A stretch of DNA of 64,000 nucleotides from Chloroflexota bacterium. GTDB taxonomy: Bacteria > Chloroflexota > Anaerolineae > Aggregatilineales > Phototrophicaceae. Location of the stretch: NCBI GenBank assembly GCA_009841405.1, contig VXLV01000032.1, forward strand, positions 82,174-146,173, given 5' to 3'. The translations under genes and the position numbers were made by a program. Shown here one piece after another: positions 1 to 64,000 of this stretch (position 1 is the stretch's first letter; each line of letters starts with the position of its first letter). The notes below the pieces were generated by a model. It ran no database searches. It had not been told where the DNA came from and saw only the letters and a list, made by a program, of their open reading frames with translations.

Positions 1-1238
1 ACAATCTTGAGTTGCCCCTGATTCCGATTGTCGGCGCGATGCAATACCAAGGCGTCACGCTGGATGTCGACTTCCTGGGCGAAATGAGCGCGCGCCTGGC
101 GACAAGCATCGCCGGGCTGCAAGGAGCGATCTACGAGGCCGGCAATATCGGCGAGTTCAATATCGGCAGCCCCAAGCAACTCAATACCGTCTTGTTCGAT
201 GTGCTCGCGTTGCCGACCGACGGCTTGAAGAGAACCAAGCTCGGTTTTTCCACCGACGCCACTACGCTGGACACGCTGCGCGATCAGCATCCGATCGTGG
301 ATATGATCGTGGAATATCGCGAACTCTCCAAACTGAAGAGCACCTACGTCGACGCCTTGCCGGCGCTGGTCAATTCGCGGACCGGCCGTGTACACACCAG
401 CTACAACCAGACAGGTTCGGCGACCGGCCGCTTCAGCAGCAGTAATCCCAACTTGCAGAATATCCCGATTCGGACTGAAGTCGGGCGCGAGGTGCGGCGG
501 GCATTTATAGCGCCGGAAGGCTACTTGCTGCTGGCGGTGGACTACAGTCAAATCGAGCTGCGCGTGATGGCGCATATCAGCGAGGACGAGACTTTGATCC
601 GCGCTTTTCATCAGGGGCTGGATATCCATCGCGCCACCGCGGCGACGGTCAATGGCATCGACCCGGAAGCGGTCAGCTACGAGCAGCGGAGCTTCGCCAA
701 GCGCGTGAATTTCGGCTTGATGTATGGCATGGGGGCGTTCCGGCTGGCGCGCGACAGCGACTTGAGCTTGGCGGAGGCGGAAGAATTCATCGCCACGTAT
801 TTCGAGCGAATGCCGGGCGTAGAGCAGTACATCACCGATACGAAGGAATTTGTCTGGCGGCACGGTTATACGGAGACGCTCTACGGCCGGCGGCGGATAT
901 ATCCGGCCATCAAGTCCAATGGCAATCGGCGCAGCACCTCGGCCGAAGAACGCGCCGCGATCAACATGCCGATCCAGGGCACAGCCGCGGACATCTTGAA
1001 GCAGTCGATGATTAACCTGCACCAACGGCTGGCGGAATCACCTTTCGACGCCGCCATGATCTTGCAGGTGCACGATGAGCTAGTGCTGGAAGTGAAAGAG
1101 ACTGAGCTTGAAGCCGTCACGGCGCTGGTCGTCGAAACGATGGAGTCGGCCCTGCCTGACGGCAAACCCCTGCGCGTGCCCTTGCGCGCCAACGCCAGCT
1201 ACGGGCGTGACTGGCGCGATATGGAAGAGCTTGGCTGA
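1..1238 (+). CDS. polA: DNA polymerase I, C-terminal polymerase domain (5' truncated by window edge)
   Basis: Motif A DYSQIELRVMAHIS, motif B RSFAKRVNFGLMYG, motif C QVHDELVLEV; frame open through the window start. Confidence 0.97.
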   Translation, partial: NLELPLIPIVGAMQYQGVTLDVDFLGEMSARLATSIAGLQGAIYEAGNIGEFNIGSPKQLNTVLFDVLALPTDGLKRTKLGFSTDATTLDTLRDQHPIVDMIVEYRELSKLKSTYVDALPALVNSRTGRVHTSYNQTGSATGRFSSSNPNLQNIPIRTEVGREVRRAFIAPEGYLLLAVDYSQIELRVMAHISEDETLIRAFHQGLDIHRATAATVNGIDPEAVSYEQRSFAKRVNFGLMYGMGAFRLARDSDLSLAEAEEFIATYFERMPGVEQYITDTKEFVWRHGYTETLYGRRRIYPAIKSNGNRRSTSAEERAAINMPIQGTAADILKQSMINLHQRLAESPFDAAMILQVHDELVLEVKETELEAVTALVVETMESALPDGKPLRVPLRANASYGRDWRDMEELG

Positions 1239-1312
1239 TCGCGCTAGAGGCGAAGCCTGTACCCAGCATCGATCGTAGACTGAACTGAATCCGAAAGCGA
1301 GTTAGGGCGTAT

Positions 1313-2230
<918 letters not shown>

Positions 2231-2365
2231 CGATAGCTATTTCCGCGCGCTATTTTGCGATGTTTCGCGTCCGGCGCCACGCGGAGATCTTCCCGCCGAC
2301 TTTCCGACGTTTGCGCGGTAGCGAGCATATTCCTCGCGCGTTTAATCAATATGGCCGTCGTTTAG

Positions 2366-2374
2366 TGTTAGAAT
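2366..2374 (+). promoter_or_regulatory. Candidate extended -10 (TGT-TAGAAT) upstream of cdaA
   Basis: TGnTAGAAT in the 240-bp argF-cdaA gap; no convincing -35. Confidence 0.25.
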
Positions 2375-2470
2375 AGCATAACGCAAGTCTGTCTGGCGTG
2401 TTAATAAAAGAAGCTAAGCTTGGCTGTCGGGCGGCGATGGCCGGGCCGCGCCTGAAAGCGAAGACCTGAC

Positions 2471-3346
2471 GTGGAACAGATTCTACTCATCGTGCAGGGT
2501 CTCGAGTTAACAGACATTGTCGATATCGGCATTGTCACCTTGCTCTTTTACAGCATCACCTTCATGTTTCGCGGCACGCAGGCGGTTGCGCTCTTCCGCG
2601 GGATTGCCTTGCTGGTGATCGGGCTGATTTCGGTGGCGGCAGTCCTGCGTCTGGAAGCGCTTAGCTGGTTGATCGCCAACAGTCTTACGGCATTGGCCAT
2701 CGCTATCCCGGTGATATTCCAACCGGAGATTCGGCGCGCGCTTGAGCGGCTGGGCCGCGGCTTGATCATTGGGTCTAGGCTAGCGCCGCAAGAAGCGCGC
2801 GTTTCGATCATCGCCGAGGTTTGCGTCGCCGCGGAGAAATTGTCGGCGCGGCGGCACGGGGCGCTAATCGTATTGCAGCGCAACAGCAGCCTGCAGGAGT
2901 ACATCCGCACCGGTATCGGCCTGGATAGCATCGTGTCGGCTGACTTGCTGGTCACCGTATTCTGGCCGCGCACCGAACTCCACGATGGCGCCGTGATTAT
3001 CGATCGCGGCGGGCGCATCGCCTCGGCCTCGAGCGTGCTGCCCATCACCGCCAGCCGCAATTTGCCCAACCCTAATCTGGGCACCAGGCATCGGGCGGCG
3101 GTCGGCATCAGCGAAGTTGGCGACGCGCTCTGTGTGATTGTCTCGGAGGAGACGGGCAAAATCTCGGTGGCCAACGCCGGTCGCATGATTCTCGACCTGG
3201 ACTCGCAGCGGCTGCGATTGATTCTCAACGCCTATTATGGCGTGACTGAGGAATCCTGGACTAGCTACCGCTCGCGCCTGCGCGAGGTCTTGGTTGATTT
3301 GCGCCTGCGCATGCAAACGCGCAGAAGGCAGCAGGCGCAATCATGA
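2471..3346 (+). CDS. cdaA: Diadenylate cyclase (DisA_N domain, CdaA family)
   Basis: Three N-terminal TM segments, DGAVII and TRHRAAVG motifs; GTG start; overlaps cdaR start. Confidence 0.95.
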   Translation: MEQILLIVQGLELTDIVDIGIVTLLFYSITFMFRGTQAVALFRGIALLVIGLISVAAVLRLEALSWLIANSLTALAIAIPVIFQPEIRRALERLGRGLIIGSRLAPQEARVSIIAEVCVAAEKLSARRHGALIVLQRNSSLQEYIRTGIGLDSIVSADLLVTVFWPRTELHDGAVIIDRGGRIASASSVLPITASRNLPNPNLGTRHRAAVGISEVGDALCVIVSEETGKISVANAGRMILDLDSQRLRLILNAYYGVTEESWTSYRSRLREVLVDLRLRMQTRRRQQAQS

Positions 3347-4629
3347 TACGCCGGCTGCTGCATTCAGATATGGCGGGGAATCTGCTTTGGCTGCTCGTAT
3401 CGGCGCTTCTGGCGACTGGCGTCTGGTACATCGCCGTGACCTCGGCCGATCCCATCCGACAGCGCCGTTTTTACGGGATTCAAATTCAGTTTGTCCCCAG
3501 CTCGATGGCGGTCATGACGCAAAGCGGGACGCGCGCCGCGGATGTAACGATCCAGGGATCGCAGACGATCGTATCGTCGCGGCTCGCCAGCGACATCATC
3601 GTGCGCGCTGATCTGTCTCGGCTGGGTCCGGGAAACCACTCGGTGCCCCTGGCTGTCGAAGTGGTCAGACCGGATACCGACAGTTTCCGCCGCCTGGTGT
3701 CCCGCGTAGAGCCCTCGCAGATCAACATCGAATTGGAGCCGCGAGAATCGCGCGACAATCGCATCGTGGTTGAGCTTCTTACAGCGCCCCCCATCGGCTT
3801 TCGCAATGATGTGCCGCAGCCGAATATCGACCAGGTGCGGGTGAGCGGCGCCGCCAGCCTGGTGTCGCAAGTGGTGGCCGTTCGGGGACAGCTGGACCTT
3901 TCGGCCAGCCGCAATCCGCTTGAAGTCGACCTGCGCTTGCACGCGATCGACGCCGACGGCAACCGCGTGGCCGGCGTCGAGCTGGACCCGCAGACCGCCT
4001 CGGTCGCCGTGAATATCCAGCGCCGCGACGATATTCGCCAGATCGCCGTGCGGCCCAATGTCTTGCTATCAACGCTGCCGGATGGCTTCACGCTGAAGAA
4101 CCAGAGCTATGAACCGGAGTCGCTATTTGTTAGTGGCGCGCCGGATCAGCTTGGGAAGATCTCCGATACCTTGCTGACTGCGCCGATCAGCCTGGTAGGG
4201 CGCGAAGAAGGATTCGTCACCAGCGTGCCCGTGCAACTGCCCGATGGCGAGCTCTTCGTCATGGGCGGCGACAGCAACATCACCGTTTCAATAGAAATCA
4301 TACCGATCGTCGTTTCGCGTCAAATCGACAGCATCGACGTGGGGCACATTGGATTGGGCGATACCTATGAAGTTTCCATCGTTCCGAAGACGGCCTCGGC
4401 CATTGTGACCGGTCCGGTGGTTTATGTGGACGCGTTGTCGCTTGAAGACATTCAACTTGTCGTTGACCTGGAGGGATTGGCGCCGGGCGTATACGACTTG
4501 TCTCCGGCGATCTCGATCACCAAGGGCGATCTGAGCGAAGCCAACGTATCGCTGTCGCCGGCGGAACTGAACGTGGAGATCACCTCGCCCGAGGCGGCAA
4601 ACGCGAGCGACGCCCCCGCCGAGAACTAG
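3343..4629 (+). CDS. cdaR: YbbR-domain protein, CdaA regulator
   Basis: N-terminal TM and repeated YbbR-like domains; ATGA overlap with cdaA. Confidence 0.88.
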   Translation: MIRRLLHSDMAGNLLWLLVSALLATGVWYIAVTSADPIRQRRFYGIQIQFVPSSMAVMTQSGTRAADVTIQGSQTIVSSRLASDIIVRADLSRLGPGNHSVPLAVEVVRPDTDSFRRLVSRVEPSQINIELEPRESRDNRIVVELLTAPPIGFRNDVPQPNIDQVRVSGAASLVSQVVAVRGQLDLSASRNPLEVDLRLHAIDADGNRVAGVELDPQTASVAVNIQRRDDIRQIAVRPNVLLSTLPDGFTLKNQSYEPESLFVSGAPDQLGKISDTLLTAPISLVGREEGFVTSVPVQLPDGELFVMGGDSNITVSIEIIPIVVSRQIDSIDVGHIGLGDTYEVSIVPKTASAIVTGPVVYVDALSLEDIQLVVDLEGLAPGVYDLSPAISITKGDLSEANVSLSPAELNVEITSPEAANASDAPAEN

Positions 4630-4788
4630 ATTGAGCGACATCTTTGGAGCGATAGACTGGGCGCCAGTCGCGCATCGCGGGCCTGGCATTATGATGCTTC
4701 TTTGCCTTTCAGCGACTACCGAAAGCCGATACCGACGTCTACAATACGGGCGCGAAAATCATAGCAGCAGCGGAGCGAATGCGGCGCC

Positions 4789-6168
4789 ATGTCAGGTAAG
4801 AATATCGTCGCCTTGGTTGGCCGCCCCAATGTGGGCAAGAGTACGCTATTCAACCGTCTGGTTGGCGAGCGCCAGGCGGTTACGCATGAGATTCCCGGCA
4901 CCACGCGGGATCGCTTGCACGGCGAGTCGTTCTGGAACGGCGTGACATTTCAGGTGGTCGACACCGGCGGGATCGAGATTTATCAGCCGGCCGGCGCGCG
5001 TGATGAATCGCCGCTGGCGGAAGGCAGCGCCGATTTTGTCGCCGAAATCATTGAGCAGGCGCAGATCGCCATTGCCGGTGCGGACGTTATTATTCTGGTC
5101 GTTGACGCGCAGTTTGGCGTGACCGCCGCCGATCAAGCCATCGCCGAGATCTTGCGCCGAACCGACAAGCCGGTGATCGTCGCCGCCAACAAGATTGACG
5201 ACCGCAAGCACGCGAACGATGCCTACGACTTTTACAGCCTTGGGCTCGATGCGGTGGTTGGCGTCAGCGCGATTCACGGGCTTGGGGTCGGCGATCTGCT
5301 GGACGAGCTGGTGATGGCCTTTGGCGACGCCGAACCCGAGGCTGATGAGGACGACGAAGACGATCATTTGAAAATCGCGATTGTCGGGCGGCCGAACGCG
5401 GGCAAGAGCACCCTGCTGAACAAACTAATCGGCCGCGACCGCGCTATCGTGAGCGAGGTAGCGGGCACGACCCGCGACGCCATCGATACGGACATCAGTT
5501 GGTACGGCGAGCGCCTCACCTTGATTGACACTGCGGGCATCCGCCGCCGCGGGCGCATCGAAGCGGGCGTGGAGAGGTTCAGCGTAATCCGCGCGATGAA
5601 AGCCATCGGCCGGGCGGATGTCGGCTTGCTGGTGATCGACGCCAATCTGGGCGTCACGGAGCAAGACGAGCACATCGCCGGTTACATAATCGACGAATAC
5701 AAGAGTCTGGTTATTGTTGTCAATAAATGGGACGCGATCGAAAAAGACGACTACACGATGGACGCGTTCAGCGAGAATATCCGCGACCGTTTGCACTTCG
5801 TTCGCTACGCGCCGATTATCTTCATCAGCGCGCTCGAGGGGCAGCGCATTCATCAGGTTCTTGAAGTGGCGCATCGCGTTTGGGAGGCGCGCTTTTTCCG
5901 CATACCGACAGCGGATGTAAACCGGCTGATGCGCGAAGCGGTGAGCAAGCATCCGCCGCACGGTAAAGGGACTAAAAGGCTGAAGTTCCTCTATGCGTCG
6001 CAGGTGCGTTCCGATCCGCCCTTGTTTCTGTTCCATGTCAACGATCCAGCCCAGGTGCATTTCACGTACAAGCGCTATCTGGAAAACCAGTTTCGCGAAG
6101 CTTACGACTTTGAGGGCACGCCAATTCGTTTGAGCTTCCGCGCTCGCGCGAAAACGCGCGCTGATTGA
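4789..6168 (+). CDS. der: Ribosome biogenesis GTPase Der
   Basis: Two G domains: GRPNVGKSTLFNRL and GRPNAGKSTLLNKL, plus C-terminal KH-like region. Confidence 0.97.
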   Translation: MSGKNIVALVGRPNVGKSTLFNRLVGERQAVTHEIPGTTRDRLHGESFWNGVTFQVVDTGGIEIYQPAGARDESPLAEGSADFVAEIIEQAQIAIAGADVIILVVDAQFGVTAADQAIAEILRRTDKPVIVAANKIDDRKHANDAYDFYSLGLDAVVGVSAIHGLGVGDLLDELVMAFGDAEPEADEDDEDDHLKIAIVGRPNAGKSTLLNKLIGRDRAIVSEVAGTTRDAIDTDISWYGERLTLIDTAGIRRRGRIEAGVERFSVIRAMKAIGRADVGLLVIDANLGVTEQDEHIAGYIIDEYKSLVIVVNKWDAIEKDDYTMDAFSENIRDRLHFVRYAPIIFISALEGQRIHQVLEVAHRVWEARFFRIPTADVNRLMREAVSKHPPHGKGTKRLKFLYASQVRSDPPLFLFHVNDPAQVHFTYKRYLENQFREAYDFEGTPIRLSFRARAKTRAD

Positions 6169-6216
6169 CCGGCGCGCCGTCGGCGAATTGAGAACGATGA
6201 AGGGCGGCAATCTGCA

Positions 6217-6245
6217 TTGCGATGAAAAGGGCGGAATCCTATAAT
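6217..6245 (+). promoter_or_regulatory. Sigma70-type promoter for lepB (TTGCGA-N17-TATAAT)
   Basis: Hexamers read directly with 17-bp spacer; 65 bp upstream of lepB ATG. Confidence 0.6.
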
Positions 6246-6309
6246 CATTGCAGCGGCATTGCGCTTGCGCTTGCGGTTCGCCAAAAGCGCGGGCGTCGAA
6301 GGAGGGTTA

Positions 6310-6882
6310 ATGTTCCGCAGCCATATCGACGAGTTGCCAAAGCCGCGGCTGGATACGCCCGGCTTTCTGCAGGAGGTCGTCAGCACAATTGTATTCGTCA
6401 TTGCCGTCACTGTGCTGTTTGACTTGGCGATACCGCGATCGCTGGTGGACGGGCATAGTATGGAGCCGACCTTCTATCAGAGCGACCGCCTGGTGGTCAG
6501 CCGCGTCCATTATCTGTTAGGGCAGCCCGGCCGCGGGGATATCGTCGTCTTTAACTCGCTGGTGCCGAGCGAGGCGGCGCGCGGCATCATGCTCATCAAG
6601 CGCGTGGTCGGCTTGCCGGGTGAAACGGTGGAGATTCGCGACCAGCGCGTGCATATCAACGGAGAGCCGCTGGACGAGCCCTATATCAAGGAAGCCTGCC
6701 GCATCCAGCGCTGCGGCGACGCCGCTTGGACATTGGAAGCTGACCAGTACTTCGTCATGGGCGACAACCGCAACAACAGCCGCGACTCGCGGCGCTTCAA
6801 CGCCGTGCCGCTGCAGAAGATGGTGGGGCAGGTGATATTCCGATATTGGCCGCTTGATTCAATCGGGGTCATCCCGAATTAG
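6310..6882 (+). CDS. lepB: Signal peptidase I
   Basis: GHSMEPTF Ser motif, LIKRVVGLPGE Lys motif, MGDNRNNSRDSR; AAGGAGG upstream of ATG 6310 favours this start over TTG 6259. Confidence 0.95.
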   Translation: MFRSHIDELPKPRLDTPGFLQEVVSTIVFVIAVTVLFDLAIPRSLVDGHSMEPTFYQSDRLVVSRVHYLLGQPGRGDIVVFNSLVPSEAARGIMLIKRVVGLPGETVEIRDQRVHINGEPLDEPYIKEACRIQRCGDAAWTLEADQYFVMGDNRNNSRDSRRFNAVPLQKMVGQVIFRYWPLDSIGVIPN

Positions 6883-6891
6883 GGTGATGCG

Positions 6892-7164
6892 ATGGATGCC
6901 AAACCACGAGCATATGCTTGCCCGCGCTGCACGGTAGGGCGCTGTACGGCACAAGGAACTACTTTCGCCGATGTCTACAAGGGGCAGTTGCTATGCATTC
7001 CCAATACGCGCGCCTATATCTGCGATGTCTGCCACTTCGCCGAGTTCGAGACGGAATTGCTGGACGCGCTCTGGGACGAGCTCTACGGCGAGGCGTCGAC
7101 GGATGAAGTCCAGCCCCTCGCCCGCCACAAGCGCGGATCCAGTTACAGCGAAGGCTCCGGCTAG
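6892..7164 (+). CDS. Small zinc-ribbon-like protein (CPRC...CDVC)
   Basis: Two CxxC pairs; short ORF directly after lepB. Confidence 0.6.
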   Translation: MDAKPRAYACPRCTVGRCTAQGTTFADVYKGQLLCIPNTRAYICDVCHFAEFETELLDALWDELYGEASTDEVQPLARHKRGSSYSEGSG

Positions 7165-7201
7165 CTGCGCGCGGCCAGTGACAGGCGCGAACAAAGCGGA
7201 C

Positions 7202-7230
7202 TTGACCGGCGCAGCGCTTCGTTGTATGCT
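7202..7230 (+). promoter_or_regulatory. Promoter for tRNA-Glu (TTGACC-N17-TATGCT)
   Basis: Hexamers at 7202 and 7225, 15 bp before the tRNA 5' end. Confidence 0.6.
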
Positions 7231-7244
7231 TGTCGGCGCTTGCT

Positions 7245-7317
7245 GGCCCCTTCGTCTAGCGGCCTAGGATGCCACCCTTTCAAGGTGGAGACACGGGTTC
7301 GAGTCCCGTAGGGGCTA
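7245..7317 (+). tRNA. tRNA-Glu (anticodon TTC)
   Basis: Full cloverleaf read by eye: GGCCCCT/AGGGGCT acceptor, CCACC-CTTTCAA-GGTGG anticodon arm, ACGGG-TTCGAGT-CCCGT T arm; CCA not encoded. Confidence 0.95.
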
Positions 7318-7340
7318 CACTGTTGGAATATGCTCGAGCG

Positions 7341-7374
7341 CCGTTCGCCGATTGAGGCGAGCGGTTTTCTTTTT
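7341..7374 (+). terminator. Rho-independent terminator after tRNA-Glu
   Basis: CCGTTCGCC-GATTGA-GGCGAGCGG stem (one G-U) followed by TTTTCTTTTT. Confidence 0.85.
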
Positions 7375-7512
7375 CGCGCCGCGCCGTCGCCAGTTGTCTC
7401 CGTCTGCAGCGCAATCTAAGCCGGGCATTGCAGTATGCTCAAGCTGCCCCTGGATTCTCCGCACGCGGTGAAGAGGTCGCATGCTATGCAATCCTTGCGG
7501 CAGGCAAGCTTC

Positions 7513-7540
7513 TTGACAGAAAATCGCCACAGGATATACT
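7513..7540 (+). promoter_or_regulatory. Promoter TTGACA-N16-TATACT upstream of sugar-binding protein gene
   Basis: Near-consensus hexamers; 62 bp upstream of ATG 7603. Confidence 0.65.
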
Positions 7541-7602
7541 CAGGCAGTCTGTAAATCGCGTCCGAGATAGACGTGATGAAACCAAGAGGAGGACTAAGGA
7601 CT

Positions 7603-8922
7603 ATGATTAGACACAGGATTTCGATTCTCGCAATTTTGGCGTTGCTGCTGGCGCTAGTGGTAGGGGCGTCGTCGGCGCAAGACAACAATGTGACGATATG
7701 GGCCGCTGACGATGACACGGGCACTTGCTGGTCGAATCTGCTCGTGGATACATTCCCGCGCGACGACATTTCGATTGAGGTTGTCTTGCAGCCGGGCACC
7801 GGCCTGGTTGACGCGCAGCGCACGGCTTTGCAGGGCGGCGCCGGGCCCGATATCACGTTCTCGCACGGGCCGGCCTTCATGCTGGAGTTGGCCAGCGCGG
7901 GATTGCTGCTCTCGCTGGATCATTACGCCGATGAATACAACTGGGCCGATCGCTTCGCTCCCTGGGCGCTGGATTTGGGCCGCGTGGAAGGCTCGCTCTA
8001 CAGCTTGTCGGAGGAACTCGAGACCGTCATCTTGTATTACAACAAGACGGTATTCGAAGAAAACGGCTGGGAAACGCCCAAGACGATGGACGAGCTTTAT
8101 GCTTTGGCGGACGCCATTCAAGAGGCTGGCCTGGTGGTGATGGGGCCGGCGTTTGGCGAATGCGCGCCCTGCTACGAGTGGGCGGTTAGCGTCTTCCTCA
8201 GCCATCACGCGGGTCCGGAATTGGTATACGAGGCTTTGACCGGCCAGCGTTCCTGGACCGATCCGGCCTTTGTCGAGGCGATTTCGGCGCTTAGGGACAT
8301 CGTGCAGGGCGGCTGGTTTATGGGCAGCATGGATCTCTTCTTCTCCGACACCTTTGATTCGGCGCACGCCTTGTTCGGCGCTGGAGAGATCGCCATGAGC
8401 TTTGAAGGCACCTGGATGCTGGACAACTATCAGCGCGACTTCTTTGGCGAAGCCGCGGGCAATATGAACGATTGGGACTGGTTCGCATTCCCGACGACAT
8501 TCTCGGAAGAGCCGCACTTTATAATCGGCGTCGGCTCAAGCTGGGGCATTAGCACCGCGACGGAGAATCCGGACGCGGCGGCTGCCGTGCTTGATCATTA
8601 CTACAGCACTGGCTTCCAGGCGGCCTCGCACGCTGCTTGCGGCAACGCGCCCGCGCCGCTGTTCTACGAGGGCGATGTATTTGCCGAGGCGGACCCGCGC
8701 GAAGCCCGCTTGTATCAAGAGTTTGGCCAGGCGTCGGCCGCTGGCAACGTCGGCTACACCAGCTGGAGCTTCTGGCCCGCGCGCACGAATGTCTGGCTCT
8801 GGGAGCAGATCACGCGCGTCTACGATGACCAGATCTCGGTTGAAGACTACCTCGCCGGCATGCAGTCGGAATTCGAAGAAGAATTCGCCGAGGGGCTCAT
8901 CCCGCCGATTCCCGCTCGCTAA
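7603..8922 (+). CDS. Carbohydrate ABC transporter substrate-binding protein
   Basis: Signal peptide MIRHRISILAILALLLALVVGASSAQ; SBP family 1 style; followed by two permeases; start chosen at 7603 (SD GAGGAGG) rather than 7573. Confidence 0.9.
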   Translation: MIRHRISILAILALLLALVVGASSAQDNNVTIWAADDDTGTCWSNLLVDTFPRDDISIEVVLQPGTGLVDAQRTALQGGAGPDITFSHGPAFMLELASAGLLLSLDHYADEYNWADRFAPWALDLGRVEGSLYSLSEELETVILYYNKTVFEENGWETPKTMDELYALADAIQEAGLVVMGPAFGECAPCYEWAVSVFLSHHAGPELVYEALTGQRSWTDPAFVEAISALRDIVQGGWFMGSMDLFFSDTFDSAHALFGAGEIAMSFEGTWMLDNYQRDFFGEAAGNMNDWDWFAFPTTFSEEPHFIIGVGSSWGISTATENPDAAAAVLDHYYSTGFQAASHAACGNAPAPLFYEGDVFAEADPREARLYQEFGQASAAGNVGYTSWSFWPARTNVWLWEQITRVYDDQISVEDYLAGMQSEFEEEFAEGLIPPIPAR

Positions 8923-8937
8923 ACAATAATCATGAAC

Positions 8938-8972
8938 CCGGTGTTCTGGCGCGGCTGTCGCTGGAACACCGG
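8938..8972 (+). other. Intercistronic stem-loop between binding protein and permease
   Basis: CCGGTGTTCTGGCG-CGGCTGT-CGCTGGAACACCGG: 14-bp stem with two G-U pairs; no U-tract. Confidence 0.75.
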
Positions 8973-9022
8973 CGCTCGCTTATGTAGGCGCCCGCTCAGG
9001 TTATGACGGTCGAGTTGATCTG

Positions 9023-9922
9023 ATGCTTGGCAAGCTGCGTATCAACCGCGAATACTGGACGCGTTATCGCGTCATGCGCTATTGGGTTGTGCCCTGGCTA
9101 TTCATGCTGCCCATCCTAGGTTTGCACGCCTTTGTGGTTGTCTTCCCGGCGTCTCAAGGCGTCTACTATTCGTTCACCGACTGGTCGGGTATCGGCGAAG
9201 CTGAATTCATCGGCCTGCGCAACTTTGAAGAAATGTTCTTTGAAGACCAGAGCCACCTGGACGCGCTATCACGGAATATCCAGTGGATGCTGTTCTTCAT
9301 CACCGTGCCCTTTATATTCGCGCTATTTGGCTCGAGCTTGCTGGCCAAGGTCCGGCGCGGCGCCATGATTTATCGGACTGCGCTCTTCATGCCCTTCATC
9401 TTGCCTAGCGTCGTGACGGCGACGATTTGGCGCTACTTGTACAATCCGCGCTTCGGCTTGCCGACGCTGGTCGGCTATGACAAGGCCTTGCTGGGCCAAT
9501 CCGACACTGCGCTTTGGGCGATCGCCTTCGCGGACAACTGGCACTTCTGGGGCTTCTTGATGGTGCTCTTCCTCACCGCGATGCAAGGCATAGACCCAGT
9601 CTTGTATGACGCGGCCAAGGTGGATGGCGCCAGCCGCTGGGAGGAATTCTGGCACGTCACCTTGCCGGGCATCAGGCCAGTGGTGCTTTTCATGATGATG
9701 ATGGTGATGATCTGGGCCTTCCTGGTTTTCGACTACATTTTCATCTTGACGGGCGGCGGCCCGGCCGGGGCTACGGAAGTGCTGGGCATCGACATCTACA
9801 AGAACGCCTTCCAGCGCTTTGAGGCGGGTTACGCTGCGGCCCAGGGCATCACTATCTGCCTCTTCGCAGGCCTGATCGTCAGCGTATTCGCAATGCTGCG
9901 TAAACGGGGATGGGAAATATGA
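9023..9922 (+). CDS. Carbohydrate ABC transporter permease (MalF-type)
   Basis: Multi-TM with EAA-type loop DAAKVDGASRWEEFWHVTLPGIRP. Confidence 0.92.
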   Translation: MLGKLRINREYWTRYRVMRYWVVPWLFMLPILGLHAFVVVFPASQGVYYSFTDWSGIGEAEFIGLRNFEEMFFEDQSHLDALSRNIQWMLFFITVPFIFALFGSSLLAKVRRGAMIYRTALFMPFILPSVVTATIWRYLYNPRFGLPTLVGYDKALLGQSDTALWAIAFADNWHFWGFLMVLFLTAMQGIDPVLYDAAKVDGASRWEEFWHVTLPGIRPVVLFMMMMVMIWAFLVFDYIFILTGGGPAGATEVLGIDIYKNAFQRFEAGYAAAQGITICLFAGLIVSVFAMLRKRGWEI

Positions 9923-10773
9923 GAGCGCAACGGGAGTTCTTCCTCTTCCGCAAGCAGCGCGAGAGCAACGCCTTTAATCACTTTTTTCTGTCCATCTTGG
10001 TGGTTTTCTCGCTGGGGCCGGTGGTGCTGTTGGGCTTGAACTCTGTCAAGTCTAACTCCGAGATTGCTTTGAATCCGCTTGGTCTGCCGCGGCAAGTGCA
10101 TCTGGATAATTTTGCCAACGCCTGGCAGAAAGGCGAGTTCAGCCGCACATTCAAAAACAGCGTCATCCTGGTTGTCGGCACGGTCGCCGCCGAGCTCGTG
10201 CTGGGCGGGCTGGCGGCTTATAGCCTGGCGCGCAAGAATCCGCCCGGCGCCAACTTCGTGATGATCTACTTGCTAGTGGCCTCGACCGTTCCGATCTGGC
10301 TGTATCTGGTGCCGCTCTTCTTTCTGTGGCGGCAGTTGGGCTTGCTCAATACGTATCACGGACTCATCCTGATCTATACTGCCTTGAACGCGCCCTTTTC
10401 CATATTCTTGCTGCGCTCGTATCTGATCGGTTTGCCGGTGGAGTTGGAAGACGCGGCGCGGGTCGACGGCGCAAACGAGTTGCAAGTGCTGCTGCGCATA
10501 ATCGTGCCCCTGGCTTGGCCTGGCTTCTTGACCGTCGGCTTGGTGGTCGGGCTGGGGATCTGGAGCGAATTCCAGGTAGCGCTGATATTCGTGCACAAGC
10601 CCGACATGTTCCCGGTAACCACCAGTTATTTCAAGTTCACCGACCGCTTCGGCCGCGACTGGGCCATGACCAGCGCCGGCGCGTTCATGATGATTGCGCC
10701 GGTGCTGATATTATTCCTTGCGCTGCAACGCCGGTTCGTCGAGGGGCTAACGCAGGGCGGCGTGAAGTTCTAG
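9919..10773 (+). CDS. Carbohydrate ABC transporter permease (MalG-type)
   Basis: EAA loop EDAARVDGANELQVLLRIIVPLAWP; ATGA-type overlap with preceding permease. Confidence 0.92.
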   Translation: MRAQREFFLFRKQRESNAFNHFFLSILVVFSLGPVVLLGLNSVKSNSEIALNPLGLPRQVHLDNFANAWQKGEFSRTFKNSVILVVGTVAAELVLGGLAAYSLARKNPPGANFVMIYLLVASTVPIWLYLVPLFFLWRQLGLLNTYHGLILIYTALNAPFSIFLLRSYLIGLPVELEDAARVDGANELQVLLRIIVPLAWPGFLTVGLVVGLGIWSEFQVALIFVHKPDMFPVTTSYFKFTDRFGRDWAMTSAGAFMMIAPVLILFLALQRRFVEGLTQGGVKF

Positions 10774-10785
10774 CGCGATCTCGGC

Positions 10786-11841
10786 TTAGCCGCGCAAGTC
10801 CACCGCGAATTTTATCAACGCGTCCGGCTGCTGCCGAATGTGCTCGAAGACCTGCGTGGCCTCTTCGAGCGGGTAGACGCGATTAATCAAGCCGCGGCAG
10901 TTCAGGCGCCCCTGACGCATCATGGACAGAATGGCGCGGAATGCGCGTTGGCTGTCCCAGTAGGGATAGTCGCGCGGTTCATGACCGAAGCCGCAGCCGT
11001 GCGGCACGATCATCGTCAGGCGGTTGTGATGCCATTCGCGGCCCAGAAACAGGTCCTGCGCCTCGCCCTGATAGAAACCGGCCGAGCAGACCAGGCCACC
11101 CACGCGCGTGCAGGCAATCGCGGTATTGAGCCCGATGTAAGCGCCAGTCAGCTCGATGGCGACATCTACGCCCATGCCGTCGGTCAGCTCATGCGTTTGC
11201 GATGCCAGATCGCCGTCGCGCGGGTCAAAGGCATGATCAGCGCCATACTCAAGCGCGAGCGCCCGGCGCTGCGGCAGCAGGTCGGCGGCGACGATCGTCT
11301 CCGCGCCCGCCTCGCGCGCGATGCTCACCGCCAGCAGCCCGAGCGCGCCCAAGCCGATGACGGCCACGCGGTCGCCGTAGCGTATATTCGATTCGCGGAT
11401 GCAGTGAATGGACACGTACGCCGGTTCGATGCAGAGCGCGACCAGCGGATCTATGTCGCCCAGGGGCCAGACCCGGTCCTCAGCGCAGATGTTGGTCTCG
11501 CGGATATCCATTAAGCCGACCACGCGGTCGCCCGGCGACAACCGCGTGACGTCTTCGCCAACCGCTTCGACAAGGCCCAGCCCGCTCGTGCCAGTGCGCC
11601 AAGGGTTAGCTCTGCTGGGGCGGCGTATCGCGCCCGGCTCGCCGGAGTCCACAAACAGGTGGCGCTCGCTGTCAAAGCGCATGCCGGCGAAGCTGCGGCC
11701 GTCCAGCATGGCCAGGGTGGTGCCATGTTTGCCCGACGCGAACTCGGTGCGCACCAGCACCTCGTCTGGCTTTAGCGCTCGGTCTTTGTAATCAAGCACG
11801 CTCGCCTGGTAGAGCCCGGTTAGGGCCAGTCGCCTCGGCAT
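10786..11841 (-). CDS. Zinc-type alcohol/sorbitol dehydrogenase-like MDR oxidoreductase
   Basis: GLGALGLLAVSIAREAGAETIVAADL Rossmann motif and MDR domain organisation. Confidence 0.85.
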   Translation of the reverse strand: MPRRLALTGLYQASVLDYKDRALKPDEVLVRTEFASGKHGTTLAMLDGRSFAGMRFDSERHLFVDSGEPGAIRRPSRANPWRTGTSGLGLVEAVGEDVTRLSPGDRVVGLMDIRETNICAEDRVWPLGDIDPLVALCIEPAYVSIHCIRESNIRYGDRVAVIGLGALGLLAVSIAREAGAETIVAADLLPQRRALALEYGADHAFDPRDGDLASQTHELTDGMGVDVAIELTGAYIGLNTAIACTRVGGLVCSAGFYQGEAQDLFLGREWHHNRLTMIVPHGCGFGHEPRDYPYWDSQRAFRAILSMMRQGRLNCRGLINRVYPLEEATQVFEHIRQQPDALIKFAVDLRG

Positions 11842-11879
11842 GATGGTCTGCCTCTTCTCTCAAGGAAATCGAAAACGTC

Positions 11880-11907
11880 AGAATGTCGGGTGGTCGGGTG
11901 TTGTCAA
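11880..11907 (-). promoter_or_regulatory. Candidate promoter TTGACA-N16-CATTCT for the MDR gene
   Basis: Read on minus strand, 40-65 bp upstream of the ATG. Confidence 0.4.
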
Positions 11908-12107
11908 TGTTGACTCGCGTCAGGCAAGCGCTGCAACGCTGAGCGAATTATACAGAAGCGCAAGATTGGCGGCAAATGCCGTATCGGCATGAGGCGGCCG
12001 ACTTTGCATGAGTCCCGCGTCCAATCCCTGCTTTTGTGGGCAACTTTGGCTGAATGCGATATGCTTGCTGACGATAACGCGTTCAAACATGGGAAGGGAG
12101 AGATACA

Positions 12108-14063
12108 GTGACAATTGCGCCAGGCAAGCGAGTAGCGCCCGTGCCGCTAAACCGAGTGACGATCAGCGGCGGATTCTGGGGCGAGCGGCAAGCGGTAAAC
12201 CGCGAAGTGTCGATCCCGGCGATTTATCAGAAGTTGGAAGAGACGGGGCGTGTCGCGTCCTGGGCGATGGAAGGCCCGGCCTCGCCGCCGCCTTCCCACG
12301 AGCGAATCGGCGTGCGCGTCTTCTGGGATTCGGATTCGGGCAAGTGGCTGGAAGCGGCCGCCTACAGCCTCGCTACCCATCCCGACGCGGAGTTGGAGGC
12401 GACTGCCGATGCGCTGATAGACGCGATCGAGGGCGCCCAATTCGACGACGGCTACCTCAACACTTATTTCCCGGTGCATTTCCCGGAGGGGCAGTGGGCC
12501 AATCTGCGCGACAATCACGAGATGTATAATGCCGGGCATCTGATGGAAGCGGCGGTGGCCTACCATCAAGCGACTGGCAAGCGCAAATTGCTCGATGCGC
12601 TCGCGCGCTTTTCCGATCATATCGCCGCGAATTTTGGGATTGAAGAAGGCAAACGGCGCGGTTACGGCGGCCACCCGGAGATTGAGTTGGCGCTGGTCAA
12701 GATGTACCGCGAAACTGGCGAGCAGCGCTTTCTGGACTTGGCCTCGTATTTTGTCGATGAACGCGGACAGGCGCCTCATTATTATGATCAGGAGGCGCAT
12801 GATCGCGGCGAAAGTACCGAATCCTACTGGGCGCGGACCTACCGTTATTGCCAGGCGCATTTGCCCCTGCGCGAGCATACCGAGGCGAATGGCCACTCGG
12901 TTCGCGCCTGTTATCTTTACGCCGGCATCGCTGATGTCGCGCTGGAGACCGGCGATGAAGACTTGCTTCGGCTCTCGCGCGTACTCTGGGACGACCTGAC
13001 GCGGCATCAGATGTATGTGCATGGCGGCGTGGGACCCTCGCATCACAACGAGGGCTTCACATTCGCCTACGATATGCCCACCGAGACCGCTTACTGCGAG
13101 ACCTGCGCCGCCATCGCGCTGGCCTTTTGGGCGCATCGCATGTTTCATCTGGATCCCGATAGCCGTTACATTGATGTAATGGAGCTTGCCATCTATAACT
13201 CGTCCTTGAGCGGACTTTCGCGTTCCGGCGACGAGTTCTTTTACGCCAATCCGCTGGCGGCATACCCGGGCGTGAACCCGCAAGGTCGCTGGCACGAAAA
13301 CATGGAAGACGGGCATCATCGTCGTACGCCGTGGTTTCACTGCCCTTGCTGCCCGCCGAATATCTCGCGCTTGATCGCGAGCATCGGCGAATACGCGTAT
13401 TCGCAGGCGGGGGATCGTGTTTACGTGCAGATGTATCACGAGAACGCCGTGTCGCTGAATGTCGCTGGCGGAGAGATTCGGCTCGCGCAAGAGACGCAAT
13501 ACCCCTGGGACGGGTTGATTCAGATCACCGTGCAAGCGGAAAAACCGCTCGCATTTGAAATGGCGCTGCGCATCCCCGATTGGTGCTACGGCTATCAGCT
13601 GTCGGTCAATGGCGAGGCGAATGAGCCGGCGACTAAGCGAGACTACGTCATCCTGTCACGAGAATGGTCAGATGGCGACAAGGTAGAGTTAATGCTGGAT
13701 ATGCCGGTCGAGCGAGTCATGCCGCATCCGAGCATCCGGCAGACGGCCGGTCAAATCGCGCTGCAGCGTGGCCCGCTGGTATTCTGTCTCGAAGAAGTCG
13801 ACAATGGACCACGGTTGGCAAATGTCTGCATTCCGGAAGACGCCGTGCTGAAGGCCGCGTTTGACAGCGAGCTCCTGGGCGGCGCCTCGGTGATTACCGG
13901 AAGCGCGCTTCGGATTGAGCCAGCCGAAGAAAGTACGGCGCTTTATCGTCATCACAGCCAAACAGGCTATAATAAGACGGCGTTCACTTTTAAGGCGATT
14001 CCATACTACCTGTGGGCGAATCGTGCGCTGGGCGAGATGCGCGTCTGGATTCGCTCAAATTAG
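12108..14063 (+). CDS. Glycoside hydrolase family 127-like (beta-L-arabinofuranosidase, DUF1680)
   Basis: HCPCCPPNISRLIAS Cys-rich active-site signature and TETAYCETCAAIALAFW; GTG start. Confidence 0.92.
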   Translation: MTIAPGKRVAPVPLNRVTISGGFWGERQAVNREVSIPAIYQKLEETGRVASWAMEGPASPPPSHERIGVRVFWDSDSGKWLEAAAYSLATHPDAELEATADALIDAIEGAQFDDGYLNTYFPVHFPEGQWANLRDNHEMYNAGHLMEAAVAYHQATGKRKLLDALARFSDHIAANFGIEEGKRRGYGGHPEIELALVKMYRETGEQRFLDLASYFVDERGQAPHYYDQEAHDRGESTESYWARTYRYCQAHLPLREHTEANGHSVRACYLYAGIADVALETGDEDLLRLSRVLWDDLTRHQMYVHGGVGPSHHNEGFTFAYDMPTETAYCETCAAIALAFWAHRMFHLDPDSRYIDVMELAIYNSSLSGLSRSGDEFFYANPLAAYPGVNPQGRWHENMEDGHHRRTPWFHCPCCPPNISRLIASIGEYAYSQAGDRVYVQMYHENAVSLNVAGGEIRLAQETQYPWDGLIQITVQAEKPLAFEMALRIPDWCYGYQLSVNGEANEPATKRDYVILSREWSDGDKVELMLDMPVERVMPHPSIRQTAGQIALQRGPLVFCLEEVDNGPRLANVCIPEDAVLKAAFDSELLGGASVITGSALRIEPAEESTALYRHHSQTGYNKTAFTFKAIPYYLWANRALGEMRVWIRSN

Positions 14064-14093
14064 CTGCGGTTAAATCGGGCGCGCTAGCCCGGA

Positions 14094-14123
14094 TTGACAT
14101 CCAATTGATGGCGAGAGTACATA
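14094..14123 (+). promoter_or_regulatory. Candidate internal promoter TTGACA-N18-TACATA between GH127 and binding protein
   Basis: Consensus -35; -10 very close to ATG 14138. Confidence 0.4.
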
Positions 14124-14137
14124 ATAGGAGCAGAGTC

Positions 14138-15511
14138 ATGAGTATTTCGCGTAGAGAGTTTTTGAAGTTGACTGGCGGTTCCGCTACGGCGGCGGCTATG
14201 CTGGCGCGGCTTGGCTATCTGCCGCCGGCGCTGGCGCAGGATGTAACCAATATCACGTTTGGCGGCTGGGGCGGCGTAGCTGAAGACGAAGGCGTCAAAG
14301 CGGCCATTGAAGTTTTTGAAGCGGAAAACGAAGACATTGATGTGGAATGGCTGCACACGCCTTCCGCGGGGGATTACGGTCGCGTCTTGCTGTCGAGCAT
14401 CGCCGCGGGTACGGCGCCGGACACCGGATTCATCTTGTCCGACAATTACGAGACCCTGGCCGTCGGCGGCGCCTTGATGGACATCACCGACCTGGTCAAG
14501 AATGATCCGCTCCTGGGACAGCCGGGTTACTTCCTGGAGCCGCAGGAAGCTAATCGCTGCGAGGTCAACGGGCGCTGGTACGGCATCGGCTCGACCTGGG
14601 TCGCCCATCATTTCTACTACAATGCCGAAATGTTCGACGCAGAGGGCATCACGCCGCCCGGCTTCCAGGATGATGAGATCTGGGAGTGGGAAGAATTCCT
14701 GGAAATCTGCAAGGTATTCACGCGGGACAGCAGCGGCCGCCATCCGGGCGATGCCGGATTTGATAGCGACGACATCGTGCAATGGGCGGTGGACTGGCCC
14801 TTCTGGTGGATGCCGCTGGGCTTGGCCGCGCACGCCAATGGCGGCGAGTTCCTCACCGAAGACGGTTTGATCGGCCTGGACAGCCCGGAAGCGATGGAAG
14901 GCTTGCAGCGCATCACGGACCTGGTTTACAAGCATCATGTGGCGCCGCGGAGCGCGGCCTTGGCCAGCCTGGGCATGAACAACGTGCAGATGGTCGATAG
15001 CGGCCGCCTGGCGATGGCCGTGGACGGCTCTTGGGCGCTGTCCTGGATGAATCCGTCCTTGATGAGCGTGGCGATGGGCACGGGCGCGCTGCCCAAGATG
15101 CAGCAACCCGCCAGCATTATGCAGGCGCATTTCCATTCCGTGCTCGCCGGCACCGAACATCCGGAAGAAGCCTGGCGCTGGGTGCGCTTCCTGGCGACCC
15201 CATTCTACCAGGAGCACTTCTGCAAGATCGGCTTGTGGATCCCCAACCAGACGGCCATGCTGACGGAAGAAGGACTGAAAGGCTGGATCCGCGAAGGCAT
15301 CCATCCGCCGAATTACTCGCAGTTCGCGACCGACTATCTGCCGAAGCACGGCGTCGCTGTTGCGATTCCGCCTGGCTATATCGAGGCGGCCAACGATTGG
15401 ATCAATCCGGCCTTTGAAGGGCTCGCCAATGGCGAACGGGCAGAGGATATCATGCCGGATGCCGTGCGCGGCGCGAACGAAGTCCTGCTTGCCGCCAAGG
15501 AAGACATGTAG
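14138..15511 (+). CDS. Carbohydrate ABC transporter substrate-binding protein with Tat-type signal
   Basis: MSISRREFLKLTGGSATAAAMLA twin-arginine signal; SBP family; start 14138 preferred to 14012. Confidence 0.9.
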   Translation: MSISRREFLKLTGGSATAAAMLARLGYLPPALAQDVTNITFGGWGGVAEDEGVKAAIEVFEAENEDIDVEWLHTPSAGDYGRVLLSSIAAGTAPDTGFILSDNYETLAVGGALMDITDLVKNDPLLGQPGYFLEPQEANRCEVNGRWYGIGSTWVAHHFYYNAEMFDAEGITPPGFQDDEIWEWEEFLEICKVFTRDSSGRHPGDAGFDSDDIVQWAVDWPFWWMPLGLAAHANGGEFLTEDGLIGLDSPEAMEGLQRITDLVYKHHVAPRSAALASLGMNNVQMVDSGRLAMAVDGSWALSWMNPSLMSVAMGTGALPKMQQPASIMQAHFHSVLAGTEHPEEAWRWVRFLATPFYQEHFCKIGLWIPNQTAMLTEEGLKGWIREGIHPPNYSQFATDYLPKHGVAVAIPPGYIEAANDWINPAFEGLANGERAEDIMPDAVRGANEVLLAAKEDM

Positions 15512-15570
15512 CCGTCCGCGTGATTCGGCGCGACGGCCGCGCAGTTCTGGCGCGATGAATCGTTACATCC

Positions 15571-15608
15571 CTGCGAGCGGGAGGCCCGAATGCGGCGCCC
15601 GCTCGCAG
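15571..15608 (+). other. Intercistronic stem-loop between binding protein and permease
   Basis: Perfect 11-bp stem CTGCGAGCGGG / CCCGCTCGCAG, 16-nt loop. Confidence 0.75.
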
Positions 15609-15640
15609 CGCGATATCGAATCGATTGCGAGCGCATATCC

Positions 15641-16591
15641 ATGACCAGGCACATTGCCGACAAGACTGCCGCTGAAGGCTTCTGGCTGACGCGGCAGTAT
15701 AACCGCTTGACTTTGCGGCAACGCCGTACGCTTATGGGCTACGTCTTCATCGCGCCCTTTATCCTTGGCTTTTTGTTTTGGTGGCTGGGGCCGGCGGCAG
15801 TGGCTGGCTACCTCACCTTTCACAAATGGAACTTCCTCGCCGCGCCAAAGTTCGTGGGCATGGCCAACTTCAGCAAGATGTTCGGCGACCCGATTCTGGC
15901 GCAGAGCTTGAAGGTCACGATCGTCTTTTCGGCGATTTCGGTGCCGCTCGGTTTGGTCTTCGCGTTTTTCCTCGCCAACTTGATAAACGCCAAGTTCCGC
16001 TTCATCGCCATCTTCCGCACAATTTATTTCTTGCCCAGCATCGTGCCGGCTGTGGCGAACGCGATTTTGTGGGCCTGGCTCTTCAACACCGAGTTCGGCT
16101 TAATCAACTATGTAATTCGCTTCTTAGGCGGGCCGAAAATTGGCTGGCTGCAAGACCCAAGCTGGGTGATGGTGGCTTTTGTGATCCTGACAGTCTGGGG
16201 TGTCGGCGGCTCGATGATTATCTTTTTGGCCGGTTTACAAGGTATCCCGCAGATCTTTTACGAGGCGGCGGAGATTGATGGCGCGGGTCGCTGGCAGCGC
16301 TTGCTTTACGTCACCTTGCCGATGATGTCGCCGATCATATTTTTCAATCTGGTCATCGGCTTCATCAATTCGTTTCAGGTGTTCGTCAGCGCTCTGCTGA
16401 TCACCAACGGCGGGCCGCAGCGGGCGACGCTCTTCCTCGTGCTGCATATCTGGCGCACGGCATTCAGCAGCCAGAAGATGGGTTACGCCGCTGTGCTGTC
16501 CTGGCTGCTCTTCGCAATCTTGATGCTGCTGTCGTTCCTTGTATTCCGTTATATCGGGTCGCGCGTTTACTATGAGAATCCGGGCGATTAG
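15641..16591 (+). CDS. Carbohydrate ABC transporter permease
   Basis: EAA loop [25 protein letters not shown]. Confidence 0.92.
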
Positions 16592-16602
16592 GAGCGAGAA
16601 GC

Positions 16603-17487
16603 GTGGGCTTTAGCGAGCGGACGGCCAACTACATTGAATCGCGGCGCCGGCCGACTTCATACGGCGATATGCTCTTTCATTGGCTGACGGTTTTTCTGCT
16701 GGTCTTCTTCGCTGTCGTCATGATTACGCCCTTTATCTGGCTGCTTTCGAGCTCACTGAAGACGCAGATAAACATTTTCCAGTATCCTCCCCAATTGATA
16801 CCTGACCCGATAGTGCCGGAGAATTATGTTTACGCGCTGACCTACAAGCCCTTCGGTACTTACTTCCGAAACACGATTATTGTGGCCGGTCTGAATGTTG
16901 TCGCCGTAGTATTTACGTCATCGTTTTGCGCCTACGGATTCGCGCGCATGCGCTTCCCAGGGCGCGACTTCTGGTTCGGCATTGTGATGGCAACGCTCTT
17001 CCTGCCATACGCTGTGCTGCTGGTGCCCAGCTTCATCGTGTTCTCGCGGCTGGGCTGGGTCGATACCTTTCTGCCGCTGGTGGTGCCGCCCTTCTTTGGG
17101 GGCGGCGCGTTCAACATTTTCCTGATGCGGCAGTTCTTCCGCACGATTCCCGAGGAAATCGCGGATGCTGCGCGCATCGACGGTTGCAGTGAATTCGGCG
17201 TCTATTGGCGCGTCATGCTGCCCTTGTCCAAACCCGCGCTGATCACAATTGGTATCTTCACCTTCCTCTTCGCCTGGAACGATCTCATCGGGCCGATCAC
17301 GTATCTGCGATCGCCGGATAACTTCACGATCGCCGTAGGTTTGGCGTCGTTCCGCAGCCAGACCGACATCAGCTGGGATCTGCAGTTGGCGGCGTCTTCG
17401 GCGGTCACCTTGCCGGTCATCGTGTTGTTTTTCTTCGCGCAGCGGTACTTCATTCAGGGTGTGGTGATGACCGGGCTGAAGGGCTAG
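16603..17487 (+). CDS. Carbohydrate ABC transporter permease
   Basis: EAA loop [25 protein letters not shown]. Confidence 0.92.
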
Positions 17488-17496
17488 GGGAGTTGG

Positions 17497-18198
17497 CTAA
17501 GCCCAGAAGGCTTTCTCAAGATCGTCAAACTCGGCAGCGGGGCCTTCGAATTTATTCCGCCCCAGCTCGAGCACATAGACATAGTCGGCGATCTTCAACG
17601 CTTCGCGGATTTCCTGGTCGACCAGGAGAATTGTCAAGCCCTCGACATCGCGCAGGTCAACCAACATGCGGTAGACTTCTTCGCTGAGCAATTTCGCCAG
17701 GCCCGCGGTTGGCTCGTCGACCAGAATGACTTGCGGGTCGGTCATGAGCGTGCGGCCGATTTCTACCATGCGCTGCTGTCCACCAGAGAGGCTGCCGGCC
17801 TGGTCGTGCTGTTTCTCCCGCAAAATCGGAAAGCGCTCGTAATTCTCTTCGATCTTGCCTTCCATCCGTTTCTTGTCATTCTGAAAGGTCCAGGCGCCCA
17901 TCATCAAGTTTTCGCGCACGCTCATGTGTTTGAACACGCCGGGCTGCTGCGGAATGTAACTGATGCCGAGGCTGATCAGTTGGTGGGTCGCCGTGCCGGT
18001 GACATCGCTGCCATTGAGCAGGACCTGTCCGCTATGCGGCTTCAGGAATCCGTAGATTGCTTTTAGCAGCGTCGATTTGCCGACGCCGTTAGCGCCCAGA
18101 ATCGCGGTGATCTTTCCGGTTTCCGCCGCCAGGCTAAGCCCGCGCAGAATATGCAGGTCTTCGTAGTAACCGACGTAGAGATCATTGATCTCGAGCAT
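17497..18198 (-). CDS. livF: Branched-chain amino acid/amide ABC transporter ATP-binding protein
   Basis: Walker A GANGVGKST, signature LSGGQQRM, Walker B VILVDEPTAG; operon position. Confidence 0.93.
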   Translation of the reverse strand: MLEINDLYVGYYEDLHILRGLSLAAETGKITAILGANGVGKSTLLKAIYGFLKPHSGQVLLNGSDVTGTATHQLISLGISYIPQQPGVFKHMSVRENLMMGAWTFQNDKKRMEGKIEENYERFPILREKQHDQAGSLSGGQQRMVEIGRTLMTDPQVILVDEPTAGLAKLLSEEVYRMLVDLRDVEGLTILLVDQEIREALKIADYVYVLELGRNKFEGPAAEFDDLEKAFWA

Positions 18199-18200
18199 GT

Positions 18201-18935
18201 TTAGTCATCCTCTTCATGGCCGAGGTAGGCGTCGATTACGGCGGGATCGTTCTTCACCGATTGCGGATCGCCATCGGCGATCAGCGCGCCATGATGCAGC
18301 ACCAGCAGCCGCTGGCTCAATTCGAAGACGGCATTCATGTCATGGCTGATGAAGATGATTGCCTTGCCACTTTCATGAACGCGGTGGATGTAGCTGGTTA
18401 TAGTTTCTTGCAAAGTCGGATGTACGCCGGCGAAGGGCTCGTCGAGGACAATAACGGCCGGGTCCAGCATGAGCAGGCGGCCCAATTCCAGCAGTTTGCG
18501 CTGCCCGCCGCTCAAGGCCCGGCTGTATTCATGCGTCAAGTGGTCGATTGTCAGCAAGCCCAGAATCTCGTGCGCCCGGTCTTCCAGGTCGGCTTTGCGC
18601 GCGTTGGGTTTCAACGCCAGGCCGGGCACCATCATGTTTTCCATCACGGTCATGCGGCCCAGCGCGCGCGTGATCTGGAAGGTTCGGCCCAATCCGGCGC
18701 GGGTAACGTCATAAGCCGGGTGACCGTCAATCCGCCTGCCGTTGAGATAGATCGTGCCCGAGCTAGGTTTGAGCATGCCGCTCAGCACATTGGTCAGCGT
18801 TGTTTTTCCGGCGCCATTGGGGCCGATCATGCCGATCAACTCAGGTTTCGTGACGGAGAACGATACGTGGTCAACCGCTTGATTGCCGCCGAAGCGTTTG
18901 GAGACCTTGTTGAGTTCCAGATTGATGTCACTCAT
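18201..18935 (-). CDS. livG: Branched-chain amino acid/amide ABC transporter ATP-binding protein
   Basis: Walker A GPNGAGKTT, LSGGQRKLLELGR, VIVLDEPFAG; internal Met start at 18935. Confidence 0.93.
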   Translation of the reverse strand: MSDINLELNKVSKRFGGNQAVDHVSFSVTKPELIGMIGPNGAGKTTLTNVLSGMLKPSSGTIYLNGRRIDGHPAYDVTRAGLGRTFQITRALGRMTVMENMMVPGLALKPNARKADLEDRAHEILGLLTIDHLTHEYSRALSGGQRKLLELGRLLMLDPAVIVLDEPFAGVHPTLQETITSYIHRVHESGKAIIFISHDMNAVFELSQRLLVLHHGALIADGDPQSVKNDPAVIDAYLGHEEDD

Positions 18936-20097
18936 CGTCCGCCTCCAGCGGCGCGTCGGCGTAGTCGTCATCGTCCTTGCGCTTGGATACGGTCTCCTTC
19001 ATGGCGAGGTCGCGCCCGCTGAACCAGGTGATGAAGGGATAGAGCAGGCCATTGCGCATGTATCGCAGGGTAAAGACCATGACTACGCCGAACAAGGCAA
19101 AGCGCCAGGCGCCCGTCTCCCAGACGAAGGCGTCGCCGCCATCGGCGGTTGTGAGGCCGAATGGCAGGGTAATGACCACTTCGCGCATCGCTTCCAGCAG
19201 ATAGCGAGAAATGAAGGCGCCGGCCGCCGCGCCGATCAAGCTCTCCATGCCGCCGATCACGGCATAGGCGATGATCAGCGACATCTGCAGCACTTCAAGT
19301 TGTTCGGGGATAATCCGCTCCGAGCCGACATCGCTATAGAATATCGCGCCGGCAAGACCGACAATCATGCTTGTGAAGACGAATATCAGGATCTTGTAGC
19401 GCACGACGTTGACGCCCAAAGCTGACGCGGCGTCCTCATCCTCGCGCATGGCGCGCAGGAAGAGGCCGATGGGCGAGTTGGCCACCCAGTGCATGGCGAG
19501 CAGACAGACGATCAAGAGCGCGAACATCAAGTAATATTCGACCTGCCGCGCCGTGTCAACGTCCGCAATTTGCAGCAGCGGACGCAGCGACAAGCCGTTT
19601 GAGCCGCCGGTGTAGTCGTACTCCGTCAGCATCATGATGCGGAACAGCTCGGAGAAGGCGATAGTGAAGAGCGCCAGGTAGGCCGCGCGCAGCCGCAGCA
19701 GGAGCCAGCCGATGACCAGGCCGACCAGGCCGGCGACCAGCGTGCCGATGATGATCGCGCCCAACGCGGAGAAGGACTCCGGCGTAATCGCGATTCCCAG
19801 CATCGCGAACACTATGCCGTCTCGCGCGATCAAGCCGGCAGCGTACGCGCCGATGCCCATGAAAGCCATGTGACCGAACGAGAACTGACCGGCGATGCCC
19901 GCCAACAGCGCCCAGCTGGACGACATAATCGCATAAAAGAAGCCGCTGATGAAAACGGTCTTGGCGTAGTTAGACTGTGATGTGTCGTTGGGGAACCACA
20001 GGAAGAACAAAATGACAAGGCCGAGCACGACGTATCCCAGACGGCGGCGGCCGATGCCCTGGTCGATTCTGCTTTCGATTTGTCGGAAGTATTCCAT
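18928..20097 (-). CDS. livM: Branched-chain amino acid/amide ABC transporter permease
   Basis: LivM-type multi-TM: SWALLAGIAGQFSFGHMAFMGIGAYAAG; acidic C-terminal tail. Confidence 0.92.
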   Translation of the reverse strand: MEYFRQIESRIDQGIGRRRLGYVVLGLVILFFLWFPNDTSQSNYAKTVFISGFFYAIMSSSWALLAGIAGQFSFGHMAFMGIGAYAAGLIARDGIVFAMLGIAITPESFSALGAIIIGTLVAGLVGLVIGWLLLRLRAAYLALFTIAFSELFRIMMLTEYDYTGGSNGLSLRPLLQIADVDTARQVEYYLMFALLIVCLLAMHWVANSPIGLFLRAMREDEDAASALGVNVVRYKILIFVFTSMIVGLAGAIFYSDVGSERIIPEQLEVLQMSLIIAYAVIGGMESLIGAAAGAFISRYLLEAMREVVITLPFGLTTADGGDAFVWETGAWRFALFGVVMVFTLRYMRNGLLYPFITWFSGRDLAMKETVSKRKDDDDYADAPLEADDE

Positions 20098-20099
20098 GA

Positions 20100-21647
20100 C
20101 TATAGCTGCTCCCGGCCGAAGAGCCCGGTGGGTTTCAGCAGCAGCACCAGGGCGAATATCACTAGCGCAAAGGCTTCTTTGTAGGCGGCGCCGCGGCTGG
20201 GGTCGGGGTGGCAGCCGGCGCCCAGGGCTTCCACAATGCCAACGACGATGCCGCCAACCAGCGCGCCGGGCACGGAGCCCAATCCGCCAAGCACGACAAT
20301 GACGTACGAGCGCCCGACCATTTCGGCGCCGACCCAGGGCACCCAGGCGAAGATCGGGATCAGCGCTGCGCCGGACATGGCCGCCAGCATCGAACCCATG
20401 CCGAATGACAAAGTGTTCATATTAGTCGGGTTGATGCCGGTTACGGCGGCCGCTTGCCGGTCCTGGCTGGTGGCGCGCAAGGCGCGACCGGTCCAAGTGC
20501 GCTGCAAAAAGTAGAGCAGGGCGAAGATCAGAATGATGCCCACGACCATCGCGAAGGCGCGGTCGCCAATGATGTTAATGGGGCCAAAGGCGAAGTCGTC
20601 CGTGATCTGCGTCCGCTGCAAAGTGAAGCGGCGAATATCAATGAAGCGGTCGGTGCGTTGCGGGAATGGGCCGGCGACCGCCAGGGTCGTGTACTCAATC
20701 ACGAAACCGAAGCCGAAAGTAATGAGAATAGCGTATTCGGATACGCGCTCAATTAGCCCTTCGTGCATGGGCTTCAAGAAGAAGCGTTCGAATACGGCGC
20801 CCATTAGAAAGACAATTGCGGCCGCGACGGGAATGCCCCAGATGGGGTTCACTTGTACTTCAGTCCCGGTCAGTTCGCTGAGCAGATTGCCGGCGTGCAA
20901 CAAGAAATAGAATGAGAAATAACCGCCAACCATATAGAGCTGCCCGTGGGCGAAACTCACGATGCCTTGCACGGAATAAATCAGAGTCAAGCCAACCGCC
21001 ATCAATGAATAAATGCACCCGATGACGACGCCATTTGCCGTCTGCTGCGTCAAGTATGTGACCGAGAATGGCGCTTGCACACAGGGATTGGTCGGATTTT
21101 GAATGGCGAAGAGCGTATAAATCTGCCAGGCGCCCAGCGAACCGAGGATGATCATCCAGTCGCGATTGATTTTGGGCGTGGTCTTCCACATCAGGCCGAA
21201 TATCAAGGGGCCGATGGCAAAGCCGCCGAGAGCGGCCGCGGTCAGGACATTCTGGTCATCGGCTTCCTCGTCGCGGTAATGACGGGGAATGAAGTAAGCC
21301 GCCAGCGCCGCCCAGAGCGGGCCCGCCAGTAACAGCCACAGCGCGGAGGGAAAATGCGGATCCACCACCCGCACCATCACCTGAGATGTGACAAACACGG
21401 TGAGGACGACGCCGATGGTCAGGGTCGTCCGGCGTATGAGCGTCGGCTCGAAGTAGAACAAGCCGAGGCCGACTGGCCCCAAGGCGAAACCGCCGATGAC
21501 GCCGGCAATCTTGAGGGTAGTGGCGGGAATCAAGTCTTCATTCTTGCGCCCGCGGTTGACGTTGGGCAGCAGAAACAAACCCACGGCCGCCCATAACGGA
21601 CCGGCGACCATGAGCCAGAGAACAAATAGGGTGTCTTGAATGACCAT
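20100..21647 (-). CDS. livH: Branched-chain amino acid/amide ABC transporter permease with N-terminal repeat extension
   Basis: LivH core from ~res 198 (YLTQQTANGVVIGCIYSLMAVGLTLIYSVQGIVSFAHG) preceded by ~195 aa hydrophobic extension. Confidence 0.9.
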   Translation of the reverse strand: MVIQDTLFVLWLMVAGPLWAAVGLFLLPNVNRGRKNEDLIPATTLKIAGVIGGFALGPVGLGLFYFEPTLIRRTTLTIGVVLTVFVTSQVMVRVVDPHFPSALWLLLAGPLWAALAAYFIPRHYRDEEADDQNVLTAAALGGFAIGPLIFGLMWKTTPKINRDWMIILGSLGAWQIYTLFAIQNPTNPCVQAPFSVTYLTQQTANGVVIGCIYSLMAVGLTLIYSVQGIVSFAHGQLYMVGGYFSFYFLLHAGNLLSELTGTEVQVNPIWGIPVAAAIVFLMGAVFERFFLKPMHEGLIERVSEYAILITFGFGFVIEYTTLAVAGPFPQRTDRFIDIRRFTLQRTQITDDFAFGPINIIGDRAFAMVVGIILIFALLYFLQRTWTGRALRATSQDRQAAAVTGINPTNMNTLSFGMGSMLAAMSGAALIPIFAWVPWVGAEMVGRSYVIVVLGGLGSVPGALVGGIVVGIVEALGAGCHPDPSRGAAYKEAFALVIFALVLLLKPTGLFGREQL

Positions 21648-21712
21648 AAGTTTGCGTTACGTCAGTCTTGCTGGCGGGCCGACTCGGCGACCCGCCGGCG
21701 TTGACAAGGAAA

Positions 21713-21741
21713 ACAAGGGCGACCGAATCAGTCGCCCTTGT
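21713..21741 (-). terminator. Stem-loop/weak intrinsic terminator between livJ and livH
   Basis: Perfect 11-bp stem ACAAGGGCGAC / GTCGCCCTTGT, 7-nt loop, short U-run TTTCC on minus strand. Confidence 0.65.
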
Positions 21742-21753
21742 GTTTGCGAATCG

Positions 21754-23082
21754 CTAAGGTGTGGTTCCCGGCACGATATAGCTGGTACCGTGGGTCTGAT
21801 AGACCTCGGGATAAACGACTGCCGCTTCCAGTCCGCTTTGACCCGGCTCGTAGTATTGCATGACAGTCACGATCGGGTCTGGCCATTGATGCCACATAAA
21901 CTCCGGCGTGCCTTCAGGCAAGTCGGGATTATGCGCGCCGTACGCGAAGTAGTAGCGCCCTTGGGACAGCTCGATATCGACTGCCTCGATCGCGCCGACG
22001 ATGGCGGCGGCGTCATCATAGCTGCCGGCGCGTTCCATCGCGTCCTTCACAATATAGACCGCGTCGTAGGAGGCCATGGCGAAGCTGGGAATGAGATCCC
22101 CCCAGGCTTCCTCGTACTTGCCGTTCAACTCGGCTGCAGCTTCGCTGAACAAGCTTGGGATGATGCCCACGCGATTGAAGGCGCAGTAGTTGCCATCGGG
22201 GACGGTCGCCCAATACTGATCCGACTGGAAGGCGATCTGATTGGTGACGCAGATGGTGTCTTCGGACGGCGCGATGCCCAGCTCCGACATTTGCTGCGTG
22301 AGGTTGAACGACGTCTCGCCCGTGACCAAGATGCGGATGACATCTGGCGCTTCGGCGCGCGCCTGAATCCGGCTCAAGATCGGGACGAAGTCTTCCGTGC
22401 CCAATTCGACGTCAATCTTGGTGACGGTAGCGCCAGCCGCTTCAAAGCGCTCAGCTTCGTCGGCCGCCGCCGGTTGACCGTAGTCCGTGTTTTCCACGAT
22501 CAAGACAACATCTTCGACGCCCAGGCTGAGCAGCCAGTCGACGACAACGCTGCCGACCATCGAGCTGGCGGGCGAGATCCGGAATATGTGGTCGATACCG
22601 TCTGCAAACCGCGGCGGCGCGCCATCGTATTCGAGGATGCCGTTGGCGCTGACGTTGTCGTTCCAGGGCTCGGAGAAGACGGTCGGAATCGCGTTCGCTT
22701 CCAGCATGCCCATGGTCGCCAAACCGACCGCGCTATGGTAGACGCCCACCATCGCGTCGACGCCGTCTTCCTGGATCAGGCGCTCAGTTACCGCTTGGCC
22801 GCGCTCGGGGCTGCCTTCGGAATCGCCCGTGACGACATCAAGCATGTAATTCACGCCGTCAATCTGTACGCCGCAGTCGGCGTTGATATCGTCGGCTGCC
22901 TGGTTAAAGGCCCAGTCCATGGCGACGCCGCCGGCTACCGCGCCGGGCGCGGATAAGGGCGCCAAGCCGCCGATCGTGATGGTGTAATCTGCGAATTCGC
23001 AATGCCCGTCGGCCTGCGCCATGCCCATCGGCATAATGGCAAGCAAGGCAATCAGGCAAATCAAGATGGTCTTGCGTTTCAT
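21754..23082 (-). CDS. livJ: Branched-chain amino acid/amide ABC transporter substrate-binding protein
   Basis: Signal peptide MKRKTILICLIALLAIMPMGMAQA; periplasmic-binding type 1 domain ITIGGLAPLSAPGAVAGG. Confidence 0.92.
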   Translation of the reverse strand: MKRKTILICLIALLAIMPMGMAQADGHCEFADYTITIGGLAPLSAPGAVAGGVAMDWAFNQAADDINADCGVQIDGVNYMLDVVTGDSEGSPERGQAVTERLIQEDGVDAMVGVYHSAVGLATMGMLEANAIPTVFSEPWNDNVSANGILEYDGAPPRFADGIDHIFRISPASSMVGSVVVDWLLSLGVEDVVLIVENTDYGQPAAADEAERFEAAGATVTKIDVELGTEDFVPILSRIQARAEAPDVIRILVTGETSFNLTQQMSELGIAPSEDTICVTNQIAFQSDQYWATVPDGNYCAFNRVGIIPSLFSEAAAELNGKYEEAWGDLIPSFAMASYDAVYIVKDAMERAGSYDDAAAIVGAIEAVDIELSQGRYYFAYGAHNPDLPEGTPEFMWHQWPDPIVTVMQYYEPGQSGLEAAVVYPEVYQTHGTSYIVPGTTP

Positions 23083-23280
23083 GTTGCACTCCTCCTTAGC
23101 TTCAACGATCCAACTTCGCTACGGCGCGTTGCCGCAGCTTTTAGCCGTGCCGCGTCGCTTGTGGCATAGAGAGATACAAGTTATGGCGATGTCTGCGATC
23201 TGCCTGTTGAGCAATGTTGACAGACACTTCAGAACCTGAGGGCTGGGCGCGCCCAGCACAGCCAGCGCTGCGACATTTTG

Positions 23281-23309
23281 AGATTAACTTGGATATAGTG
23301 TTTTGTCAA
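23281..23309 (-). promoter_or_regulatory. Candidate livJ promoter TTGACA-N17-TAATCT
   Basis: Perfect -35 on minus strand; weak -10. Confidence 0.4.
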
Positions 23310-23341
23310 GCCGGCGCGCTCTGCCCGCCCGGGCGCCTGGT

Positions 23342-23370
23342 TTGACAGGCTAGTTTAGATGCAGTACATT
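23342..23370 (+). promoter_or_regulatory. Promoter TTGACA-N17-TACATT upstream of peptide-binding protein gene
   Basis: Perfect -35, 17-bp spacer; implies ~165-nt 5' UTR. Confidence 0.6.
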
Positions 23371-23543
23371 CTCCCACATTGTTCGACTGGGCGCGCCGCG
23401 CAGTCTGGCATCGCCTGCGGATGCCGCGGCGGACGCGTGTCGGAGCAGTGTGACGGCGTGTCCGGCAATGTCAAGCAGGGAGGATACAGGCGAAGAACTC
23501 AGTTAGGGATGGAACGCTCGCAATCAGTGAAAGGAATGTATCG

Positions 23544-25064
23544 ATGAAATTGTTAAGATCTCTAGCGCCGCTCGTGCTGATCGTCGCGCTGATAGTTGGC
23601 ATGGGCATTGTGACTACCGCTCAGATGTCGGAGTCGGTGCTGCACGCGGCGCATGACGCCGAGTGGACCGGGCTGGATCCGCATGTCGCCAGCACTGTGT
23701 CGAGCTTCCACGTGCTGGCGAATGTCGTGGAATCCTTGACGACCAACAATGACAGTCTGGAACTGACGCCGCTGCTGGCTACCGATTGGTCGCAGTCGGA
23801 AGACGGCGCAACCTGGACGTTTAACTTGCGCGAAGGCGTGATGTTCTCCAACGGCGTAGAAATGACCTCCGAACATGTCGTCTTTTCGATGAATCGTATC
23901 CTCGACCCCGACACCGGCTCCGGTCGCGTCGCCTCAGTCGGCGGCGCGGGCACGGTTTGGGAAGCCATGGGCGATTATTCCGTGACCGTCACCACACCCG
24001 AGCCAAACGCGATTCTGCCGATTCTGCTTTCGAGCCGCGCAACAGCGGTTGTGCATCCCGACAGCGTCGATGAGAACGGCGTCATCGTCGTGCCGATTGG
24101 CACGGGCCCCTTCACGGTGGAAGACCTGGACGGCACGATTAGCATGACCCTGGCCAAGAATGAAAACTACTGGCAGGAGGGCTTGCCCTTGCTGGACGCG
24201 GTTGAAATCACTGTCATTCAGGAAGACGCGGCCCGCGAAGCGGCGCTGATAGGCGGTGAAGTCGACTTCGTCACCAGCGTCGGCCGCCAGGCGGTGGCGG
24301 CCCTGCAAGAGAATCCCGATGTGACTGTGCTGGTGTCGCCGGCGCTGGCGTACAAGTACATCGGCTTGAATCTGATGCGCGAGCCCTATGACGATGTGCG
24401 CGTGCGCCAGGCCATCGCCTACGCGATTAATCGCGACGACCTCTGCGCGGCGGGCGACTTCGGTTTGTGCACGCCGCTCTACGGCGGGCCAATCGATACG
24501 GCCAGCCCCTGGCACTTCGATTACGCGCCCTACTCGCAGAACATCGAGAAAGCCAAGGCGCTGATGGCGGAAGCCGGCTACGCCGACGGCTTCGATATGG
24601 AGCTGATGCCCACCTCGACATACCAGGATACCGTGCGGCAAGCGCAAGTCTTGCAAGCGCAGTTGGCCGCCATCGGCATCCGCACGACCATCAACGCGCC
24701 GGAATGGGCCGAATGGCTGGAGCTCGAAGGCAACTTCCGTTATGACGGCTACATCTGCAGCTGGAACGGCTTGATTGACGTCGAGCAGTACTACTATCTG
24801 CAGCATCGCACCGATGAAGTCTTCAACTTCACCGGCTACAGTGATCCGGCATTTGACGCGCTGGTCGAAGAGGGACGCACCATCTCGGACTTTGACGAGC
24901 GTTACGCCATCTACGAGCAGGCTAATCAGATTCTGGTTGACGCAGTACCCTACGTGTACTTCTACAACCCGGCATTCGTCCGCGCGATGAGCCCGAGCGT
25001 TCAGGGTTATGTCTTGCGCCCGGACAACAACAATCTCTACATGAACACCTGGCTCGAAGGCTAG
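23544..25064 (+). CDS. Peptide/oligopeptide ABC transporter substrate-binding protein (SBP family 5, DppA-like)
   Basis: Signal peptide, LAKNENYWQEGLPLLDAVE and INRDDLC-type family 5 motifs; followed by DppB/DppC-like permeases. Confidence 0.93.
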   Translation: MKLLRSLAPLVLIVALIVGMGIVTTAQMSESVLHAAHDAEWTGLDPHVASTVSSFHVLANVVESLTTNNDSLELTPLLATDWSQSEDGATWTFNLREGVMFSNGVEMTSEHVVFSMNRILDPDTGSGRVASVGGAGTVWEAMGDYSVTVTTPEPNAILPILLSSRATAVVHPDSVDENGVIVVPIGTGPFTVEDLDGTISMTLAKNENYWQEGLPLLDAVEITVIQEDAAREAALIGGEVDFVTSVGRQAVAALQENPDVTVLVSPALAYKYIGLNLMREPYDDVRVRQAIAYAINRDDLCAAGDFGLCTPLYGGPIDTASPWHFDYAPYSQNIEKAKALMAEAGYADGFDMELMPTSTYQDTVRQAQVLQAQLAAIGIRTTINAPEWAEWLELEGNFRYDGYICSWNGLIDVEQYYYLQHRTDEVFNFTGYSDPAFDALVEEGRTISDFDERYAIYEQANQILVDAVPYVYFYNPAFVRAMSPSVQGYVLRPDNNNLYMNTWLEG

Positions 25065-25073
25065 CCGATACGA

Positions 25074-25102
25074 GGGGCGGGTTGGCGTCGCTGGCCCGCC
25101 CC
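25074..25102 (+). other. Intercistronic stem-loop between binding protein and permease
   Basis: GGGGCGGGTT / GGCCCGCCCC 10-bp stem (two G-U), 9-nt loop. Confidence 0.75.
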
Positions 25103-25142
25103 ATACAGATTTCCCCCAGCCATTGGCATAGCGCTGAGAGGC

Positions 25143-26099
25143 GTGAGCAGCTTGAACTATCAGTATGTTTTGCAGCGATTGTTCACGGCGCTGATCGTTG
25201 TGCTGGGCGTCACCTTTGTCGTCTTCATGATCATGCAGATCGTACCGGGAGATCCGGCGCGCGTTGTTTTAGGTCCTTACGCCAGCGATGAGTCGGTTGC
25301 CGGCTTGCGCGAACGCCTGGGGCTGAATCGGCCCTTTTTTGTGCAGTACGCGGCATGGTTGGGCGGGGTTGTTCAGGGCGACTTCGGCCAGAGCCTGCTC
25401 AACGGGCAGGAGGTGGCGCCGCAGTTGTGGGGGCGGGTCGGGCCTTCGTTTGAGTTGGCAATGGTATCGCTCTTCGTTGGCTTGGCTATCGCCTTTCCCG
25501 TGGGCATGATTTCCGCGTTAAAGCCCGGCAGCGCCATCGACATCGCGGCGACGCTCTTCAGCCAAATCGGCGTCTCCGTGCCGACCTTTTGGATGGGCAT
25601 CCTGCTGGTGATCGTTTTCGCCCTGCAGTTGCGCGTGCTGCCGCCCAGCGGTTATACGCCAATCACCGAAGACCCGGGCGACTGGCTCGCGCATATTGTC
25701 CTGCCCGCTTTCACCGCCGGTTTCGTCAGCGCCTCGATTCAGACGCGCTTCATCCGCAGCGCCATGCTGGATGTCTTGAGCGCCAACTACGTCCAGACCG
25801 CCCGCGCCAAAGGCCTGGCGGAGCGTAGAGTCATCGTCAATCACGCCTTGCGCAATGCGCTTATCAATATTGTCACGATTATCGGCTTGCAGATTACCGC
25901 GCTATTCAGCGGCATCGTCATCGTCGAAGTCGTATTCTCCTGGCCCGGTCTGGGCCGGCTGGCGCTCAACGCTGTGTTGGAGCGGGATTATCCGCTGCTG
26001 CAAGGGGCGGTCTTCTGCGTCGCGCTGATGGTGACCATCGTGAATCTATTCATAGACTTGCTGTATTTCTTTCTCGATCCACGAATTGAGTTTGCCTAG
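25143..26099 (+). CDS. Peptide ABC transporter permease (DppB-like)
   Basis: RTARAKGLAERRVIVNHALRNALI EAA-type motif; QIVPGDPARVVLG. Confidence 0.94.
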   Translation: MSSLNYQYVLQRLFTALIVVLGVTFVVFMIMQIVPGDPARVVLGPYASDESVAGLRERLGLNRPFFVQYAAWLGGVVQGDFGQSLLNGQEVAPQLWGRVGPSFELAMVSLFVGLAIAFPVGMISALKPGSAIDIAATLFSQIGVSVPTFWMGILLVIVFALQLRVLPPSGYTPITEDPGDWLAHIVLPAFTAGFVSASIQTRFIRSAMLDVLSANYVQTARAKGLAERRVIVNHALRNALINIVTIIGLQITALFSGIVIVEVVFSWPGLGRLALNAVLERDYPLLQGAVFCVALMVTIVNLFIDLLYFFLDPRIEFA

Positions 26100-26111
26100 G
26101 GCGGCCGGGCA

Positions 26112-27017
26112 ATGACTTTAGGCAAGCCAGAACCGGCGCTGAATCGTATTGATGCCGACCAGAGTCTGGGGCCGGCCAACACGCTCTGGCGGGACGCCGG
26201 ACGTCGCTTGCTGCGCCATCGCTTGGCGATGTTTGGCCTGCTCGTGCTGCTGATCGTATTGGTGATGGGCATATTCGGGCCCGCCATCACGCCTTACGAC
26301 CCCAACGGCATGGACTTCGGGGATCGCTTCGCCAGTCCCTCCTTCGCCCACCTTATGGGCACGGACGACTTCGGCCGCGACACGTTTTCACGCATCATCA
26401 TTGGCGCGCGCGTATCCTTGCAAGTCGGATTCGTCGCTGTGAGCGTCGCGACGGTCGTTGGCGTCGGACTGGGCTTGATCGCCGGCTACGGCTCGCGCTT
26501 GACTGACGAGGTCATCATGCGCGCCATGGATATTTTGTACGCCTTCCCGGCGATTCTGCTGGCGATCGCCATCATGGCGGCGCTGGGCAAAGGCATCGGC
26601 AACGCCATGATCGCCATCGGTCTGGTCTATATTCCCATATTCGCCCGCATAGCGCGCGCGGCGGTGCTCGGCATTCGCAACGAAGAATTCATCATCGCGG
26701 CTAAAGCCATGGGCGCCGGCGACGCGCGCATCGTGATCGCGCATGTGCTGCCCAATGTACTGTCGCCGATCATCGTCGAGATCACCCTGAGCCTGGCCTT
26801 CGCGATCCTGGCCGAGGCGTCGCTGAGTTTCTTCGGTCTAGGCACGCAGCCGCCCGATCCGAGCTGGGGGCGGATGCTCGCCGAAGGGCGCGATTTCTTC
26901 CGCCAATCGGGCTGGATGGGGGTGTTCCCGGGCCTGGCGATATTCTTCACGGTCATGGGCTTCAATTTCCTGGGCGACGGGCTGCGTGACGCGCTCGATC
27001 CCAAGCTGCGGCGTTAG
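26112..27017 (+). CDS. Peptide ABC transporter permease (DppC-like)
   Basis: GTDDFGRDTFSRIIIGARVSL and AAKAMGAGDARIVIAHVLPNVLSPI. Confidence 0.94.
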   Translation: MTLGKPEPALNRIDADQSLGPANTLWRDAGRRLLRHRLAMFGLLVLLIVLVMGIFGPAITPYDPNGMDFGDRFASPSFAHLMGTDDFGRDTFSRIIIGARVSLQVGFVAVSVATVVGVGLGLIAGYGSRLTDEVIMRAMDILYAFPAILLAIAIMAALGKGIGNAMIAIGLVYIPIFARIARAAVLGIRNEEFIIAAKAMGAGDARIVIAHVLPNVLSPIIVEITLSLAFAILAEASLSFFGLGTQPPDPSWGRMLAEGRDFFRQSGWMGVFPGLAIFFTVMGFNFLGDGLRDALDPKLRR

Positions 27018-27026
27018 GCGCGCGCA

Positions 27027-29258
27027 GTGAACAGAACGCTGCCACGCCAGCGACTGGTCGGCACGGCCCTGCTGTCGGCCAGCGCGCTGCTGCTGGAAAT
27101 CGCTTTGACCCGGCTTTTCTCCCTTCTCTATTTCCCGCCTTATGTTTATTTCATCATTTCTGTCTCCATACTTGGCGTCGGCATTGGCGCTGCATTGCCG
27201 GCTATCCGCCCGGCGCTGGCCGCCGAGGTACGCCTGGCGCTGTATGCCGTCGCCGCCGCGTTCGCGACTTTTCTGCTGCTGTTGCTGGCGACCCTGGCGC
27301 CCGCGGCATCACTACAGATTCCATTGTTCGCGCTGCTGGCGCTGACATTCGCGTGCTTCGGCCTGGCGGTTTCGTCCATCTTCAGTCTACATCCCGCGGC
27401 CGGTCGGGTCCTGTACATGGCGGACTTGCTCGGCGCGGGTGTTGGCGCATTGCTGGCGATACCGCTGCTGAATCAATTTGGCGCGGTTAACGCGGGGCTG
27501 GTTGCGGTTGTGGGTTTCTCTCTCGCCGGCGTTTATTTCGCGGCTGGGCGCCAAGCCCTGGCGGCGCTAGGCGCGCTCGGTCTGTTTGCGCTGGCATTCG
27601 CGGCGAACGCGGCGGCCGATATTCTGCCCATAGACTTGGTGTCCCTTACCAGCGAGAAGCCTATCGTCGCCGCGCTGCAATCTGGCGGCGAAATCCTCGA
27701 GAGCCGGTGGGATGCTTTCGCTCGTACGGATTTGCTCGATCCCGGCGCTGGCCAGCCCTTGCGGATTTACGTCGATGGCGGGGCCGCGTCGATCATGCCC
27801 AGCCAGGCGCGCGCTGCCGAGCTGATGCGCGACATCGGATTCTTCCCCTTCGCCACCGAGCAGCCGGAACGCGTCTTCATCCTGGGGCCCGGGGCCGGGC
27901 TGGATGTGTTCTTCGCGCGCCAGGGTCGCGCCCGGGCGGTGACTGCGGTCGAGGTTAATCGCGCTGCGACTGCGATTGTTGATGAGTGGCGCGCTTACAA
28001 CGGCGGTGTTTACGCGTCGCCCGGCGTAACCGTGATCGTAGACGATGGCCGGAGCGCGCTGCGGCGATCTGACGAGGAGTACGATCTCATTTATCTGTCG
28101 CAAGTTGTGACCCTGGCTGCCGAGCGTGGCGGATACGCGCTATCTGAGAATGCGATTTACACGGTTGATGCCTTCGCCGAGTATCTGTCGCACCTGGCCG
28201 ACGGCGGGCATATCGCGCTGAAGCTCTACGATGAAGTCACGCTGACGCGCGCGCTGTCGACCGCGCTGGCGGCTCTCCGGCTGCAGGGCCTGGACGACCA
28301 GCGGGCGCTGAGCCACTTGATGGCCTTCGTGGATGACAAAAGCACGCCGCCGGTTCCCTTGCTCTTGATCGGTGAACGGGCCTTTGACGAGGACGATTCG
28401 CTGGTGCTGGGCGCGATTGCGCGCGATGTCGGCTTTACGCCGCTGCTGCTGCCGCATGTGCTGGCGCAGCCGCCGCTGGACACGGTGGCCGACGGCGCCC
28501 AGACTTTCGACGCCATTGTCGCCGCGTCCGCTGCCGATATATCCGCGCCAAGCGACGACTGCCCTTATTTCTTTCAACTGGAACGGGGCATACCGGCCAG
28601 CCTGTTGCCTCTGGCCGCCATCGTCGCCCTGCTCACGCTGCTATTGCTTATTCTCTACCTTCGCAACTGCACGCAATCTCGGGCGAGGGTTTGGCGCTCC
28701 CTGCCGCTGTATTTCGCCGCGCTCGGCGTCGGATTCATCGCCCTTGAGATTTACGCGATCCATCAGACGCGGCTCTTCCTCGGGCATCCGACGATGGCGG
28801 TGACCCTGGTGCTGGTCACATTCTTGGTCGGCGGCGGCATCGGCAGCGGGCTCAGCCAACTGCCTGTCGCGCGCGCGCTGCGCCAGCGCCCGCCGTTGCT
28901 TACCGCGCTGGTTGTCCTGCTTGTCATCGTCTGGAGCGCCATTTGGCCCGCGGCAAGCCGCGCGCTTGTCGCCGCCGATTTATCGTTGCGCGCGGCGGCG
29001 GCTGTGATGTCGCTGCTGCCCTTGACGCTTGTGCTGGGCATTCCTTTCCCGCAGGCGCTGGAGAGCGCGGGCAAGCTTGGCGCGCGCCATATCGCGGTCG
29101 CCTGGTCGGTGAATGGCTTGATGACGGTGGTAGGCTCGGTAGCCGCCGTGATACTGTCGATCACGCTGGGTTTCAGCGCGGTTTTTCTTTTGGGCGGCGG
29201 CGCGTATGCCCTGGCGACGCTCGTGTCGCTTTGGGCGCAGCGCCGGGAGGAGTCATGA
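27027..29258 (+). CDS. Membrane-embedded spermidine-synthase-like protein
   Basis: TM segments flanking a SpeE-like Rossmann core (FILGPGAGLDVFFARQ...VTAVEVNRAA...DDGRSALRR). Confidence 0.8.
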   Translation: MNRTLPRQRLVGTALLSASALLLEIALTRLFSLLYFPPYVYFIISVSILGVGIGAALPAIRPALAAEVRLALYAVAAAFATFLLLLLATLAPAASLQIPLFALLALTFACFGLAVSSIFSLHPAAGRVLYMADLLGAGVGALLAIPLLNQFGAVNAGLVAVVGFSLAGVYFAAGRQALAALGALGLFALAFAANAAADILPIDLVSLTSEKPIVAALQSGGEILESRWDAFARTDLLDPGAGQPLRIYVDGGAASIMPSQARAAELMRDIGFFPFATEQPERVFILGPGAGLDVFFARQGRARAVTAVEVNRAATAIVDEWRAYNGGVYASPGVTVIVDDGRSALRRSDEEYDLIYLSQVVTLAAERGGYALSENAIYTVDAFAEYLSHLADGGHIALKLYDEVTLTRALSTALAALRLQGLDDQRALSHLMAFVDDKSTPPVPLLLIGERAFDEDDSLVLGAIARDVGFTPLLLPHVLAQPPLDTVADGAQTFDAIVAASAADISAPSDDCPYFFQLERGIPASLLPLAAIVALLTLLLLILYLRNCTQSRARVWRSLPLYFAALGVGFIALEIYAIHQTRLFLGHPTMAVTLVLVTFLVGGGIGSGLSQLPVARALRQRPPLLTALVVLLVIVWSAIWPAASRALVAADLSLRAAAAVMSLLPLTLVLGIPFPQALESAGKLGARHIAVAWSVNGLMTVVGSVAAVILSITLGFSAVFLLGGGAYALATLVSLWAQRREES

Positions 29259-31069
29259 ACGCGGACGTGAAATCGACATCTGATGAGACAATCAAGAGGA
29301 TGGCGCGGGTCGGAAGTTGCTGGTCGCCGACATTTTCGCCCGACGGACTCAAGCTGGCGTTCGTCAGCGATATGACGGGCAGCCCTCAAATTTGGCAGCT
29401 GCCAGCAGCCGGCGGCTACCCGCGCGCGGTTACAGCCTTTGAGGAACAAATCAGCGAGGTCAGTTGGTCGCCGGCGGGCGACTGGCTGGCGATACAAGCG
29501 GCGCCGGGCGGGGGCATGAACTCCCAGATTGACCTCGTGCGGCTGAACGGCGCCGGTCGTCGGCGCATCACGCCCGGCGGCGCGACCAATAATTGGCTGA
29601 ATTGCTGGATGCCCGACGGCGCCGCCCTGATCTTCTCGTCAAACATGGACGACGCCAATTCGATGAACAGCTACCTGTATTGTATGAAGACTGGCGAAAC
29701 GCGCCGAATCGCGGTCAACAGCGGTGTCGGCGTCGTGGAGCATGTCGCGCGGGATGGCGGGCAATTCCTGCTGAGTCGCGTGGTCTACCGCGGCGACAAC
29801 AATATTTTTCTTGCGAGCCTGGAAAATGACGATGAGCGCCTGCTGACTGAACATGAGCCGCCGGCCAGCTTCGGCAACGCCCGCTTCTCGCATGACGGCG
29901 GCAGCGTGTTTATGCTGACCAACCGCGACCATGACCTGGCTTGTTTCGTCCGGGTCCGACTGGAACAGGGCGCGGCGTGGGAGACATTGCAGTCGCGCGC
30001 TGACGCCGAGCTGGAGCAATTCGCCGTCGCTGCCGAAGACAGGCTGTCGGCGCTGGTATGGAATTGCGCCGGTCGGCATGAATTGGAATTGTTCGATCTT
30101 GCTGTGAATCGACTCGTAGCCAAAATCGGTTTGCCGGGCGAGATCGTTGACGAAATCCGCTTCTCGACTGACGGCGACAAGTTGGCCCTTGTCGTCTCCG
30201 GCGCCAGGCTGCCGCAAGACATCTGGCTGTTGGACACGGCCGATCGGCGCTTGCGGCGGCTCACGCATAGTCCGCACGTAGGCGTGGATTTGGATGCGCT
30301 TGCGGGCGCGGAATTGCGCCGCTACACCGCTCATGACGGCTTGCACTTGACCGGTTGGCTTTACAGGCCGACGGCGGGCAGCGCGCCCTATCCGACAGTG
30401 CTGAGTTTCCACGGCGGGCCCGAAGGCCAGGAGCAGCCACGCTTTCGTTATGAGTATCAGGCGCTGGTTTCGCAGGGCATCGCCGTCTTCGCGCCCAATG
30501 TTCGCGGCTCGTCGGGCTTCGGCAAGCGCTTCGTCAACCTGGATAACGGCGCGCTGCGCGTGGACGCCATCCAGGACATCGCCTCGACCGCGCGCTATCT
30601 GATTGAGAGCGGATTGACCACGCCGGGCCGGGTCGGCATTATGGGCGGGTCCTACGGCGGCTACATGACCATGGCTGGCCTGGCGGAGTTTCCCGACCTG
30701 TTCGCCGCCGGCGTCAATATCTATGGGTTGGTCAATTTCAAGACCTTCTTTGAGCAGACCGAACCCTGGATGGCGGCAATCTCCAAAATCGAATACGGCG
30801 ACCCGGAGACGGAAGGCGACTTGCTGGACGCGCTGTCGCCGATCCACAATCTGGACCGCGTTGCCGCGCCGGTGCTGGTGCTGCACGGCGCCAATGATAC
30901 CAATGTGCCGGTCTATGAAGCCGAGCAGGTCGTTGCGAAGTTGCGCGCGCGCGGCCTGCCCGTCGAGTACATCTTGTTCCCGGACGAAGGGCACGGCTTC
31001 CGCAAAGAGGAGAATCGGATCGCCACCGCCATCGCCGTCGTCAACTGGTTCGCCGAGTATCTATTGTAG
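29255..31069 (+). CDS. S9 family (prolyl oligopeptidase-like) peptidase
   Basis: WD40/TolB-like N-term, GGSYGGYMT nucleophile elbow, catalytic Asp/His (GANDTNVP, DEGHGF); ATGA overlap with previous gene. Confidence 0.93.
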   Translation: MNADVKSTSDETIKRMARVGSCWSPTFSPDGLKLAFVSDMTGSPQIWQLPAAGGYPRAVTAFEEQISEVSWSPAGDWLAIQAAPGGGMNSQIDLVRLNGAGRRRITPGGATNNWLNCWMPDGAALIFSSNMDDANSMNSYLYCMKTGETRRIAVNSGVGVVEHVARDGGQFLLSRVVYRGDNNIFLASLENDDERLLTEHEPPASFGNARFSHDGGSVFMLTNRDHDLACFVRVRLEQGAAWETLQSRADAELEQFAVAAEDRLSALVWNCAGRHELELFDLAVNRLVAKIGLPGEIVDEIRFSTDGDKLALVVSGARLPQDIWLLDTADRRLRRLTHSPHVGVDLDALAGAELRRYTAHDGLHLTGWLYRPTAGSAPYPTVLSFHGGPEGQEQPRFRYEYQALVSQGIAVFAPNVRGSSGFGKRFVNLDNGALRVDAIQDIASTARYLIESGLTTPGRVGIMGGSYGGYMTMAGLAEFPDLFAAGVNIYGLVNFKTFFEQTEPWMAAISKIEYGDPETEGDLLDALSPIHNLDRVAAPVLVLHGANDTNVPVYEAEQVVAKLRARGLPVEYILFPDEGHGFRKEENRIATAIAVVNWFAEYLL

Positions 31070-31161
31070 GATGCAAGTGACTCGACGGCGCTGGTGATAG
31101 ATTGCGCCAGATTTGCTAACATAGACTGGCTAGGCATTGGGGCATTACCAAGGTGAGGACT

Positions 31162-31995
31162 ATGAGTGAGATGACAATTGGTTGCGCGCTATGGACGCTG
31201 GGGGCGACCCCGGATGTGGCGGCTCTGGCGCGACAGATGGAGATCGCGGCGAATATTGGCTGCACATCAGTACAACCCTGGATCGTGGACTTTGAGTTTC
31301 GTCCCTGCATCCTCGATCCCGAAGTTGGCTCCGCCGCCGACCGCCGCGAAGTCATGCGAATTGCCGAGTCGCTTGGCCTCTCGTTCAGCGGCTTCTGCGC
31401 CCAGTTGCAGGGCGCCGTGACATATGGCGGGCTGGAGGAGCGCGAGGGCTTGCGCTGGCGGATCGACAAGACCAAGACCGCGCTGGATACCGCCGCTGAG
31501 CTGGGTGGTACTATCGTCACCACGCACGCCGGCGTCTTGCCCGAGGAAAAGACCGACCCGGCTTATCAGATTCTGCTGGAATCAGTGGGCGAGATCGCCG
31601 AGCACGGCGCGAGCGTCGGCGTCTACTTCGCCATGGAAACAGGCCAGGAAACGCCGCAAGCGCTGGGCGATTTCATTGACGAAGTGGGCAATCCCTGGCT
31701 GAAAGTCAACTACGATCCCTGCAACCTGCTGAGATTCGGTTCGGAAGCTGGCACGGTTCGGGGTGTATATGACCTGGGTGACAAGATCATCCACACGCAC
31801 GCCAAGGACTGGAATCCTGAAACACGGCAAGCCACCTGCGGTGAAGGACTTGTGCCCTGGGACGCGTACATGGGGGCGCTGCGGGACATCGGCTATCAGG
31901 GCGTGCTGGCCATTGAAGACGAGACCGGCAACGACGACATGATCGGCTCGATTGCGCGCAGCTACGCATTCTTGAAAGGCTACTTCAATGATTAA
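31162..31995 (+). CDS. Sugar phosphate isomerase/epimerase (xylose isomerase-like TIM barrel)
   Basis: AP-endonuclease-2 type TIM barrel pattern; KVNYDPCNLL, HAKDW. Confidence 0.85.
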   Translation: MSEMTIGCALWTLGATPDVAALARQMEIAANIGCTSVQPWIVDFEFRPCILDPEVGSAADRREVMRIAESLGLSFSGFCAQLQGAVTYGGLEEREGLRWRIDKTKTALDTAAELGGTIVTTHAGVLPEEKTDPAYQILLESVGEIAEHGASVGVYFAMETGQETPQALGDFIDEVGNPWLKVNYDPCNLLRFGSEAGTVRGVYDLGDKIIHTHAKDWNPETRQATCGEGLVPWDAYMGALRDIGYQGVLAIEDETGNDDMIGSIARSYAFLKGYFND

Positions 31996-33037
31996 TGTCG
32001 GTATCCTCGGCGCGGGCGGGATCGCCGCGCTCAGCCATCTGCCCGAGATCGCCGCTGTCGAGGGCATGCGCGTGACGCATGTATGCGGGCGGCGTGAGCA
32101 GCGTCTGCGCCTGCTCTGCGAGCGCTTTGACGTGCCGCGCTTTTCGACCAGTTGGGCTGGTCTGCTGGGCGACGATGAACTGGACGCGGTGATCGTGGCG
32201 CTGCCGCATCCGCTGCACGCCGAAGCCGGCCTAGCCGTGCTGCAGCGAGGTTTGCATCTCTTCATGCAGAAGCCGCTATGCACAAGTATAGACGAAGCGA
32301 ATCAATTGGCGGCGGCCAGCGAGGCACGGCCGGCGCAAATCGTCTATTGTCGCCCGTCATTTGACGCGATCGTCTACGAGATGAAGCGACAATTGGCGGC
32401 CGGCGCCATCGGCACGATCTCGGGGGCTATGGCGCGGCATAGCCATGGCGGCCCGGAAGTCTACTATGCCGAGGTGACGGACAGCTTTGAGGAGCCGCGC
32501 GTCGAGAATGACTTCTGGTTTTTCGATGCCGATACCGCTGGCGGCGGCGCGCTGATCGACATGGGCGTTTATTCTATCGCCAACATCGTCGCGCTGCTGG
32601 GCAAGGTCGATCATGTGACGGCGCGCATGGCTACGGTCGCCAAGCCGACCGGCATGGAAGACACCGCCACGCTAATTCTGGAAATGGCCAATGGCGCCTT
32701 GGCCACCGCCGAAACCGGCTGGTGCGACCCGGCGCGGTCGTCCTACCTGCGCGTGCATGGGACAGCGGGCAAGCTCATCAAACGCGACGAGGCGATTGAC
32801 TACATCCGCCCCAGTTCTTTCGAGCGCGAATGGGCCGCGCCGCTGGTCGACGTCATCAGTCCGGCGCCTGCCCTCAACCAGCATGAGGAGTGGCTGCGCT
32901 GCATCGAAAGCGGCCGCCAGCCCGAGCTGTCAAACTTGTGGGTGGCGCGCCATGTGACCGAGATCATGCTGGCGGCGGTCGCGTCCAACGAAAGCGGCGC
33001 GCGAATCGCCATCGAGACCGATCCAAGAATGAGTTGA
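31988..33037 (+). CDS. Gfo/Idh/MocA family oxidoreductase
   Basis: N-terminal GAGGIAALSHLPEI, QKPLCTSIDEANQL, overlaps previous stop. Confidence 0.92.
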   Translation: MINVGILGAGGIAALSHLPEIAAVEGMRVTHVCGRREQRLRLLCERFDVPRFSTSWAGLLGDDELDAVIVALPHPLHAEAGLAVLQRGLHLFMQKPLCTSIDEANQLAAASEARPAQIVYCRPSFDAIVYEMKRQLAAGAIGTISGAMARHSHGGPEVYYAEVTDSFEEPRVENDFWFFDADTAGGGALIDMGVYSIANIVALLGKVDHVTARMATVAKPTGMEDTATLILEMANGALATAETGWCDPARSSYLRVHGTAGKLIKRDEAIDYIRPSSFEREWAAPLVDVISPAPALNQHEEWLRCIESGRQPELSNLWVARHVTEIMLAAVASNESGARIAIETDPRMS

Positions 33038-33040
33038 AAC

Positions 33041-34549
33041 TTAGACATCGACGCCGAGCGAAGTGAAGGAAAGCGGCGGCAGGCTCAGCTCGGCTTTGCC
33101 ATTAATGATTCGCGGCGCGTAAATGGCCTGCGCTGTGAATTGATTCGGGTTCTCCCAGGTATTGGCCGCCTTGGGGTCGCGGCCGGCCAATTGGTGCGCT
33201 GACGATATGCGTTTCGGCGCGATGTCTTGCCAGTGGATTTCAAGTGGCACGCGCTCGGTCTGGCTGCGGTTGACGATGAATATTGTATTGTTGCCCGTCT
33301 CCGCATCATAGGCGGCGGAAACATCCAGCAGCGGCATATCGCCAAACTTCTTGGTGTCATAACGCGGCGACTCGACAAGCAGGTCGAGCGAATTGCCGCT
33401 GGCCATCTGGCTGAACATCAGCAGCGGATAGTATATGGTTTGCTTGAGCAAACTGTCAGTGGTCGTGAGGATGGGCGCGATGACGTTGACGATTTGGGCG
33501 ATGCAAGCGATCTTGAGCACATCGGCTTTGCGCAGAAAGACATTCAGCCATTGGGCTACGACCAGCGCGTCTTCGAGATTGTAGACCTCCTCAATCAAGT
33601 GCGGCGCCTCGGTCCAGCCGCCCCGCATATCGCTTAGGTCGCGCGTTTTGTACCAGACGTTCCATTCGTCCCAGGACAGGTAGACATCGTGCTTGGAACG
33701 CGTTTTGGCTTTCACATAGCGCAGCACAGCAGCGACCGTATCGACGTAGTCTTCGAAGGCGGCGCTGAGCGCGAGATAGCTGGCCGTGTCGTCCTCAAGG
33801 TTGTCGGCGTAATAGTGCATGGAGTGATAATTGACAAGGTCCCAGCACAATTCAAGGCTAATCCGATCCCACTCGGGGTAGGTCGCCATCTTGGAGCTTG
33901 ATGAGCCGCAAAGCACCAGTTTGATTGCGGCGTCGTGCAAGCGCATCAGTTTGGCGGCTTCGCGCGCTTTCGTGCCGTACTCGGCGGCTTGCAGGTGGCC
34001 GATCTGCCAGGGGCCGTCCATCTCATTGCCCAGGCACCAGTACTTGACGCCATAGGGCTCTTCGTGACCGTTTGCGGCGCGCATATCCGCGTAATGGCTG
34101 CCTGGCCGCGCATTGCAGTATTCCACGAGGTTGGCGGCGTCTTGAATCGTTCCCGTGCCCAGATTGACCGCCAACATCGGCGCTGTACCGATCTCACGGC
34201 AGAAACGGATGAACTCGTCCGTGCCGAACTGGTTGGTCTCGACCGACTGCCAGGCCATTTCCCGCCGGCGCGGCCGCTGGTCTTTTGGTCCGATGCCATC
34301 TTCCCAGCGGTAGCCGCTGACGAAGTTGCCGCCGGGATAACGCATCGCGCGGTAATTCAGTTCGCGCAGGGCCGCCAGGACATCCACCCGGAGTCCGTTT
34401 TCATCGGCGTGGCGCGAGGCCGGGTCGTGGATGCCTTCGTAGATGCAGCGCCCCATGTGCTCGGCGAAGCCGCTGAACAGGAGCGGGGAGATTTCGCCGA
34501 TGGCGCGTTTTGTGTCGACATAGAGGCGGGCTACGGGCGTCTGGCTCAT
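33041..34549 (-). CDS. Alpha-N-arabinofuranosidase (GH51)
   Basis: GNEMDGPWQ acid/base and [11 protein letters not shown] nucleophile motifs. Confidence 0.93.
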
Positions 34550-34620
34550 GGCTTTTCCTCTCTAATCAAGTCCGTCTATATGACGGCCGTCCTTCAGTTG
34601 AAGTGTGGGCAAACCGGCGC

Positions 34621-37098
34621 CTAATCTTCTCTGACCAAATCCAGTATCGACGCCTGCCAAATGTCGCGGTTGTATTCAGCGATTGTCCGGTCCGACGAGA
34701 AGAAGCCGCTGCGCGCCGCGTTGAGAATGGACATCGTTGTCCAGCGTTCCTGGTCGGCGTAGGCTTGCGCGACCTGCTGCTGGCACGCCAGGTAGCTGGC
34801 GAAATCGGCGCAGAGCATGTACTCGTCGTGGTAGAGCAGCGAATCGACGATGGGCCGGAACAGCCCGGTGTCGCCGCCGGAGAATTGCCCGCCGGCGATC
34901 CAGTCGATGGCCTCGCGCAGCGCGGCGTTCGACTCGATGTAATCGCGCGGGTTGTAGCCGGCCGCTTTCGCCGCGAAGACTTCTTCGGTGGTCAATCCGA
35001 ACAAGAAGAAGTTCTCCGCGCCGACCCGGTCGCGGATTTCGATATTGGCGCCATCAAGCGTGCCGACGGTCAGCGCGCCATTTAGCGCGAATTTCATATT
35101 GCCGGTGCCGGAGGCTTCCTTGCCGGCGAGCGATATCTGCTCCGAGACGTCGGCCGCGGGATAAATCAGCTGGCCGGAGGTGACATTGAAATTAGGGATG
35201 AAGACGACGCGCAGGCGCTCGGCCGAAACCGGATCGCGATTGACCACATCGGCGATGGAATTGATCAGCTTGATGATTAACTTGGCCATGTGATAGCCGG
35301 GCGCGGCTTTGGCGCCGAAGACGAAAGTGACCGGGTCTTGCGCAGCGCCGGGATCGAGTTTGAGTCGCTGATACAGATGTATTATGTGCAGCGCTTTCAA
35401 CAGTTGCCGCTTGTATTCGTGCAGGCGCTTGACCATGACGTCAAACATTGAATCGGCGTCGACCGCCAGCCCGAGCTGGTCTTTGACGTAATCCGCCAGC
35501 TGCTGCTTGTTTGCCTTTTTCATGGCGCGCCAGGCGTCGCGAAACTCGGCGTCATCGACGTAGGCTTCCAACTGCGCCAGTTCATCCAGGTTGGTCAGCC
35601 AGCCGTCTCCGATTCGCTCGCTGATGAGATCGGCCAGGATGGGGTTGGCCAGGCGCATGAAGCGGCGCGGCGTCACGCCGTTGGTCTTGTTGCCGAATTT
35701 CTCGGGCCACATATCGGCAAAGTCCGAAAAGACGCGCGATTTCAGCAGGTCGGACTGGAGCTCGGCAACGCCGTTGATCGAGTAGCTGCCGATGCAGGCC
35801 AGGTTAGCCATGCGCACTTGCTTCTCCGCCGCCTCTTCGATAATCGACATGCGTTCAACCCGACCGGGGTCGTTCGGGTAAGTCATGCGCACATCGTCCA
35901 GGAATCGGCGATTGATCTCGTAAATGATTTCCAGATGGCGCGGCAGCACGCGCTGCATCAACCAGACAGGCCACTTCTCCAGCGCTTCCGGCAGCAAGGT
36001 ATGCTGCGTTGAGGCGAATGTGCCCGTGGTGATCTTCCAGGCGCGTTCCCAGCCGAGCTGGTATTCGTCGATCAGCAGGCGCATTAACTCAGCGATCGCG
36101 ATGACCGGGTGCGAATCATTGAGGTGGATCACAGCCACCCGCGGCAACTCCTCCCATTCGGCGTTCTTGATCATGAAGCGCTTGATGATATTGTTCAGCG
36201 AGCAGGCGACAAAAAAGTACTGCTGCTTCAGGCGCAGTTCCTTGCCTTGCGGCGTATTGTCATTGGGGTAGAGCACCTTGGTGACGTTTTCGGAGCTGGT
36301 CTTCTGCTCGACCGCGCGCGAGTAGTCGCCGACGTCAAAGAGCTGCAAATCGAATTCGCGCGTGGCGCGCGCGCTCCACAGCCGCAGCATGTTGACAGTT
36401 TTCGTACGGTAGCCGGGCGCCAGCGTGTGGTAGGGCTGGCCCATGATGGTCTGCGCCGGGATCCAGCGGACGCGGTAGGCGCCGTCGCCGTCGGCATAGT
36501 GCTCGGTATGCCCGCCGAAACCGACCTCAACCATGTCGTCTGGTTGCGGGAATTCCCAGGGGTTGCCGTAGTAGAGCCACTCGTCCGGGCTTTCAACCTG
36601 CCAGCCATCGCGGAATGACTGACGGAAGATGCCGTATTCGTATCGAATGCCGTAGCCGACGGCCGGGATATTGAGCGTGGCCAGCGAGTCCATGAAACAG
36701 GCGGACAGCCGGCCCAAGCCGCCGTTGCCCAAACCTGGCTCGATGTCCAGGGCGATGAGTTCGGCGATGTCGATGTCGTGCTTCTGCATCGTCTGCCTGG
36801 CCAGCTCATAGGTATTGGTGTACAGAAGATTCTGCTCCAGTTGCTGCCCGACCAGGTATTCGGCCGACAAGTAATACACAAATTTAGGATTCTGGCGAAA
36901 GTAGCAGTCGACGTTTTGCTGCCAGTTGTACATCATGTAGTCGCGAACGGTATAGGCGAGCGCCTCATAAAGATCGTGCCGCGTCGCGGTGTAAATTGCC
37001 TGGCCGCGCGTGTAATACAGATTGTCGCGAAATGCTTGCGCGAATGCCTCCTGCGAATGCTCCACGCTAGAGATATTCTCGAAATCGGCGATCACCAT
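34621..37098 (-). CDS. glgP: Glycogen/starch/alpha-glucan phosphorylase
   Basis: PLP site [42 protein letters not shown]. Confidence 0.97.
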
Positions 37099-37293
37099 GC
37101 TTGTCCCTTTCGTCTAGCAATTGCCAAATGCGACTTGCCGCGCTAGGCGCCCCGGCGCAACGAAGCGCGACTCTGTAAAGAAAGTATCCCCAATAATAGA
37201 CCGCAGCGCGCGTTTCCGCCAATACTGGCGATACTCGGTAATTTCGCCGACCGTGCTAGAATGAGTCCGGCCGGCGCTAGCGGGAGCAAAGCC

Positions 37294-38709
37294 ATGAAAC
37301 GTCCCAACATCCTCATCCTTTATACCGATCAGCAGCGCTGGGACGCTCTCGGCGCCAACGGCAACAAGGAAATCATCACGCCTAATCTCGACAGACTTGC
37401 TGCCGAGGGCGTCAGCTTCACGCGTCACTTTGTGCAAAGTCCGGTCTGCATGCCCAGCCGAATCAGCATGCTGTCTGGGCGCTATCCGTCTTCGCTTGGC
37501 ATCACGCGCATGGGCGTGCCCGTGCCGGAGGATGTCGCGACCTTGCCGAAAATCCTTAGGCAGTACGGCTATCGGACCGCCAATATCGGCAAGCTGCATT
37601 TCTTGCCGCACGCCAATCGCGACCACCGCCTGCCGCACCCGGCTTATGGCTTCGATCATCTGGAGATCGCCGATGAACCGGGGGTTTACGAGGACGCCTA
37701 TCGCGCTTGGGCGCGGCGCCGGGCGCCCGAGCAAATGGATGAGATCAGCGCGGGCATACCGCCTGCCGCGGGCGTTTGGCAGCGCGTCATGGGCATCGAC
37801 GACGGCGTCGCGCATCGCGGCGATCCAGAGGGCAGGCGCGACTTTGACCGCGCTATCCCTTTCGCCGCTGATGATGGCTTGACGCACAGCGCCTTCGTCG
37901 GCGAGCGGACGATGGCGTGCGTGGAGCAGGCAGGCGACGCGCCCTTCCTGTGCATCGCCGGTTTCTATTCGCCGCACGCGCCCTGGATGACGCCGCAAAA
38001 ATATCTGGATCTATACGAGGCCGAGAAGCTGTCGCTGCCCGATTTTCCCGCAGACATCGACGCGCCGCGACCACAAGATCTGGAAGCGCCGTTTTCCGAC
38101 GCACAATTGCGGCGCGCGCGACTGGGTTACTACGCTATGATCAGCGAAGTTGACTTTTACGTAGGCGAAATCCTTGACCGGCTGGCAGCCTGTGGAAAGC
38201 GGGATGACACCATCGTCGTCTTCACGTCCGATCACGGCGAATGGCTGGGCGAGCATCTGCGTTACGGCAAGGGCTACCCGGCCGATGACGCCGTAAGCCG
38301 CGTTCCGCTCATCATTTCAGCGCCCGACGCTCAACGCGACAAGACGTATCCGGGCGTGGTGGAAGCGGTTGACATCGTCCCGACCTTGCTTGAGCTGGCC
38401 GCCATACAAAATCCGCCATTCCTGCAGGGCGAAAGTCTGGCAGGCATAATCGAGGGCAGGGGCGCGCGGCGGAAAAGCGTGGCGCTCACCGAAGGTCACG
38501 GGTGGAAGCGCCTGCGGACCGACCACTTTAGCTATCTCGTTCACGCGGACGGGCGAGAATGCCTGTGGGATATCAGCGTCGACCCGGGCGAGTACTTTGA
38601 TGTCGCGGCCAGCGGCGCCTATTCTGCCGCGCTGGCGGAATGCCGCAAAGCGCTCTTGCAGCGACTGCTGGAGATTGAGCGGCCGCTGCCGCGCGCCTGG
38701 CCCTACTAG
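37294..38709 (+). CDS. Sulfatase (Cys-type formylglycine motif)
   Basis: PNILILYTDQQR, C-M-P-S-R at 37447..37461, FTSDHGEWLGEH. Confidence 0.93.
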   Translation: MKRPNILILYTDQQRWDALGANGNKEIITPNLDRLAAEGVSFTRHFVQSPVCMPSRISMLSGRYPSSLGITRMGVPVPEDVATLPKILRQYGYRTANIGKLHFLPHANRDHRLPHPAYGFDHLEIADEPGVYEDAYRAWARRRAPEQMDEISAGIPPAAGVWQRVMGIDDGVAHRGDPEGRRDFDRAIPFAADDGLTHSAFVGERTMACVEQAGDAPFLCIAGFYSPHAPWMTPQKYLDLYEAEKLSLPDFPADIDAPRPQDLEAPFSDAQLRRARLGYYAMISEVDFYVGEILDRLAACGKRDDTIVVFTSDHGEWLGEHLRYGKGYPADDAVSRVPLIISAPDAQRDKTYPGVVEAVDIVPTLLELAAIQNPPFLQGESLAGIIEGRGARRKSVALTEGHGWKRLRTDHFSYLVHADGRECLWDISVDPGEYFDVAASGAYSAALAECRKALLQRLLEIERPLPRAWPY

Positions 38710-38724
38710 CGCGTTTGACCGGCG

Positions 38725-39630
38725 CTATCTGAAGGGAAACTCGGCGACCGTGTATTCGGCGACGCGCGGCCACATGCGCTCCACCGCCGCGATGTCATCC
38801 CGGTTCAAGCTGAGCTTCTGCGGGTCGCGCGCGAAGGGCGAGTCGATTACGCCGCGGCGCCACATGACATATTTGTGCAGGGAGACGCCGTAGACCATGG
38901 CGTAATTCAGCAGCGGCAGCATGCGGAAGTGTATTCGCTCGGCCGCGTCGATATCGCCCTGGGCGAACAACTCATATATCTTGACTTGGGCGTCGACCAT
39001 GCCGCCGGCGGGCATATTGCCGCAAGCGCCGCGCCGCAGTTCGTCGATCAGGTAGATGCCGTTGGCGCCGCCGAAGACGCCCAGACAGTTGCCGGCGTCC
39101 AGTTCAAGGATTTGATTGATATGCTGTAGAATCGGAACCGTTTCTTCTTTGATGTAGCTAATCCGGCTCTCGGCGGCCAGAAGCTCGACCAGTTCACGCG
39201 GCGATAGCGGCGTGCCAATGGGCGCGGGCGCGTTTTGAATGATCAGCGGGCGATCGAACTGAGCGAGCTGGCGATAGTAGTCTTGCACGGCCGGCTTGGG
39301 CGCCTTGCGCAGGTAGGGCGGCATCGCCATGAGCGCCGACGCCCCGTGCCGGCAAGCATGCTCGGCGAAGTCCAGCGCCAGCTGCAAATTCAGCCCTTGC
39401 ACGCTGACAACATAAGGGACGCGCCCGGCGATCTGCGCGCCGGCGAACTCCACTACTTGCATCCGCTCACCGTCGCTGAGGGTGAAGAACTCGCTGGCCA
39501 GCGCCGGCGTGACGAGACCATGCGCGCCGCTGACGATACAGTAGTCGATCTGCCGCGCGAAACTGGCCCAGTCAATCGCGCCGCTGTCAGTGAAGGGCGT
39601 TTGAAGTATCTGAAAGATCCCGGCAAGCAC
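38725..39630 (-). CDS. Dihydrodipicolinate synthase/N-acetylneuraminate lyase family aldolase
   Basis: Schiff-base Lys in ISYIKEET; DapA TIM barrel pattern; GTG start. Confidence 0.88.
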   Translation of the reverse strand: MLAGIFQILQTPFTDSGAIDWASFARQIDYCIVSGAHGLVTPALASEFFTLSDGERMQVVEFAGAQIAGRVPYVVSVQGLNLQLALDFAEHACRHGASALMAMPPYLRKAPKPAVQDYYRQLAQFDRPLIIQNAPAPIGTPLSPRELVELLAAESRISYIKEETVPILQHINQILELDAGNCLGVFGGANGIYLIDELRRGACGNMPAGGMVDAQVKIYELFAQGDIDAAERIHFRMLPLLNYAMVYGVSLHKYVMWRRGVIDSPFARDPQKLSLNRDDIAAVERMWPRVAEYTVAEFPFR

Positions 39631-39659
39631 TGTTTTGCTCTCCTTATTTTTGCGCGTCG

Positions 39660-39688
39660 TTGCCTATCAGAGGGCAATCTCCTACACT
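39660..39688 (+). promoter_or_regulatory. Promoter TTGCCT-N17-TACACT for MR/MLE gene
   Basis: Hexamers with 17-bp spacer in the divergent gap. Confidence 0.5.
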
Positions 39689-39731
39689 ATACTCGTCCCG
39701 CGTTTACGAATCCAGCGACAGGAGGACCGGC

Positions 39732-40886
39732 GTGAAGATCACGCAAGTCGAAGCGATCCCCATGCGCATCAGACGGGAGGAGGCCTATCTGGGCGGGCTG
39801 CCGCCGGGCGCCGACCGCGAGGCATATTTCCTGCGCCCGCCGTATCGCGCGCTGTATTCCGCCTATTTCGAAACCGCCTTCGTCAAGATCAGCACGGCGG
39901 AGGGCGTCGTTGGCTGGGGCGAGGCGCTGGCGCCGGTTGCGCCAGAGGTCGTGCAGCAAATCGTCGAGCAGCTGCTTGCGCCCGCGTTAATCGGCCGCAG
40001 CCCGCTTGATGTCAATGTCTTGTGGAATGTCATGTACGACCTGATGCGCGAGCGCGGATATTATGGCGGCTTCATGCTTGATGCCATCAGCGCCTGCGAT
40101 ATCGCGCTGTGGGACCTCTGCGGCAAGATTCTGGGGCAGCCGGTGTATCAGCTACTGGGCGGCGCCTATCGCCAGCGGATACCCTGTTACGTCTCCGGCT
40201 TGCCGCGACCCACCGCGGAGGAACGGGTTGAGTTGGCGCTGCAGTTCACCAACGCCGGATTTAACGCCTTCAAGCTGGCGGCGGGGCACGGCGTTCGCGC
40301 TGACGCCAAGAGTGTGGCGGCGCTACGCGACGCGCTCGGCGATGAGGCGACGCTCCTGCTGGACGCGCATTGGGTGTACTCGCTGGACGAAGCGGTGCAA
40401 CTGGGCCACGCCCTGACCGACCTCGGCGTGGGTTTCTTTGAAGCGCCTATCAATCCCGAAGATGTCGAATCTCACGCGCAGTTGGCGGCGGCGGTCGCCG
40501 TGCCAATCGCTCACGGCGAGACCGAGCGCACACGCTATCAGTTTCGCCCTTGGCTGATGCAGCGGGCGGCCGACGTCTTGCAGCCCGATGTTGGACGCGC
40601 GGGCGTCTCCGAGGTGTTCAAGATTGCGACGATGGCGGAAGCCTTCAACGTCAAGATGGCGCCGCATCTCAGCGTTGGTTTGGGCGTTTGCATCGCGGCG
40701 ACGATTCACGTGGCCGCGGCCATGCCCAATCTCTACCTGCTGGAGTATCAGCCGCCGGTCTTTGAGATCGCAAATCAATTGCTCGAGTCGCCGCTGGTTT
40801 GCTGCGACGGCGGCTACGAGATCCCGGCGGCGCCCGGGCTGGGCGTGGCGCTGGATGAGCGGCGCTTGCGCCAATTGCAGGCCTGA
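39732..40886 (+). CDS. Mandelate racemase/muconate lactonizing enzyme family (sugar-acid dehydratase-like)
   Basis: LLLDAHWVY, FFEAPINPED, PIAHGE metal ligands; GTG start with GGAGGA SD. Confidence 0.9.
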   Translation: MKITQVEAIPMRIRREEAYLGGLPPGADREAYFLRPPYRALYSAYFETAFVKISTAEGVVGWGEALAPVAPEVVQQIVEQLLAPALIGRSPLDVNVLWNVMYDLMRERGYYGGFMLDAISACDIALWDLCGKILGQPVYQLLGGAYRQRIPCYVSGLPRPTAEERVELALQFTNAGFNAFKLAAGHGVRADAKSVAALRDALGDEATLLLDAHWVYSLDEAVQLGHALTDLGVGFFEAPINPEDVESHAQLAAAVAVPIAHGETERTRYQFRPWLMQRAADVLQPDVGRAGVSEVFKIATMAEAFNVKMAPHLSVGLGVCIAATIHVAAAMPNLYLLEYQPPVFEIANQLLESPLVCCDGGYEIPAAPGLGVALDERRLRQLQA

Positions 40887-40896
40887 GCGCCGCAGC

Positions 40897-41709
40897 TTAC
40901 TCCGGTACCAGCGGCGCCTTTGGGCGCACGATCTGCAAGCGCTCGGGCGTCAAGCGCTCGACCAGCTCGTCCGATACCTGATAGCCGTGCCTGAAGTTGC
41001 CCCACGATGGGCCGTAACGGAAGACGATGATGCGGCGGTCGCCAATGTTGCGGCGTTCAGCTGACCCGTGGCAGAGCGCGTCCACGAAGAGCAGGGCGTC
41101 GCCGGCGTCCATGTCGATGTGAATGGCGCCCTCTACACCGTCGACTGACGCCGCCTCCCCGCGCATCCGGCGCCGTTCAGAGTCGGGATGCGGGAAATGC
41201 GCCTTGTGGCTGGCGGGCACGACCATGGTGCCGCCATCGCCCGGGCCAATATCCGTCAGCGCCATCAAGATGTTGATCTGCCCGCAATGAAACATGCCGT
41301 TGTAGAAGCGGAACTGGGTGCGCTTTGTGCCCTCGTGGCCGCCGGAATGCAGCCCGATCGCCTCGCCGGGTCCCCGTATATTGGCAAAGCACTCGTCGAT
41401 GAAGAGCGGGCCATGATTGTAGTCAAAGGTATTGGCGCCGCCGACGAAGAACTTGACCTTTTCGATCCAGGAGGGATGATCAATGAGACGCTCGAAGGCT
41501 TCGCCGCCCTCGTAAATCTGCTGCAAGTTCAAGCCGTCGTTGTCGCCGAAGTTGTGGCCGTGCACATAACCCTTCCATTCGCCGTGCCCGACCGGCAGCA
41601 GCGCGTCGATGGCGGCGTTGATATCGGCGACTTCGCCGGCTGACAAGGCCCCTTTGAGCACAAGAAATCCGTTGAGATCGAAGAAGTAGCGTTCTCTGTC
41701 GCTGACCAT
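40897..41709 (-). CDS. Phytanoyl-CoA dioxygenase (PhyH) family protein
   Basis: FFDLNGFLVLKGALSAGEVADINAAID N-term, ALTDIGPGDGGTMVVPASHK, GDALLFVDALCHGS. Confidence 0.88.
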   Translation of the reverse strand: MVSDRERYFFDLNGFLVLKGALSAGEVADINAAIDALLPVGHGEWKGYVHGHNFGDNDGLNLQQIYEGGEAFERLIDHPSWIEKVKFFVGGANTFDYNHGPLFIDECFANIRGPGEAIGLHSGGHEGTKRTQFRFYNGMFHCGQINILMALTDIGPGDGGTMVVPASHKAHFPHPDSERRRMRGEAASVDGVEGAIHIDMDAGDALLFVDALCHGSAERRNIGDRRIIVFRYGPSWGNFRHGYQVSDELVERLTPERLQIVRPKAPLVPE

Positions 41710-41735
41710 GTGTCTCCTCACATTGCTTTTGGCGA

Positions 41736-44024
41736 CTACTCGTAACATTGCACGGCGAACACCGCCGCGGGAGCGTCGCCCTGGACTTTGACGACCTCCA
41801 GCTGCAACTGGTCGGTCTCCAGCGGCTGGTCGAATTCGATCGTGTTCACCGTTTGATGATTGTGTTTGACTTCCGACACTATCGCGCCGGCGCCGTCCTT
41901 GATGCGGTAATGCTCGACGACAAAGGGCATTGTCGCTTCGGGATGCCCTCGCAGCGTGGTTTCCATCGCGTGGTCAAAGTCGGTGTCAAACATGAGGGTG
42001 ACTTTGCTAATGCTCTGCGGGACGACCCACTTGATATCCAGTTGCGGTGCCGGGTCGTCAGGATCCGCGACCCAGGCATTGGCTTGAGACGTCGGCCGGG
42101 CGACGCCGTTGCAGATATTCCGGGCATCAAAGCCGTTGATCGGCGGATCAAACTGCATCGCCAGATTATGGCCGGCGGGCCGGCGCGGCGGCGTCCAGAA
42201 TTCGAAGCTTTCGACGCCGATATCCGGCGGCGGAATCTGCGTCCGGCGGTATTGCAGCGCCAGCAAGCCGCTGACGCGCGTCCGGCTTAAATGCAATCGC
42301 AGCGCGGGATTCGCCATGACGCAGACAAAGACGTAACGGCCCTCGTCAATCAACTCGTCGAAGTCGAGCTCGATCCGCTGGTTGTCGCCCGCCGGCAGTT
42401 CGAAAGCGAGCGCCTTTAAGGTGACGTCCGGTGTGTGGTTGTCGAGTTTACTGCTCATACGCAGCTCTACATCAAGCTGGGTCGCTTCGTTCGCGTCGAC
42501 CGTGATCGTCATGCGCGGTACGCGGCCGCGCTGCAGGGGCAGCATCTGCGCGTAGGGGCGCACTAGCGCATGCAGCGGGCCATCGTCGGGCAGGCGCTCC
42601 AGGCAGAGTTTGCTTGATGCGGTCACCTGGGCTTGCCGGACCAGGTTGACTTCATCATCCAGCTTGAATTGCGGGATGTAGCCGCCGACGCGCTGCAAAT
42701 CGCGCTGGAGCAGCTTCATGTGTTCGGGCTCGGCGATATCGCGCGGCAGCAGGTTGCGCCCCACGCAATGCGCCGCCGCCATGCCGACCGACTGCGCCGC
42801 GGCAGCCAGGGTTAGCATGACGCGGGTCGAGCCGAATGCCACGTGCGAGGCGCTCATGATGCGTCCCGCAATGAAGAGGTTGCGGATATTCTTGCTGTAT
42901 TGCGTTCGATAGGGCACTTGATAAACGCCCTTGGCATGCCACTGATCGCAGCCGGGCAACTCGCTGAAGACGCCGTCGGCCGGATGCAAGTCGATCGACC
43001 AACCGCCGAAGGAGATGGCGTCGTAGTGCTGGCGCTGCTCGACAACGTCTTGCTGGATCATCATGTAATCGCCTTCAAAGCGCCGGCTTTCGCGCTTGCC
43101 CGGGATATGACCGACCCATTCCAGCGTCAGCGTCTCGGCCTCCGGGAATTCGCCCGAATTCTTGATGTAATTCCAGACGCCGTAGACAACCTTCCACAAC
43201 TGCCACTTGATCGTCTCGGTTTCGTGAACGGTATCCAGGCGTCCGCCATATTCGATCCACCACAGGCGGCAGCCGTCGGTGGCCGTATTGAAACTGCGGA
43301 AACGGGGTATCTGCGTGATGTCATCCAGCGCGTAACTCGGCGGCACAAACTTGACCGGCTCGCCGATGTCTTTGCTGTAAAAGTAGATCGAATGGCCGAG
43401 CAGGTAGCCGTATTCTTCGCTCGGCGCGAATTTCTCGCCGAATTCCTCGCGCGATTCGGCGCCCATGCGGAAGGCGGCGCCGGCTTGAAAGGCGATGATC
43501 CCATCGCCAGAGGCATCGCAGAATAGCGGCGCGTAAAGTTCATACTGCGTTGAATTTTGGCTGCAGAAAGCGGTTACTGACTTGATCGTCTCGCCGTCCG
43601 ACTTGCTTACGCGCACCGCGGCGGTATTGAGCAGCAGCGTAATATTGTCCTCTTCGACGACCTTTTCCAGCAAGACGGTATCAAATATCAGGGCGTTGCC
43701 TTCTCTGTTGCGATACATATTCTCGACCAGGATCTCGTCGATGACGCCGCCCTCGCGCGCCCAGCGGTTGTTGTTGTTCATGTGTGAAGTCGCGCCCAGC
43801 GCCCAAAGGCGGACTTCGCTGCTGGCGTTGCCGCCCAGCACGGGCCGGTCCTGAACGAGCGTGACTTTAATGCCGGCGCGCGCGGCCGTGATGGCGGCGC
43901 ATGTGCCTGCCAGGCCGCCGCCCACGATGACCAGATCGCTGTCAATGCGCACCGTCTTGGGCGGGCGGACCTCCGGCGAGAAGGGTTCGCTCAGCATTCG
44001 CGGGATCTGATTGTCTTGCTTCAT
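41736..44024 (-). CDS. FAD-dependent oxidoreductase (762 aa, N-terminal FAD domain plus C-terminal beta-rich region)
   Basis: VIVGGGLAGTCAAITAARAGIKVTLVQDRPVLGGNASSE FAD-binding motif. Confidence 0.87.
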   Translation of the reverse strand: MKQDNQIPRMLSEPFSPEVRPPKTVRIDSDLVIVGGGLAGTCAAITAARAGIKVTLVQDRPVLGGNASSEVRLWALGATSHMNNNNRWAREGGVIDEILVENMYRNREGNALIFDTVLLEKVVEEDNITLLLNTAAVRVSKSDGETIKSVTAFCSQNSTQYELYAPLFCDASGDGIIAFQAGAAFRMGAESREEFGEKFAPSEEYGYLLGHSIYFYSKDIGEPVKFVPPSYALDDITQIPRFRSFNTATDGCRLWWIEYGGRLDTVHETETIKWQLWKVVYGVWNYIKNSGEFPEAETLTLEWVGHIPGKRESRRFEGDYMMIQQDVVEQRQHYDAISFGGWSIDLHPADGVFSELPGCDQWHAKGVYQVPYRTQYSKNIRNLFIAGRIMSASHVAFGSTRVMLTLAAAAQSVGMAAAHCVGRNLLPRDIAEPEHMKLLQRDLQRVGGYIPQFKLDDEVNLVRQAQVTASSKLCLERLPDDGPLHALVRPYAQMLPLQRGRVPRMTITVDANEATQLDVELRMSSKLDNHTPDVTLKALAFELPAGDNQRIELDFDELIDEGRYVFVCVMANPALRLHLSRTRVSGLLALQYRRTQIPPPDIGVESFEFWTPPRRPAGHNLAMQFDPPINGFDARNICNGVARPTSQANAWVADPDDPAPQLDIKWVVPQSISKVTLMFDTDFDHAMETTLRGHPEATMPFVVEHYRIKDGAGAIVSEVKHNHQTVNTIEFDQPLETDQLQLEVVKVQGDAPAAVFAVQCYE

Positions 44025-44035
44025 GGGTATTCCCT

Positions 44036-45448
44036 TCAGGTTATAGCCGCCAGCCAGTCCACCAACTGCGATTGCATTTCGCCGCGGATAGCAGAATACT
44101 GCGGATTATCCCACAGATTGCTCAATTCGTGTGGATCATTTTTCAAGTCATAGAGTTCGCCATTGCCGTTTTCTTCGTCAACCAACTTCCAGCGATGATT
44201 GCGCAGCATGCGAATGCGCCCTGACAGCGAAACCGGATTGCCTTCCCATGACAGGCGGTCATTGGACGGATTGGTAAATATCGTGTTGGACAGCCCTTCG
44301 TCAGTTAAGCGTGCTTCATCGTAAGGCTTGCCCGGCACACCATATTCGCTGAACGCAAATGGACGTATTGCCCCACCTTTGCCGCCATCGCGCAGGCAGG
44401 GCAGCAAGTTGACGCCTTGCGCTTGCGGTGGGTAGGGCACGCCGGCTGCAGCGGCGAAAGTAGGCAGCAAATCGATATGCGAAGCGAAGCGATCATCTAG
44501 CCGACCGGCATCGATTTGACCTTGCCAGCGCACGATCAAGGGTACGCGAACAAGCACATCGTAAAGCGCCGGACTCTTGGCCAGCAGCCCGTGATCGCCC
44601 TGGTAATCGCCGTGATCGCTGGTGAAAACCAACAGAGTGTTGTTCGCCAGACCGCGCTCATCCAGGAAGTCGAGTATCTTGCCGATCTCGGCGTCTATCA
44701 AAGTTACCATGCCGTAATAGACCCGCCGCATCAAATTGATTTGCTCTTCCGCGAAGGGGATGACTGCGTCATTGTTGCGCTGATGAAACTGCTGCCGGAA
44801 GGGCTTGCCCGCCGTTGCCAAGGCGTCGGATTCGACTGCCGGCGGCGGTAAATCAGCATACATCGAGAAGAACGGCTCTGGCGCTTCGTAGGGCGTGTGC
44901 GGATACAGATAGGACAGCCAGAGAAAGAAGGGCTTGTCGCTATTGCCGTGCTGTTCCATGAAGCGCAGCGCCGACGCGGTTTTGGCATGTTCGGCCGTGA
45001 TGGATGTCCAGACAGGCTCCTCTGCCAGACGCGGATAATATTGCTCGCGATGTCGCGCCCAGCGTTCGTAATGGTCCCACTCCGGATGATGTGGCAGCGT
45101 GGGCGCCTCGTCCCATTCGTCCATGTCGGCCGGCGTCAAAAACGAATGATTCTTGCCGCTCAAACCTGTGACATACCCGGCGTTGCGCAGCATCTTGGGT
45201 ATGTCGGTCGGCGGACGCAGTCCGGGGTGATGATTGGAATAACAGCGGTTCTTGCTCGACCATTGCCCGCTATGCAAGCACCAGCGGTTCACCAGGCTCA
45301 CCGGCGAAGGCGTGGTCGCGTAAGTGAAAGCCACCCCTTCGCCGACCAGGCGGTCCAGGTTTGGCGTGTGAATATGCCCGTTCCCAAGCGCGCGTATCGT
45401 GTCGAAACGCTGCTGATCCGTGTAGATCAGGAGGATGTTGGGTCTCAC
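44036..45448 (-). CDS. Sulfatase-like hydrolase with atypical active-site motif
   Basis: NILLIYTDQQRFDTIRALGNGHIHTPNLD, FTSDHGDYQGDHGL; Cys/Ser-x-Pro-x-Arg position reads S-L-V-N-R. Confidence 0.9.
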   Translation of the reverse strand: MRPNILLIYTDQQRFDTIRALGNGHIHTPNLDRLVGEGVAFTYATTPSPVSLVNRWCLHSGQWSSKNRCYSNHHPGLRPPTDIPKMLRNAGYVTGLSGKNHSFLTPADMDEWDEAPTLPHHPEWDHYERWARHREQYYPRLAEEPVWTSITAEHAKTASALRFMEQHGNSDKPFFLWLSYLYPHTPYEAPEPFFSMYADLPPPAVESDALATAGKPFRQQFHQRNNDAVIPFAEEQINLMRRVYYGMVTLIDAEIGKILDFLDERGLANNTLLVFTSDHGDYQGDHGLLAKSPALYDVLVRVPLIVRWQGQIDAGRLDDRFASHIDLLPTFAAAAGVPYPPQAQGVNLLPCLRDGGKGGAIRPFAFSEYGVPGKPYDEARLTDEGLSNTIFTNPSNDRLSWEGNPVSLSGRIRMLRNHRWKLVDEENGNGELYDLKNDPHELSNLWDNPQYSAIRGEMQSQLVDWLAAIT

Positions 45449-45451
45449 GTC

Positions 45452-46300
45452 CTACAGGCCCATGCGATCGGGCTCGACGCCGTGCTCGGCGCACCATTCG
45501 TTCAGCGGGTTCAGGCCGCCTTGTGGCTGGAACTCCTGCGTGTCATCCACCTCTTCGCCGACGAGGTACTTCTCGATATCGCTGAGCTTCTCGACAAAGG
45601 ACAGCTCCTGCTTGATGTAATCCATCGGCTTTAGCCAACGGTAGCCGTAGCCGATCATCACCGCCTTGCGCGTAAAGTCAGTGAAATTCGGGGCGCCGGC
45701 GTGCCAGGTGCGGTACTCGAAGATGACACAATCGCCCGGATTCAGCAGCGGCTCGATGGCGTTGGCCGGGTCAGCAGCGCCCGCCGGGATATCGATTCGT
45801 TCCTTCAACTGATTGCTGCCTGGCGCGAGCATCGTCACACCCGAGTTGGGCTGGCTGAGATCCGTCAGATAGAAGGCGCACTTCAAGCCCATGCGCGGAT
45901 AGTTTCCCTGGCCCAAGTCCAGCTGAGTGCGGCCGCCGTCGCGGTGCCAGCCGGGCCGTCTGATGCTATCGGGAGTGCCGGGCGGGTCGGGATGGCGGTA
46001 GATGAGGTGGCTGGTGGACAGCTGCAAGTTGGCGCCCATCAGTTGGATGACCAGCGGCAAGGCGACGGAGTTCGTCAGCAGCGGGATGAAGGCGTCGTCC
46101 ATCACGATGCAATTGCGAAAGCCGTCGTAGTATTCGCTCGTTTGATAGCGATTGAAGCGTTCGTCCGTGGCGATGAGTCGGTCGCCCGCTTCCAGCAGAC
46201 GTCCGATCAGGTCTGCGTCAAGCGCGTTACGCACAATGAGATAGCCCTCGTCATGAAACTGCTTGCGCTGCGCTTCTGTCAACTCGACAAAACCATTCAT
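45452..46300 (-). CDS. Phytanoyl-CoA dioxygenase (PhyH) family protein
   Basis: WHRDGGRTQLD HxD, FYLTDLSQPNSGVTMLAPGSNQ, CVIFEYRTWHAGAPN. Confidence 0.92.
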   Translation of the reverse strand: MNGFVELTEAQRKQFHDEGYLIVRNALDADLIGRLLEAGDRLIATDERFNRYQTSEYYDGFRNCIVMDDAFIPLLTNSVALPLVIQLMGANLQLSTSHLIYRHPDPPGTPDSIRRPGWHRDGGRTQLDLGQGNYPRMGLKCAFYLTDLSQPNSGVTMLAPGSNQLKERIDIPAGAADPANAIEPLLNPGDCVIFEYRTWHAGAPNFTDFTRKAVMIGYGYRWLKPMDYIKQELSFVEKLSDIEKYLVGEEVDDTQEFQPQGGLNPLNEWCAEHGVEPDRMGL

Positions 46301-46337
46301 GCTTTCGCTCCCGAAACCGCCTAACTTTTCATCTTTG

Positions 46338-47723
46338 CTAAGTATAGGTGAAATACGCGGTGGCGACACATTCTTGCTCGCTGCGAATTCGCGCCCAGTG
46401 CGCGCTGTAGCCCGGTGGAAAGGCATGATACGCGTAACCATTCGCCGCGACAGAAAAGCTGTCGTAGCGCTTCCAGCCGCCGTTGCCCAGGAAATCGACC
46501 TCCAGCACGAATTCGACGGCGCTGTCGCTTTCGTTGCTCAAGTGCAAGACTTTCTGGTCAAAGCCGGTCATCAGATAGGGATCGGAAGTCTCGCCGGCGT
46601 CGACTTCGTCTTCCAACCAGACGCCGCCCCAACCGGCCGGCTTGCCGAACTGCCAGAGGTCGTCGGTCTTGCCGAAGTACAGTCCAGACTGCGGCTCGCC
46701 AGCCAGATGATTTGCGCCGTGATGCGGGCTGGCGTTGTCCGAGCCGAGCGCCAACATGCCGCGATAGGTGCAGAAATCGCCAAGAACCCAGAGATGCGTC
46801 GAAATGGGACGGATGCCCCAGATGCAATTCTCGTAAGCCCAGGGCGATAATTCGTAAAACATGCCGTGGCAATCCATGATGAAGCGCTCATGGTCGACTT
46901 CGCGAATGCGCGGCCACTCGGTCTGCCACATGTGGTCGAAGCAGTGGCTGGCCTTGGGCAGACGGTAGCGCTTCCACTCGCCGTTGGCTTTCGTGAATAC
47001 TTGCAGAATCGCCGAGCGTTTGTCCCAGCCCATGGCGAAAATCGTGCCGGCGAAATCGCCGCGGCCATTCACCTCGATGAAGGGATTGCGCTCGATAATG
47101 GTCCAGTTTTCGCCGTCCCACTCCGCCAGGCGACCGGCCGCTTCCGCGCCCGTGAAGTCGCGCTCGTCGTAGCTATTGTTCGCGACCACGACCCGCCCGA
47201 AGTTACTATACGCCGCCTTGAAGTGGGCGTACTGATGATCGGGAACGCCCAGTTCCAGCGTGAGATCGGCGATGAGATTCGTCCGCAGACTGTGCACGTT
47301 CATCTCATAAAATTCGCCCTCCATGCCCAACATGTAGACCATGTCGTTCGGGCTTGTGAGATGGCGCATGGTCGAGCAAATCCGCACTTCAACCAGGTCT
47401 TGCGCGGTGCGGACATTGCCGGCCGCGTCGATGACATGCGGCCCGATGATGAGCTGGTTGGACTGCCAATGCACCATGCGATTGGTGTAGGTGCCGACGT
47501 AGCTGGCCGGGTGCCTGCTGATTTCAAGTTGTTCGTTGATCGAATAGAGCCCGGTTCCTACTCCGCTGGCGGATTTATGCGAGACGTAGGTGACCAGCCA
47601 GAGTTTGCCGGCCCAGGCCATCATGGCGCCGATGCCGCATTCGCTGCGGGGCGGGCCCAGCTCGGCCGAAAGCGCCAGATGGGGGAATACGCCGCTCGCG
47701 TTCAAGTATTGATTGTTTGCCAT
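46338..47723 (-). CDS. Conserved-looking hypothetical protein (461 aa, no signal peptide, beta-rich)
   Basis: Long ORF tightly linked to sulfatase and PhyH genes; no family motif recognised. Confidence 0.8.
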   Translation of the reverse strand: MANNQYLNASGVFPHLALSAELGPPRSECGIGAMMAWAGKLWLVTYVSHKSASGVGTGLYSINEQLEISRHPASYVGTYTNRMVHWQSNQLIIGPHVIDAAGNVRTAQDLVEVRICSTMRHLTSPNDMVYMLGMEGEFYEMNVHSLRTNLIADLTLELGVPDHQYAHFKAAYSNFGRVVVANNSYDERDFTGAEAAGRLAEWDGENWTIIERNPFIEVNGRGDFAGTIFAMGWDKRSAILQVFTKANGEWKRYRLPKASHCFDHMWQTEWPRIREVDHERFIMDCHGMFYELSPWAYENCIWGIRPISTHLWVLGDFCTYRGMLALGSDNASPHHGANHLAGEPQSGLYFGKTDDLWQFGKPAGWGGVWLEDEVDAGETSDPYLMTGFDQKVLHLSNESDSAVEFVLEVDFLGNGGWKRYDSFSVAANGYAYHAFPPGYSAHWARIRSEQECVATAYFTYT

Positions 47724-49039
47724 TTGCTCTCGCTTTCTTTGTGGGTAGGCGTCAGTGTGTTCGTTGATTGCGTCCGCTCGCCGCGCTCGACGCGCGCGCG
47801 CCAGGAAGACAAGGCCGCGATCAGCCGCTCCCGAACAGTGGCGCAAGCCGGGTCGTCGAGGCGATTGTCGAGTTCATACGGGTCGACGCTTAGCTGATAT
47901 AGCGCGGCCGGTTCCAGCCTGCGTCCGCGCGTGATCAGCTTCCAGTCTTGCGCGCATGCGCAGAAGTCGTGATATTCGCTGATGACGACGCGATCTTCAT
48001 CGCTCGCGCGGCCTTCGATCAGCGGGCGCAGGGAGGCGCCTTCGCCGGGGCCAGCGGCGTTGCAGCCGGCGTAGTCAAGCAGAGTCGGCATCAGGTCGAC
48101 TGTCGAGACCGGCGCGTCGACGCGGAGACTTCCAGCCTGGCGCGGCGCCCGCGCGATGAGCGGAATCCGCAATGCTTCTTCATACATCACGCCCTTGCCG
48201 AATCGACCCTGAGCGCCGGCCATCTCGCCGTGATCGGAAGTGAAAACGACCAGCGTGTTGTCGCGCAAGCCAAGGCGATCCATTGCTGCCAGCAAGCGTC
48301 CGAAGGCCGCGTCCAAATGGCTGATCTCGCCAAAATAGAGCTCGCGGAAGCGCTGCGCGTCATAGTCGGCCCGCCATGCCTCATGCTTGAACCAGGCTTC
48401 TCGATCAGCGTTGGCTTCCGTTACCAGATCGCGATTCTCGTAGGGCGCGAGGAACTCCGCCGGCGGGGAGCAGGGCGGGTGCGGCGCTTGATAAGACAGC
48501 AGCATGAAAAATGGCCCGCCGGCGACGGCTGCCCGCTCCATTTGGTCAAGCGCGATATCGGTCAAGCTGTCCGTCTCATGTCCGGGCATTTTGACGGCAT
48601 TCTCCGGGTCATCCGCCCAAATGAGGCCGGCCCAGTGATCGACGTGATGGCTCTCCCAGCCGATGAAGTGCTGAAAGCCGGCGCGCTGTTCGGGCGGTAC
48701 CCGGCGATTCATCTGGGGCGCGCCGCTGAGATGCCACTTGCCCACATAGTAAGTTTCGTAGCCGCCGGCATTCAGGTGATCGGCCAGGCTTGTGATGCCA
48801 TCCGGGAATGCCTGCCCGTTCTCCAGCACGCCGGTTTGCGAGGGGTACTGGCCGCTGAGCAGGCAGCCACGGTATGGCGTGCAGACCGGCGCTGTCGTTA
48901 TCGCCCGCTCGAATACGGCGCTTTCAGCGGCAAAGTTTTCGAGATGCGGCGTCTCCACCAGGGGATGGCCGTAAGTCGGCAGCCAGCGCGCGCCAAGCTG
49001 ATCCGCCAAGATGAAGACGATATTGGGAGGCGCGTCCAT
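47702..49039 (-). CDS. Sulfatase (Cys-type formylglycine motif)
   Basis: PNIVFILADQLGARW, C-T-P-Y-R, FTSDHGEMAGAQG. Confidence 0.94.
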   Translation of the reverse strand: MDAPPNIVFILADQLGARWLPTYGHPLVETPHLENFAAESAVFERAITTAPVCTPYRGCLLSGQYPSQTGVLENGQAFPDGITSLADHLNAGGYETYYVGKWHLSGAPQMNRRVPPEQRAGFQHFIGWESHHVDHWAGLIWADDPENAVKMPGHETDSLTDIALDQMERAAVAGGPFFMLLSYQAPHPPCSPPAEFLAPYENRDLVTEANADREAWFKHEAWRADYDAQRFRELYFGEISHLDAAFGRLLAAMDRLGLRDNTLVVFTSDHGEMAGAQGRFGKGVMYEEALRIPLIARAPRQAGSLRVDAPVSTVDLMPTLLDYAGCNAAGPGEGASLRPLIEGRASDEDRVVISEYHDFCACAQDWKLITRGRRLEPAALYQLSVDPYELDNRLDDPACATVRERLIAALSSWRARVERGERTQSTNTLTPTHKESESKWQTINT

Positions 49040-49050
49040 GAGCGGCAGTC

Positions 49051-49929
49051 TCAGCCCTTTAGGCCGGAGATATTCGCGCCCTGAATGAATTGCTTTTGGA
49101 AGAGGAAAAACACGATCAGCACCGGCAGCACCATCATGGTGGAGGCCGCCATCTGTTGATTGTAGATGCCGCCTTGGCCTGGCAACGACGTGAATTTGTA
49201 CAGCCCAATCGCCAGCGTGTGCAAGTCTGGGTCCTTCAGATAAATCAGCGGGCCCAGAAAGTCGTTCCAACTGTTCTGGAAGCTCAGGATGGCGATGACC
49301 ACAATTGCCGGCTTGGCCAGCGGGATCATGACCTGGGTGAAGATGCGCACTTCGCTCGCCCCGTCAATCTTGGCGGCGTCGAGCAAATCCTGAGGAATGC
49401 CAAGGAAGAACTGCCGGCAGATGAAAATATAGAAGGCGTTGCCGAAGAAATTGGGCACGATCAGCGGATAGAAAGTGTCGATCCAGCCGATGGCGTCATA
49501 AGCGGCGTAGACCGGAATCAGCCGTACCGCGAAAGGCAGCATCAAGGTCGCCAGCAGAATCAGGAACAGCGTGTCTCTAAAGGGGAAACGAAAACGCGCG
49601 AAGCCGTACGCCACAATCGTGCAAGAGCCGATGTCGCCGATGAGCGAGAATACGGTGATGAGCATGGTGTTGCGGAAGGTCGTGCCGAAATTCCAGAACT
49701 TCAGCGCCTCGGTGAAGTTTTCCGGCATCCATACGCGCGGGATCCACTGAACCGGGAAGACACCGACTTGGTCCAGGGGCATGAAAGACGACATGAACAT
49801 CCAAAACAAGGGCGCCAGGAACCACAGGCTCATCACGATCAGCAGCCCGTAGAGCAGGATGCGCCCGGCGATGCGTGTCAGCCGGAAGACCGAGTCCCGT
49901 TGCAGGAAGCCGGTTTCGCCTTGGATCAT
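49051..49929 (-). CDS. Carbohydrate ABC transporter permease
   Basis: DAAKIDGASEVRIFTQVMIPLAKPA EAA motif; start at 49929 overlaps upstream permease stop (ATGA). Confidence 0.93.
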   Translation of the reverse strand: MIQGETGFLQRDSVFRLTRIAGRILLYGLLIVMSLWFLAPLFWMFMSSFMPLDQVGVFPVQWIPRVWMPENFTEALKFWNFGTTFRNTMLITVFSLIGDIGSCTIVAYGFARFRFPFRDTLFLILLATLMLPFAVRLIPVYAAYDAIGWIDTFYPLIVPNFFGNAFYIFICRQFFLGIPQDLLDAAKIDGASEVRIFTQVMIPLAKPAIVVIAILSFQNSWNDFLGPLIYLKDPDLHTLAIGLYKFTSLPGQGGIYNQQMAASTMMVLPVLIVFFLFQKQFIQGANISGLKG

Positions 49930-50900
49930 GCGCCGTTCTCCCCGCCTTGATAAAAGACCCAGCGCTGCGATGTCATCACGATGACGGCTGTGAAGAAAAA
50001 GATGATCATGAAAAGAATCCAGGCCAGCGCGGACGAGTAGCCCATCTGCGGCGGCAAGTATTGAAAGGCGTGATCGAATAAATGCAGCACGTAAACTCGG
50101 GTGGCGTCGCGCGGGCCGCCGGTGCCGTCTGTCATGATGAATACTTGCGTAAAGACCTGGAAGGCGTTGATGATATTGATGAGGATGTTCAAATAAATGG
50201 TGGGCGTCATCAAAGGAATAGTGACGCGCAGCAGACGCTGGAAGATATTGGCGCCGTCGATCTTGGCGGCATCGTAATACTCTTCCGGGATGCCCTGCAA
50301 ACCGGCCAAGAAAATCACCATCGTCACGCCGACCCAGGTCGTGCTCATGATCAGGTAGCCGATCATGGCAATATCGGGGTCGGCAAACCAGCGAAAGCGT
50401 GGCAAGCCAATCGCGTAGAGCAGCGAGTTTAGCAATCCCGCGCGCGCGTTCAGCACATACAGCCAGATCACGGACAGGGCCACAATCGGCACAACCGAGG
50501 GCAAATAAAAGAGTGTGCGCCACAAGCCGAGCAAGCGAACCTTGGCGTTGAGCAGCAGCGCCAGCGCGAAGCCCAGCACAATCCGAATCGTCACCGAGCC
50601 GACGACATAGACGGCAGTATTTCTCAAGGATTTCAGGAAAAGCGGGTCATCGCTGAAGATATGTTCGTAATGCTCCGTGCCGATCCACTCCGGTGGCTGC
50701 ACGATATTGTATTTGGTGAAGCTCAGGAGGAATGAAGCCACGAAGGGAAAAAGCGAAAACAGCAACACGCCGACAATCCAGGGGCTGATAAAGAGCAGGC
50801 CCATTTTGGCTTCGCGCTTGCGCATCGGCGAAAGGTCGCGCCAGCGTTCCCGCCGGCGTCCGCGCAGGGCGCTAATTTGCGAGCCGAATGAGGTGGCCAT
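49926..50900 (-). CDS. Carbohydrate ABC transporter permease
   Basis: DAAKIDGANIFQRLLRVTIPLMTP EAA motif. Confidence 0.93.
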   Translation of the reverse strand: MATSFGSQISALRGRRRERWRDLSPMRKREAKMGLLFISPWIVGVLLFSLFPFVASFLLSFTKYNIVQPPEWIGTEHYEHIFSDDPLFLKSLRNTAVYVVGSVTIRIVLGFALALLLNAKVRLLGLWRTLFYLPSVVPIVALSVIWLYVLNARAGLLNSLLYAIGLPRFRWFADPDIAMIGYLIMSTTWVGVTMVIFLAGLQGIPEEYYDAAKIDGANIFQRLLRVTIPLMTPTIYLNILINIINAFQVFTQVFIMTDGTGGPRDATRVYVLHLFDHAFQYLPPQMGYSSALAWILFMIIFFFTAVIVMTSQRWVFYQGGENGA

Positions 50901-50933
50901 CGTTTATCCGCTGGATTTACGAGCTACGACAAA

Positions 50934-50963
50934 GGTGTGGGACATCAGTCGACGCCCCACACC
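50934..50963 (-). other. Intercistronic stem-loop between binding protein and permease
   Basis: Perfect 8-bp stem GGTGTGGG / CCCACACC, 14-nt loop. Confidence 0.65.
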
Positions 50964-50981
50964 AATTGAGATTGGCTCGGT

Positions 50982-52310
50982 TTAGCCGTATTCTTCCCAG
51001 AAGGCGTCCAGCAGGCCCTGGATTTCGCCTTCAGCGTTGGCCAGCGCGTCTTCAATGCTGCTGTCGCCGAAGAGAACATCCTCAACCATGCGATTGATGA
51101 TCTGGTTGGCTTCCGGCTGTACCGGCGACACGGCGACGAGATTATCCAGTGCGGCCACGCCGAGCAGCGACTCCGCGCGCGGATGTACAACGCCGTCCTT
51201 CTCGTAGCCATTGCAATCGACCAGCGGCGACGGACGCTGCTGCTGCTGGATGAACCAGCAGGCGCCCTGACCCTCGACTTCCGCCGTCAACCACTTGACC
51301 AGCTTCCAGGCTTCGTCGGGATGGGCGGCATTCTTCGGGACCATATAGCCCCAGCCACCATGGGCGCTGCCGCGGCGCTCGGCGTTTCCGTTCGGGCCAT
51401 AAGGAATCGGCGCCACACCGTAATTCAGGCTTTCGGCATGGTCTTCAACTTGGAAGAGCGTCCAGGAACCGTTGATTTCCATGGACACCAGGCCTTGAAT
51501 CAGCGGCCCCTGGTCAAATTCGCCCGCCATTTCCCAGAAGGCGTTGACTTCTTCAATGCCGTAGTTGATTTCAGCCATGGCTTGCATGAACCCAAGAGCC
51601 TGCGCGCCGGCTTCATTGTTGATGGTGATGGTGCGCAGATCACTGCTGATCCAGTCTTGTCCGTTGGCGTTGAGCCAGGTTAGGAAGGCGCCAGGGCCGC
51701 TGGTGGATTGCGCGTTCAAGCCAATGCGCTCGAGGAAGCTGCCATCGCCGAGTCTAAGCGTTTCAGCGGCTTGCAGCATCTCGTCCCAGGTTTCGGGGAA
51801 GCTGTCGATACCGGCTTCGGCGAAGTGATCGGTGTTGTACCAAACGATATTGTAGGCGCCGCCGCCCGGCAAAGGGAGAATCCAGGTCTGGCCGTTGAAC
51901 TGCGTGCCGGCGAATTCGGAAGCGTGGAAAATCGCCGGATCAACGCCGTCAGCAGCCATATAATCATCCAGCGGGATGATCGACTCGGTAGCGGCGAAGA
52001 AGGGCAGGTCTTGACGGCCAAACATCGTTACGTCAGGCGGGTTGCCGGCGGCGATAGCGGCCAGCAGATTCTGCAAGCGGTTGTCCCAGGGCAAGAATAC
52101 GTTGTCGACGCAGATGCCGGGATGCGCGTCTTCAAAAGCTGCGACTTGCTGTTCCTGCAATGGAATGCGGTTGCCGCCCCAGTGATGCCAGTACGTCAGC
52201 GTAACATCGCCCTCGCAGTCGGGGTTCTGCGCCGAGACCGTCATCGAGAGCGGCATGACCGCCAGGACCATGACCGTGACAAATAACATAAGGGTCGCTT
52301 TCTTAAGCAC
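50982..52310 (-). CDS. Carbohydrate ABC transporter substrate-binding protein
   Basis: Signal peptide MLKKATLMLFVTVMVLAVMPLSMTVSAQ; SBP family 1 pattern. Confidence 0.92.
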   Translation of the reverse strand: MLKKATLMLFVTVMVLAVMPLSMTVSAQNPDCEGDVTLTYWHHWGGNRIPLQEQQVAAFEDAHPGICVDNVFLPWDNRLQNLLAAIAAGNPPDVTMFGRQDLPFFAATESIIPLDDYMAADGVDPAIFHASEFAGTQFNGQTWILPLPGGGAYNIVWYNTDHFAEAGIDSFPETWDEMLQAAETLRLGDGSFLERIGLNAQSTSGPGAFLTWLNANGQDWISSDLRTITINNEAGAQALGFMQAMAEINYGIEEVNAFWEMAGEFDQGPLIQGLVSMEINGSWTLFQVEDHAESLNYGVAPIPYGPNGNAERRGSAHGGWGYMVPKNAAHPDEAWKLVKWLTAEVEGQGACWFIQQQQRPSPLVDCNGYEKDGVVHPRAESLLGVAALDNLVAVSPVQPEANQIINRMVEDVLFGDSSIEDALANAEGEIQGLLDAFWEEYG

Positions 52311-52362
52311 GATTTTCTCCTTTCATCGTGAGTACAGGGTCGCGGGATTGCGATTTCTTCGA

Positions 52363-52390
52363 GATGCGTCCAATTCTCGTCGGACGCATC
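52363..52390 (-). promoter_or_regulatory. Palindrome GATGCGTCC-N10-GGACGCATC upstream of binding-protein gene
   Basis: Perfect 9-bp inverted repeat directly downstream of a minus-strand promoter candidate. Confidence 0.55.
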
Positions 52391-52398
52391 CCGCAGAT

Positions 52399-52427
52399 AA
52401 GATAATGCGAATTGGACAATAATGCAA
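52399..52427 (-). promoter_or_regulatory. Candidate promoter TTGCAT-N17-TATCTT for the sulfatase-operon transporter
   Basis: Read on minus strand in the gap between epimerase and binding-protein genes. Confidence 0.35.
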
Positions 52428-52450
52428 AAGCCATTTTCTCGCGCGGCAGC

Positions 52451-53230
52451 TTACAGGCGATGCAAGCCGCGTAGCAAAGCATCGCGCCCAGCGGCGAGCG
52501 CGCGGGCGGGATTGGGCAAGCCCGGGCTCAGTTCCAGGCTGAGTGCGCCCTGATAGTCGATATCGGCCAGGGCTTGCAGCGTGGCGTCGAGCGACTCCTC
52601 TGTCATCACGCCGTCCAACAGCGCCCAATGCAAGTCGCTGACGCCGTCGTTGTCGTCGAAGTGCATGTAGCCCAGCCGGTCGCCCGCGTTCAGGATGGCG
52701 CTGGCGGGCTCCTCGCCGGTCATCTGCAGGTGACCGCTGTCGATCAGCAGGTACAAGTTGGGATGGTCCGCGCGCCTGATGAACTCCAGCGTTTCGCTGG
52801 CTGTCGGCAGCGTCGTGCCCGGGAAGTGCTCCAGCGCCAATTTGACGCCGAACCCGGCGGCGAGATCCGCCAGGCCTGCGAGCGAATCGCGAAAGCGGGC
52901 TAATGCGTTTGGGCTGCTGTCTTTGCCCGGCACGACGTAGGCTGACTCAGCCCCCAAATGCCCGGCGAGCGCGATTCCGCTCGCGACATTATCGAAGGCT
53001 GTCTTTCGTTTATCGGCGTCGGCGTGATCCAGGGCCGCGCCCGCCGGCATGGCGAATGACGCGCCGACGCAGGACACGCGCAAGCCCAGCTCCTGCGCCA
53101 GCAGCCGGCTCTCCAGCGCGCGGAGGTGGGTCGGCTGAATGTCGATCCAGTCGAAACCGAGCGCCCGCGCCTCTCGCAGAATCTCGGTTTCCATGCCTGC
53201 CAGCGCCCAAATGCAACAAGCGATCTTCAT
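52451..53230 (-). CDS. Sugar phosphate isomerase/epimerase (TIM barrel)
   Basis: LYLLIDSGHLQMTGE, MHFDDNDGVSDLHWALLDG; family architecture. Confidence 0.87.
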   Translation of the reverse strand: MKIACCIWALAGMETEILREARALGFDWIDIQPTHLRALESRLLAQELGLRVSCVGASFAMPAGAALDHADADKRKTAFDNVASGIALAGHLGAESAYVVPGKDSSPNALARFRDSLAGLADLAAGFGVKLALEHFPGTTLPTASETLEFIRRADHPNLYLLIDSGHLQMTGEEPASAILNAGDRLGYMHFDDNDGVSDLHWALLDGVMTEESLDATLQALADIDYQGALSLELSPGLPNPARALAAGRDALLRGLHRL

Positions 53231-53297
53231 CCGGCGTCCTTTCTCGCAGCGACATTTCCAGGGGCGATACTAGCGCATGCCTATGCGCTTGTCACGG

Positions 53298-53326
53298 TTT
53301 GACAAGGCGGCGGGCCGGTCGTACAC
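53298..53326 (+). promoter_or_regulatory. Promoter TTGACA-N17-TACACT for SDR gene
   Basis: Perfect -35 and 17-bp spacer; 31 bp upstream of ATG. Confidence 0.65.
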
Positions 53327-53357
53327 TTGGCGGGGTCGTCAATAGACGGGAGAGACA

Positions 53358-54104
53358 ATGGATCGGAAAACCGCGCTCATCACCGGGGCTGGCTCGGGCA
53401 TTGGCCGCGTGACCGCCCTGGCGCTATGGGAGGCGGGCTATACGCTCGCGCTTGCCGGCCGCCGCGAAGACAAATTACGCGAAACCCGAGCCGCCGCCGG
53501 CGTCGGCGCCGAGCGCGCTTTGATCGTCCCGACCGATGTCAGCGACCGCGAGGCCGTGGTTCGACTCTTTGCCGAGACGAAAGCGAAATTCGGCCGGCTG
53601 GATGTCCTGTTCAACAATGCCGGCATCAACGCGCCGGCGATTCCGCTCGAAGAGCTCAGCGAGGCGCAATGGCGCGATGTCGTTGCCGTTAACCTCACCG
53701 GCGCGTTCTGGTGCTTGCAAGAAGCCTACAAGCTGATGAAGGCGCAGCGACCGCAGGGCGGCCGGATCATCAACAACGGCTCGATCTCCGCGCACGCGCC
53801 GCGGCCGCATTCGGCCGCTTACACCGCGACCAAGCACGCCATGACCGGGCTCACCAAGTCCACGGCGCTGGATGGCCGCGCCTACAATATCGCTTGCGGG
53901 CAGATCGACATCGGCAATGCGCGCACTGAAATGTCAGACCGGCAGCAAGAGCGCCTGCGGGCCGCGGCTGGCTCGGCGGAGCCGCAAATAGACGCGCGCC
54001 ACGTCGCTGATGCCGTGCTGTACATGGCTAATCTACCCTTGAGCGCAAATGTCTTGTTCATGACGGTCATGGCCAAGGATATGCCCTATGTGGGCCGGGG
54101 CTAA
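53358..54104 (+). CDS. SDR family oxidoreductase
   Basis: [18 protein letters not shown] catalytic motif. Confidence 0.94.
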
Positions 54105-54110
54105 GCGCGC

Positions 54111-55532
54111 ATGAGCGAACTGATATGGAAGACGGCGGTCGAGCTGGCGGCGATGATCAAGCGCGGCGAAGTCTCGGCTGTGGATGTATTAAAAGCGCAC
54201 CTCGAGCGGATTGACGCGGTCAATCCGGCGCTCAACGCCATCGTCACCTACTTGCCGGAGGAAGCGCTGGCATTGGCGCGCGCTGCGGATGAGAAGCAGG
54301 CGCGCGGCGACGATCTCGGCCTGCTGCATGGCTTGCCGATCGCGCACAAGGACCTTTTCGAAACGGCCGGCATTCGCACGACCATGGGCTCGGCCGCCTT
54401 CAGCGACTACATTCCCGAGGCGGACGACCTGATCATCGCGCGCTTGAAGCGGGACGGCTGCATCACCATCGGCAAAACCAATGTGCCCGAATTTGGCGCT
54501 GGCTCGCATACCTTCAATCCGGTCTTCGGCGCAACTTGCAATCCCTACGACCTGTCCAGGACCTGCGGCGGCAGCAGCGGCGGCGCGGCGGTGGCGCTGG
54601 CGGCCGGCATGATCCCGATCGCCGATGGCAGCGATATGGGCGGCTCCCTGCGCAACCCGGCCAGCTTCTGCAATATCGTCGGCCTGCGCCCGACGCCCGG
54701 CCGCGTGCCCAGCTACCCCAAGGGCAACGCCTGGTCGACGCTCTCGGTGGACGGCCCAATGGGGCGGACCGTGCAAGATGTCGCCTTGATGCTGCAAGCC
54801 ATCGCCGGTTACGACAGCCGCGCGCCCATCTCATTGGAACAGCCGGGCTCAGCCTTCGCCGCTGACCTTGAGCGCGACTTCGCCGGTGTTCGAATGGCCT
54901 GGAGCCCCGATCTGGGCGGCTTGCCCATTGACCCGCAAGTGACCGCGACGATCGAGGCGCAGCTCCCGGTCTTCGGCGATTTGGGTTGCATCGTCGACGA
55001 GGCCGCGCCGGATTTCAGCGACGCTTACGAGATCTTTCAGACCCTGCGCGCCTGGAACTTTGAACTGTCTTTCGCCGAGCATTTCGCGCAATTCGGCGAG
55101 GATGCCTTCAAGGAAACCATCCGCTGGAATGCGGCCCAGGGCAGAAAATTGAGCGCCGGGCAAATTAGCCGGACCGAGGCGAAGCGCACTGAACTATTCC
55201 ACCGCGTGCGAGAGTTCCTGGAGACCTACGAGTATCTCCTGTTGCCGACAGCGCAAGTCCCGCCCTTTCCCATAGAGACGGAATATCCCACGGAGATTGC
55301 CGGCGTCGCTATGAAAACGTATATCGACTGGATGATGAGCTGCGCCTATATCACGGTCACGGGTCTGCCTGCGATTTCAGTCCCTTGCGGCTTCACGGCC
55401 GACGGGTTGCCCGTCGGCTTGCAGATAGTCGGGCGTCCGCGCGCGGACTTCGCCGTGCTGCAGTTGGCGTACGCGTTCCAGGAGGCGACCCGCTTCTATG
55501 AACAGCGGCCGCCACTAGACGAGACTGACTGA
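54111..55532 (+). CDS. Amidase signature family enzyme
   Basis: Ser-Ser-Lys triad: AHKDLF, CGGSSGGAAVALAAG, GSDMGGSLRNPASF. Confidence 0.94.
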   Translation: MSELIWKTAVELAAMIKRGEVSAVDVLKAHLERIDAVNPALNAIVTYLPEEALALARAADEKQARGDDLGLLHGLPIAHKDLFETAGIRTTMGSAAFSDYIPEADDLIIARLKRDGCITIGKTNVPEFGAGSHTFNPVFGATCNPYDLSRTCGGSSGGAAVALAAGMIPIADGSDMGGSLRNPASFCNIVGLRPTPGRVPSYPKGNAWSTLSVDGPMGRTVQDVALMLQAIAGYDSRAPISLEQPGSAFAADLERDFAGVRMAWSPDLGGLPIDPQVTATIEAQLPVFGDLGCIVDEAAPDFSDAYEIFQTLRAWNFELSFAEHFAQFGEDAFKETIRWNAAQGRKLSAGQISRTEAKRTELFHRVREFLETYEYLLLPTAQVPPFPIETEYPTEIAGVAMKTYIDWMMSCAYITVTGLPAISVPCGFTADGLPVGLQIVGRPRADFAVLQLAYAFQEATRFYEQRPPLDETD

Positions 55533-55597
55533 CAGGCGCTCGCTTCGGCTGATGTACGTCAGCGCCACTGCCGGATCAGGGCGACTGGAGACAGCGC

Positions 55598-57160
55598 TTG
55601 GACCTCAACCTCATAAACTGGCTGCTCGCGCTTTCGCCCGTCCTAACGGTGCTGCTGCTAATGGTTGGCCTGGGCTGGGGCGGCAGCCGCGCCGGCGTGG
55701 CGGGCTTCCTGGTCGCGCTGGTTCTATCACAGACTACCTTCGGCGGCGGCCTTGATTTGGCGGCGGTCGCTATCGGCAAGTCCGTTTTTCTCGCCGTCGA
55801 TGTCTTGTACATCGTTTGGATGGCGCTCTTCTTTTACAACGTGACAAATGAGGCGGGCGCGGTCGCCTTGATTGGCCGCAGCCTGCCGCGTCTGACTTCG
55901 GATCGCGCCGCGCAGAGCTTGCTCATCAGCTGGGTTTTCGTCTCGCTCTTGCAGGGGGTTGGCGGCTTCGGCGTGCCAGTGGCGGTAGTCGCGCCCTTGC
56001 TGGTCGGCCTGGGATATACCGCCACGCAATCGGTCATCATGGCGGCGCTCGGCCACGGCTGGGCAGTGACCTTCGGGTCGCTGGGCACGTCGTTTGTCGC
56101 CTTGACCGCGGTCACGGGTTTGGCGGGCGAGGCGCTGGCGCATGACGCGGCGCTTATTCTGGGTTTGGCCGGCTTCTTCAGCGGCGGTCTGGTCGCCTTT
56201 GTAAGCGCGGGCTGGGGCGGCTTCCTGCGCTCGCTACCCATGCTGTTCGTCGTCGGCTCGGTCATGGGTCTCACGCAGTGGTGGATCGCCGCCAATGGCA
56301 TGTGGACCCTGGGCTCGACTTCGGGCGCGTTAGCCGGCGCAGTCGTCGGCGTCGTCTATGTGCTGTCGCCCTTTCATTCGGCCGAGAAGAACGCGGCGGC
56401 GAATGTCGGCAGCGAGCGCCCGCAAGACATCGCGCTGGCGCTGGCCGCATACCTCATACTTCTGATTCTTGCGTTTTCAGCGAACCTCATCGGCCCGCTT
56501 GAGCAGCTCGTGGACGCGCTTATCATCCAGGTCGACTTCCCGGCGGTGGCGACCCGTTTTGGCTGGCAAGTCTCCGCCGAGAGCGGGCGCGGCATCAGCG
56601 TATTCGGCCACGCCGGGGCGATTCTGTTTTATGCGGGCGGCATCGCCTTCCTGTTGTATCGTCGCGCCGGCTACTATGAGTCCGCGGACGTTTGGCGCGA
56701 GATCTGGACCAAGGTGCGCCGGTCCGCGTCCAAGTCCACGGTGTCCATCCTGGCGCTGGTGGCGATGGCGGCATTGATGACGCATACCGGCATGACGCAG
56801 ATCATCGCGCGCGGCATCAGCCAGACCTTCAGCGCTGCGCTCTATCCCCTGGTCGCGCCCTTCATCGGCGCGCTGGGCGCATTCATGACCGGCAGCAACA
56901 CCAACTCCAACGTCGTCTTCGGCGCTCTCCAGCAGGAGACGGCGACCCTGCTGGGGCTGAGCGTGCCAGTGTTGCTCGCTGGGCAGACGGCGGGCGCTTC
57001 GCTGGGCAGCGTGCTCGCGCCGGCCAAAGTCATCGTTGGCTGCAGCACGGTTGGGCTGGCGGGGCAGGAAGGGCCGGTGATCCGGCGCATGCTGCTGCTG
57101 GGGCTGATCCCGGTCGCCTTTGTCGCGCTTTTCACATTCGCGAGGTTGGCGGGCTCATGA
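55598..57160 (+). CDS. L-lactate permease (LctP) family transporter
   Basis: LLQGVGGFGVPVAVVAPLLVGLGY and FMTGSNTNSNVVFGALQ; TTG start. Confidence 0.88.
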   Translation: MDLNLINWLLALSPVLTVLLLMVGLGWGGSRAGVAGFLVALVLSQTTFGGGLDLAAVAIGKSVFLAVDVLYIVWMALFFYNVTNEAGAVALIGRSLPRLTSDRAAQSLLISWVFVSLLQGVGGFGVPVAVVAPLLVGLGYTATQSVIMAALGHGWAVTFGSLGTSFVALTAVTGLAGEALAHDAALILGLAGFFSGGLVAFVSAGWGGFLRSLPMLFVVGSVMGLTQWWIAANGMWTLGSTSGALAGAVVGVVYVLSPFHSAEKNAAANVGSERPQDIALALAAYLILLILAFSANLIGPLEQLVDALIIQVDFPAVATRFGWQVSAESGRGISVFGHAGAILFYAGGIAFLLYRRAGYYESADVWREIWTKVRRSASKSTVSILALVAMAALMTHTGMTQIIARGISQTFSAALYPLVAPFIGALGAFMTGSNTNSNVVFGALQQETATLLGLSVPVLLAGQTAGASLGSVLAPAKVIVGCSTVGLAGQEGPVIRRMLLLGLIPVAFVALFTFARLAGS

Positions 57161-57271
57161 TTCGCCCGACCTTTCACGCTGTCGATTGCAAGGCATTATG
57201 ATTGCGCGAAAAGTAAACGGTGGCAGCGCGCGCAGTCGCGGCGGGCAAGTAGTCAATCTGGAGGGTGTGCG

Positions 57272-58528
57272 ATGAGTGAACTAGCGCTATTCGGGGGCAG
57301 CAAAACGCGGACGGCGGCATATCCCAGCTGGCCGGTGCATGACGAGCGCGATGTCGAAGCGGTCGCAGCGGTCGTGCGCAGCGGCAATTGGGGCGGCTTC
57401 CCCTACCCGGGCCCGCAGACACAGCGCTTTCTTGACGCTTTCGTCGAGATGCAGCGCGGCGAATATGCCGTCGCCGTCATGAATGGCACCATCACGATGG
57501 AGGTCGCCCTGCGCGCGGCCGGCATCGGCTGGGGCGATGAAGTTCTGGTTCCCGCTTACACCTTCCAGGCGACCGCCTCCGCGCCGATGATGGCGGGCGC
57601 GATTCCGGTGCTGGTTGATATTGATCCCGATACCTTCTGCATCGACCCCAAGGCGATTGAAGCTGCGATTACTGAGAAGACGCGCGCCATCATCCCGGTG
57701 CATATCGCCTCGCAGATGGCGGATATGGACGCCATCATGGCCATCGCCGAGCGGCATAACTTGATTGTTATTGAAGACGCCGCCCATGCCCACGGCGCGG
57801 TATGGTCGGGTCAAGGCGCCGGCGCCCTCGGGCACTTCGGCTCTTTCAGCATGCAATCGACCAAGATCATGACCGCCGGCGAGGGCGGCGTATTGCTTTG
57901 CCGCTCGCAAGAACACGCCTGGCGCGCGGCCAGCATCATCGACTGCGGACGACCGCATGACCCGGCCGGCGAGCTCTACACGCAGGGCGGCAACTATCGC
58001 ATGACCGAGTTGCAAGCAGCGCTGCTGAATGTCGCCCTGGAGCGCTTCCCGGCGCAAGCCAAACAGCGCGCAGAATCTGCAAAATATTTGGACGAAGCGC
58101 TCAGCGAGGTCGAGGGCGTTCGCGTTTTGCCGCGCGACGCTCGACACGAAAAGCGGGCGCTCTACCGCTACATCTTCGCTGTCGATCCTGATGCCTTTGG
58201 CGCGACCAACAGAATTGTCGCGCGAGCAATGCAAGCCGAGGGCATCCTCTGCTGGAGCGGTTATGACCCCATGTATCGCTACGATCTCTTTCGTCCGCAA
58301 GAGTCGCGCCTGGCTGTGCCCTCAGCATTCCCCGAGTACTTTGAGCTTGAGAACATGCGCTTGCCCGTCACCGAGCGCATCAGTACGCAAGAGGGCTTGT
58401 GGCTCGATGAGGAGATATTCCGCGAAGGCGAAAGCGCGGTGGATGAAGTTGTCGCCGCCCTGAAGAAAGTGCGGGCGGCGCTGGCCGGCGACCCGACGTT
58501 GGCGGAAAGGATTCGCGCCCTCGAATAG
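57272..58528 (+). CDS. DegT/DnrJ/EryC1/StrS family PLP aminotransferase
   Basis: VIEDAAHAHGAVW, FGSFSMQSTKIMTAGEGGVL (PLP Lys), NYRMTELQAALL. Confidence 0.94.
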   Translation: MSELALFGGSKTRTAAYPSWPVHDERDVEAVAAVVRSGNWGGFPYPGPQTQRFLDAFVEMQRGEYAVAVMNGTITMEVALRAAGIGWGDEVLVPAYTFQATASAPMMAGAIPVLVDIDPDTFCIDPKAIEAAITEKTRAIIPVHIASQMADMDAIMAIAERHNLIVIEDAAHAHGAVWSGQGAGALGHFGSFSMQSTKIMTAGEGGVLLCRSQEHAWRAASIIDCGRPHDPAGELYTQGGNYRMTELQAALLNVALERFPAQAKQRAESAKYLDEALSEVEGVRVLPRDARHEKRALYRYIFAVDPDAFGATNRIVARAMQAEGILCWSGYDPMYRYDLFRPQESRLAVPSAFPEYFELENMRLPVTERISTQEGLWLDEEIFREGESAVDEVVAALKKVRAALAGDPTLAERIRALE

Positions 58529-60127
58529 CTAGCGTTTGCGTACGGTTGTGGGGTAGCCGACCGGGTCGAGCATGACATCGATAAGCATGGGGGCGCGCCG
58601 GGACAATCCCGCCTGGATCGCGGCGTCGCATTCCGCGCGCGTCTCCACGCGGCGGTATGCAATGCCATAAGCGCCGGCGATGAGTTCAAAGTCTGGATTT
58701 TGAAACTCCGTGCCATAGGCAGCGCGCCCCGCGCGAAGTTGCGCCGAGCGAATCAGGTCGAGCGCGGCGTCGTTCATGATGAAGACCAGCACCGGCAGTC
58801 GCCGCTCCGCCAGCAAACCCAGTTCGCCTATGACCATGGCCAGACCGGCATCGCCCGTGATGCAGACGGCGGGCTCGCCCGTGACCGCCGCCGCCGCGAT
58901 GGCGCTGCATAGGCCGAAGCCCATCGCCGAGAGCCCATTCGAGACGAAGTAGCGATTGGGCGCGCGCGCCGGCCAATTCAGCGCCGCGAAGATCTTGTGC
59001 GAGCCGACATCGGTAGTGACGATCATGTCGTCAGGCGTGTACTCGCGTAGCGCTGCCAGGAAGGTCTGCGGCAGGATGCGCCCGGCGCGAGGGGCGGGCA
59101 GACTGATCCGGCTCTGCGCATCGCGAAACTGCTTGACGCGCGCCGCGCCCCAGCTTTCCGCTGTCGGGCCGCTCAGGTCCGCCAGCGAGTCCAGGCTGTC
59201 GCTGACGGGGCCGACCGCTTCCCAAGCGCTGGGTATCGGCGGGTCGCGGTTTTCCCAGGCGGCGATCCAGACCAGCGGCGTGTCGTAGTCCCAGGGCTTG
59301 ACCAGCTCAACGACATCAAAGCCGATGGCGACGATGCAGTCGGCTTCATCCAGCAATTCATAGACCGGGTCCGCGCGCGTCAGTCCGGCCGTGCCGGCGA
59401 AGAGTGGATGATCGGCTGGCATGAGTCCTTTGCTTTTGGGCGTGTCAATCAAGGGCGCGCGCAGTGTCTCAGCGAGTTCGCGGATCGCGTCGTAGGGCGC
59501 GTCCGCTGCCAACCCCAAACCGGCCACGATGATTGGCTTCCGCTTGTCCGACAGCAGCGCGTTCAAGGCATCGAGTTCAAGATCAAGCCGCGGCGCGGGT
59601 GCGATTGCCGGCAGCGCCGCGGCACGCTCTATCTCTTGCCGGGCGATACGATTGTGCAGGCCGAGATGAACCGGGCCAGGCCTTCCGGCCACTGCAAGGC
59701 GCAGCGCGTCGTGAATTGTTCGCGCCGCATTCGACGCCGTGAGCTCCGCCGAGAATTTGCAGATTGGCTGGAACAGGGCGGCCAGGTCAAGCGCCTGATG
59801 CGTGTGGCGGTCGGCCAGGTCAGGGTCGCTTGTCGCCGTGATCATCAGCACAGGCGCGCGGTCGAGATGCGCGTGCGCCAGGCCGGCGACGGCGTTGGCC
59901 GCGCCCGGGCCAAGCGTCGTAAGCGCTACGCCTATTGTGCCCCTCAAGCGCGCCTCGGTTGCCGCCATGAAACAAGCGCTGCTCTCATTCCTGACCAGCA
60001 CGAATTCGAGTCCACGCCGGCGGATCGCGTCTAGGATCTCGACATTTTCGCCGCCGGGCAAGCCGTAGACGCGCTTGACGCCGGCGGCTTGCAGCGTAGC
60101 AGCGAAGTGGTCAGCGACAGTCGCCAT
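58529..60127 (-). CDS. Thiamine-pyrophosphate-dependent enzyme (acetolactate synthase-like fold)
   Basis: VLVRNESSACFMA catalytic Glu region, TTLGPGAANAVAGLAHAH, ITGDAGLAMVIGELGLL...MND. Confidence 0.92.
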   Translation of the reverse strand: MATVADHFAATLQAAGVKRVYGLPGGENVEILDAIRRRGLEFVLVRNESSACFMAATEARLRGTIGVALTTLGPGAANAVAGLAHAHLDRAPVLMITATSDPDLADRHTHQALDLAALFQPICKFSAELTASNAARTIHDALRLAVAGRPGPVHLGLHNRIARQEIERAAALPAIAPAPRLDLELDALNALLSDKRKPIIVAGLGLAADAPYDAIRELAETLRAPLIDTPKSKGLMPADHPLFAGTAGLTRADPVYELLDEADCIVAIGFDVVELVKPWDYDTPLVWIAAWENRDPPIPSAWEAVGPVSDSLDSLADLSGPTAESWGAARVKQFRDAQSRISLPAPRAGRILPQTFLAALREYTPDDMIVTTDVGSHKIFAALNWPARAPNRYFVSNGLSAMGFGLCSAIAAAAVTGEPAVCITGDAGLAMVIGELGLLAERRLPVLVFIMNDAALDLIRSAQLRAGRAAYGTEFQNPDFELIAGAYGIAYRRVETRAECDAAIQAGLSRRAPMLIDVMLDPVGYPTTVRKR

Positions 60128-60129
60128 AA

Positions 60130-60879
60130 TCAGCAATTGGCGGCGCAATTGTTGAGCAAGAGGTAAAGGCTCAACACAAAGAGCGGGATCATCATCAGCC
60201 ACTCAAATGCTTGCTGGTTGATGCGGTCGATCAGATAGCGCGCGACCATCACGGCGGGCGGAATGAGCGCGAAAACCCAGGCGATGCTTAGCAGGCGCTC
60301 AAGGTCAAACAAGCCGAGCAGCATAAAGCCCGGCAATTTGGTCAGATTCATGACCGCGAAAAAGAGCGTGGTCGTGCCGATGAAGCGCCGGGGTGTCATC
60401 TGCGGCTGCAGCAGCAAGTATGCCGTGAAAGGCGGCGCGCCAACATTGGCCAGGGTCGAGCCGAATCCGGATGCCAAGCCGGCGAAATAGCCGTGCCATG
60501 TCCGCGGCCGGTACGACATCGCGGCCAGCCGGTCGCTGGCGATCTTGAAGATCAGGGCGAGCAGAGTCAAGCCGCCGATGATTCGCTTCAGCGTGAGGGC
60601 GTCAATGTCCTTGAGTACAAATGCGCCCAGAACCACGCCCAGCAATCCCGGGATGAGCATCAGGCCGATGTAGTGCCGGTCCCATTGTTTCCAGTAGAAA
60701 TACAGCGCGAAGCCGTCAGCGAAGATGAGCAGCGGCAAGACCAGGACGACGGCGACTTGCGGGTCGATGAGCAGCGACAACATCGGTACGGTCAGCGCGA
60801 CCGGGACCGGCCCACCGAGACCGCCCTTGGAAAAACCGACCAATACGCCAACCAGCGCGAATACAATAATCTCGTTCAT
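60130..60879 (-). CDS. Sulfite exporter TauE/SafE family protein
   Basis: VGVLVGFSKGGLGGPVPVALTVPMLSLL; repeated GFGSTLANVGAPPFTAYLL. Confidence 0.93.
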   Translation of the reverse strand: MNEIIVFALVGVLVGFSKGGLGGPVPVALTVPMLSLLIDPQVAVVLVLPLLIFADGFALYFYWKQWDRHYIGLMLIPGLLGVVLGAFVLKDIDALTLKRIIGGLTLLALIFKIASDRLAAMSYRPRTWHGYFAGLASGFGSTLANVGAPPFTAYLLLQPQMTPRRFIGTTTLFFAVMNLTKLPGFMLLGLFDLERLLSIAWVFALIPPAVMVARYLIDRINQQAFEWLMMIPLFVLSLYLLLNNCAANC

Positions 60880-60986
60880 CTGTCCCCAAGGAATCTGAGT
60901 CGCAGCCATTATACTGTATTCGCAGCCCGAATCCGACCGGTCCGCGCGCTTGCAACTCGCCCGGAGCGCAGAACGGAGAATACGCA

Positions 60987-61826
60987 GTGGACATCAAGCA
61001 GCTGAATGATGAAGGTCGCGAACTGTGGAACCGCAAGGCGCGCTTTTGGGATGCGTTGCACGGGGAGCGCGGCAACGAATTCCATCGCCTACTGGTTGAG
61101 CCCAGTGTGCTGCAACTGCTGCGGTTGCGGGCCGGCGAGTCCGTGCTGGATGTCGGTTGCGGCAACGGCGCGCTGGCGCGGCGGCTGGCCCGCGAAGGCG
61201 CGGCCGTGACCGCCATTGACTTCAGCCCCGCGATGATTGCTTTGGCGCGCGAACGCGACGAAGCATCCCATACAAGCATAGACTACCGGGTCATAGACGC
61301 GACCGACGAGGCGGCGCTGCTGCTGCTGGGCGCGCGGCGTTTCGATACCATCACCTGCACGATGAGCTTTATGGACATGCCGACGATTGATCCGCTCTTC
61401 GCCGCCGCCAGCCAACTGCTGAAGCCGGCGGGCCGCTTTGTCTTCGCGACCATGCACCCGGCCTTTAACTCCAACAATCCGGTCTTCCTGCACGAGAAAG
61501 AAGACCGCGACGGCGTCGTCAGCGAGCAATACGCTTTGAAGCTGCGGGCTTATCTTGCCATGCCGCCGGTCAAAGGATCGGGCGCGCCCGGCGAGCCGAC
61601 GCCGCACTACTACTTTCATCGCTCGCTCAGCGAGTTGCTCGGCGCTGCTTTTGACGCGGGATTCGTCCTGGACGCCTTGCTTGAGCCAACTTACGAAGCG
61701 GAAGAATCGGCCAGCGCGGCCAGCCTGGATTGGCGCCGGTTTCGCCAGTTCCCGCCGGTGCTCAGCGGTCGCTTGCGGCTAAGTCAGATGGACGGGCTCT
61801 CGGCATCCAGGACGGCGGACTCGTAG
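60987..61826 (+). CDS. Class I SAM-dependent methyltransferase
   Basis: VLDVGCGNGALARRLAREGAAVTAIDFSPAMI; GTG start. Confidence 0.93.
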   Translation: MDIKQLNDEGRELWNRKARFWDALHGERGNEFHRLLVEPSVLQLLRLRAGESVLDVGCGNGALARRLAREGAAVTAIDFSPAMIALARERDEASHTSIDYRVIDATDEAALLLLGARRFDTITCTMSFMDMPTIDPLFAAASQLLKPAGRFVFATMHPAFNSNNPVFLHEKEDRDGVVSEQYALKLRAYLAMPPVKGSGAPGEPTPHYYFHRSLSELLGAAFDAGFVLDALLEPTYEAEESASAASLDWRRFRQFPPVLSGRLRLSQMDGLSASRTADS

Positions 61827-62485
61827 CTGCCGCCGGCGAATTCGTTCAGCAGCGCCAACAAGTCCGCAACTGCCGCTTCGATATCCGCGCGGCCGCCGGC
61901 GTGATGCGCCTCCACCGTGATGACCGCCGCAGTCGTGCCGGCATTTGCGGCGCTGGTCGCGCTCTGCCGCCAGCACCAGCGCCGCGCCACAACCATCTTG
62001 TTTTCATCGGAGAAGACCACTTCGCCCGCTTCCGGGCGCATCGCCTCGCCGCTGGCCAGCTCGGTATACAGTTCGTCCCCGTCCGAGTAATGCACGGTAA
62101 TCGGCCTTGCGATCTGCCGCGTATCGAAGATGGCGACGGGCAAGCCATAGCGGATGCTGACCAGATTTCCGATATCGACCAGCGCGCTGATGCAAGGAAT
62201 ATCGCCCTTTTTCGTCAGCCGGCGCAGCAAGGCTTCAGCGGCGCTGCGGTATTTTGTGGGAGAGACGCCGAATGCGCTGAAGGCGCGGCGCCAGGCGCCC
62301 AGCGACGGCAGCTCGCTCAGCGGCGTCGCGCCGATCCGCGCCTTGACCGCGGCCTGCTCCGCCAGGTAGCGCTCTTTCAGCGCCGCCGGTGATGGCGCGT
62401 TGGTCATGCCGCGCGCGACAATCACGCCGCCGCAGAGGTCCGGATAATTGTTAGTGATTTGCTCGTCGTATTGAAAGCTGGTCAT
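61784..62485 (-). CDS. B3/B4 tRNA-binding-domain protein (PheT-editing-domain-like)
   Basis: FSAFGVSPTKYRSAAEALLRRL, LVDIGNLVSIRYGLPVAIFD, GEVVFSDENKMVVARRWCWRQ. Confidence 0.8.
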   Translation of the reverse strand: MTSFQYDEQITNNYPDLCGGVIVARGMTNAPSPAALKERYLAEQAAVKARIGATPLSELPSLGAWRRAFSAFGVSPTKYRSAAEALLRRLTKKGDIPCISALVDIGNLVSIRYGLPVAIFDTRQIARPITVHYSDGDELYTELASGEAMRPEAGEVVFSDENKMVVARRWCWRQSATSAANAGTTAAVITVEAHHAGGRADIEAAVADLLALLNEFAGGSYESAVLDAESPSI

Positions 62486-62486
62486 C

Positions 62487-63785
62487 TTAGCCTCCTGCGA
62501 CCAATTCGGGGGCGGCTGTCACCGACCCGCTTTCGTGCGATTCCAGCCAGTGGACAATCCGCAGCCAAATCAGCAGCGGCGCGACCGCGGCCAATGCTGA
62601 AGCAAATACGATTGCGCGCATGCCGCCATCGCCAACGGCGTCGATTGCAAAGCCCACCGCGAGGATGCCCAGGGTCTGCACCAGCTCGAAGCCGGCGAAA
62701 TCAAGCGAGAACATCCGCCCCAGGTATTCGTCATGCACCTGCTGCTGGATGATCACCGAACTGTATGTCCAATTGATCGAGCCGCCCATCGCCCGCACGA
62801 CCACCGCCAGCGCCAGAATCTCCAGCGACGGCGACAAGCCCCAAAACAGCCAGCCCAGCACGATCAAGGCGAAGCCGACGCTGATCAGCCGGCGCAGCGC
62901 GCGTACCGAATCGTCGCTGAAGCGATTGGCGATAAGCGGGCCGATGATAGCGCCCACCCCGAAAGCGGCCCACAGAATCGCCATCGAAGTGATGCCTTGG
63001 TCGCCCAGGACAAAGACCTGCGTGCCAAAGAAAATGAGCAGGGCGTCCGAACTGGTGATGCTCTGGCCGGCTTTGACAAATAGCGCGGCCGCAGTCTCCG
63101 GATGACGCCGCAAATAGCGCAGGCCATCCATGAAGGTACGCTCGGCCTTGTCCGTGACTTTGCGGGGCGGCTGGCCGATTTCCGAGCGCGGGCTGTCCGG
63201 GATCACAATAAGCATGACCAGAATCGCGGACAGCACAAAGGTCATGGCGTCGATCAGCAGCGCGATCTGCGTGCCGAAAATCTCCGCCACCAGCCCGCCG
63301 GCAATCGCGCCGATCGCCAGCATAGCCGACCAGGTAACGCTGCTCAGCGTATTGCCGATGATGAGCTGATGCCGATACAAGACGCTCGGCATGATGGCGT
63401 TGCGCGCCGGCTCGAACACCGAAGAAATCAGAAACTGGATGATGACGAGGACGTAGATCAGCGGCAGGTAATCCGGGCTTTGCGCGGCGAAGAGCAAGCC
63501 CAGCACAGCCACCGCGCGCAGCAGGTCGCTGGCGATCAGCAGGCGCTTGCGGTCAAAGCGATCCGCCAGCACGCCCGCCCAGGGCCGCGCCAGCAGCGGC
63601 GGCAGCATTCTGGCGATCAAGAAGCCGCTGACGGCGATGCCCTGATGCCCGCTGCCCTCGGTGTAGGTGATGATCAGCGCTGAGACGACAATGGTGCTGA
63701 ACCAGTCGCCGAGCAGACTGACCAGCTGCGCGCCCCAGAGCTTGGCGAAATCATGGTTGCTGTTGAGAAGTCTGATGTAGTCCAT
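62487..63785 (-). CDS. MFS transporter
   Basis: FAKLWGAQLVSLLGDWF, RPWAGVLADRFDRKRLLIASD MFS loop; 12 TM pattern; start chosen at 63785. Confidence 0.9.
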   Translation of the reverse strand: MDYIRLLNSNHDFAKLWGAQLVSLLGDWFSTIVVSALIITYTEGSGHQGIAVSGFLIARMLPPLLARPWAGVLADRFDRKRLLIASDLLRAVAVLGLLFAAQSPDYLPLIYVLVIIQFLISSVFEPARNAIMPSVLYRHQLIIGNTLSSVTWSAMLAIGAIAGGLVAEIFGTQIALLIDAMTFVLSAILVMLIVIPDSPRSEIGQPPRKVTDKAERTFMDGLRYLRRHPETAAALFVKAGQSITSSDALLIFFGTQVFVLGDQGITSMAILWAAFGVGAIIGPLIANRFSDDSVRALRRLISVGFALIVLGWLFWGLSPSLEILALAVVVRAMGGSINWTYSSVIIQQQVHDEYLGRMFSLDFAGFELVQTLGILAVGFAIDAVGDGGMRAIVFASALAAVAPLLIWLRIVHWLESHESGSVTAAPELVAGG

Positions 63786-63869
63786 TGGCGGCCCCGACTG
63801 TGGAACGCCAGTGTACAGCACATCGCCGCCGGATGCACGGCGCAACCGGCGCCCGGGCGGATCGTCGAC

Positions 63870-64000
63870 CCCCACCCCAAACCCTTCTCGCCATCTCTAT
63901 GGCGCGTAGACACTGCGGTTCTGGCGAGCATCCCATAAAGCGGGAGGGGCTATACGCGATGTCTTCGCGCTTTTGGCTCCCCCTCCCTGATGCTTCGGGG
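63870..64000. repeat. Candidate intergenic repeat rich in G4/C4 inverted arms (truncated by window end)
   Basis: CCCCCACCCC, GCGGGAGGGGCT ... GGCTCCCCCTCCCT and CCCTGATGCTTCGGGG; no coding support. Confidence 0.3.

Follow-up and report, generated by a model that had tools for sequence, protein, structure and literature searches.

HAAT-family importers count among the most common ABC systems of bacteria. The closest described counterpart of the permease analyzed here is the LivH/BPD_transp_2 type of HAAT permease (E. coli LivH, NF008011; PF02653), which it resembles in its core (residues 196-515), in the accompanying LivM, LivG and LivF proteins and in a Peripla_BP_6 substrate-binding protein (SBP). 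E. coli LivH differs in its length (308 aa), in having no N-terminal extension, in its shorter last loop and in carrying neither of the two cysteines described below. The urea permeases UrtB/UrtC (TIGR03409/TIGR03408) provided the best NCBIfam model for the LivH core, at 134.2 bits. Because this score is far under the TIGR03409 cut-off of 250.3, the UrtB identity was rejected and the UrtB/UrtC substrate was not assigned to LivH; no NCBIfam equivalog cut-off was reached by the core.

Membrane extensions of HAAT permeases have been described on the partner subunit. DUF3382 (PF11862), the N-terminal domain of E. coli-type LivM, also adds about 100 aa to the N-terminus of such a permease; however, it sits on LivM rather than LivH and has no sequence relation to the extension reported here. 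Homology to DUF3382 was rejected, as the extension has no PF11862 match and hhalign against the N-terminus of E. coli LivM gave a probability of 0.1. Weak PF11862 matches in the source genome fall elsewhere than the extension. Other N-terminally extended LivH proteins are present in Chloroflexota (e.g., L074-L078, about 410-520 aa), but their extensions are of other sequence, and they have neither the unit described below nor the cysteine pair. Our literature search found no paper on N-terminally extended LivH, no experimental work on the present LivH group and no cryo-EM structure of LivH/LivM.

The importer operon and its permease

The window, i.e., the whole 64,000-nt stretch of DNA that was analyzed, contains a complete HAAT-type importer operon on the minus strand, with the gene order SBP-livH-livM-livG-livF. 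The same order was observed in those loci of relatives that were read, as far as each stretch reaches. The features are as follows:

21754..23082, minus strand: gene for the operon SBP, with a signal peptide and no lipobox (Peripla_BP_6, E 9e-46; N-terminus read)
21713..21741, minus strand: intrinsic-terminator-like hairpin between the SBP gene and livH (13-pair stem plus T tract; folding z-score -3.7)
20100..21647, minus strand: livH, encoding a 515-aa permease subunit of the HAAT family with a duplicated extension at its N-terminus (ORF list; BPD_transp_2; full-length genus orthologs 97-80% identical)
21357..21647, minus strand: unit 1 (residues 1-97), the extra copy (homologous to unit 2; dN/dS 0.23 in 30 genus members; missing from single-unit relatives)
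21081..21356, minus strand: unit 2 (residues 98-189), the ancestral, class-wide copy (alignments A2 and A6; 58/396 class genomes, E < 1e-11; dN/dS 0.115)
21081..21083, minus strand: codon for Cys189, which lies in the NPCV/NLCV linker joining unit 2 to LivH (invariant in 52/52 extension-bearing proteins)
20211..20213, minus strand: codon for Cys479 in the last LivH loop, GAGC-PDPxRxxAY (52/52 extension-bearing proteins; 0/58 LivH of other groups in the order; Leu/Tyr in the eight nearest extension-less LivH)
20103..21062, minus strand: LivH core, residues 196-515 (Pfam; dN/dS 0.058)
18928..20097, minus strand: livM, partner permease, 389 aa (BPD_transp_2, E 1.5e-39; gene order common to relatives)
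18201..18971, minus strand: livG, ATPase (ABC_tran and BCA_ABC_TP_C); the listed start overlaps livM, and the true start may lie a few codons downstream
17497..18198, minus strand: livF, ATPase (ABC_tran, E 3e-35)

Judged by its domain and operon, LivH of the window is a LivH-type permease, for which amino acids are candidate substrates only. The strong hairpin ahead of livH could reduce the expression of the permease genes relative to that of the SBP gene. In addition, LivM has a strongly acidic C-terminal tail (KRKDDDDYADAPLEADDE). In another genome (G089), a single 631-aa frame encodes a LivH-LivM fusion (L079, 1589 onward, plus strand), and similar frames of 613-656 aa are found in other genomes of the order.

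Translation and internal homology of the extension

The initial annotation had described a 515-aa ORF with an N-terminal extension of about 195 aa, which was confirmed by the Pfam analysis: BPD_transp_2 matches only residues 204-502 (E 1e-36, 126.9 bits vs a cut-off of 26.8), and two homologous units, 195 aa in all, lie ahead of a normal LivH core. The possibility raised with it, that the true start lies near residue 195 and that the extension is merely an artefact of annotation, could draw on the length of the core alone, which is that of a usual LivH, and on the first livH ATG in the window, which has no clear ribosome-binding site ahead of it. Nevertheless, 30 members of the genus align across all 515 codons with zero indels, and triplet periodicity, with third-position changes dominating, is evident from codon 1. 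Median dN/dS in these members is 0.23 for unit 1, which is the least constrained part of LivH, 0.115 for unit 2 and 0.058 for the core. The first ATG, or the ATG three codons further in, is kept among relatives while the sequence upstream is unrelated, and several relatives have AGGAG-type (Shine-Dalgarno-like) sites 8-9 nt before it. By contrast, the later in-frame Met91 and Met165 are not conserved, many relatives having Leu or Ile there. Because of this codon constraint, the kept ATG and the non-conserved later Met codons, a start near residue 195 is excluded for practical purposes, and we regard an artefact as almost certainly not the explanation. The extension is translated and under purifying selection.

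The internal duplication that had been noted, with a spacing of about 90 residues, is also borne out. The repeated segments, LWLMVAGPLWAA...GGFALGP near residues 10-62 and LWLLLAGPLWAA...GGFAIGP near residues 103-152, lie 93 residues apart. Comparison of the unit-1 and unit-2 profiles by hhalign gave a probability of 99 and an E value of 3e-18, with 36% identity over 70 columns, and the unit-2 model recovered unit 1 at E 9.7e-11 in a whole-genome search. Low-complexity hydrophobic segments can produce false similarity, and weak matches of the unit to unrelated membrane proteins do occur, so that the likeness might merely reflect two sets of glycine-rich membrane helices. We therefore note that unit 1 scored 38.0 bits against a model built without any unit-1 sequence, whereas the best of 2000 shuffles preserving its helix and loop composition reached 22.3. 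These shuffles rule out chance similarity of hydrophobic helices and, together with the hhalign E value and the occurrence of both one-unit and two-unit states among relatives, make that explanation highly improbable.

Each unit had been thought to consist of two transmembrane helices; instead, three hydrophobic helices are predicted per unit, the middle one being broken at a conserved Gly-Pro. In unit 1 they span about residues 8-28, 44-66 and 75-95. Sequence homology between the units is demonstrated for helices one and two and for the loop that comes after them; the third helix falls outside the alignable part.

Besides the internal match, residues 1-195 have no Pfam or NCBIfam match, and neither the unit nor the whole LivH has a significant PDB match in sequence and profile searches. 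AlphaFold models were of low confidence (mean pLDDT of 50 for the full protein and 62.5 for the extension), and a Foldseek search returned nothing below E 0.7. The earlier impression that this is not a described LivH domain was thus upheld by the Pfam, NCBIfam and PDB searches of the repeat. Judged from these comparisons, the extension is a previously undescribed membrane domain of LivH, while the LivH core itself is of a known kind.

Distribution and history of the unit

Of the 34 genus genomes, 33 carry the two-unit form, which also occurs in a single sister genus (G140). The sole genus genome without the extension, G033 (8.5 Mb), is roughly double the size of the rest, which may mean that its assembly is mixed or was grouped wrongly. 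LivH proteins with one unit occur in two further genera of the family, G135 (416 aa) and G121 (409 aa). Using the unit-2 model (E < 1e-11), extension-bearing LivH was detected in 58 of 396 sampled Anaerolineae genomes; all class matches that were read are LivH fusions in a frame of about 400-460 aa. The fusion of unit and LivH occurs at about 50 loci in many Anaerolineae families, within SBP-H-M-G-F operons, and 21 of 46 genomes in the order of G433 carry the extension. Named relatives are Chloroflexi/Anaerolineae metagenome-assembled genomes. A phylum sample contained 2 positive genomes out of 400, a figure that says little on classes beyond Anaerolineae, and no unit match was present among 72,556 plasmids. 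The extension normally consists of one unit, about 95 aa long, and belongs to one LivH ortholog group; among the genomes sampled, two units are confined to the source genus and its one sister genus.

A tree of LivH cores gathers every extension-bearing protein into a single clade (bootstrap 100), to which the extension-less orthologs are sister lineages. In a further LivH tree, G135 branches nearest the genus, followed by G140. A tree of the units joins the unit-1 sequences of the genus and of G140 (bootstrap 100) and separates them from all unit-2 sequences and single units. Because the unit-1 copies group together and G135 sides with the genus in the LivH tree, the simplest account involves a single duplication and a single loss: a lineage-specific tandem duplication in the ancestor of the genus and G140, with unit 1 later lost in G135. 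The 344-nt gap between the SBP gene and livH of G135 holds no remnant of unit 1. Given the long unit-1 branches, a second, independent duplication is possible but less likely. Since unit 1 evolves faster and was apparently lost once, this extra copy is probably dispensable or peripheral.

Similar membrane stretches were also found outside LivH. A LivG-type ATPase of G122 (L240, 7357-8466, minus strand), whose gene lies in an operon with LivH-, LivM- and LivF-like genes, has an N-terminal two-helix membrane stretch matching the unit at E 2.7e-7, and in the reverse search from this stretch the best matches were LivH units, down to E 6.4e-7. Moreover, stand-alone small two-helix membrane proteins of about 65-80 aa with the HERTGRDVTMGG motif (L235, 1271-1510, plus strand; L236; L237; L238) match the unit weakly; the genes of L235 and L237, the two read in detail, sit between mfd-like and pth-like genes. 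The LivG fusion and the small proteins suggest a wider family of two-to-three-helix modules, and we treat them as leads only. Several other proteins showed weak resemblance to the unit: sugar-type ABC permeases with extra membrane segments, either N-terminal (L255, 408-aa frame) or inserted (L038/L039, 662-aa frames), and SPFH/stomatin-like proteins (L037, 1723 onward, plus strand; L040, minus strand) whose N-terminus has two helices weakly resembling unit 1.

Cysteine pair, sidedness and possible roles

All 52 distinct extension-bearing proteins have a Cys just after the unit (NLCV/NPCV; C189 here) and another in the loop that leads into the final helix of LivH (GAGC-PDPxRxxAY; C479 here), and many single-unit proteins have no cysteines beyond these equivalents. 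At the 479 column, Cys is absent from all 58 LivH proteins that represent other groups in the order; at the 189 column it occurs in two of them, both of which look like alignment noise. The eight nearest extension-less orthologs in the class, found by a class search with the L139 core (seven of them 61-64% identical to it), share the operon layout and keep the PDPxRAxxY loop; they have Leu or Tyr at the C479 position and lack the linker Cys. The unit, the linker Cys and the loop Cys thus arose on the same branch and have been retained jointly since. The link between cysteines and extension goes back to a single tree branch, i.e., one coincidence plus long retention; because of this single branch, it is not to be read as repeated co-evolution. 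The matched pair in domain-bearing proteins suggests that the extra domain is attached to the transporter by a disulfide.

Sidedness was assessed by the positive-inside rule together with the positively charged GRALRATSQDRQAAAVTGI segment (about residues 387-405 of LivH), which matches the cytosolic coupling region of the permease family. The C-terminus of LivH is positively charged as well. Counting helices outward puts the C479 loop outside, and the same counting predicts an outside position for the N-terminal linker, which has no K or R across the whole genus, as an outer segment should. Since both the linker and the C479 loop are counted outside, C189 and C479 would both face the oxidising side. 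Within the units, the charges of the loops are ambiguous, some of those in unit 1 and in single units being at odds with a simple three-crossing model, and the middle helix of the unit may re-enter rather than cross the membrane.

The reading that we favor, with moderate confidence, is that the extension is a structural accessory membrane domain, duplicated in this lineage and pinned to LivH by a disulfide; we infer the disulfide, its sidedness and the role of the domain from sequence. Among the Anaerolineae importers of the HAAT (branched-chain/polar amino acid) type, the domain would belong to a single LivH ortholog group and be integral to the membrane. In its basic form, one unit (about 95 aa, three hydrophobic helices) would precede the linker PDNLCV and the LivH core, and tandem duplication of the unit in the ancestor of the genus and its sister genus would have produced the 195-aa extension. 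The extension may pack on the outside of the LivH-LivM pair and add helices round LivH as an assembly or stability element, with an exofacial disulfide between C189 in the linker and C479 in the loop preceding the final helix of LivH pinning it to the permease. The initial annotation had proposed a regulatory or assembly module; the assembly part is compatible with the evidence, and the regulatory part has gained no positive support.

A regulatory module gating transport on a membrane signal would be consistent with the conserved polar and aromatic residues of the unit and its invariant Trp/Pro/Tyr/Gly-Pro pattern. However, the extension contains no soluble or ligand-binding domain, it has no match to a known sensor family, and unit 1 is the part of LivH under least constraint, all of which make such a role unlikely. 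We assign a similarly low probability to a docking platform on the outer face that holds a soluble SBP near the permease, possibly in the absence of an outer membrane. In its favor, the operon SBPs of the genus, G135, G140 and G121 have a signal peptide and neither a lipobox nor a LysM domain. But the extension also occurs in operons whose SBP is a lipoprotein or has a LysM-like start, so that the domain does not track the absence of an anchor, and another SBP of the source genome, beside an extension-less LivH, is likewise without a lipobox. Plain, lipoprotein and LysM-type SBPs all accompany the extension, so its use as a substitute for the lipid anchor of the SBP is unsupported. The SBPs with a LysM-like N-terminal domain (WLSKLADKFLGD...) belong to the single-unit operons L132, L134, L137 and L139-L142; other SBPs are lipoproteins, and those of the genus are neither.

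The extension-bearing proteins form a clade in which an added membrane domain occurs in one or two copies together with a matched cysteine pair, for which natural cysteine-less controls exist, and they permit a clean test of what extra helices do in an importer. The unit also gives a domain model with which several dozen proteins now called plain LivH can be annotated. More tentatively, and with considerable doubt on our part, the unit may be a reusable accessory membrane module of Chloroflexota ABC importers, attached to LivH by a disulfide in one clade, duplicated here, fused as two helices to LivG in G122 and related to small stand-alone membrane proteins. If this is true, these importers carry a removable membrane scaffold of variable copy number, which is undescribed for this transporter family.
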